From a virus, in IMG/VR virus record IMGVR_UViG_3300028831_000180, positions 1-29,134 of that record: a stretch of DNA of 29,134 nucleotides; one strand, given 5' to 3'. A model generated the notes under the pieces. That model searched no databases. It saw only the letters and a program-made list of their open reading frames with translations, and was not told the origin of the DNA. Shown piece by piece: positions 1-29,134 of the stretch. Made by a program: the position numbers and the translations under genes. The first letter of the stretch is position 1; every line of letters starts with the position of its first letter.

Positions 1-975
1 GAAGTAGTGGAGGACTTATTGAGACAGTGTGAAGAATGTCAAACTCTCTCGCGGAGAGTGTAACATGGATGTTTCATGTCCGATTTGATACGCATTCCAA
101 AAATATCCCAGCATGTGGAATTGTACTTTCATACGGAAATCGAAATGTCTTTTTTGTGTCGCACAAATTGGGTAACAGTTACTTCTACTCGTCCGAGTAT
201 GTGTCCAGGGTCGGAAATTTTAGTCTGTAGTAGTAGTAGAAGGTCTTACTAAAGTGGATATGTCATCGAAGGTGGTCAAATTGATGTGTATGAATTGATT
301 TTCCTCCGATGTATTTTTCATTGGGGATCTTCTATTTCTGGGTGGTTATTTCTGGATATGTCGTGTTATTTTGGAGATGGTTGTCAGTTATCGTTGACAA
401 ACCGATTTTGATCTTACGTTTTGTCGGAATTAAAACAATTCCTTGAAATGCTAAATTGGTGAAAGATTTCACCAAGTGTAGTGTTACTACCTATCGTCAA
501 CCTGGGTTGACCGATGCATTACGGCGATTCCGGGATAAATACTGTCAGACAAACCAGGTCAGTGTCCAGTTTGTCCGGCGATTCTATACCCCATGGGGGT
601 ACAATGGCGTGTCGAGATCAAGTTTTCACTTTGTTAGGACATACGCTCCCTGTTTTCCTCCGTGTCTTAAATGTCCGATGTGCTAGATCCGTCCCGATCT
701 GGCCCGATGTGTGTGTTTTTGTCACCCCTCCGATGTCTCCCTATCCTGATCTTGGAAACCCTCCCCGATCTTGCCTCTGTGGATCATGAGGAGGATGCCC
801 GCGCGAGATCCGTCCCATTTTGGGGCGATGTATGTGTGTCTGTCTGAGTTTTGGTGTTCCCGAATGTTGGGACGAATGTCCAGAACAAGATATTGGGTCC
901 TATTTGCCAGTACATGGTTGACTACTTAGCGTTATAATGGTATATATTGGACATGTACTCAATGTCCGATTTTTA
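1..975. other. gene-free left end
   Basis: I see no supported gene here. The plus-strand open frames (from 36, 456 and 514) lack a ribosome binding site at a sensible distance and have no recognisable family. On the minus strand the two Shine-Dalgarno-like sites (near 310 and 655) lead to no start codon or to ATG-TCC-TAA. The stretch holds a degenerate tandem pair of leftward promoter-like repeats (684-722 and 806-844) and copies of TGTCCG. It lies beyond the terminator of the left operon, so anything transcribed from it would continue past the left edge of the window. Confidence 0.6.
684..844 (-). repeat. degenerate direct repeat with leftward promoter-like motif
   Basis: Two 39-base copies, 684-722 and 806-844, share AGATCCGTCCC, then TGG, then GATGT-TGTG and TTGTC/CTGTC. 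Read leftward, the 806-844 copy contains CATACATCGCC followed about 10 bases later by CGGATCTCGCG. The same arrangement recurs before the gene that starts at 7434. Promoter function is inferred; no good -35 hexamer is visible. Confidence 0.35.
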
Positions 976-980
976 GGCAA

Positions 981-1016
981 CAAAAAAGGCGCAACGGACA
1001 TTACGCCCGTGCGCCT
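981..1016 (-). terminator. Rho-independent terminator of the left operon
   Basis: Read leftward, AGGCGCA (1016-1010) and CGG pair with CCG and TGCGCCT (993-987), with one bulged base, followed directly by a run of six T. It lies about 60 bases after the stop of the last leftward gene (1076), as expected for the operon end. The loop contains a copy of the TGTCCG word. Confidence 0.8.
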
Positions 1017-1075
1017 GATTTGTTGGGATTGTTGGAATCATTCCCGTTTGTCGAAATGATGGCTGTTTGTGGTAA

Positions 1076-1177
1076 TTAGTCCTCTTCGAGGATTATGATT
1101 GTTATGTCCGAATTGAGGGTAATGTCCCATGCCAGAAATGCGAGGAGCATGAGCTTTCCTGGTGATAAATGCCTCAT
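1076..1177 (-). CDS. small hydrophobic peptide, 33 aa
   Basis: A short frame begins MRHLSPGKLMLLAFLAW and ends in an acidic IILEED tail. It starts 12 bases after the stop of the gene at 1190 and is preceded by AGGAC about 10 bases upstream. The middle is hydrophobic enough for one weak membrane segment. It is the last frame before the terminator at 981-1016. No family is recognised. The start is supported by spacing and operon position rather than by a strong ribosome binding site, so it could be chance. Confidence 0.45.
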   Translation of the reverse strand: MRHLSPGKLMLLAFLAWDITLNSDITIIILEED

Positions 1178-1189
1178 GTCTTGGATGTC

Positions 1190-1399
1190 CTATTTGTTGA
1201 GTTCTTGGATTCGATGAACTTTGTCCATGATGCGGTCTAAGGCAGTATTGTCCCTTCTGCTTGCTTCGAGCAGTATGTAGATGATGTCCGGTTCTTGCAA
1301 TTCGACGTCATCTATGGTAGCTAGGACCTTTATGTCCGATTCGCGGAGATCCTTGTCAAATACGATGTTGTACGTATCTTTCCATGAAATATCAGCCAT
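1190..1399 (-). CDS. hypothetical protein, 69 aa
   Basis: The protein is small, mostly helical and mixed-charge. It has an acidic middle (DDVELQEPDI) and a basic C-terminal helix (RIMDKVHRIQELNK). No domain is recognised. The ATG follows the stop of the upstream gene (1403) by three bases; the GGGAAAATAGGAC before it serves as the binding site and is part of the upstream gene's last codons, so the two are probably translationally coupled. Function unknown; a soluble early phage protein is likely. Confidence 0.7.
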   Translation of the reverse strand: MADISWKDTYNIVFDKDLRESDIKVLATIDDVELQEPDIIYILLEASRRDNTALDRIMDKVHRIQELNK

Positions 1400-1402
1400 G
1401 TC

Positions 1403-1609
1403 CTATTTTCCCATCAATTCGTAGGTTGAGATGGGATTGTGACATTCAGGACATGTGCCAGAGAAGTCTTTCCCGTTCCACAAACAGGTGATTTGTGCCT
1501 TGTTATTCGTTTCCGGGCAGACTACGGTATATGACAGTCCTTGTCCGGACATGGGTGGACCGCTTAGTTTGATGTGCTTTGCCTTGTTAGTCCGATTTAG
1601 TGCGTCCAT
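1403..1609 (-). CDS. hypothetical zinc-ribbon-like protein
   Basis: The protein is about 68 aa. Four cysteines are spaced as VVCPETNNKAQITC and, further on, GTCPECHNP. The final C-x2-C-H is typical of a small treble-clef or zinc-ribbon fold, so metal binding is likely, with a role in nucleic acid or protein contact only guessed. I place the start at the ATG at 1609, which overlaps the end of the small upstream gene (stop at 1597-1599). A TTG at 1621 is an in-frame alternative that would add MGPT. The downstream gene begins three bases after the stop. Confidence 0.65.
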   Translation of the reverse strand: MDALNRTNKAKHIKLSGPPMSGQGLSYTVVCPETNNKAQITCLWNGKDFSGTCPECHNPISTYELMGK

Positions 1610-1761
1610 GGTCGGCCCCAATTGATCTTGATGTCTCGTGTCCTAAATGCCGGATCGTTGCAGTGTTTACCTTTACGGCACTGTTCATACTGTTTGTTTA
1701 CTTTTTGTTGGTCCTTCCTATTTGCCCAGAATTTCACCTTATTACGGTGGAATGGGCACAT
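1597..1761 (-). CDS. small basic Cys/His protein, 54 aa
   Basis: The frame begins MCPFHRNKVKFWANRKDQQK, carries EQCRKGKHC near residues 26-34 and ends GRPWTH. Cys2, His5, Cys28, His33 and Cys34 could hold one metal ion. The protein is strongly basic, which suggests nucleic acid contact. The ribosome binding site is strong (AAAAGGAG, about 11 bases before the ATG) and resembles the leaders of the other leftward genes. Its last codons overlap the start of the next gene (1609), implying coupled translation. No family is recognised. Confidence 0.65.
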   Translation of the reverse strand: MCPFHRNKVKFWANRKDQQKVNKQYEQCRKGKHCNDPAFRTRDIKINWGRPWTH

Positions 1762-1804
1762 TTTCGATGTTTCTCCTTTTGTTTGGTTTGCCTAGAACGT
1801 CTAG

Positions 1805-1846
1805 ACATGGGAGGAATTGGGTATTTAACCCAATTCCAACCAAATC
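1805..1846 (-). repeat. inverted-repeat element, copy 1
   Basis: GGAATTGGGT (1813-1822) and ACCCAATTCC (1828-1837) form a perfect 10-bp stem with a 5-base loop. The flanks ACATGGGAGG (1805-1814) and CCAACCAAATC (1836-1846) are identical to those of a second copy at 5091-5153, while the stems differ by compensating changes. It begins at the stop codon of the glutamine amidotransferase gene. There is no T-tract on either strand, so it is not a standard intrinsic terminator; RNA processing, 3'-end protection or protein binding are possible. Confidence 0.6.
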
Positions 1847-2877
1847 TAGAGGTTTGTGTTGTTATTGGTTAGATTGTGGTCATTTTCGCATTCTTCCACG
1901 TTGTCCGTTTTGTTCCCTTCAAGAGCCTTGTTGATCATGGCTTCAAGATCTTCGTCCGAAATGTTCAAATTGACGGGAATGCCCGAATCGTCCACTAAAT
2001 CGCCCCCCTCTGTGGACCCATGATCAACAGAGTATCCTAGGATGTTAGTTTCACCCTTTTCGGCGTCTTCCCACCATTTGACGTATCTGTCCGAATCGTC
2101 GTCTTTGATGAGACTAGTGGGAATGTAGCAAATGCACGAATCTCCGTCCATGTCGCAATCATTGCACATTCCGCAGAATGAGCAGAAGTGACTATATTTC
2201 TTTACTGTCCCATATGACAGACAATGATTGCACCTGGCGTATTCGGCCAGGCTTGAGTACTGTGTGCCTGTACCCCAGCCATTAGGCTGGATTGAGTAGA
2301 TTCGTGATGTCCACCCCTCATATGCGTCGTTGGAGTACCAAATCCCGTTATCCCAGATTCCCATGTTTTCGTTCAGAATGATTGAATTGAATGGATACTT
2401 GGGATCTACCGTCAGAATTACCGCTTTGTTGAATTTGCCCATCCAAGACTCTAATGCGCGCCTTTGCCTTTTTGTGGTGAATTGTAGGTGTTGGCGCTGT
2501 GTGAGGAAATCCTCTGCAAGAATCCTGGTATCTGACCTATGGTCGTTCTTTCCGGGTTGTACGCTTTTTGGGAAAATTCCGTTGTGTCCGATTACTGTGC
2601 GATTGTCCCCATTTACCGGAAATGGGTGGCAATTGCTGGTATCGATCGTTCCGCCCGTTGAGAGGCGGGAATGGAACAATGCCGGACCTTCGGGAAATGC
2701 CTTCCTAGTGGCGACAAAGTTGGATACCGCAGCATCTAGGTCAAGAGTCTTGGATACGATGATTGACCCGTTTGCGACGATTGCCCAACCGTGTCCGTCA
2801 TCGTTGAATGTTCCACCATTGCGCAAGTGCTGTGCGTTTGGTAGGACATTTTCTGGAAAGTAGGTTAGGAGACACAT
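1846..2877 (-). CDS. class II glutamine amidotransferase
   Basis: The protein (343 aa) is an Ntn-hydrolase glutaminase that should release ammonia from glutamine for a partner enzyme. Cys2 (MCLLTYF) becomes the N-terminal nucleophile after Met removal. Class II hallmarks follow: HSRLSTGG (69-76), CHPFPV (83-88), GHNGIF (97-102) and SDTRIL (115-120). The glutaminase part ends near residue 200. A cysteine cluster (about 216-250, with CNHC, CSFC and CNDC) looks like a zinc ribbon, and the rest is an acidic tail. There is no synthetase domain in the protein. The amidoligase gene ends nine bases upstream, so that enzyme is the obvious ammonia acceptor. The start ATG has only a weak binding site and may rely on coupling. 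In the family such stand-alone GATases pair with ATP-grasp-like ligases. Confidence 0.88.
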   Translation of the reverse strand: MCLLTYFPENVLPNAQHLRNGGTFNDDGHGWAIVANGSIIVSKTLDLDAAVSNFVATRKAFPEGPALFHSRLSTGGTIDTSNCHPFPVNGDNRTVIGHNGIFPKSVQPGKNDHRSDTRILAEDFLTQRQHLQFTTKRQRRALESWMGKFNKAVILTVDPKYPFNSIILNENMGIWDNGIWYSNDAYEGWTSRIYSIQPNGWGTGTQYSSLAEYARCNHCLSYGTVKKYSHFCSFCGMCNDCDMDGDSCICYIPTSLIKDDDSDRYVKWWEDAEKGETNILGYSVDHGSTEGGDLVDDSGIPVNLNISDEDLEAMINKALEGNKTDNVEECENDHNLTNNNTNL

Positions 2878-2886
2878 TGTTGTCGT

Positions 2887-4134
2887 TTACACCCTTTCGA
2901 TTAGCTTGTCCGATTCGGACGTTAGCGGGAGGTACAAGCCATTTTGGTCTTTTGCCCAAGTTATGAACGAAGGCCAGGACCATCCCTTTTTGTTCAGAAT
3001 GTCCGAAGTTGTCAGTTGGCGGGTGTATTCAACCGATGCGTCTGTTAGTCCTAAAGCAGCCTTTACTTCCGTTTCGTCAAGGCTTGCCTTGAATACCCTA
3101 ACTTCTAGGGTATTGTCGTTTTGTGTGTTGATTGCCTGGTAACGTCCCTCTGATGACTTTCGTCCCTTTGCCAGTCGTTTGGCGTTCATTCGGTCATTTG
3201 AGCTGAAATTTGCCCATTGAGAATTTCCACGCCTGGCGATTGACTTCACATACCGCTCATTTCGGTAGAAAAACTTTAGCCACCGATATAGGTGCATTTC
3301 TCCACTAAATGCGGTACGTGAGACATGTACGTGCAAACCATACCCACTGTTGACGTAACAACCCAATTCGGACAATTCCGGAAGTAGCTTCCATGGAAAT
3401 TCCGACATGGCGTATTCGTACGACATAGGATGGGTAACCATTTCAAATCCGGCAATTGACCCATCCTCCTTCAAATAGCCCAAACTTCCCAACTCGGACA
3501 AAGCTACCTTAGCCGTTTTTGTGTATGTTCCGTAATCGGACGAAACACCAATTTCTAGCTCTTGTCCGAGGAAAACGGGACCATTGCCGTGAAAGATCGG
3601 ATCTGGCTTATAGTTCCAATACTGGACAAGCGATCCATTCGTGGCGTTTCTTCGGCAATAGGTACAACTACACCCGGGAGTGACGGAAGTGCACGGAGTT
3701 GGACAATACGTACAATTGGTGTCGTTTCGGTAGCTTTCTCCGCAACCTTCACATTCGTATGAATTGTCCGAAATGCAATCGTTGCAAACGTAGCCATTTG
3801 CCCAACCTTGGTAGTTGAGCGAATAATTGGATTGATAGCCGCAAAGCCGGCATGTTCGCGATACTGCCCTATCTCGGGCAAGTTCTCGCCTATTGGCGTT
3901 TCTAGTACATGCGAAGCAATCACAGCCAATTGGCATTTGTGATGACAAACGCTCACTAAGACTGTTAATTAGTTCGTTGTAGTTGTAAATGCTCGGACCG
4001 GGTGATTCGGACTCTTCCGATTCTTCTGACTCTTCTGACTCTTCCGGTTCCCCTGATTCATACCAATCGGTTGGTTCGGGTGGTTCGTCCGCATATAGGA
4101 GGTCATCCTCCCACATGTCCGTGTTTGGCACCAT
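2887..4134 (-). CDS. ATP-grasp-like amidoligase with zinc-finger N-terminus
   Basis: The protein (415 aa) is a predicted COOH-NH2 ligase that uses ATP to make an amide bond. Its N-terminus (1-48) is acidic and low-complexity (EES repeats). A cysteine-rich region follows (71-160, at least six Cys pairs such as CRLC, CNDC, CEGC, CTYC), probably several zinc fingers. The catalytic domain begins near 180: GQELEIG (190-196), EDGSIAGFEMVTHP (223-236), GLHVHVS (266-272) and the R...N...LEVRVFK block (331-349) match the amidoligase family pattern. The start is supported by AAAAAGGAGC just upstream. The glutamine amidotransferase follows at once and should feed it ammonia. The substrate is unknown: side chains of proteins, peptides or the cell wall are all possible. 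Confidence 0.85.
   Translation of the reverse strand: MVPNTDMWEDDLLYADEPPEPTDWYESGEPEESEESEESEESESPGPSIYNYNELINSLSERLSSQMPIGCDCFACTRNANRRELARDRAVSRTCRLCGYQSNYSLNYQGWANGYVCNDCISDNSYECEGCGESYRNDTNCTYCPTPCTSVTPGCSCTYCRRNATNGSLVQYWNYKPDPIFHGNGPVFLGQELEIGVSSDYGTYTKTAKVALSELGSLGYLKEDGSIAGFEMVTHPMSYEYAMSEFPWKLLPELSELGCYVNSGYGLHVHVSRTAFSGEMHLYRWLKFFYRNERYVKSIARRGNSQWANFSSNDRMNAKRLAKGRKSSEGRYQAINTQNDNTLEVRVFKASLDETEVKAALGLTDASVEYTRQLTTSDILNKKGWSWPSFITWAKDQNGLYLPLTSESDKLIERV
4010..4045 (-). repeat. four tandem 9-base units encoding Glu-Glu-Ser
   Basis: Four near-identical 9-mers (GACTCTTCC or GATTCTTCT type on the plus strand) lie at 4010-4018, 4019-4027, 4028-4036 and 4037-4045. They encode the acidic EES repeat near residue 35 of the amidoligase. 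Such in-frame repeats change in copy number easily, so this segment is probably a flexible spacer or tail. Confidence 0.85.
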
Positions 4135-4227
4135 TTGCTCCTTTTTGAGTTTTTGGTAGCTTTATGGTTTTTGGGTTAGATAACCCGAAACGAGCACATC
4201 TAGGGCGATGTGCCCGAATCTAGCTAG

Positions 4228-4353
4228 CTAAGACCAATACTTCTTTTCTTTCCTATCTCGTAGTCTAAAATACGTATGTGTCAGGGTATGTGTTGCTAAC
4301 CACGCAAACAACCCTATTGCGATGTATGTTAAGGTTGCGCCCAATCTTCCCAC
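4228..4353 (-). CDS. small membrane protein, 41 aa
   Basis: A short GTG-started frame reads MGRLGATLTYIAIGLFAWLA, then a basic tail RLRDRKEKKYWS. Residues 5-27 form one membrane segment with a positively charged cytoplasmic end. GAGAGGAAA lies directly before the GTG; the spacing is short, so the in-frame TTG three codons later is an alternative. A promoter-like CATACATCGCC copy is immediately upstream (4368-4378). A further copy of most of this motif lies inside the gene and encodes T-Y-I-A. No family is recognised. Confidence 0.5.
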   Translation of the reverse strand: MGRLGATLTYIAIGLFAWLATHTLTHTYFRLRDRKEKKYWS

Positions 4354-4361
4354 TTTCCTCT

Positions 4362-4378
4362 CTTATGGGCGATGTATG
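4362..4378 (-). promoter_or_regulatory. promoter-like CATACATCGCC element
   Basis: Read leftward: CATACATCGCCCATAAGA. It is one of a family (also at 7474-7493, 4400-4417 and 806-844) consisting of CATACATCGCC followed by CATA or TATAAT. It lies 15 bases before the small membrane gene that starts at 4353. Function is inferred from repetition and position. Confidence 0.35.
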
Positions 4379-4399
4379 CCTATGCGCGTAGGAAGAACC

Positions 4400-4417
4400 A
4401 TTATGGGGCGATGTATG
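4400..4417 (-). promoter_or_regulatory. promoter-like CATACATCGCC element
   Basis: Read leftward: CATACATCGCCCCATAAT, where CATAAT can serve as a -10 box. GGACAT lies about 17 bases upstream of it in the -35 place. It would drive the small membrane gene (4353) and the amidoligase operon (4134). Inferred. Confidence 0.4.
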
Positions 4418-4450
4418 CTCCTATGTCCGCTTTCTTGGGACATGCGGAAA

Positions 4451-4470
4451 GGGTGACATTTCTGCCACCC
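4451..4470 (-). terminator. hairpin with GAAA tetraloop, terminator-like
   Basis: Read leftward, GGGTGGCA (4470-4463), GAAA, TGTCACCC (4458-4451) form an 8-bp stem with one G-U pair and a stable GNRA loop. Only a short TTT follows. It lies 33 bases after the stop of the gene at 4503 and before the promoter-like elements of the next unit, which fits partial termination or 3'-end protection. Confidence 0.5.
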
Positions 4471-4502
4471 TATCCGGTTCATGGGGAATTGTGTGAATTC
4501 AG

Positions 4503-4712
4503 TTAGCTATTCCTGATTACGTGTATTGCTAGCTTCTTGCGCCAATTTGGCCATTTTAGGTGATTTACCTCCATGATGCCTATGTAGTGCAGATTGGGGT
4601 ATTTGCGCGCCCAATTACGAATGCGCACCATGCTTTGCATTAGGGTAAATGTCCACCCTAATACCTCTATTGAGGTAAGTATGGCTATGAAGTAGATTGC
4701 GAAAGTTATCAC
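4503..4712 (-). CDS. small membrane protein, 69 aa
   Basis: An N-terminal membrane segment (ITFAIYFIAILTSIEVLGWTF, residues 2-22) is followed by a basic soluble part rich in Arg, Lys and Trp (VRIRNWARKYPN, LKWPNWRKKL). It probably sits in the host membrane with the basic part inside. Start: GTG at 4712 overlapping the upstream stop as GTGA, with GGGACAAGG just before. The same junction sequence (GGGACARGGCGTGA) occurs at the start of the upstream gene. No family recognised. Confidence 0.7.
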   Translation of the reverse strand: MITFAIYFIAILTSIEVLGWTFTLMQSMVRIRNWARKYPNLHYIGIMEVNHLKWPNWRKKLAIHVIRNS

Positions 4713-4894
4713 GCCTTGTCCCGGTTTTCCAGGTATGTCTTGATTTCGACCAGTTGGCGCTCGATGCGCAGCATGTCCGCTTTGAGCGTATTCACTTCAT
4801 TCTCCAGTGTTTGTACCCTTTCGTCCAGATATGCTAGCATTGCCCGATTTACTGCTTTCTTTTCCGATTCAGTCCAGAAGTCAGGATCTGTCAC
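4709..4894 (-). CDS. small coiled-coil protein, 61 aa
   Basis: The protein opens with TDPDFWTESEKKAVNRAML, then a heptad-rich helix (RVQTLENEVNTLKADMLRIE and on, about residues 26-56) typical of a parallel coiled coil. I place the start at the GTG at 4894, which overlaps the upstream stop (GTGA) and follows GGGACAGG. An ATG at 4906 (MGQG...) is possible but lies inside the upstream gene with no binding site. Possible oligomerising adaptor; no function known. Confidence 0.7.
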   Translation of the reverse strand: MTDPDFWTESEKKAVNRAMLAYLDERVQTLENEVNTLKADMLRIERQLVEIKTYLENRDKA

Positions 4895-5052
4895 GCCCTG
4901 TCCCATCCGGTGTAAGTGTCCGAGATGTTCGTGTTGTCCGATTCGGGCTCATCGAGCACATCGGCCCACGTGTCCGATTCGTCGTACCAGTCCGAGTGAT
5001 CCGTGTTGTCCATGATCTGGGTGGATACGACGGCGTTTGTCTGCTCGGGCAT
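4891..5052 (-). CDS. small acidic protein, 53 aa
   Basis: The sequence begins MPEQTNAVVSTQIMDNTDHS and is very acidic in the middle (DWYDESDTWADVLDEPESDN), ending TGWDRA. No fold is predicted by eye; it looks disordered. The start is fixed by AAAAAGGAGCGAATC before the ATG at 5052; a longer frame to 5094 lacks such a site. The segment SDWYDESD resembles TDWYESGE in the acidic N-terminus of the amidoligase, so it may share a binding partner with, or be acted on by, that enzyme. That link is a guess. Confidence 0.7.
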   Translation of the reverse strand: MPEQTNAVVSTQIMDNTDHSDWYDESDTWADVLDEPESDNTNISDTYTGWDRA

Positions 5053-5090
5053 GATTCGCTCCTTTTTAGTAGGTTGTCCGTTACACGCGG

Positions 5091-5153
5091 ACATGGGAGG
5101 ATTCGGGGTATTGATTGTTTTATATTATGTCTTGCCCCGAATCCAACCAAATC
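5091..5153 (-). repeat. inverted-repeat element, copy 2
   Basis: GGATTCGGGG (5099-5108) pairs with CCCCGAATCC (5135-5144) across a 26-base loop. The flanks ACATGGGAGG and CCAACCAAATC are the same as in the copy at 1805-1846. It follows the stop codon of the gene at 5161 by a few bases, as copy 1 follows the amidotransferase stop. The stem changes between copies (AATTGGG to ATTCGGG) are compensated, which points to selection on the paired structure. Confidence 0.6.
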
Positions 5154-5160
5154 AGCGTGT

Positions 5161-5541
5161 TTAGCGAGTTTCGTACTTTCGTGCTAGTTGTGCGTCATGG
5201 TGTGCTTGTTCGATGAATGTCCGTTCCGTCCCGTGATCGTGCTTTTCTGCTGAGTTGTCGTGGCTGTGCACTTCGCCCGATTCGTGGCTGTGGAGATGGG
5301 CGATGTGGTTGCCTTCGATCTCTTTTGCCACCTCGATACCGAATTGCATCAGAAGGTTGGCGTATGCCCGCTTCAGCATGAGGTGAGCCTCTTGTACCGT
5401 ATCGAGCGATTCGAAGTCTTCGCGCGCTTTGAGCAATTCTTCGAACATGTCCATATCGCGCTCAATGGTCGATACGTTGTGAGCCATGGCCTGTGCAATG
5501 GTTGACGACTTTTGTCCGGGACGTACTTCCATGATGCACAT
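5161..5541 (-). CDS. His-rich helical protein, 126 aa
   Basis: Residues 1-75 are helical (AMAHNVSTIERDMDMFEELL, then VQEAHLMLKRAYANLLMQFG). Next comes a histidine-rich stretch (about 79-103: HIAHLHSHESGEVHSH and EKHDHG) with at least eight His, then a short charged helix. The His cluster should bind Zn, Ni or Cu ions, as in metal-buffering proteins. No signal peptide or membrane segment. The start is set by AAAAGGAG ten bases before the ATG. No family is recognised. Confidence 0.75.
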   Translation of the reverse strand: MCIMEVRPGQKSSTIAQAMAHNVSTIERDMDMFEELLKAREDFESLDTVQEAHLMLKRAYANLLMQFGIEVAKEIEGNHIAHLHSHESGEVHSHDNSAEKHDHGTERTFIEQAHHDAQLARKYETR

Positions 5542-5595
5542 TTCTGGTTTGCTCCTTTTGTCCGTTTTTCGCTACCTTCTGGCAGCATCGCACCA

Positions 5596-5618
5596 TATAT
5601 CGGGATAGGACCGATATA
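5596..5618 (-). repeat. short inverted repeat between genes
   Basis: TATATCGG (5596-5603) pairs with CCGATATA (5611-5618) across seven bases. It lies in the 154-base gap between the genes at 5541 and 5696, upstream of the former. No T-tract. Operator or RNA hairpin; function unknown. Confidence 0.4.
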
Positions 5619-5695
5619 CAGCACGAAACGGTCAGATGAACGCGAGAAGGAATGTCCCGACAAACAGGATGAGGAACCCCCAACGGGCGTAAGTC

Positions 5696-5893
5696 TCAGA
5701 ACGGGACATGAGTCACCATCCCTACCATTGCCGCGATGTGGTGTGAATTGGTCGAATGCGACACAACCGGCTCAAACATGATGATTGTGGCACCTCCGAT
5801 CAGAACATCACGACCGGCGCGCATTACGCGAATCGCGCAAACCACCATCCTACGGTGCCAGGGGTGCTTTTCCGGCGTTTCGTGCTTTCCCAT
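5696..5893 (-). CDS. small membrane-associated protein, 65 aa
   Basis: A basic, His-containing N-terminus (MGKHETPEKHPWHRR) is followed by hydrophobic stretches (about residues 30-45 and 50-65) with short breaks. One or two weak membrane passes are possible, the N-terminus staying inside. The start is well supported by AAAGGAGCGAAAA just upstream. It follows the large inverted repeat at 5912-5991, which would lie in its 5' untranslated region. No family recognised. Confidence 0.6.
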   Translation of the reverse strand: MGKHETPEKHPWHRRMVVCAIRVMRAGRDVLIGGATIIMFEPVVSHSTNSHHIAAMVGMVTHVPF

Positions 5894-5911
5894 TTTTTCG
5901 CTCCTTTAGGT

Positions 5912-5991
5912 TGAAATAACCAGATTCGGACATAACGCCTTTGTAGCACTATGCGCCATAAGGGTGCTATGTCCGATTACTGGCTATTTCA
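5912..5991 (-). repeat. 80-base imperfect palindrome
   Basis: TGAAATAACCAG (5912-5923) pairs with CTGGCTATTTCA (5980-5991) at 11 of 12 positions, and TCGGACATA (5926-5934) pairs with TATGTCCGA (5968-5976). The interior can form a smaller TAGCAC/GTGCTA stem. It lies between the phosphoribosyltransferase stop and the next gene. Both arms include the CGGACA word. Possible RNA processing signal, attenuator or protein-binding site. Confidence 0.6.
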
Positions 5992-6037
5992 GCAATGAGA
6001 GCTAAGTATCCTATTACGGGCCGGAATACCCGTTTTG

Positions 6038-6490
6038 CTATGCTCGTGTGAACCTTGCACCGCTTCGGACGAGTCGCCCATATTCGTACGTTCCTACGTA
6101 CGTTGTCGGGAAACTCTTGATGTCGTACTGATAGCGGTATTCGTTCCAGGTTCTGATACCTTGCGAAGTAACATCCTCTACGGCGTCTATTACCTTAATG
6201 CGCGTTGAGCCCGTAGAGATAAAATCGTCCACGAATAGCCATTTATGTCCGATTCGCCCGACTATACGGCTATCATCGTGCGGAGTGTACTCTTTGCGCA
6301 CGATTGCCATGTTTACCCCGAAATGCCTGGCCAGTACTGGAATGACCAGAGAGCCGGAAAGGCCCGTACCGACCATTGTGTCGAAGTCGACATGATCTAG
6401 GGCTATCTCGGCATTTGCGATCAATGTGCTTTCTGACCCGAATGCCTCTTCGAAGTAGCTTGCCCCGACTTGCAGGTAATCGTCACTCAT
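6038..6490 (-). CDS. phosphoribosyltransferase-like protein
   Basis: The protein is 150 aa. The PRPP-binding loop is clear: WLFVDDFISTGSTRI (hydrophobic strand, two acids, then a T/S-rich loop), preceded by MVGTGLSGSLVIPVLARHFG and the flexible-loop segment VRKEYTPHDDSRIVG. This is the type I phosphoribosyltransferase fold (family that includes orotate, adenine and hypoxanthine enzymes and PyrR). The base substrate cannot be told. Salvage of nucleotides during phage growth, or a PRPP-sensing role, would fit. The start is set by AAAAGGAGCGAAACGGAC before the ATG at 6490. An in-frame GTG at 6544 would add MSYCGSECSRPPKRSETD, less likely. Confidence 0.78.
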   Translation of the reverse strand: MSDDYLQVGASYFEEAFGSESTLIANAEIALDHVDFDTMVGTGLSGSLVIPVLARHFGVNMAIVRKEYTPHDDSRIVGRIGHKWLFVDDFISTGSTRIKVIDAVEDVTSQGIRTWNEYRYQYDIKSFPTTYVGTYEYGRLVRSGARFTRA

Positions 6491-6686
6491 GTCCGTTTCG
6501 CTCCTTTTAGGTGGACGTGAGCATTCCGACCCACAATAGGACACTTAGCTCCCATTCATCAGAATTGGGGGACAAGTCTTTAATGTCTGAGTTAGAGCCA
6601 CTTGCGTGGAATTACCCAGACATACCCCATTTCTGGTGTAAGTCCCATTCACACTATTGACGTATCAAGACACGTGTTGCGGAGTT
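6491..6686. other. 196-base intergenic stretch
   Basis: Only very short minus-strand frames without a binding site are visible, for example one of 18 codons near 6600-6660. It holds the leader of the phosphoribosyltransferase (AAAAGGAGCGAAACGGAC). No clear promoter or terminator was recognised. Confidence 0.4.
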
Positions 6687-6797
6687 TTACCGGCTGCGAC
6701 TACAGTTATCCACCTTTGCCAGGCTTGAGTAGTCCGTACGATTCTGGCCCAATGTCCGTTTTGCGCGGTATTCGTCTTTTACGTCTTTGATGCGCAT
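6687..6797 (-). CDS. doubtful small basic protein, 36 aa
   Basis: The frame reads MRIKDVKDEYRAKRTLGQNR and ends with NCSRSR. It stays open upstream to a GTG at 6938, which lies inside the repeated TTCGGGTGTATACAT element. Neither start has a convincing ribosome binding site, unlike the other leftward genes. The downstream part is hydrophilic and basic. It fills a gap of the right size in the operon, so it is kept at low confidence; it may be noncoding. Confidence 0.3.
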   Translation of the reverse strand: MRIKDVKDEYRAKRTLGQNRTDYSSLAKVDNCSRSR

Positions 6798-6888
6798 TAC
6801 GGCGGGTTCCGGCGAATCACCCGTTACGTCCGCGATGTGGGGATTTTTGGTATTTGTAATCCCATTTAGGAAAGATTCGGACAAGGTG

Positions 6889-6943
6889 CATGTATACACC
6901 CGAATGTGAGGGTATAGGTGTTTTTTAGATGTATACACCCGAA
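6889..6943 (-). repeat. direct repeat ATGTATACACCCGAA
   Basis: The 15-mer occurs twice about 35 bases apart (near 6891 and 6929), each with the palindromic core GTATAC. Read leftward it is TTCGGGTGTATACAT, which could contain a -10-like TATACAT. It lies just after the stop of the gene at 6960. Candidate operator or promoter pair. Confidence 0.45.
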
Positions 6944-6959
6944 CCTAACCTAAATGGTA

Positions 6960-7151
6960 CTACTTGGTCTCAATGGGCGATTTTGAGCAGTACCAGTGCG
7001 AATCGGAGGAATCGTGCACGCAGTACATAACCGATGTATCGTTCACGAATCGCCCGAATTGGGCATTGTTCCCGCTTACGGCAATTGCGATACCTACGAC
7101 AATTGCCGCAATGAGTACAGATTCCACGACAAGAGAGATGATGGTACGCAT
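6960..7151 (-). CDS. small single-pass membrane protein, 63 aa
   Basis: The N-terminus MRTIISLVVESVLIAAIVVG and the next few residues form one strong membrane segment (about residues 4-26), possibly an uncleaved signal anchor. The outside part (NNAQFGRFVNDTSVMYCVHD and WYCSKSPIETK) holds two cysteines that could form a disulfide. The start is set by AAGGAGCGAAA before the ATG. Such small phage membrane proteins can act in exclusion or lysis control, but nothing identifies its role. Confidence 0.75.
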   Translation of the reverse strand: MRTIISLVVESVLIAAIVVGIAIAVSGNNAQFGRFVNDTSVMYCVHDSSDSHWYCSKSPIETK

Positions 7152-7206
7152 TTTCGCTCCTTATTCAGACATACCCTCTTATGACTCCTTTGTCGTTGAT
7201 GCCCGA

Positions 7207-7434
7207 TTACACCTCTTTGTAGTCGAATGCCCAGATGTTGCATGTCTGGACCGGTTCGTCCAGATCTTCACCGGTTTCCGCGTTTACGGGCTGAAGGCGA
7301 GCTTTGGGGGTGATGTCCGCTTTTCCCAATGCGTCCGCTTTCGTGACTTCGATGTCGTATCCGACGATTTCGAAGGTTACGCCCTTGATTTCGATGTATG
7401 CCCCGATGTTGGGCACATCCACCAGAATCGCCAT
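7207..7434 (-). CDS. hypothetical protein, 75 aa
   Basis: The protein is soluble and mainly beta-strand in pattern (GAYIEIKGVTFEIVGYDIEV, then ARLQPVNAETGE and a C-terminal NIWAFDYKEV). It looks like a small beta-barrel or SH3-like domain, but no family is recognised. The ATG has a clear site (AAGGAGCGGAA). A promoter-like element with TATAAT lies about 40 bases upstream (7474-7493). Confidence 0.72.
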   Translation of the reverse strand: MAILVDVPNIGAYIEIKGVTFEIVGYDIEVTKADALGKADITPKARLQPVNAETGEDLDEPVQTCNIWAFDYKEV

Positions 7435-7473
7435 TTCCGCTCCTTATGTCCGTTTTCGCCCGCGAGATCCGAG

Positions 7474-7493
7474 ATTATATGAGGCGATGTATG
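7474..7493 (-). promoter_or_regulatory. leftward promoter candidate with TATAAT
   Basis: Read leftward: CATACATCGCC, three bases, TATAAT (7479-7474). Transcription would begin near 7467, about 33 bases before the gene at 7434. CGGATCTCGCGGGC follows the -10, as it follows the related copy near 806. No consensus -35 is seen; the conserved CATACATCGCC may take its place as an activator or sigma contact. Confidence 0.5.
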
Positions 7494-7653
7494 AACACAT
7501 GTCATGTCATGTCCGATTTTTCGTACAATTCGGACAAAGGAGCCATAGCAGGGTATGTCCTGACACATCCACTATTTAGGAATTAAGGTACATGTGGCCT
7601 TTATGGCCTATTCCCCGTTTTTCGGTTGTTTCGGGTAATTCGGACATGTCATC

Positions 7654-7875
7654 CTATTTCAGGAACATCCGAATTGCCTGCCAAATCGTCTTTTGTCCGG
7701 TCTTTACGAGATACCGTAAACGACGGATTTGCTGGATTCTTCCGACATATCCGGTATAATACGGATTGTCGTCGTAAATCCTGACTTGTACGTCCTTCCG
7801 GATATTCTCGACATATCCGGGTATTTCAGACATATACCACTTATCCCCTATGTCCGAATTGCTCTTGATCAACAT
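7654..7875 (-). CDS. hypothetical basic protein, 73 aa
   Basis: This is the first gene of the leftward unit. It begins MLIKSNSDIGDKWYMSEIPG, continues with a YxxNIRKDVQVRIYDDNPYY segment and ends in a basic helix (RIQQIRRLRYLVKTGQKTIW). The basic helix and first position suggest a DNA-binding or regulatory protein, but no HTH is evident. The ATG at 7875 is preceded by AGAGGAGGTGATC, the best binding site in the left arm. A GTG at 7887 overlaps that site and is rejected. Confidence 0.72.
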   Translation of the reverse strand: MLIKSNSDIGDKWYMSEIPGYVENIRKDVQVRIYDDNPYYTGYVGRIQQIRRLRYLVKTGQKTIWQAIRMFLK

Positions 7876-7894
7876 CTCCAAGATCACCTCCTCT

Positions 7895-7966
7895 CAAGAT
7901 CGTTGATCTTGGCCCCCGCGCCTAGATCAAGTGTACCAAAATGATCTTGATAGGGCAAGATCATTT
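7895..7966. promoter_or_regulatory. paired GATCTTG inverted repeats (operator candidate)
   Basis: CAAGATC (7895-7901), gtt, GATCTTG (7905-7911) is a perfect palindrome. AAATGATCTTG (7939-7949), six bases, CAAGATCATTT (7956-7966) is a second perfect inverted repeat with the same core. Both lie just upstream of the leftward gene at 7875. The arrangement suits a dimeric repressor controlling that unit. Confidence 0.6.
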
Positions 7967-8059
7967 CACCATCTGTAGGTACGGCGTATACCCTATGTCA
8001 GGTAGTACCTAGATAAAGGGGGTATTTCGGACATGCCCTTTTTGTACGGCGTTCCAGGC

Positions 8060-8162
8060 GTGCTTAGTATTATGGGTACATAGCGCACCATGTGTGCTTA
8101 GTATTCTATATACATAGAATATTAAGTACTTAGTATCATATAGTACATAGTATGCTAAGTAC
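8060..8162. repeat. AT-rich iterons GTRCTTAGTATY
   Basis: Copies begin at 8060, 8094 and 8126 (34 and 32 bases apart, about three helical turns), and an inverted copy ATGCTAAGTAC lies at 8152-8162. Between copies two and three, TATTCTAT (8102-8109) and ATAGAATA (8114-8121) form a perfect palindrome. Same-face phasing suggests cooperative binding by one protein. Confidence 0.65.
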
Positions 8163-8438
8163 ACCTAGCATGCAGGGCATATGTGGGTGAAAGCCGCGTA
8201 CACGACTTGTCGTATAATTCGGACATATAGACTATAAGGGAATAACTATATTAAATCAGACATAGGGTATATGTCGGAAAGCGGCGTGTTCTTCTCACAT
8301 GCATGAACTAATAAAAGTTGATCTTGGGATTTACACATGCGAGTGGTAAACAAAGTTGATCATGTCGACATGTAGACAGGATTGTGTATTACAAAAGATC
8401 TTGATAAGATCCTAGGAAATGAGGAAAGGAGGTGTCGA

Positions 8439-8759
8439 ATGACTGACATGCGGGAGTGGTGCCCTGATGAAGCAATCGAACAGTTAACAGTTCGCCGGGC
8501 ACTGCAAGATAAGGAAGATCCAATAAAGATGGCATCTGATATCATCAGAGAAAATCTTCCTCTAGCAACCATGAGTATGGTTTATTTGGCAATAAATAGC
8601 CAAACCGAAATGATCAGGTTTAACGCGGCAAAGTACGTTATGGACAAGAGCTTTGGCAATGGGAATGACCTTCGCATGCCCGACAACAAGCCAGCCTGGG
8701 ACAAAATATTCGATTCTGTCCTGGTAGAAGTTGACCAAATTACCAAGGGCAAACAATAG
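8439..8759 (+). CDS. putative terminase small subunit
   Basis: The protein (106 aa) is all-helical. It begins MTDMREWCPDEAIEQLTVRR and has a central block IIRENLPLATMSMVYLAINS followed by MIRFNAAKYVMDKSFG. That block resembles the armadillo-like helical repeat often found in small terminase or TerS-like proteins (ENAPLA...HLA...RL.AAKYVLDR). It would bind the packaging start site and hand DNA to TerL. It is the first gene of the late operon, with AAAGGAGGTGTCGA before the ATG at 8439; an upstream in-frame start at 8382 lacks such a site. TerL is about 2.1 kb downstream. Family assignment is tentative. Confidence 0.5.
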   Translation: MTDMREWCPDEAIEQLTVRRALQDKEDPIKMASDIIRENLPLATMSMVYLAINSQTEMIRFNAAKYVMDKSFGNGNDLRMPDNKPAWDKIFDSVLVEVDQITKGKQ

Positions 8760-8816
8760 AATAAAACGACAAATTAGGAACACAACAACTATTGTGTAGG
8801 GAGGTAAATATGAAAG

Positions 8817-9164
8817 GTGAATCTGGGCAATGTGGACCAAGAATTAAGAAAACAAAGTCGTTTCATACAGTATATGAACTCGTTCCAATTTCTCGTTTTA
8901 GACGATAAACCACGCTCTCTGCCTGTGGAACCCAAGACCACATGGATCGCATCGATGATCGTCGATTGGAGAAAAAAAATGGGAAACTGGGTAATTCACC
9001 TTGAAGGACACGGAATGCATGACAATGGTAAGGATCAAGATATAGATGACTTGCTACGCTTCTTCGTTAAACAATGTAAAGAAATGGGGCAAGACGTCTA
9101 CGATGCAAAATTGACTGTAGGGAGTGTACGAAAACTGGTAAATGATGAATGGAAATATCAATGA
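8817..9164 (+). CDS. hypothetical protein, 115 aa
   Basis: The sequence begins (V/M)NLGNVDQELRKQSRFIQYM and contains TTWIASMIVDWRKKMGNWVI; no family is recognised. It is soluble and mixed alpha/beta. The GTG start lies 12 bases after GGAGG, longer than usual. An ATG at 8810 has ideal spacing but opens a different, 32-codon frame that ends at 8908. Either a short leader peptide is made and coupled to this gene, or the start is otherwise. The stop overlaps the next start (ATGA). Confidence 0.6.
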   Translation: MNLGNVDQELRKQSRFIQYMNSFQFLVLDDKPRSLPVEPKTTWIASMIVDWRKKMGNWVIHLEGHGMHDNGKDQDIDDLLRFFVKQCKEMGQDVYDAKLTVGSVRKLVNDEWKYQ

Positions 9165-9358
9165 GATACAAGGTTCTTTACAATGGCTTACGAAAAGAAG
9201 TAGAAGCAACGGGATTTAAAGAAACAATAAGCGGATTTATTTCCTTTTATCAGGAAGATCAGCCTGTCTTAGTAGTTGCTAAGGATAGCGTAGTTTTTAT
9301 TGAAAAGTTGGAGGATGAATGCCTGCAACAAGAACCGCAAGACGCGGAGATACTGTAG
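9161..9358 (+). CDS. hypothetical protein, 65 aa
   Basis: The protein begins MRYKVLYNGLRKEVEATGFK, continues with strands QPVLVVAKDSVVFIEKLEDE and ends in an acidic, Gln-rich tail. The pattern is alternating beta-strands, as in small phage accessory proteins that act as modulators, but no family is recognised. I choose the ATG at 9161 that overlaps the upstream stop (ATGA) rather than the earlier in-frame ATG at 9149. Its last codons overlap the next gene. Confidence 0.65.
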   Translation: MRYKVLYNGLRKEVEATGFKETISGFISFYQEDQPVLVVAKDSVVFIEKLEDECLQQEPQDAEIL

Positions 9359-9831
9359 GGTATCGCAATGCTCTCGGTAAGTTTCGAAACGCCACGGTCA
9401 TTGCGGACACGAAAGCGCCGAGTTCTGCACCAGCGTCCAGCACAAGTACGACCGGCGGAACGCTGGCCGCCGCGACGTATTCGTATCGCGTAACGTTTGT
9501 CGCCGCTGGTGTCGAGACTGCTCCCAGTCCAGCGAAAACGCAAGTCACCACAGGTTCAACAAGTACCGTGACTATTGACGTAACAGCTATCGTTCCTACG
9601 AACGCAACAAGCTGGAAAATTTATGGTCGTACCAGTGGTTCTGAGCTTTTGATGGGTACCGTAACACTTCCCACGAAAACGTTCGTTGACGACAACTCAG
9701 TAACTCCATCGGGTGCGCTTCCCACAGACACGGGGAACGTTAGCCTCATGTTTGCTAGTGGAGAACCGAACCGTAATAACGTTGCCAAGACTACCACGAA
9801 CAAGGCTACGAACAGATACTTTAATCGATAG
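9319..9831 (+). CDS. virion-associated protein with fibronectin-like domain
   Basis: The protein has 170 aa. After a short basic N-terminus (MPATRTARRGDTVGYRNALG) it holds one Ig/fibronectin-like domain at about residues 45-140: GGTLAAATYSYRVTFVAAGV, then TSWKIYGRT and LPTKTFVDDNSVTPSGALPT. The pattern A-A-T-Y-x-Y-R-V-T, W-K-I-Y-G-R-T and D-D is shared with a domain in the tail tube protein at 19299. Such domains decorate virion surfaces and bind sugars weakly. The site GGAGGATGA precedes the ATG. Its place upstream of TerL is unusual for a head fibre, so it may be a capsid decoration protein made from the same operon. Confidence 0.65.
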   Translation: MPATRTARRGDTVGYRNALGKFRNATVIADTKAPSSAPASSTSTTGGTLAAATYSYRVTFVAAGVETAPSPAKTQVTTGSTSTVTIDVTAIVPTNATSWKIYGRTSGSELLMGTVTLPTKTFVDDNSVTPSGALPTDTGNVSLMFASGEPNRNNVAKTTTNKATNRYFNR

Positions 9832-9838
9832 GGGAATT

Positions 9839-10015
9839 ATGGACGACTTTAACCTGGGCCGCATTTGCTATGAGACTTATGCCGAAAAACGTGAATGGAA
9901 AAACTTTCTCGGTGAAGCGTTGCCACCATGGGAAGATTTGAGCGAAGGTAGGGTAGAGGCGTGGATGGCTGCGGCTAAAGCTGTAAAGGAGACTCTGTCA
10001 GAAGGTGGGCAATGA
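9839..10015 (+). CDS. small conserved-type phage protein, 58 aa
   Basis: It begins MDDFNLGRICYETYAEKREW and contains PPWEDLSEGRVEAWMAAAKA. The W-E-x-L...R-x-A-W-x-x-A-A pattern is seen in many short actinophage proteins of unknown function. The ATG follows AGGGGAATT. The stop TGA directly precedes the next start (TGAATG). Soluble and helical. No role known. Confidence 0.7.
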   Translation: MDDFNLGRICYETYAEKREWKNFLGEALPPWEDLSEGRVEAWMAAAKAVKETLSEGGQ

Positions 10016-10357
10016 ATGGCTGATTACTCGGGAGTAACAAGATTTACCCAGACATCGGCGGTTAACACGCAGAATGTTCTGGCATCAACAACAGGCAAGG
10101 CGTATCGGCTACGTATGGTAACGGTGACGTATTCTGCCTCTACGACGCAGAGCGTGCCGGTAGTTCTTACATCTGGTGCAGGTGCGGGTTACAACGCAAC
10201 ACTCAATACTATTTCGATTTCTGCTACGACTAGTGGATCTTACATACCAACCACGCCGATTCCGATAAACTCGGATGATGCAATCACGGTCACGGCTCCT
10301 GCACTAGCTGGCCAGACTTCATCGATTGCTATCTATTTGGATAGACTTGCGGGGTGA
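10016..10357 (+). CDS. beta-rich protein, probable virion component
   Basis: The protein (113 aa) is rich in Thr, Ser, Ala and Val: LRMVTVTYSASTTQSVPVVL, TLNTISISATTSGSY, ITVTAPALAGQTSSIAIYLD. The composition and strand pattern fit an outer-capsid or decoration protein with a jelly-roll or Ig-like fold. No catalytic motif. The start follows AAGGTGGGCAATGA, next to the upstream stop. Role inferred from composition and neighbours only. Confidence 0.6.
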   Translation: MADYSGVTRFTQTSAVNTQNVLASTTGKAYRLRMVTVTYSASTTQSVPVVLTSGAGAGYNATLNTISISATTSGSYIPTTPIPINSDDAITVTAPALAGQTSSIAIYLDRLAG

Positions 10358-10360
10358 GCA

Positions 10361-10513
10361 ATGTTCGCCTTAATTGGTGCAATTATTCTATTCTTAGCAG
10401 CATTTGGTGTGCACGCTGGGAACGTTAATTTAGTCATTTTAGGATTGGCGTTCTGGGCATTACACTTTGCCTTCGCATGGACACCGTGGCCTAGCAGAAT
10501 CCAAAATGGCTAA
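10361..10513 (+). CDS. small two-pass membrane protein, 50 aa
   Basis: The sequence begins MFALIGAIILFLAAFGVHAG, has a second hydrophobic run VNLVILGLAFWALHFAFAW and ends TPWPSRIQNG. Two membrane segments (about 2-17 and 22-41) leave almost no soluble part. GGGGTGAG lies just before the ATG. It overlaps the next gene by eight bases. The Trp- and Phe-rich second helix is typical of small actinophage membrane proteins. Function unknown; holin-like or exclusion roles are possible. Confidence 0.68.
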   Translation: MFALIGAIILFLAAFGVHAGNVNLVILGLAFWALHFAFAWTPWPSRIQNG

Positions 10514-10769
10514 ATTTTTAAAGGTGTTTAATCTTATTTGTACTTTTGCCTGGGCAATATTGCTGTTGCCTAGTTTATTATGGTGGAAAGATAGCATTCT
10601 ATGGGTCATTTTAATTTCAATCTGGGCTAATATCGTCGGCCACTTTTCGGCGTACGGGGCGTCGAGGGCGGAGACGGGCGACAGTTTAACGGAAAAGGAT
10701 AAAGAATGGATAGCCACCGTTATTTCTCAACAGCTTGCCAACATGAATTGCACGACAAGTGTCGACTAG
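10506..10769 (+). CDS. two-pass membrane protein, 87 aa
   Basis: Two membrane helices are clear: FLKVFNLICTFAWAILLLPS (about 4-24) and SILWVILISIWANIVGHFSA (about 30-49). A hydrophilic C-terminus follows (RAETGDSLTEKDKEWIATVI). The form fits a class II holin or a superinfection-exclusion protein, but holins usually sit next to the lysin, which is 17 kb away here. The ATG at 10506 lies in the last codons of the preceding gene, so translation is probably coupled. Confidence 0.68.
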   Translation: MAKFLKVFNLICTFAWAILLLPSLLWWKDSILWVILISIWANIVGHFSAYGASRAETGDSLTEKDKEWIATVISQQLANMNCTTSVD

Positions 10770-10879
10770 AATGCAAATATTGTCGAAGTTTATGCCGATG
10801 CCCCTGCCACCCTGTGGAACCGAGACTGAAGGACCGCGTTGATCTTGGATTAAGAGAGTTTAGAGGATTAGATGAGTAA
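10706..10879 (+). CDS. small zinc-binding protein, 57 aa
   Basis: A frame that overlaps genes on both sides reads MDSHRYFSTACQHELHDKCR, then LECKYCRSLCRCPCHPVEP, and ends FRGLDE. Seven cysteines and several histidines in the pattern CxHELHDKC...CKYC...CRCPCH indicate one or two zinc sites. Actinophages and their hosts often encode short proteins of this HDRC...C..C...CPCH type just before TerL; their function is unknown. AAAAGGATAAAG lies seven bases before the ATG. The gene overlaps its upstream neighbour by 64 bases and TerL by 8. Confidence 0.75.
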   Translation: MDSHRYFSTACQHELHDKCRLECKYCRSLCRCPCHPVEPRLKDRVDLGLREFRGLDE

Positions 10880-12314
10880 CGAAGATGTGGAAAAGTTGTA
10901 TAAGATTGACAAATATAAGTACTTTAATCTCATTGGGTATGAGCCTCATGAGAAACAAAAACTTTTTCACGATTCGGCCGCCCGGTTTCGTGTGCCCGTC
11001 TGTGGACGCCGATTCGGCAAGACTCAAATGGGTGCTAAAGATGTAGAACCGCTCATGATGACCCCTAACAAACGAATTTGGATTGTTGGGCCGACGTACG
11101 ATTTGGGCGAAAAAGAGTTTCGAGTCATTTGGTTTGATATGATTATCAAACAGGGCTTGGGGCGAGAGAAGTTAGTCAAGAAAAGCTATTCGAAAAAACA
11201 GGGCGATTTGAGTATTGAATTTCCGTGGGGAACGAGATTAGAAGTACGTAGTGCGGAAAGGCCAGAGAACCTCGTTGGTGAAGGTCTAGACTACGTAATT
11301 ATGAGTGAAGCTGCAAAACACTCGGAAGAAACCTGGGAACGTTTTATTCGGCCGGCGTTGACCGATAAGCGTGGTTCGGCGACTTTTAGTACGACGCCCG
11401 AAGGTCAAAATTGGATCTACAACCTGTGGAAAATGGGAAGAGATCCGCACCAACCGGAGTACGAATCGTGGCAATTCCCGTCGTGGGAAAATACCATTAT
11501 TTATCCGGGTGGTAAAAATGATCCGGAGATATTGCTAACAAAACGAACAACGCCGGAAGAAGTGTTTAAACAAGAGTACGCTGCGGATTTCACCAGTTTT
11601 ACCGGTAAAATTTATTCAGAATTTGATGAGCAAGTACACGTTCAGTCGGTAAAGTTTGATCCTAACTTGCCGAACTATGTAGCTTTCGACTGGGGATTTG
11701 CCGCCCCGATGGCCGCAGTTGAATTCCAGGTGGATGCACTGCAAAGAATTAGGATTTGGCGGGAACAGTACGAAGAGCGTATGACGCTCCGAGATTTTAT
11801 TGCAAAAATGAAATCTAGAATTCAACCGCCTGGATATCATGTTGATCTTTGTTTCGGTGATGCGGCCGGTCCGGGTGAAGTTGTTCAGGTTTCCCAGTTT
11901 TTTGGTCCGTGTGTGGCAGATATTCGCTCAAAGATGGGAACAGAGGACAGAGGAACTCGCGAATCTGGGTGGCGTGAAGGGGTAAACCTCGTCAAGAGTT
12001 TTCTGAAACCGCAACAAGTTGGTGAAGACGAATTTGGTACACCGATAGAACAGCCATGGCTAACGGTTGACCACAGCTGTGTAAATACTATTCGTGAATT
12101 TAACAACTATCGAGTGGTAGATGCTGTTCGAGGCAAAGATCCGCGCGAAGCTGGACATAACAAAGATGATCACACTCTAGATGCCATTCGTTATGGTCTT
12201 ATGCATGTATTCAAGCTTGGCGCTACCCAATCTTTGTCCGAAGTTATGGACGTCTACGACATGCATGACCTTCCGGATTCTGGATACTTTACTTCTAATA
12301 TGAGATTCTCATGA
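10872..12314 (+). CDS. terL: terminase large subunit (TerL)
   Basis: This 480-aa motor pumps DNA into the prohead and cuts it. ATPase motifs: Walker A CGRRFGKT (44-51), Walker B LDYVIMSEAA (139-148) with the catalytic Glu at 146, coupling motif STTPEG (173-178). The RNase H-like nuclease begins near 265: YVAFDWGFAAP (Asp273), LCFGDAAGPG (Asp330) and DDHTLDAIRYG (Asp437) supply the acidic metal-binding residues. Length is normal. AGAGGATTAG precedes the ATG, and the start overlaps the zinc protein gene. Its stop overlaps the next start (ATGA). Confidence 0.95.
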   Translation: MSNEDVEKLYKIDKYKYFNLIGYEPHEKQKLFHDSAARFRVPVCGRRFGKTQMGAKDVEPLMMTPNKRIWIVGPTYDLGEKEFRVIWFDMIIKQGLGREKLVKKSYSKKQGDLSIEFPWGTRLEVRSAERPENLVGEGLDYVIMSEAAKHSEETWERFIRPALTDKRGSATFSTTPEGQNWIYNLWKMGRDPHQPEYESWQFPSWENTIIYPGGKNDPEILLTKRTTPEEVFKQEYAADFTSFTGKIYSEFDEQVHVQSVKFDPNLPNYVAFDWGFAAPMAAVEFQVDALQRIRIWREQYEERMTLRDFIAKMKSRIQPPGYHVDLCFGDAAGPGEVVQVSQFFGPCVADIRSKMGTEDRGTRESGWREGVNLVKSFLKPQQVGEDEFGTPIEQPWLTVDHSCVNTIREFNNYRVVDAVRGKDPREAGHNKDDHTLDAIRYGLMHVFKLGATQSLSEVMDVYDMHDLPDSGYFTSNMRFS

Positions 12315-12409
12315 AGATTATTGCAATAATCCTCGGAGCAGTTCTCTGTGGATCATTAGTCGGAGGCTTTTTCGTTGCTTGGTATATAACGAAAGATATG
12401 TGGAGATGA
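12311..12409 (+). CDS. small single-pass membrane peptide, 32 aa
   Basis: The peptide starts MKIIAIILGAVLCGSLVGGF and ends VAWYITKDMWR: a single membrane helix with a glycine-rich face and a short polar end. ATGA overlaps join it to TerL upstream and to the next gene downstream, so it lies exactly between two coupled genes. It could also be a secretion-like N-terminus. Function unknown. Confidence 0.62.
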   Translation: MKIIAIILGAVLCGSLVGGFFVAWYITKDMWR

Positions 12410-12621
12410 GACGATTTCAGCTGCACCGCGAGGAAGATGTGAGTGGTGTTTCTGGATTAGGCATTGTGGCCGAAGGCGTCATGTTCGGTGATAAAAGTTG
12501 TGCTATGCGTTGGCGAACAAAATACAAATCTACCGCAGTATATGAAAGATTCGACGATTTACATCACATACACACTCATAACGGATCAACAAGAATAGTT
12601 TGGGTCGACATGCTCGATTGA
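12406..12621 (+). CDS. small conserved LHREEDVSGVSG protein, 71 aa
   Basis: It starts MRRFQLHREEDVSGVSGLGI, continues VAEGVMFGDKSCAMRWRTKY and ends with a His-rich HIHTHNGSTRIVW segment. This arrangement, LHRDEDxSGVSGxGxVAEGV...A.RW...ST.V...H.H.G.TRIVW, recurs in many actinobacteria and actinophages; its function is unknown. It is one of the better pointers to an actinobacterial host. I take the ATG at 12406 that overlaps the upstream stop. Confidence 0.8.
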   Translation: MRRFQLHREEDVSGVSGLGIVAEGVMFGDKSCAMRWRTKYKSTAVYERFDDLHHIHTHNGSTRIVWVDMLD

Positions 12622-12632
12622 GGAGGTGACAT

Positions 12633-14201
12633 ATGACCGATGCCATGGAAGATCTTGAGAGATATATTGATGATCGAAAGAAAACATTTGCTGAGTATCT
12701 TTCCTCACACGCCGTTGTTGGTGTTAGTGACGATCCACGAAATCCGTATGTGATTCTTACGGAACGCGATCCTGGGATGTCCGGCGACGTTGCCATTTCC
12801 GAGTTAGGATTCGCGTCTCCCTCACCGTGGACCGCGTGGACAAGGGCCGAACGCGTTCCAGAGTTAATGGGACAACTAGGACTTCGAACATATTACGATA
12901 TGAAGCGGGCCGACGGAACCGTTCGCGGCGCGCTGAGACTGGTTAAAACTCCAATTATGGCGGCACGGTGGCACGTTGAGCCGGCCTCTGATTCTACCAT
13001 CGACAAGAATATCTCTGATTTTGTTGAAAAAAATCTGTTCGATGAGTTGTCGGTTCCTTGGAGCCGTGTGGTTGAAGATGCCCTGCTCATGTGTGAGTAC
13101 GGCTTTTTTCCATTTGAATTGGTATTTGACGAAGTCACGGAAAATGGTAAGAGTAGACTTAAGCTTAAAAAACTAGCACCACGTCATCCAATGGATATCC
13201 AGGAATGGCGTTGGGATACTAATGGTGGCATTAATGGTATAATTATGGAAAGTATGGGCCTAGGTGTTCCATCGGACTATCAGGGGATAGACTTCAATAC
13301 GACGTACAACCCACAGAAGATTTTCATTCCAATCGAAAAGCTGGTAATTTTCGTATTGGAACAAGAAGCTGGCGATTTGCGGGGAATTTCCTTACTACGT
13401 TCGGCCTACAAGCATTACTACTACAAGGATACTCTTTACAAAATCGATGCGATTCAAAAAGAACGTCATGGTATTGGCATACCTGTCATTAAATTGCCTA
13501 TGGGATTTAGTGAATCAGACAAGAAACTTGCCGATGAATTGGGACGAAACCTTAGAACCAATGAGCGTGCCCACGTAGTTATTCCCTCTAACTGGGAAAT
13601 TGACTTCGCCGATATTAAGGGCCAACCGGTTAACTGTATGCAATCAATCGAGCACCACGATATGAAGATAAAATCAAACATATTGGCCCCGTTTATGGAC
13701 GAATCAAACGTTAAACCCGACACAATGGATGTCTATTATAAATCTACTCGGTACATTGCTTCCACAGTGTGTGACACATTTAATCACTTCGTTATTCCAA
13801 AACTCGTCGATTTCAACTTTTCACGGGGCAAGTACCCAAAGCTTCGCGTTCGTCGTATTGGCGAATGGGAAGACATTCGTACCATGTCGTTTGCCTTCCG
13901 AAACTTTGTTGGATCTGATGCAATTCGACCAGACGATGAACTTGAGAAGTATTTGCGGACTGAACTTGACCTCCCACCTGTGGACGAAAAGACCGTACGA
14001 ACCACGCCCAGTCCGCACCTCCAAACCGGGTCAAACCAGGCAGTTCTCATTGATGGGGCGAACCCGAACGCACCGGGCACAGCGCCCGCAAAGCCATCTA
14101 AGCCATCTCCTCCCCCTGTGGGATTACCGCGACAGACGCCCCCACCCACGGGTACCCCTCCTAAATCAAATGCCGGCGTGGACCAATCAGGAGGCAAATA
14201 A
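12633..14201 (+). CDS. portal protein (DUF935/Mu gp29-like)
   Basis: The protein (522 aa) should form the dodecameric ring at the packaging vertex, which joins TerL and later the tail. Typical blocks: MKRADGTVRGALRLVKTPIM, AARWHVEPAS, ALLMCEYGFFPFELVFDE, LAPRHPMDIQEWRW, and FVLEQEAGDLRGISLLRSAY followed by KHYYYKDTLYKIDAI. These match the Mu gp29-like portal class. The C-terminus (about 470-522) is Pro-rich (PSKPSPPPVGLPRQTPPPTG) and probably disordered. GAGGAGGTGACAT precedes the ATG. The gene ends TAATG, overlapping the next start. Confidence 0.9.
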   Translation: MTDAMEDLERYIDDRKKTFAEYLSSHAVVGVSDDPRNPYVILTERDPGMSGDVAISELGFASPSPWTAWTRAERVPELMGQLGLRTYYDMKRADGTVRGALRLVKTPIMAARWHVEPASDSTIDKNISDFVEKNLFDELSVPWSRVVEDALLMCEYGFFPFELVFDEVTENGKSRLKLKKLAPRHPMDIQEWRWDTNGGINGIIMESMGLGVPSDYQGIDFNTTYNPQKIFIPIEKLVIFVLEQEAGDLRGISLLRSAYKHYYYKDTLYKIDAIQKERHGIGIPVIKLPMGFSESDKKLADELGRNLRTNERAHVVIPSNWEIDFADIKGQPVNCMQSIEHHDMKIKSNILAPFMDESNVKPDTMDVYYKSTRYIASTVCDTFNHFVIPKLVDFNFSRGKYPKLRVRRIGEWEDIRTMSFAFRNFVGSDAIRPDDELEKYLRTELDLPPVDEKTVRTTPSPHLQTGSNQAVLIDGANPNAPGTAPAKPSKPSPPPVGLPRQTPPPTGTPPKSNAGVDQSGGK

Positions 14202-14419
14202 TGAGAAAGAACAAGACGGTTTCTATAAGGCTCAATGAGGACGAGTTTGAAAAACTAAATAAGATAGCTACCAAAGATGGGAAAAGCGTTTCAGAGTTCG
14301 TTCGTTCTAAGGTATTCGCCAACCCATATCTAACTGTTGTGCCGCCGTTAAGTACAACCACTACAACTACGCATTCGAATGTTATTTGGTTCGATTTTCA
14401 GGGAGGTAGTGTTGCCTAG
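14201..14419 (+). CDS. ribbon-helix-helix DNA-binding protein, 72 aa
   Basis: Residues 1-45 fit the Arc/MetJ/CopG fold: strand KTVSIRLNEDE, helix FEKLNKIATKDG, turn KSVSEF, helix VRSKVFANPY. It should dimerise, with the N-terminal strands in the major groove. The tail is Thr-rich (LSTTTTTTHSN). It sits between the portal and the protease in the head operon, an odd place for a regulator. It may control late genes or bind an operator elsewhere, for example the inverted repeats at 7895-8162. AGGAGGCAAATA lies before the ATG. Confidence 0.78.
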   Translation: MRKNKTVSIRLNEDEFEKLNKIATKDGKSVSEFVRSKVFANPYLTVVPPLSTTTTTTHSNVIWFDFQGGSVA

Positions 14420-14777
14420 AAATGTTCCGGTCAGCGCGCGCCAGCGTCGACAGTCGACACTGTCAACACTTCGACAGACTAAAGAGGCGATTGCACCTAA
14501 ACAGCAGACAGGTTATGATGCGGTTGAGCTTGCCGAACTAACTGCTAAGGCGCGTAAAAAACTACCAACTTCTTCATTTGCAGTTCCGTCCAAAAGAAGC
14601 AAAAGTGGTGGTTCAGGCGGGTATCCAATTCCCGACCGGTCTCATGCGCAGAATGCCCTAGCCAGAGTGTCTCAGTTCGGTACACCGGCGGAAAAAGCGG
14701 CGGTACGAGCAGCAGTTGCTCGTAAATTCCCGGACATGCTGAAGTCCAAGAAACCGACCAAGAAGGGAGGTAAGTGA
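14412..14777 (+). CDS. head-region protein with PIPDRSHAQNAL motif
   Basis: The protein has 121 aa with a basic N-terminus (PRNVPVSARQRRQSTLSTLR) and a C-terminal motif YPIPDRSHAQNALARVSQFG followed by AVRAAVARKFPDML. The (F/Y)PIPD..HARNALARV...G...AVR..V..KFP motif occurs in many phage head genes (DUF6582-like), often fused to portal or protease. It is probably a short structural or assembly protein. I start it at TTG 14412, five bases after GGAGG; a GTG three bases earlier is too close. It overlaps the RHH gene by eight bases. Confidence 0.68.
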   Translation: MPRNVPVSARQRRQSTLSTLRQTKEAIAPKQQTGYDAVELAELTAKARKKLPTSSFAVPSKRSKSGGSGGYPIPDRSHAQNALARVSQFGTPAEKAAVRAAVARKFPDMLKSKKPTKKGGK

Positions 14778-14779
14778 CA

Positions 14780-15931
14780 TTGAGTCAAGATATGCTTTAC
14801 CTCGTTGATTTGGCATCTATTCAACTAGAGGAGAAGGACGACAAGGGTAGTGCGTGGGTTCATGCACTTCCGCTTGGCGAATATTTGCATCCGGTTTTCG
14901 GCAAAATTAATGTAAACACCGAACGTATTAAGCGCTTTGCAGATAACATTAAAAATAAAGTTCGAGGCATTGATCCTAGTATTAACTACAATCACAACAA
15001 CGAGGATATTGCCTCCGGTTGGGTTAAGGACGGCGAGGCTCGGGACACTGGTCTGTGGGTCCTTGTTGACTTTACCAAGAATGCAATAGATAAAATTAAG
15101 AATAAGGAATATCGATACTTCTCGGCGGAGTATCGCGATAAATGGACAGATCAAAATGGCAAAGAGTTTCAGGATGTTTTCTTCGGCGGTGCGTTAACGA
15201 ATCGCCCGTTTATGAAGAATCTCATTCCTATTAATTTGTCTGAGTCTTCCATCGATTATGCATTTGGGCTGGTCGATGCTATTAACAAAGCAAAGGAGGC
15301 GACTCAGGATATGGATCTTAAGAAGCTGAATGAGCTTCTCGGCCTCCCTGTGGACACCACGGAAGAGGCGGCGTTTAAGGCGCTCGCCGAGAAGATTGCT
15401 GGCCCCCCGAAAGACGACAAAGACGATAAGAGTCCGGCCAAGGTTCCAGTTCCCAACGTTAGTGAAGAACTGAAAAAGCTTGCCGAAGAGAATCCGATGG
15501 TCAAAGCTCTCATCGAAACGGTAGACGAGCAGAACAAGGTTCTTAACGAGTTTAACAAGAATCTGCGTGAGTCCGACGTCAACCGTAAACTTGCTGAGTT
15601 TGACAATTCGAAGATCATCCTCACACCTGTGGCCAAAGACAAGATTCACGACTTCCTGATGGATGCGCCTGTGGAACTGCACGAGCAGTTTTGGCACATT
15701 CTCGGTCTTATGAAGTCTTCGTCTGGTCTTCTTGTTGAACTTGGCGAGCGGGCCGGTGCAGGCGTGCGTTACGGCCGGTCTAAGGATGCGGTTTCTCTCT
15801 TCATGGACGAAGCCAACCGCTATGCTCAGGATGCCAAAGTTTCACTTGATGAGGCTATGGATCACATTTCTCGCACACAGCCTGAACTTTGGAATGGCTA
15901 CCGTCAGGGTTCTTACGCCTTTAACGAGTAA
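14780..15931 (+). CDS. prohead protease/scaffold, Mu gpI-like
   Basis: The protein has about 383 aa. It opens MSQDMLYLVDLASIQLEEKD, followed by FGKINVNTERIKRFADNIKN, SINYNHNNEDIASGWVKDGE and YRYFSAEYRDKW, all typical of the Mu I-like protein family. In Mu the full-length I protein is a protease and its C-terminal part acts as scaffold. Here residues 180-300 are acidic and coiled-coil-like (KLNELLGLPVDTTEEAAFKA, DKDDKSPA) and fit the scaffold role. TTG at 14780 lies nine bases after GGAGG; GTG at 14774 is an alternative with spacing of only three. The capsid genes follow. Confidence 0.82.
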   Translation: MSQDMLYLVDLASIQLEEKDDKGSAWVHALPLGEYLHPVFGKINVNTERIKRFADNIKNKVRGIDPSINYNHNNEDIASGWVKDGEARDTGLWVLVDFTKNAIDKIKNKEYRYFSAEYRDKWTDQNGKEFQDVFFGGALTNRPFMKNLIPINLSESSIDYAFGLVDAINKAKEATQDMDLKKLNELLGLPVDTTEEAAFKALAEKIAGPPKDDKDDKSPAKVPVPNVSEELKKLAEENPMVKALIETVDEQNKVLNEFNKNLRESDVNRKLAEFDNSKIILTPVAKDKIHDFLMDAPVELHEQFWHILGLMKSSSGLLVELGERAGAGVRYGRSKDAVSLFMDEANRYAQDAKVSLDEAMDHISRTQPELWNGYRQGSYAFNE

Positions 15932-15946
15932 GAAAGGAGATGACAC

Positions 15947-16384
15947 ATGGCTGATTATCTCGTTAGTAAGGGTTACCCAGTCCTTTCTACCTACAACTCG
16001 TCCAGTGCGAACGGTGTTCAGGCTTTCCGAGTTGTAAAAATGAGCGGTGCTGGTTCTGGCCTTATTGATCTCTGCACCGACGCAACCGCGACAACACTGC
16101 AAATTGGCGTCGTTCAAGAAAGTGTTGATCAGACAAAAGTTGCCACAGGCAAGGTAGTAGCGAACGTTGCTATTCAAGGCGTCGCTAAATGTGTAGTTAA
16201 CGCCACGCCTGGCACGATTAACATTGGAACTCGGGTTATGTGCGGTAACGCTGGCGGCGTTATTGCTGCTGCTACCACAGGGTCAAAGGTGCTGGGTGTT
16301 GTTGTTGGCGCGACGACACTTACCGGGACAATTGCTGCTGGTGACATCGTTGACGTTCAATTGACCCCAGGCGTTCTTTTCTAA
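15947..16384 (+). CDS. capsid decoration protein (DUF2190-like)
   Basis: The protein (145 aa) is small-residue-rich and beta-stranded: VQAFRVVKMSGAGSGLIDLC, LQIGVVQESVDQTKVATGKV, VAIQGVAKCVVNATPGTINI, GSKVLGVVVGATT, GDIVDVQLTPGVLF. The order of V-x-G and G-x-V turns fits the DUF2190-type capsid cement protein found next to the capsid gene in many siphoviruses. It should bind outside the head and stabilise it. GAAAGGAGATGACAC precedes the ATG. Confidence 0.78.
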   Translation: MADYLVSKGYPVLSTYNSSSANGVQAFRVVKMSGAGSGLIDLCTDATATTLQIGVVQESVDQTKVATGKVVANVAIQGVAKCVVNATPGTINIGTRVMCGNAGGVIAAATTGSKVLGVVVGATTLTGTIAAGDIVDVQLTPGVLF

Positions 16385-16411
16385 TTTTTATCTAAGCGAA
16401 AGGAGGATCAG

Positions 16412-17404
16412 GTGCCGGTTTACAATCCGACTGGTAGCGGTAGCGTTCACATTGATCGGGCGCTTACCCAAATCAGTGTTGCTTGGCCAACTGGCAATCT
16501 TGCTGGCTCGGTACTTTTTCCGTCCGTGAGAGTGCAGAAGCAGGCAGACAAATACTACATTTTTGGCCGTGAGGGATGGCTTCCTGAGACTGACTATCGT
16601 GCTCCTGGTGCTCAGGCTAACGAAGTCACAGGTGCGGCTCTTTCCACGGACACTTATTACGCTCAGGAACACTCTCTGCAAATTGCTGTTACCGATGAAG
16701 AGCGGCAGAACGCAGATCCGCCGATTGCTCCTGACCGTGATGGTACAAACATCATCACTTCCAAAATTATGCTCGGCCGTGAGCGCACAATTCAAACACT
16801 GGCGACAACGACGGCCAACTATGCATCTGGTCTAAGCACGACACTTTCTGGCACATCTCAGTGGAACGACTACGCTAACTCGGACCCGATTTCCGATCTG
16901 CGTACCGCAAAGGTTGCCATCAACGCTCGTATCTTTGCCGATCCAAACGTTGCGGTCATTCCTTACCAGGTAATGGCTAAACTTGAGGATCACCCGGACT
17001 TCCTTGAGCGGATCAAGTATTCTGAGCGTGCCATTTTTTCGCCGGAACTGCTTGCTTCCATTCTCGGTTTCGATCGGGTTGTGGTTCCTGGTGTTGGTAT
17101 TAACACTGCGAACCTTGGCCAAGCTGCCTCACTTGGTTACCTGTGGGGTAAGGATGTCGTTCTGGCCTACGTTCCTGGCGGTCCTGGTCTTCGAATTCCG
17201 GCCTATGGTTATGAGTTCGTATGGGGCGGCGCCGGTGGTGGTCAAGAGCAGTACGTTGACCGGTGGCGTGAGGATCGGCGAAAGTCGGATGTTATTCGAG
17301 TTTGCCGTTACTACGACCTGAAACTTGTAGCTCAGGGTGATGCTGGTACTTCTGATGCTGGCAAATCTATTGCTGGCTACGTTATCAAAGCTGCCGTCGC
17401 CTAA
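16412..17404 (+). CDS. major capsid protein
   Basis: The protein (330 aa) begins with VPVYNPTGSGSVHIDRALTQ and includes NLAGSVLFPSVRVQKQADKY, YIFGREGWLPETDYRAPGAQ (the E-loop-like region), EERQNADPPIAPDRD, NAPKVAINARIFADPN-type spine residues, and the C-terminal GYVIKAAVA. It resembles the lambda E / Phage_cap_E group of HK97-fold capsids. There is no clear N-terminal delta domain, consistent with a separate scaffold (gpI-like). Position after protease and decoration genes supports this. The GTG start has AAAGGAGGATCAG upstream, the strongest of the window. Confidence 0.9.
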   Translation: MPVYNPTGSGSVHIDRALTQISVAWPTGNLAGSVLFPSVRVQKQADKYYIFGREGWLPETDYRAPGAQANEVTGAALSTDTYYAQEHSLQIAVTDEERQNADPPIAPDRDGTNIITSKIMLGRERTIQTLATTTANYASGLSTTLSGTSQWNDYANSDPISDLRTAKVAINARIFADPNVAVIPYQVMAKLEDHPDFLERIKYSERAIFSPELLASILGFDRVVVPGVGINTANLGQAASLGYLWGKDVVLAYVPGGPGLRIPAYGYEFVWGGAGGGQEQYVDRWREDRRKSDVIRVCRYYDLKLVAQGDAGTSDAGKSIAGYVIKAAVA

Positions 17405-17422
17405 TTAAGGGGGATCTCTCTG

Positions 17423-17659
17423 ATGGCGAAGAAGCTCATTGCGGTAACGAATGTTAAGCACGATGGTGTATGGTACGATGCCGGTTCTGAGCTTGACCCG
17501 GCTATGTTTGAAAAAAAGGATGATCTCAAAAAATTGTGGGATATGGGCGCCGTCTCTGTGGAAGATGCCGAAGAGGCCCCCACGGTTCAAACCACTAGTG
17601 AGGTAGATCAGACGGTAAGTTCCAAAAATGAGGAACCAAACACAGATACTGAAGAGTAA
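17423..17659 (+). CDS. short protein between capsid and connector, 78 aa
   Basis: The first half is a small domain: KKLIAVTNVKHDGVWYDAGS, then ELDPAMFEKKDDLKKLWDMG. The rest is acidic and disordered (EDAEEAPTVQ...EEPNTDTEE). Short proteins of this type often lie between the capsid and connector genes of actinophages; their role is unclear, perhaps head completion. AAGGGGGATC lies upstream of the ATG, and the stop is followed two bases later by the next gene. Confidence 0.7.
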   Translation: MAKKLIAVTNVKHDGVWYDAGSELDPAMFEKKDDLKKLWDMGAVSVEDAEEAPTVQTTSEVDQTVSSKNEEPNTDTEE

Positions 17660-17661
17660 TC

Positions 17662-18108
17662 ATGGCTAGAGTTTCGTTAGAAGACGTGCAGGCTTGGGTA
17701 GAGCCAACCAAGCTCAAGCCTTCGTCTTTAGATTTGGATCATTTATCACAAATTGAAGAAGAAGTTCTAGCTCGAATTGCTTCTGCTTATGACACAAGCA
17801 CGTGGGTTGATAAGTCAACAACACCAAGACTGATTCAGGTTATTATTGCCAAGGTTTATACTGGTTGGCTATATGACAAATTTTACAGTGAGAATCAGAA
17901 TTATCCGAACAATTATGCGCGTATGGTGAGAAGTAATGCTGAAAATCTTATTCAAGGCATTTTGAATGGGACAATTGAAATACCGGGCGTAACAACGACT
18001 ATAAGCAGTGCAGTGTTTTATCCTAACGATGCGTCTTCTGCACTTGCTCCAACAACAGATGATCCATCGCTAGGTCCAGCGAAGTTCTCATTGGGAAAAG
18101 TATTCTAA
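17662..18108 (+). CDS. head-tail connector/adaptor protein
   Basis: The protein (148 aa) starts MARVSLEDVQAWVEPTKLKP; its helices EEEVLARIASAYDTSTW and TPRLIQVIIAKVYTGWLYDK, and the Tyr-rich SENQNYPNNYARMV, follow the pattern of the HK97 gp6-like / lambda FII-like adaptor group. It should form a ring under the portal. The C-terminus (SSAVFYPNDASSALAPTT) is Ser/Ala-rich. No strong binding site (GAAGAG). Position between capsid and gpG-like protein supports the call. Confidence 0.72.
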   Translation: MARVSLEDVQAWVEPTKLKPSSLDLDHLSQIEEEVLARIASAYDTSTWVDKSTTPRLIQVIIAKVYTGWLYDKFYSENQNYPNNYARMVRSNAENLIQGILNGTIEIPGVTTTISSAVFYPNDASSALAPTTDDPSLGPAKFSLGKVF

Positions 18109-18109
18109 A

Positions 18110-18667
18110 ATGCCGTGGGGTATAAATGCAGTAAGTGCTGCCTATTCTCGACTTCTTGGAGTATTAGGCGTAGGTACTGCACACCCTGGATTACCAAAGA
18201 TATCATTGGGTGAGGGATTTTATTCGCAGTCAATTATTGTTGCTCGTAGTATTGATAATGTAGCAGATTCTTTTAGAGACTTTCGTGAACCATTGACAAC
18301 GTCGTTACACGAGGTAATTTTACCATCGATTCGAGAAAATTTTAGTTCTGAGGGCAGACCTTCTTGGCAAAGGTTGGCAGAGTCGACCGTTAGAAGAAGA
18401 GGCGACAGCGAGCATCCAATACTTGTCAGAACTGGAAAACTACGAAATGCCGCAACAAGTGCCGATACATGGCGAGTAACGAACGATACAGTTACGCCCG
18501 AAGGCATAGATGACATTGTTAGTTATGCTAAGTATCAGCAAGCTGGGACGAAAACCATACCACCTAGACCTTTTCTAATGTTGCAAGATCAGGATTTAGA
18601 CGCTATCGAAACGATATTTGGCCGTTGGGTGGATGACAGGATTCGATTTAAGGGAGGGTTCACATAA
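18110..18667 (+). CDS. virion morphogenesis protein (Mu gpG / HK97 gp10-like)
   Basis: The protein (185 aa) carries SRPSW-like features of the tail-completion family: ENFSSEGRPSWQRLAESTVR, RRRGDSEHPILVRTGKLRNA, VSYAKYQQAGTKTIPPRPFL. The RTGxLR...A...HQ.GT..IPPRPF pattern is diagnostic of the phage virion morphogenesis family. It joins heads and tails. It begins two bases after the upstream stop with no strong binding site, so coupling is likely. The stop overlaps the next start (TAATG). Confidence 0.85.
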   Translation: MPWGINAVSAAYSRLLGVLGVGTAHPGLPKISLGEGFYSQSIIVARSIDNVADSFRDFREPLTTSLHEVILPSIRENFSSEGRPSWQRLAESTVRRRGDSEHPILVRTGKLRNAATSADTWRVTNDTVTPEGIDDIVSYAKYQQAGTKTIPPRPFLMLQDQDLDAIETIFGRWVDDRIRFKGGFT

Positions 18668-19107
18668 TGGCGGACCATACCGATCGAACCACTGTTCTTG
18701 CCCTAGCCATCAAAAATAAGTTGTTAGCCACCGAGCTTTTTCAAGATGTTCTTTACGGTAGACATGAACAGATTCCCCGATCCCCGACTGCTGTGGTAAC
18801 CCCGGCGCCAAAACGGCGTGATCTTGCAGGTGTTTCCGCGCCAGGCGGTCGGACAATGAACTTTATGACGATATTCATTGATATTCATTCAATGAAGGTC
18901 GGCGACGAAGAAACAGAACGCTTAGCCTTGGATCAACTAGCAGAATCTGCAGAAGCCGCCTTACATGCCGACGTTACTATGGGTGGAATTATCATTCATG
19001 GTTTTGTTCATGAGTGGAACCCTGGAGAAACTCATAATCAGGGTGGAGAATTTAGAACTGTAAGGCTCACCTATATAGGTGAGACCAAGACATACCTGAG
19101 TAGTTAG
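18667..19107 (+). CDS. tail terminator-like protein
   Basis: The protein has 146 aa: MADHTDRTTVLALAIKNKLL, then FMTIFIDIHSMKVGDEETER, ALDQLAESAEAALHADVTMG, GGEFRTVRLTYIGETKTYLS. This alternation of a helix and a strand (lambda gpU/HK97 gp10-type, minor tail protein U-like) fits the ring that ends tail growth. Position between the gpG-like gene and tail tube is as expected. AAGGGAGGGTTCACATA precedes the ATG. Confidence 0.7.
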   Translation: MADHTDRTTVLALAIKNKLLATELFQDVLYGRHEQIPRSPTAVVTPAPKRRDLAGVSAPGGRTMNFMTIFIDIHSMKVGDEETERLALDQLAESAEAALHADVTMGGIIIHGFVHEWNPGETHNQGGEFRTVRLTYIGETKTYLSS

Positions 19108-19115
19108 GAGAGAAT

Positions 19116-19298
19116 GTGAAGATTCTCTTCGAATCTGATCGAGAATGTACGATTGACGGTGTTGGTGTATTGAAACCCCACGAACCTGTGGAAGTAAACT
19201 CTAGCGTATTTTTCGAGTTCCATGGTGTTGATCCAATTAGGGCCAATACACCGCACTTTATTACAAAGATTGTCGACACATCGGAGGGAGGTGAATAA
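19116..19298 (+). CDS. small protein before tail tube, 60 aa
   Basis: GTG start at 19116 after AGGAGAGAAT. It reads MKILFESDRECTIDGVGVLK, PHEPVEVNSSVFFEFHGVDP and ends TSEGGE. The K-x-L-F...GVG...EPVEV......F pattern is shared by short actinophage proteins of unknown function in the same position. It is probably a small beta-rich domain. The stop lies directly before the tail tube start. Confidence 0.75.
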   Translation: MKILFESDRECTIDGVGVLKPHEPVEVNSSVFFEFHGVDPIRANTPHFITKIVDTSEGGE

Positions 19299-20552
19299 AT
19301 GGCTCCTGGAATTGGCGCTGCTGGTATTCTTGGCATTGCCTTTGAAGATTTGGCTGAGCCGGTTCTTACCGGTGTTGCTGCTTCGGGTGGGTCTCTCACT
19401 GCTGGCACATATAAATATTATCTTACTGCAATAAATGCTGCTGGTGAAACGAACGTTTCTAACGAAGTTACTGTAACCACAGCAACTACAAACCTTACTG
19501 CGCACTTGACCTGGGTTGCCATTACTGGTGCCACAGGATACAAGGTTTATCGAACTGCCGCCGGTGGCGCAACCGGAACCGAACTTTTGGTGACAACTCT
19601 AGGTCTTGTTACTAGTTACGATGACACTGCCGTTGGCGCACCTGCTGGTGCTCTTCCAACGACTAATACGGCCTATACTCCGGGTACGTATACTGCACCG
19701 ACAAAGTTTGTTCCGTTCATGTCGGAGTCGCTTACGTCGACTCAGGCAACAATTTGGAGACGTCCAATTCGCCAATCGGCAGATGTTATTGGTGCCGTCG
19801 CTGGTGATTTTCACGTCGCTGGCGAAATTTCGAGCGAATGTTTTGAAGACGTATCTGTATATTGGTTAGCGGCTTCTAGAAATAGTTTTGTAAAAACTGG
19901 CACAACTAACTATACATACACTTTCACTCCGACTGCGGCTGCTATTCCAACACGAACACTATCTATTACAACAGTTCGTAACGGTATTGTTTTCGGCTTC
20001 ACTGGGTGTGTAGTATCATCTAACACATTTAACGTTTCTGATGGAATTCTTCACCACAATGTCAAAATTGTTGGGCGAGACGAAGCAGTTCAAAGCGTAC
20101 CTGTTCCTACGTGGCCCACAACAGTGCCCTTCGGAGCGGGCTCTTACTCTGTGGAAATCCCAACGGCTAGCCCGGTATTTGATACTGACAACTTTGAATA
20201 TGTTATTGATGATGCTGCGGAACCACAATTCCGACTAAAGAACACTACACGAGGTGCTGACTTTATTAAATATGGCGAGCGAAAAGCCGATCTAACATTC
20301 GATCGGGACTTTCAGACACGAACCGACTTTGATGCGTTCAAAGCATTGACATCGGATTCTATTACTATTACCGCCTCCAAGGGAGCAAATAACAGTGTTT
20401 CGATCTTGTCTCCTGTGACGATTAAGAATACCTATGAAGTTTCTAACTCGGGCCAAGGCGATTTGGTACGAGCGTCCATCAAGTACGTGGGCGTTATTGA
20501 TGGTACTGGCAAGTCTTACCAGGTTACTATTAAGACTCAGGAGAATATTTAA
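19299..20552 (+). CDS. major tail (tube) protein with fibronectin-like domain
   Basis: The protein has 417 aa. An N-terminal strand (LGIAFEDLAEP) leads into a fibronectin/Ig-like domain at about 26-128: GSLTAGTYKYYLTAINAAGE, TAHLTWVAITGATGYKVYRT, LVTSYDDTAVGAPAGALPTT. The rest (150-417) shows tail-tube features: a core in ESLTSTQATIWRRPIRQSAD, VAGDFHVAGEISSECFEDV, RNGIVFGFTGCVVSSNTFNV and TKIKYVGVIDGTGKSYQVTI-like end strands. The inserted Ig-like domain would be displayed on the tube surface. GGGAGGTGAATAA precedes the ATG. Confidence 0.82.
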   Translation: MAPGIGAAGILGIAFEDLAEPVLTGVAASGGSLTAGTYKYYLTAINAAGETNVSNEVTVTTATTNLTAHLTWVAITGATGYKVYRTAAGGATGTELLVTTLGLVTSYDDTAVGAPAGALPTTNTAYTPGTYTAPTKFVPFMSESLTSTQATIWRRPIRQSADVIGAVAGDFHVAGEISSECFEDVSVYWLAASRNSFVKTGTTNYTYTFTPTAAAIPTRTLSITTVRNGIVFGFTGCVVSSNTFNVSDGILHHNVKIVGRDEAVQSVPVPTWPTTVPFGAGSYSVEIPTASPVFDTDNFEYVIDDAAEPQFRLKNTTRGADFIKYGERKADLTFDRDFQTRTDFDAFKALTSDSITITASKGANNSVSILSPVTIKNTYEVSNSGQGDLVRASIKYVGVIDGTGKSYQVTIKTQENI

Positions 20553-20553
20553 A

Positions 20554-20919
20554 ATGCCCAATGCTACAGTCTCAAATAACAACACCGATCGATTCGAGCT
20601 TAAAACACTGGAGGGAGCATTCGTTGTTATACGACGAATGACCTTTGGTGAAAAGTTGGCTCGTCAGGATGAAATTTTTTCTATGCATGCTTCGATGGAA
20701 AGCAAGCAACTAGAAATGAATATGCTGAACAAAAAGGCTGCACTCAAGGATTTCGGCAATCTAGTGATTGATCATAACCTGACGGATGAGAATGATAGAA
20801 AACTCAATTTTGCCAATCCTCAGGACGTATTAATGCTTGATCCAAGAGTTGGTGACGAAATTTCTGGGTATATAGACCAGCTTAACTCTTTTGAGGATAG
20901 CGAAAATTTAAAATCGTAA
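20554..20919 (+). CDS. tail assembly chaperone, short form (gpG-like)
   Basis: The 121-aa protein starts MPNATVSNNNTDRFELKTLE and continues with AFVVIRRMTFGEKLARQDEI and helices to the stop at 20917. The tube gene precedes it and the tape measure follows, the classic place for the chaperone that coats the tape measure during tail assembly. A slippery AAATTTA at 20904-20910 lets ribosomes move to the -1 frame for the long form. The binding site CAGGAGAATATTTAAA is ten bases before the ATG. Confidence 0.85.
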   Translation: MPNATVSNNNTDRFELKTLEGAFVVIRRMTFGEKLARQDEIFSMHASMESKQLEMNMLNKKAALKDFGNLVIDHNLTDENDRKLNFANPQDVLMLDPRVGDEISGYIDQLNSFEDSENLKS

Positions 20920-21173
20920 AGAACGAGATAAGGAAGGCTATTGTAGTAAAGGGATACACAATAAAGAAAGCTCAATACGACAATAGCAATCGTCAAGCTG
21001 CATTTTTTCTCGACGTTTTTAATATGTGTCAAAGCATGAACACATTGCCACAGGCCGGAGGACTGCTCGACCAGGATAGTTTGTTCGTGGAATTAATGCG
21101 ACATGCATTGATTTGCCAAGACGAACGACGACAAATGGATGAAGCGAAAGCAAGAGCGGAGCGAGGAGGATAG
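20554..21173 (+). CDS. tail assembly chaperone, -1 frameshifted long form (gpGT-like)
   Basis: The -1 frame is open from the slippery heptamer to TAG at 21171-21173 and reads, after EN L, KIVKNEIRKAIVVKGYTIKK, FFLDVFNMCQSMNTLPQAGG, LLDQDSLFVELMRHALICQD and an acidic/basic helix to the end. Fusion at AAT-TTA gives about 206 aa. The -1 part has no start codon of its own with a binding site, as expected for a frameshift extension. This is the lambda gpG-gpGT mechanism. Coordinates cover both frames: the join is 20554-20910 plus 20910-21173. Confidence 0.85.
20904..20910 (+). other. -1 slippery heptamer AAATTTA
   Basis: In the zero frame the codons are GAA-AAT-TTA; X XXY YYZ reads A AAT TTA exactly. 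The zero frame stops seven bases on. GCTATTGT (20937-20944) can pair with ACAATAGC (20980-20987) as a stimulating stem; the 26-base spacer is longer than usual, so a pseudoknot or no structure is also possible. Confidence 0.82.
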
Positions 21174-21177
21174 TTAA

Positions 21178-23841
21178 GTGCCTTTTAATAGTCGAGATAT
21201 GTGGGTTTATCTCAAGGCACAAGACTTGGCTACTCGCGCACTAAACTCTTTTGGTCGTTCTGTTCGATCCGCCGGTAATGATGTAAGAATCGCCCAAATC
21301 GAAGCAGAACAGGCTTCGCTGCGTGCTCAACTTGCGCAGGGTCGACTTACTGGAATGACTAACCAGAATCGCGCAGCGATACAAAATCACATAGCAACTC
21401 TTGAAGCTGAAAAAACACAGTTAATTGCTAACGATGCAGCACTTGCTAATCGCATGCGGAATATGGAACGAATGCAAAGTGTTCTACGTTCCACTGCGCA
21501 AGTAGCAAGTGCCATGGGTTTCACCTTAGGCGCCATTGGTGTCGGCGGTGCCCTAGCAATGAAAAATCTTGTCGAATCTTCGATTGAATACCAGCGTCAG
21601 GTAGCGCTTACGTCCACACAGGTTCAAGGTTTTAGTGGAAACTTTAAAGAACTAGCAGATATTGGTCTTAGAACCGCTGACACCATTGGTGTCCATTTCC
21701 AAGATATCCAACCAGCATTGTATGACATCTTCTCATCGATGGAAGTTGGTACCAAGGACGCAGAGAAACTTTTGCAGGCATTCTCCAAGGGTGCGGTTGC
21801 CGGACAAACAAGCATTGAGGATGTATCTCGGGCAACCATTGGTCTTATGAATGCATTCCATCGTCCTATGGGCGATGTTAATCATTTGCTAGACTTGCAA
21901 TTTGCTCTTGTTCGAGAAGGCATTGGCACATATGCAGAGTGGAATCAGCGTATTGGTTTGGTAACACCGTCTGCTGTTCGTGCCGGTCAAAGTATTGAAA
22001 TGATGGTGGCGGCACTTGCTACCGCAACCCGTATGGGTTTGTCGGCTGCTAGAGCAGGAACATCAGTCGCTCGTGCAATGGATGCGATGAGCCATCCTGT
22101 TGCTGTGGCAAATATGAAAGCCCTTGGAGTTAACGCACGCGATGCTGCTGGCAACATGCGGCCACTAAATGACATTTTGAGAGATCTTCGCACAAAAATT
22201 ATGGCTTTGCCAGAAAAAGATCGTCTAGCAGCGCTTCTCGATGTATTCAAGGGTGCCGGTGGAACGATCGAGGCTAGACGGTTCATTCAGAACATTGTTC
22301 TCGGCGCAGGAAATCTAGAGCTATTTGATAATATTCTCAAGGATGTTTCGGGTAGCTCTGGTGCCATGGAAAACGCCTACAAGAGTATGGCGGATACCAC
22401 AGCCGTCAAGTCTGAGCTTTTGAAAAATAAATGGATGGAACTGAAAATTGGTCTTGGCGATGCACTTATCCCGGCTGTGGATAGACTGCTTGGTTATGGC
22501 CAACGATTGTTGGATTGGTTTAACGGCTTAAGCCCAAAAACCAAAGAACTAGCTGCTAACTTCTTGGCGTTGGCCACAGCCGTTGGTCTTGTCGGTGGGC
22601 CTATGCTCATTGTTGGCGGCATGTTCTCCCAATTTTTGTCAGTTCTCATTGCCGCTGGTCCTGAACTGCTCATTGTTGCAGGAATTATTGCTGCGGTTGC
22701 TGCTGCCGTGGCATTGATTGCTGGGGCTTTCTATCTAGCCTGGACTAAATCTGCACCTTTTAGGGATCTAATTAAGGATATTGGCGGTACTATTAGAGAG
22801 GTTTGGGTTAATGATTTTGAACCTTTCTTCAAGGGTGTAGCCGCTGATTTTAAAGCGTACATAGAGCCTCCCCTGCGAAAAATTTCCGATCTGTTGAACA
22901 ATAATGTTGTACCAACAGTAAAGAAATTTTGGGACGAATTTTGGATGAAGCATGGTGGAGATGTTAAAGAGATCCTCAATGATATAAAAATGCTTGTTGA
23001 AAATGGATTCAAGTTTCTCGGTAATGTTTTGAATACATTCTTGCTTCCCATTCTTCGATGGGTCCTTGATCAATATCACCAACATAAACAAGCAATTGAT
23101 GGACTTATTCACTTCTTCGAATTTTTAGGTAAGTGGATTCTCATTATTGCCGGTGCGGCTGGATTAATACTTTTGGGATCTGCATTCTTAATTCTTGTAG
23201 CTATTATTGGAATTGTAGCTGCGGTTATTGGTGGCCTAATTTGGCTTGTTGGCGAAATTTGGCAAGGAATTAAGATCCTTGTTGGTTGGCTCAAAGAGGC
23301 ATGGCATTGGTTTGAAAATCTTGCCACCACAATGCGTGAGAAAGCCACTCAGGCGGCCGTGGCAGTTTCAGAAAAAATCGGAGAACTTCAAACTTGGTTC
23401 AGTAATCTACCTGGGAATATTACTCACTGGCTAGGCGACCTTGGTCATACCTTGTACCAAGCAGGAAAAGATTTGATTCAAGGACTCATTGACGGTATAC
23501 GTTCCATGTGGCAATGGGTTCAAGATGAATTCCACAGGCTAACAGATAAATTTAAAGATTGGAAAGGGCCGCCTTCCAAAGACCGAATGCTACTTTTCAA
23601 CTCCGGTAAATTGGTCATGGAAGGATTCTCTAACGGTATAGATTCAGCGGTTCCTGCACTTAAAAATAAATTGGAGAAATTGACGTCTTCTATATCTCCT
23701 ACAGTTAATGCTAATATTGCTGCACCAGCACCTAATTACGGTCAGAAAATAATATACCAAACAATTCACATTACAACCAATGAAATTAATCCTAGAGTGC
23801 ATGCCGAAAAGTTGGGATCACTATTGGCTGGGAGTATGTGA
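21178..23841 (+). CDS. tape measure protein
   Basis: The 887-aa protein sets tail length (at about 1.5 A per residue, roughly 130 nm). N-terminal coiled coil (about 25-110, with IAQIEAEQASLRAQLAQGRL), then the tape-measure core (VESSIEYQRQVALTSTQVQG to about 420, with KSELLKNKWMELKIGLGDAL), hydrophobic segments near 455-520 (FLALATAVGLVGGPMLIVGG, AAVAAAVALIAGAFYLAWTK) and near 655-690 (LIILGSAFLILVAIIGIVAA-like), then a C-terminal helical and Trp-rich part. No peptidase domain is seen. GGAGGATAGTTAA precedes the GTG at 21178. Confidence 0.92.
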   Translation: MPFNSRDMWVYLKAQDLATRALNSFGRSVRSAGNDVRIAQIEAEQASLRAQLAQGRLTGMTNQNRAAIQNHIATLEAEKTQLIANDAALANRMRNMERMQSVLRSTAQVASAMGFTLGAIGVGGALAMKNLVESSIEYQRQVALTSTQVQGFSGNFKELADIGLRTADTIGVHFQDIQPALYDIFSSMEVGTKDAEKLLQAFSKGAVAGQTSIEDVSRATIGLMNAFHRPMGDVNHLLDLQFALVREGIGTYAEWNQRIGLVTPSAVRAGQSIEMMVAALATATRMGLSAARAGTSVARAMDAMSHPVAVANMKALGVNARDAAGNMRPLNDILRDLRTKIMALPEKDRLAALLDVFKGAGGTIEARRFIQNIVLGAGNLELFDNILKDVSGSSGAMENAYKSMADTTAVKSELLKNKWMELKIGLGDALIPAVDRLLGYGQRLLDWFNGLSPKTKELAANFLALATAVGLVGGPMLIVGGMFSQFLSVLIAAGPELLIVAGIIAAVAAAVALIAGAFYLAWTKSAPFRDLIKDIGGTIREVWVNDFEPFFKGVAADFKAYIEPPLRKISDLLNNNVVPTVKKFWDEFWMKHGGDVKEILNDIKMLVENGFKFLGNVLNTFLLPILRWVLDQYHQHKQAIDGLIHFFEFLGKWILIIAGAAGLILLGSAFLILVAIIGIVAAVIGGLIWLVGEIWQGIKILVGWLKEAWHWFENLATTMREKATQAAVAVSEKIGELQTWFSNLPGNITHWLGDLGHTLYQAGKDLIQGLIDGIRSMWQWVQDEFHRLTDKFKDWKGPPSKDRMLLFNSGKLVMEGFSNGIDSAVPALKNKLEKLTSSISPTVNANIAAPAPNYGQKIIYQTIHITTNEINPRVHAEKLGSLLAGSM

Positions 23842-24707
23842 TGCCTAGTTTGGTGAACCCTCTGACCTTTCAATTGTATGACGATGGAGTTATTCTTAAT
23901 GACTCTGCCGTTGCAGGGCAACCATTCATTGATATAAATAAAGTCACTGGTCTAGATAGTGCGGACTATCGAGAAACGAAACGTGACCATGAAGGCGCCG
24001 ATGGCGGTTTTATGGATGCAGAATTTGAAACAGGACGTGAAATTACCCTTGAAGGTACAGTTTACAGTAACGGAACATCTCTGCAAAGTTTATTGGATGA
24101 TTTAAAATCTAATTATGCTCCAGTTCAACTTCCAGTACCATTTTATTTCAGCACAGAATCTAACGAAATAAGATACTTGAATGTAAAACCTTTAGGTGTT
24201 AAATTCGATTGGGATTCGTCTCGCCGCTTGGGTACCACAGACATTAAGATAAGAGTATTTGCTGAAGATCCAAGAATATATAGTACTACAACTGTATCAT
24301 CAACTATGGGTATAAGTACAATAAACACAAACGGCTTTAGTTTCAATCTCGCATTTAATATGTCTTTCGGTGGTTCTTCTGCCGTCGGAGCCGGTCAATA
24401 TTTTCTTAATAGCGGAAACCGACCAACACCAGCAACTCTCACAATAGCAGGACCTGTGACAAACCCAGTCATTATTAACGATACAATTGGTGTTTCATTA
24501 ACTTTTTCAATAGACATTGCTTCCGGAGAAACTTTAGTTATTGATTTAGCAAATCACACGGTAAGGCTAAATGGAGTAACAAACCGTAGAAATACGCTAC
24601 TGTCGCCGACGTGGTTTCTTTTTGACCCTGGGTATACATTCATTAGATTTGCGGCGACTTCCGGAACAGGCAACCTTACTGTGGAAATGCGGTCAGCGTG
24701 GAGGTAA
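23841..24707 (+). CDS. distal tail protein (Dit-like)
   Basis: The 288-aa protein follows the tape measure with a TGATG overlap. The N-terminal part fits the Dit belt: NPLTFQLYDDGVILNDSAVA, RETKRDHEGADGGFMDAEFE and the core strand EITLEGTVYSNGTSLQSLLD, then LNVKPLGVKFDWDSSRRLG. The C-terminal half is a second beta domain (NSGNRPTPATLTIAGPVTNP and AGETLVIDLANHTVRLNG-like strands), typical of long Dit proteins with a galectin-like or carbohydrate module. It would form a hexameric hub at the tail tip. Confidence 0.82.
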   Translation: MPSLVNPLTFQLYDDGVILNDSAVAGQPFIDINKVTGLDSADYRETKRDHEGADGGFMDAEFETGREITLEGTVYSNGTSLQSLLDDLKSNYAPVQLPVPFYFSTESNEIRYLNVKPLGVKFDWDSSRRLGTTDIKIRVFAEDPRIYSTTTVSSTMGISTINTNGFSFNLAFNMSFGGSSAVGAGQYFLNSGNRPTPATLTIAGPVTNPVIINDTIGVSLTFSIDIASGETLVIDLANHTVRLNGVTNRRNTLLSPTWFLFDPGYTFIRFAATSGTGNLTVEMRSAWR

Positions 24708-24710
24708 TTG

Positions 24711-25925
24711 ATGACTGAAATAAATCCTGCCGGATTTTTTCAGAACTTGAGTACACATACTGCGGAGCAGTTCCGCAGCTATTTGGGCTCTTTGCTAACC
24801 CTTCCGTCGGCCGCAGCCAGTTTGAAAACTGCTAGTGGCGTTCATCCTGCGCTTGGCGGGCAGTTGGCCGTTACTCAAAATGGCACACCGAACATGTCGG
24901 TCAACGTGGCGGCAGGTTTTGCTTTTATTTCAGGTACCGAAGGTACCAAGCAAGGCACCTATTTTTGCGAGAATGACGCTACTGTTAACAAAACCATTAC
25001 TGCCTCTGACCCAACGAATCCACGTATCGATCTCGTCGTGGCCAAGGTACAGGACGCATTTTATAGCGGTGCAACAAACGCCTGGTCCCTGGCTGTGGTA
25101 ACCGGGACACCGGCCGCGTCCCCGTCTCCCCCTGCGGCACCAGCAAACTCGGTAACTCTTGCACAAATTGCGGTGGCTGCCAACGCTACATCCATTGTTA
25201 CCGGAAATATAACAGACAAACGGCCATTCATGGCAGCTATTGGTGGGTCCATTCTTTGCACGTCTTTGGTGCGGCCATCAAACCCATACGAGGGTTTGTA
25301 TGGTTTCGAGACTGATACAAACGCACCAATATATTATGACGGTACCCGTTGGTTCCGTATGGGTCGCCAGGTTACTACTTCGGCAACGCGGGCATCATTC
25401 ACCACTCAAATCACGGGGATGGATGTTTATGAAACAGACACCGGTCTGTTTTATTACTGGAACGGGTCTAAGTGGATAAGACTTGAGCAAAGGCTTGCAG
25501 TAAATCCACAATTCCAAACTACAACAACCAGCTTTGCCGACATTGGTGGTTTTAGTTTTACTGGTGACTCCAACAGCGTATATCTCATTGATGGATGGTT
25601 GCACATCGTTGCACCAACTGCTGGCGACTTGAGCATCCAATGGGTTTTGCCGGCAAGTGCATCGGTTGAATGGTCACTTTTTTCGCCAGCTTCGACTGAC
25701 GCAGGAACTAACCTAGTAACTACCGTTTATCAAGGTGCCGTAACTACGGTTGGCCCACTTACAGTTGGTGGTATGAACTCAACCGGAACTGGTGTCAATC
25801 TTCGGGGAACTGTAACGATTGCTGGTACTTCGGGTACGTGCAAGCTACAAGGTGCTCAGGGAACTGCTAGCGGAACATCGTTTATTCGAACCGTTTCCTG
25901 GTTAAAGGTAACTCAATACTCATGA
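24711..25925 (+). CDS. minor tail protein, probable receptor-contact protein
   Basis: The protein has 404 aa. The N-terminal half (LAVTQNGTPNMSVNVAAGFA, PTNPRIDLVVAKVQDAFYSG, LAQIAVAANATSIVTGNITD) matches the common actinophage tail-tip domain that precedes variable fibres. Two repeats of the P-x-x-G...y-x-T-D-T...dGt.W type follow: PYEGLYGFETDTNAPIYYDG and TQITGMDVYETDTGLFYYWN. The C-terminal strands (AVNPQFQTTTTSFADIGGFS onward) form a beta domain that could bind the receptor. GGAGGTAATTG precedes the ATG at 24711. Confidence 0.75.
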   Translation: MTEINPAGFFQNLSTHTAEQFRSYLGSLLTLPSAAASLKTASGVHPALGGQLAVTQNGTPNMSVNVAAGFAFISGTEGTKQGTYFCENDATVNKTITASDPTNPRIDLVVAKVQDAFYSGATNAWSLAVVTGTPAASPSPPAAPANSVTLAQIAVAANATSIVTGNITDKRPFMAAIGGSILCTSLVRPSNPYEGLYGFETDTNAPIYYDGTRWFRMGRQVTTSATRASFTTQITGMDVYETDTGLFYYWNGSKWIRLEQRLAVNPQFQTTTTSFADIGGFSFTGDSNSVYLIDGWLHIVAPTAGDLSIQWVLPASASVEWSLFSPASTDAGTNLVTTVYQGAVTTVGPLTVGGMNSTGTGVNLRGTVTIAGTSGTCKLQGAQGTASGTSFIRTVSWLKVTQYS

Positions 25926-27028
25926 CGCATTACACATATACTTTTCTTACTCTCCGCGACGAGCAGGTCGTTGAAGAGATTCCACTATTTGGTGTATTTG
26001 CGCAAAGAACATTAAATGGTGCTGGTCAATTCAACGGGTCCTTTAGTCTTGACCAAACTGGAAAGAATAATGAAGATTTGAAACAGGCCACAACCCCTGG
26101 CAAGACGTGGCTGGTAATGGAGAGAGTCGACAACCTAGGCGTTTCGACGCCAGTTTGGTGGGGTTTTATTTGGAGTCGAACATATCAAAGTCAGGCCAAA
26201 ATTTGTGAAATATTTGCTTTTGGATTCGAAAATTATCCAACCAAACAAATTATATTGAGCGACATAAATATAACTGGTGGCCAAATGAGTGTGTTTTGCC
26301 AGCTGTGGACCCACATGCAGACGAGCGCCGCAGGTAGAAACATTAATATTAATATTCCAGCAACTCTACCAAACGAAAGTATAATTAAGACAGCAAATGT
26401 TTTAGCTACAGACTACAAATATTACAATAGTCCTATGGATGCCTTGGCCGATGCCTCAGATGGTTTTGATTGGACTGTTCAATTAACAAAACAATCAAAC
26501 AACATTTATCGAAAGGATTTAGTTCTTCGAACACCAACACTTGGTCAGGCAAATAATGGAGCCATTAACTTTGAATATCCCGGATCAGTGCTTAATTATT
26601 ACCGCACGGACAGCATGGCAAACGCTGGAACTGACATCTATGTATTTGGTAAAGGTGAAGGATCTAGCCAACTCGTTTCTACGTTCGAGTGGAACGGCTT
26701 AATTGGTAGTGGATTTCCACGTTGGGACATAGAGGTCAATTTAAAGGATATAGACAATCAAGCACAGTTGGATATGTTGGCAGAACAAGAAGCCGTAAAA
26801 CGAAAGGCTCCAATGCCAACGTTTACAGTTCAAATAAAAAGTGATCGGGATCCAGTTTTTGGTAGCTGGGGTTTGGGTGACGGTTGTTCACTCATTATAA
26901 ACGATGCAATGCATCCAGACGGTGTAACAATAGACACAAGAATTGTAGGTTGGGAACTTCATCCACAATCTGCCGATGGTAGCGAAGAAGTAAAGCTAAT
27001 TCTTCCAGGAGACGACAATGCCGGATAA
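25922..27028 (+). CDS. minor tail protein (Tal/Gp37-like hub)
   Basis: The 368-aa protein starts MTHYTYTFLTLRDEQVVEEI with IPLFGVFAQRTLNGAGQFNG, SFSLDQTGKNNEDLKQATTP and TWLVMERVDN..WWGFIW. This hub-like pattern (G.F...L.......R.R..P) is the ReqiPepy6 Gp37-like/Tal family of siphovirus tail-tip proteins. It should lie under Dit and hold later fibres. ATGA overlap with the upstream gene. No peptidase motif was seen. Confidence 0.72.
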   Translation: MTHYTYTFLTLRDEQVVEEIPLFGVFAQRTLNGAGQFNGSFSLDQTGKNNEDLKQATTPGKTWLVMERVDNLGVSTPVWWGFIWSRTYQSQAKICEIFAFGFENYPTKQIILSDINITGGQMSVFCQLWTHMQTSAAGRNININIPATLPNESIIKTANVLATDYKYYNSPMDALADASDGFDWTVQLTKQSNNIYRKDLVLRTPTLGQANNGAINFEYPGSVLNYYRTDSMANAGTDIYVFGKGEGSSQLVSTFEWNGLIGSGFPRWDIEVNLKDIDNQAQLDMLAEQEAVKRKAPMPTFTVQIKSDRDPVFGSWGLGDGCSLIINDAMHPDGVTIDTRIVGWELHPQSADGSEEVKLILPGDDNAG

Positions 27029-27836
27029 CAAGTATCGTATGCCGCCGAGGAATATTATAGATGCACACAATGAAGTAGACAAAAGATTGTCGAAAGTTGA
27101 ACGTAACCCAAGAATTGGAAATACAGCAATAGATTCCGGTATTTTATCCATAAAAGATGGAAGAATTGAAATTATTGACGATAATGGTAACACGGTTATT
27201 CAGTTTGGGAAATTTGGAGACGGTCTATTTGGCCTAAGAATGCTCGATGGTAGTGGAAACATTATCTTGGACATGGGAAAGGGTTCAGATGGCCTATACT
27301 CATTAAGAACAAACAATGCCGCAGGAGTGTTGCAAACGAGAATGGGTCAGCTAGCTAGTGGTGGTTATGGCTTAGAGTCAGCAAATGCTGCAGCTCAACT
27401 TGTTTCACTTTCTACCCTAGCATTTGGTATAAGTTCGGCTTCGGTTAACTCATCGGATTCAACGACTAGTACTAACTATACTGACATGTCAACTTTTGGA
27501 CCAACAGTTACTACATCAATCGGAAACAGTGGAAGATGCTTAGTGTTCGTTTCCGCATCCATTGACGTAGGAGGAACGGTTCCAGGTGGTGACAGAGGAA
27601 TGATGAGCTTTACGGCTTCACCTGTGGCATCAGGAGTGACTATATCTGCACAAGATAATAATGGTGTTTGGATAGGTGCATCGGATGCGACTAACAACAA
27701 CTCAATGCGGGCATCTGCTAGTTCACTAATAACAGGGTTAAGTACTGGACTTTATACTTTCGTGGCCAAATATCGATCTATCGATGGTGGACAGGTTAAC
27801 TTTGATTTGAGAAACCTAACGGTTATTCCATTCTAA
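27018..27836 (+). CDS. minor tail protein with repeats
   Basis: The 272-aa protein has repeats of roughly 25 residues at about 45-120: GNTVIQFGKFGDGLFGLRML, GNIILDMGKGSDGLYSLRTN and VLQTRMGQLASGGYGLES, a form typical of a beta-helical or triple-stranded tail fibre. Residues 130-272 form a Ser/Thr-rich beta domain, probably the receptor-contacting tip. It overlaps the upstream gene by 11 bases. AGGAGACGACA lies before the ATG. Confidence 0.75.
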   Translation: MPDNKYRMPPRNIIDAHNEVDKRLSKVERNPRIGNTAIDSGILSIKDGRIEIIDDNGNTVIQFGKFGDGLFGLRMLDGSGNIILDMGKGSDGLYSLRTNNAAGVLQTRMGQLASGGYGLESANAAAQLVSLSTLAFGISSASVNSSDSTTSTNYTDMSTFGPTVTTSIGNSGRCLVFVSASIDVGGTVPGGDRGMMSFTASPVASGVTISAQDNNGVWIGASDATNNNSMRASASSLITGLSTGLYTFVAKYRSIDGGQVNFDLRNLTVIPF

Positions 27837-27848
27837 GGAGGTGTTTAA

Positions 27849-28700
27849 ATGACTATATATAGCGAGCTTGATTATATGCATGCTCTTGGTGATGGCGGCC
27901 CGAGACCTATAACACAAGTCATTGTAATTCATGCTACAGATAATACCGCCAGTGCAGCTAGCGAAGCTTCCTATGCAACACATCGACCAGATAAAACATC
28001 GGCTCATTTTTATAGTGATGAGCGAGAAGTTTATCAAGCCCTAGATACTGCCAACATTGCTTATGGTTGTTTGTACCATGGCAATAGAATTTCCATCCAA
28101 TTTGAACTATGTGGGTTGTCAAATCACCTTTCGGATGCTACCCTACGAACTATCGCCCCGGTAGTCGCAAAGATTTGTCAAGATAACCATATTCCAGTCG
28201 AAAAGATAGATTCTAACGAAATCAGAAATGGTGTCAAGGGAATTTGCGGCCATGGTGATATAACACTAGCCTTCCCCGAAGATAATGGAGATCACACCGA
28301 TCCCGGGAACAGTTTTCCTTGGACAACGTTTATCGGTTACATAAACCGGGCTTTTGCTCCACAGTCAACAACAATGGAGGACGAAGGAATGTTCGGTCTT
28401 GTTCCTGAAGGCGTAGCTTTTAATGCCGACGATAGTTGGGCCGACACAAAGAAGGCAATAGCACTTCCTATCCCGAAGGTGGGAGATGCTGACTGGGGTC
28501 CTCGCTGGGTGTGGGTAACGGGTAATCAGGATTCGGTTGTACGAGTCGTATGGAATGGGGGAGGGTGGAATGGGCAGAACTTAATTATTACACATGCCGA
28601 TGGCGGGCACGTCGTTGGTCTTCCATCCGGTACCACAGAGGCTTACATCGGTTACAAGTCGGGGACCGGTGCTACTTTTCTCGTGAAGGGTAATCGATAA
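27849..28700 (+). CDS. endolysin: N-acetylmuramoyl-L-alanine amidase
   Basis: The 283-aa protein cuts the amide bond between N-acetylmuramic acid and the stem peptide. The Amidase_2 fold is seen at 20-165: VIVIHATDNTA (zinc His28), the helix ASEASYATHRPDKTSAHFYS, RISIQFELCG, CGHGDIT (zinc His135) and DHTDPG (third ligand, Asp151). After a short linker (168-182, PQSTTMEDEG), residues 185-283 form a separate domain with Trp- and Gly-rich strands (VWVTGNQDSVVRVVWNGGGW), a likely cell-wall binding domain. No signal peptide; a holin must release it. AAGGAGGTGTTTA precedes the ATG. Confidence 0.9.
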   Translation: MTIYSELDYMHALGDGGPRPITQVIVIHATDNTASAASEASYATHRPDKTSAHFYSDEREVYQALDTANIAYGCLYHGNRISIQFELCGLSNHLSDATLRTIAPVVAKICQDNHIPVEKIDSNEIRNGVKGICGHGDITLAFPEDNGDHTDPGNSFPWTTFIGYINRAFAPQSTTMEDEGMFGLVPEGVAFNADDSWADTKKAIALPIPKVGDADWGPRWVWVTGNQDSVVRVVWNGGGWNGQNLIITHADGGHVVGLPSGTTEAYIGYKSGTGATFLVKGNR

Positions 28701-28705
28701 GTGAG

Positions 28706-28990
28706 ATGGTGGGGATCGATGAAGTCCTTTTCGGAGTCCTCAAGGATGCTGGCCCATGGGTAGCATTTGGATTATCCGTTATAACTGGGCTTCTTGTCCC
28801 ACGAAGTCAGCACAGGGAGCGAGTTAATGATTATAAGAGCCAAGTTGAAAAATTAGAGATGGCTTTGGAAAAAGAAAAACAAATAAATAACGTCAATTAT
28901 CAAGCTTTATCAAGATTGCTTGTATTGGCTGAATCGAACGACAAAATCCTGGAAGCTCTATATTCCGCAACCAAGAAGGGAGCGGCATAA
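28706..28990 (+). CDS. holin-like membrane protein, 94 aa
   Basis: An N-terminal helix GPWVAFGLSVITGLLVPRSQ (about 16-34) is the only membrane segment. A charged coiled coil (about 37-80; RVNDYKSQVEKLEMALEKEK and on) follows. Small proteins of this shape follow the lysin in many actinophages and are annotated as holin or membrane proteins. Start: ATG at 28706, five bases after the lysin stop, with no strong binding site, so coupling is probable. Its stop overlaps the next start (TAATG). Confidence 0.68.
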   Translation: MVGIDEVLFGVLKDAGPWVAFGLSVITGLLVPRSQHRERVNDYKSQVEKLEMALEKEKQINNVNYQALSRLLVLAESNDKILEALYSATKKGAA

Positions 28991-29134
28991 TGAGCAGATG
29001 GAAATTTTGGGAGCGCGAAAGAAAGCCTTCTGCTAAGGAAGTCCAGATTGATAAGCTTGTTGAGGAGTCTACCGAAAGATTAGAACAAGCTAAAGAATTA
29101 TCTGCGCGTGTAGAAAGAGTATCTAAACGCTTAA
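28990..29134 (+). CDS. partial small coiled-coil protein, cut by the window end
   Basis: Only the first 48 codons are present: MSRWKFWERERKPSAKEVQI, then DKLVEESTERLEQAKELSAR. The MSWWxFRxR start followed by a helix is the form of a small actinophage protein family (DUF7620-like) found after the lysin. It probably sits at the membrane or in the virion tail region; role unknown. It overlaps the upstream gene by one base. Confidence 0.72.
   Translation, partial: MSRWKFWERERKPSAKEVQIDKLVEESTERLEQAKELSARVERVSKRL

Follow-up and report, generated by a model that had tools for sequence, protein, structure and literature searches.

Phage genes for an amidoligase and a class-II glutamine amidotransferase (GATase) have been annotated side by side for more than a decade, and the prediction attached to them, a change in the host cell wall and superinfection exclusion, has been repeated without experiment; in the literature searched we found no experiment on the function of such pairs. 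Both enzymes are listed in LUZ24-like phages (PMC3890496, PMC3517423), and a cassette of seven genes proposed to modify peptidoglycan, which include amidoligases, ATP-grasp, GGCT and GATase, has been described, for which a block to superinfection is put forward as a hypothesis (PMC5498523). The pair is also reported in OM43 phages, in a study that cites phiEco32 and Marvin and makes the same cell-wall prediction for phage amidoligase cassettes (PMC10580990). Action of these cassettes on peptidoglycan is a hypothesis and not a result in both PMC10580990 and PMC5498523.

The pair considered here lies in a virus record of 29,134 bases, probably a fragment, the whole of which is called the window. 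Both genes are read from the minus strand: an Amidoligase_2 carboxylate-amine ligase of 415 aa (2887..4134; assigned by Pfam, phrog, predicted fold and alignment) is followed by a class-II (Ntn) GATase of 343 aa (1846..2877; phrog, profile, predicted fold and alignment). The spacing of nine bases (2878..2886) noted in the first-pass annotation is correct and consistent with translational coupling. The closest described counterpart, gp105/gp106 of Marvin (cluster S mycobacteriophages), where both products are annotated merely as glutamine amidotransferase domain proteins, matches the window pair in gene order and orientation, is 36.7% and 39.7% identical to it and has the same Cys module in the GATase, but has 79 bases between the genes and an extra C-terminal extension on the ligase. 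In the OM43 phages MEP401 and MEP402 the ligase also adjoins the GATase (PMC10580990), although identity to the window pair is 26-29%, the ligase N-terminus is longer and the GATase is without the eight-Cys module. The cassettes of RIO-1, phiEco32 and LUZ24-type podoviruses share Amidoligase_2 and class-II GATase (PMC3890496, PMC5498523) but also contain a second COOH-NH2 ligase, an ATP-grasp enzyme and, in many cases, GGCT; none of these was found among the scanned ORFs of our 29-kb, possibly incomplete, fragment.

Pfam and phrog-type scans identify, in the right part of the window, structural genes read rightward (terminase, Mu-type portal, protease, capsid, tail tube, tape measure and Dit) and, among them, an Amidase_2 endolysin gene. 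The left 8 kb carry mostly small leftward genes, among them the pair and a phosphoribosyltransferase-like gene (6038-6544, minus strand; phrog_2068, E 4e-23). A terminator-like hairpin followed by a T run (987..1008, minus strand), a consensus match only in a region where such sites are no more numerous than shuffling predicts, is a possible end of the leftward transcript holding the pair. The motif TGTCCGA is found 28 times where 3.7 occurrences are expected; 26 of the 28 lie within window positions 1-8300, where TGTCC is also strand-biased (54 on the plus and 21 on the minus strand); the enrichment extends over coding and non-coding DNA alike and may reflect a candidate binding site or a codon-pair effect. 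Scans of the window for tRNA and Rfam elements and a search for near-identical phage DNA returned nothing. PADLOC models gave no meaningful match, and a reading as an anti-phage defence system was set aside on this ground. By score, capsid and terminase match Arthrobacter phages best; in the ligase tree (SH-aLRT support only) the window falls inside a group of Actinomycetota chromosomal and viral sequences, and WhiB often stands beside the pair in related viral loci. Sequence relationships thus point to a likely actinobacterial host.

Active sites and predicted folds

The ligase scores above the curated cut-off of Amidoligase_2 (PF12224; 28.7 against 22 bits) and matches phrog_22302 with E 1e-47. 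The motifs quoted for it at first pass, GQELEIG (E192, E194), GLHVHVS (H268, H270) and LEVRVF (E344, R346), are all present, and an alignment of 52 proteins leaves E192, E194, H235, H268, H270, R302, N336, E344 and R346 invariant; GxExE, GxHxH and ExRxF are together kept in 171 of 171 normal-length ligases. A Cys-rich N-terminal region (residues ~70-165) precedes the catalytic domain (~170-412); from residue 170 onward most of the AlphaFold2 model exceeds a pLDDT of 90. The top 37 Foldseek matches of this model are all glutamine synthetase (GS), YbdK-type, Dop, PafA or GMAS structures, with modest TM-scores (0.24-0.34 by query length). Because its matches are YbdK, GS and the Pup ligase and depupylase folds, the modelled ligase is of glutamine-synthetase fold; an ATP-grasp fold is not supported, and the 'ATP-grasp-like' label first given to the enzyme is wrong. 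The single ligase sequence found no match in a sequence search of the PDB, and a ligase profile search returned Cys-rich proteins, mostly LIM domains. What had been described as an acidic EES tail is a run near the N-terminus (about residues 29-44), absent from relatives; the protein has no such tail.

The GATase matches phrog_25883 (E 7e-62) and stays below the Pfam cut-offs of GATase_6 (18.2 against 27 bits) and GATase_4 (13.6 against 23 bits). Its active-site motifs are Cys2, HSRLSTGG (R71, T74), CHPFPV (H84), HNG (98-100) and SDT (115-117). Across 48 aligned proteins C2, H69, R71, T74, H84, H98, N99, G100 and D116 are invariant, a set that takes in the M1-C2 start with the catalytic Cys beside the initiator Met, the glutamine-binding R71 and D116 and the oxyanion-hole N99-G100; C216, C219, C235 and C238 are equally unchanged. 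Loss of catalytic residues in an alignment, named in the first-pass annotation as evidence that would tell against it, was looked for in the 52 ligases and 48 GATases and not seen. Six GATases of relatives fail a simple motif pattern: five have CDT for SDT or a misplaced start, and the sixth (L043) is cut short by the contig end.

The catalytic domain of the GATase (~1-185) is followed by an eight-Cys module (~216-250), probably a zinc module, and a low-confidence C-terminal extension. The earlier description of added Cys-rich modules in both proteins survives for the ligase, whose N-terminal Cys region is widely conserved and nearly universal among relatives; the GATase module is not general, being conserved in viral and actinobacterial pairs and missing from Bacillota pairs. 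A scheme of paired Cys modules in both partners was rejected, the one being nearly universal and the other lineage-specific (Spearman 0.19).

The AlphaFold2 model of the GATase is confident over the catalytic domain and best matches the GlmS glutaminase domain in Foldseek (1xff, E 4e-9), followed by EgtC (5e-6) and PurF. EgtC, itself a class-II Ntn enzyme, takes off gamma-glutamyl groups and does not supply ammonia, and this leads to the most serious rival explanation, a cycle like that of EgtA/EgtC in which a gamma-glutamyl group placed on an amine by the ligase is later taken off again by the GATase-like Ntn hydrolase, with no ammonia transfer. The resemblance of the ligase fold to gamma-glutamyl ligases such as YbdK fits such a cycle, as does phage C75C1, whose GATase (L004:6001-6897), ~0.85 kb downstream of the ligase, is fused to a gamma-glutamyl cyclotransferase (GGACT) domain; a protein of MW202828 aligns with this fusion over most of its length and probably has the same architecture. 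GlmS is nevertheless the better fold match, and a profile built from GATase relatives reaches the GlmS glutaminase (E 1e-7, over the R71/T74, H84 and N99-G100 motifs) and lists GlmS and PurF chains with no EgtC at E up to 0.1. In ergothioneine synthesis, moreover, intermediate steps lie between EgtA and EgtC. We consider the gamma-glutamyl cycle unlikely, and by its model the GATase would be a GlmS-type glutaminase with an Ntn hydrolase fold. Glutamine-dependent amide formation is the probable chemistry of the pair.

Linkage and inheritance of the pair

Of 89 loci on viral contigs, 86 have the GATase immediately downstream of the ligase, with gaps of -34 to +62 bases in the directly adjacent relatives, and a GATase is present in all 30 viral ligase clusters defined at 60% identity. 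The same holds more widely, since of 53 Bacillota/Ignavibacteriota loci that have sufficient flanking sequence, 52 show a GATase within 2 kb of the ligase (the exception is L160). Neighbourhoods that never conserve the pair, the other finding that had been named in advance as adverse, are therefore not what relatives display. Among isolate phages the pair occurs in Marvin, MEP402, a Manatee Spring podovirus and an Acinetobacter phage; in C. difficile phage AR1086-1, as seen at the ligase locus only, RlaP and not a GATase follows the ligase. An apparent ligase-GATase fusion in L093 was rejected, the ORF having no GATase Met-Cys start and the ligase N-terminus lying in another frame, and looks like a sequence error.

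GATases of this kind were found in 34 of 98 Nocardia species, and the Nocardia loci sampled (L098, L099, L104, L105, L110 and L114) carry two or three ligase-GATase pairs in tandem. Copies inside one locus are only 41-65% identical. When the genes of 14 tandem pairs were matched across species, the ligase and the GATase of 13 pairs both found their closest counterparts in the equivalent tandem position; the remaining pair, a third copy, matches second-position pairs. Ligase and GATase have thus been duplicated and kept as matched units, each ligase keeping its own GATase, as would be expected of a holoenzyme that has a dedicated glutaminase. The proposal that the ligase is served by its own glutaminase is well supported, as the active sites are complete, the genes are strictly adjacent in different phyla and duplication involves matched units; of the first-pass reading as an amide-modification pair with the GATase supplying ammonia, this core stands and the ATP-grasp label does not.

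The pair is also found on two mycobacterial plasmids of 154 kb and 156 kb (L177 and L178), where the GATase is annotated as glucosamine 6-phosphate synthetase, and on actinobacterial chromosomes, as well as in element-like loci that also hold T2SSE/T2SSF or relaxase-type genes. Since chromosomal and plasmid copies exist in actinobacteria, the function of the pair is, on this distribution, not phage-specific. A separate observation concerns Pseudonocardia, where giant ORFs between 4,181 and at least 7,218 aa long (L113, L116, L117, L118, L119 and L120) contain amidoligase domains of the same subfamily, two of them in L118, without a nearby GATase.

Proposed activity and candidate targets

The gene pair, its families, intact active sites, predicted folds, strict linkage and co-inheritance as matched units are directly established. 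Our reading of them, to which we give a probability of roughly 0.5, is a two-subunit glutamine-dependent amide synthetase whose likeliest target is a host peptidoglycan carboxylate, the wall being altered during infection. The GATase would hydrolyse glutamine with Cys2 as nucleophile, and the ammonia released would be handed to the GS-fold amidoligase, which would use ATP to phosphorylate a carboxylate and turn it into a primary amide. The likeliest substrate would be a free carboxylate of peptidoglycan precursors or stem peptides (D-Glu or diaminopimelate, in an actinobacterial host), and the altered wall might, for example, exclude competing phages or tune the phage's own lysis.

The choice of target draws on a gene linked to the pair in related actinophages, a sister group of the window in which WhiB is syntenic too. 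A small transglycosylase-like protein with a hydrophobic N-terminus (phrog_12661, E 1e-16) is encoded near the pair in 40 related viral loci, belonging to 14 of the 30 ligase clusters (60% identity); its gene lies upstream of the ligase in 9 loci, at 19-188 bases, and downstream in the other 31. When the search was run outward from this protein, all 69 loci that extend far enough upstream, among the best 80 of a longer match list, contained the pair; the nine loci in that set with the gene and without the pair have ~1 kb of upstream sequence or less. The gene is absent from the window and from its nearest ligase relatives (L008, L015, L018 and L019). By analogy, its linkage to the pair in these actinophages favours peptidoglycan over an open list of targets, and host peptidoglycan as the target, taken by itself, is a tentative assignment to which we would give somewhat less than even odds.

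Two other kinds of target deserve mention. Amidation of host or phage proteins at Asp, Glu or C-terminal carboxylates, as a means of countering host defence or redirecting the host's machinery, would suit a ligase fold common to Pup ligase and depupylase, Cys-rich modules that could bind macromolecules, and the presence of the pair on plasmids and in the element-like loci mentioned above. No conserved candidate target gene is linked to the pair, however, and the neighbour family whose strong linkage was tested is the transglycosylase, so that we hold a protein target to be improbable, much as the gamma-glutamyl cycle is. Synthesis of an amidated small metabolite, as an auxiliary function in secondary or nitrogen metabolism, has been proposed for Marvin and other phages (PMC10580990; PMC10945688), and the diverged Nocardia tandem copies could serve several substrates; against it, no other biosynthetic genes were recognised in the window or among the identified neighbour families of viral relatives, and we rate it lower still. 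Decay or chance resemblance with no enzymatic function, for which the sub-threshold Pfam scores of the GATase might be quoted, is hardly credible against catalytic residues conserved across phyla, strict adjacency and confidently predicted catalytic-domain folds.

Comparison with known amidation systems

Should peptidoglycan be the target of the amide synthetase proposed here, phages would carry wall-amidation enzymes of their own, a matter relevant to the timing of lysis, to superinfection and to endolysin sensitivity. The range of hypotheses is narrowed by the strict inheritance of the pair as a unit and by its linkage to a transglycosylase-like gene, and a tractable relative is available: Marvin gp105/gp106 in M. 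smegmatis.

In Gram-positive bacteria, MurT/GatD and AsnB/LtsA likewise amidate peptidoglycan in a glutamine-dependent manner with a ligase and a glutaminase. AsnB/LtsA also uses a class-II GATase; to our knowledge GatD is not class II, and the ligase folds of both systems differ from that of the GS-fold ligase. Glutamine-dependent amidation by the ligase and glutaminase of MurT/GatD is described in PMC3267633. We speculate, as a doubtful extension of the reading above, that a GS-fold ligase with a class-II glutaminase may form a mobile two-gene peptidoglycan amidation enzyme and thus a third route beside these two, carried on actinobacterial phages, plasmids and chromosomes and accompanied in some phage lineages by a co-encoded membrane-anchored or secreted transglycosylase, with which it would remodel the host wall early in infection. 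The pair has been described in phages before and belongs to a known but uncharacterised kind of enzyme system, to which our analysis adds its behaviour as a strict unit, the predicted GS fold of the ligase and the transglycosylase linkage.
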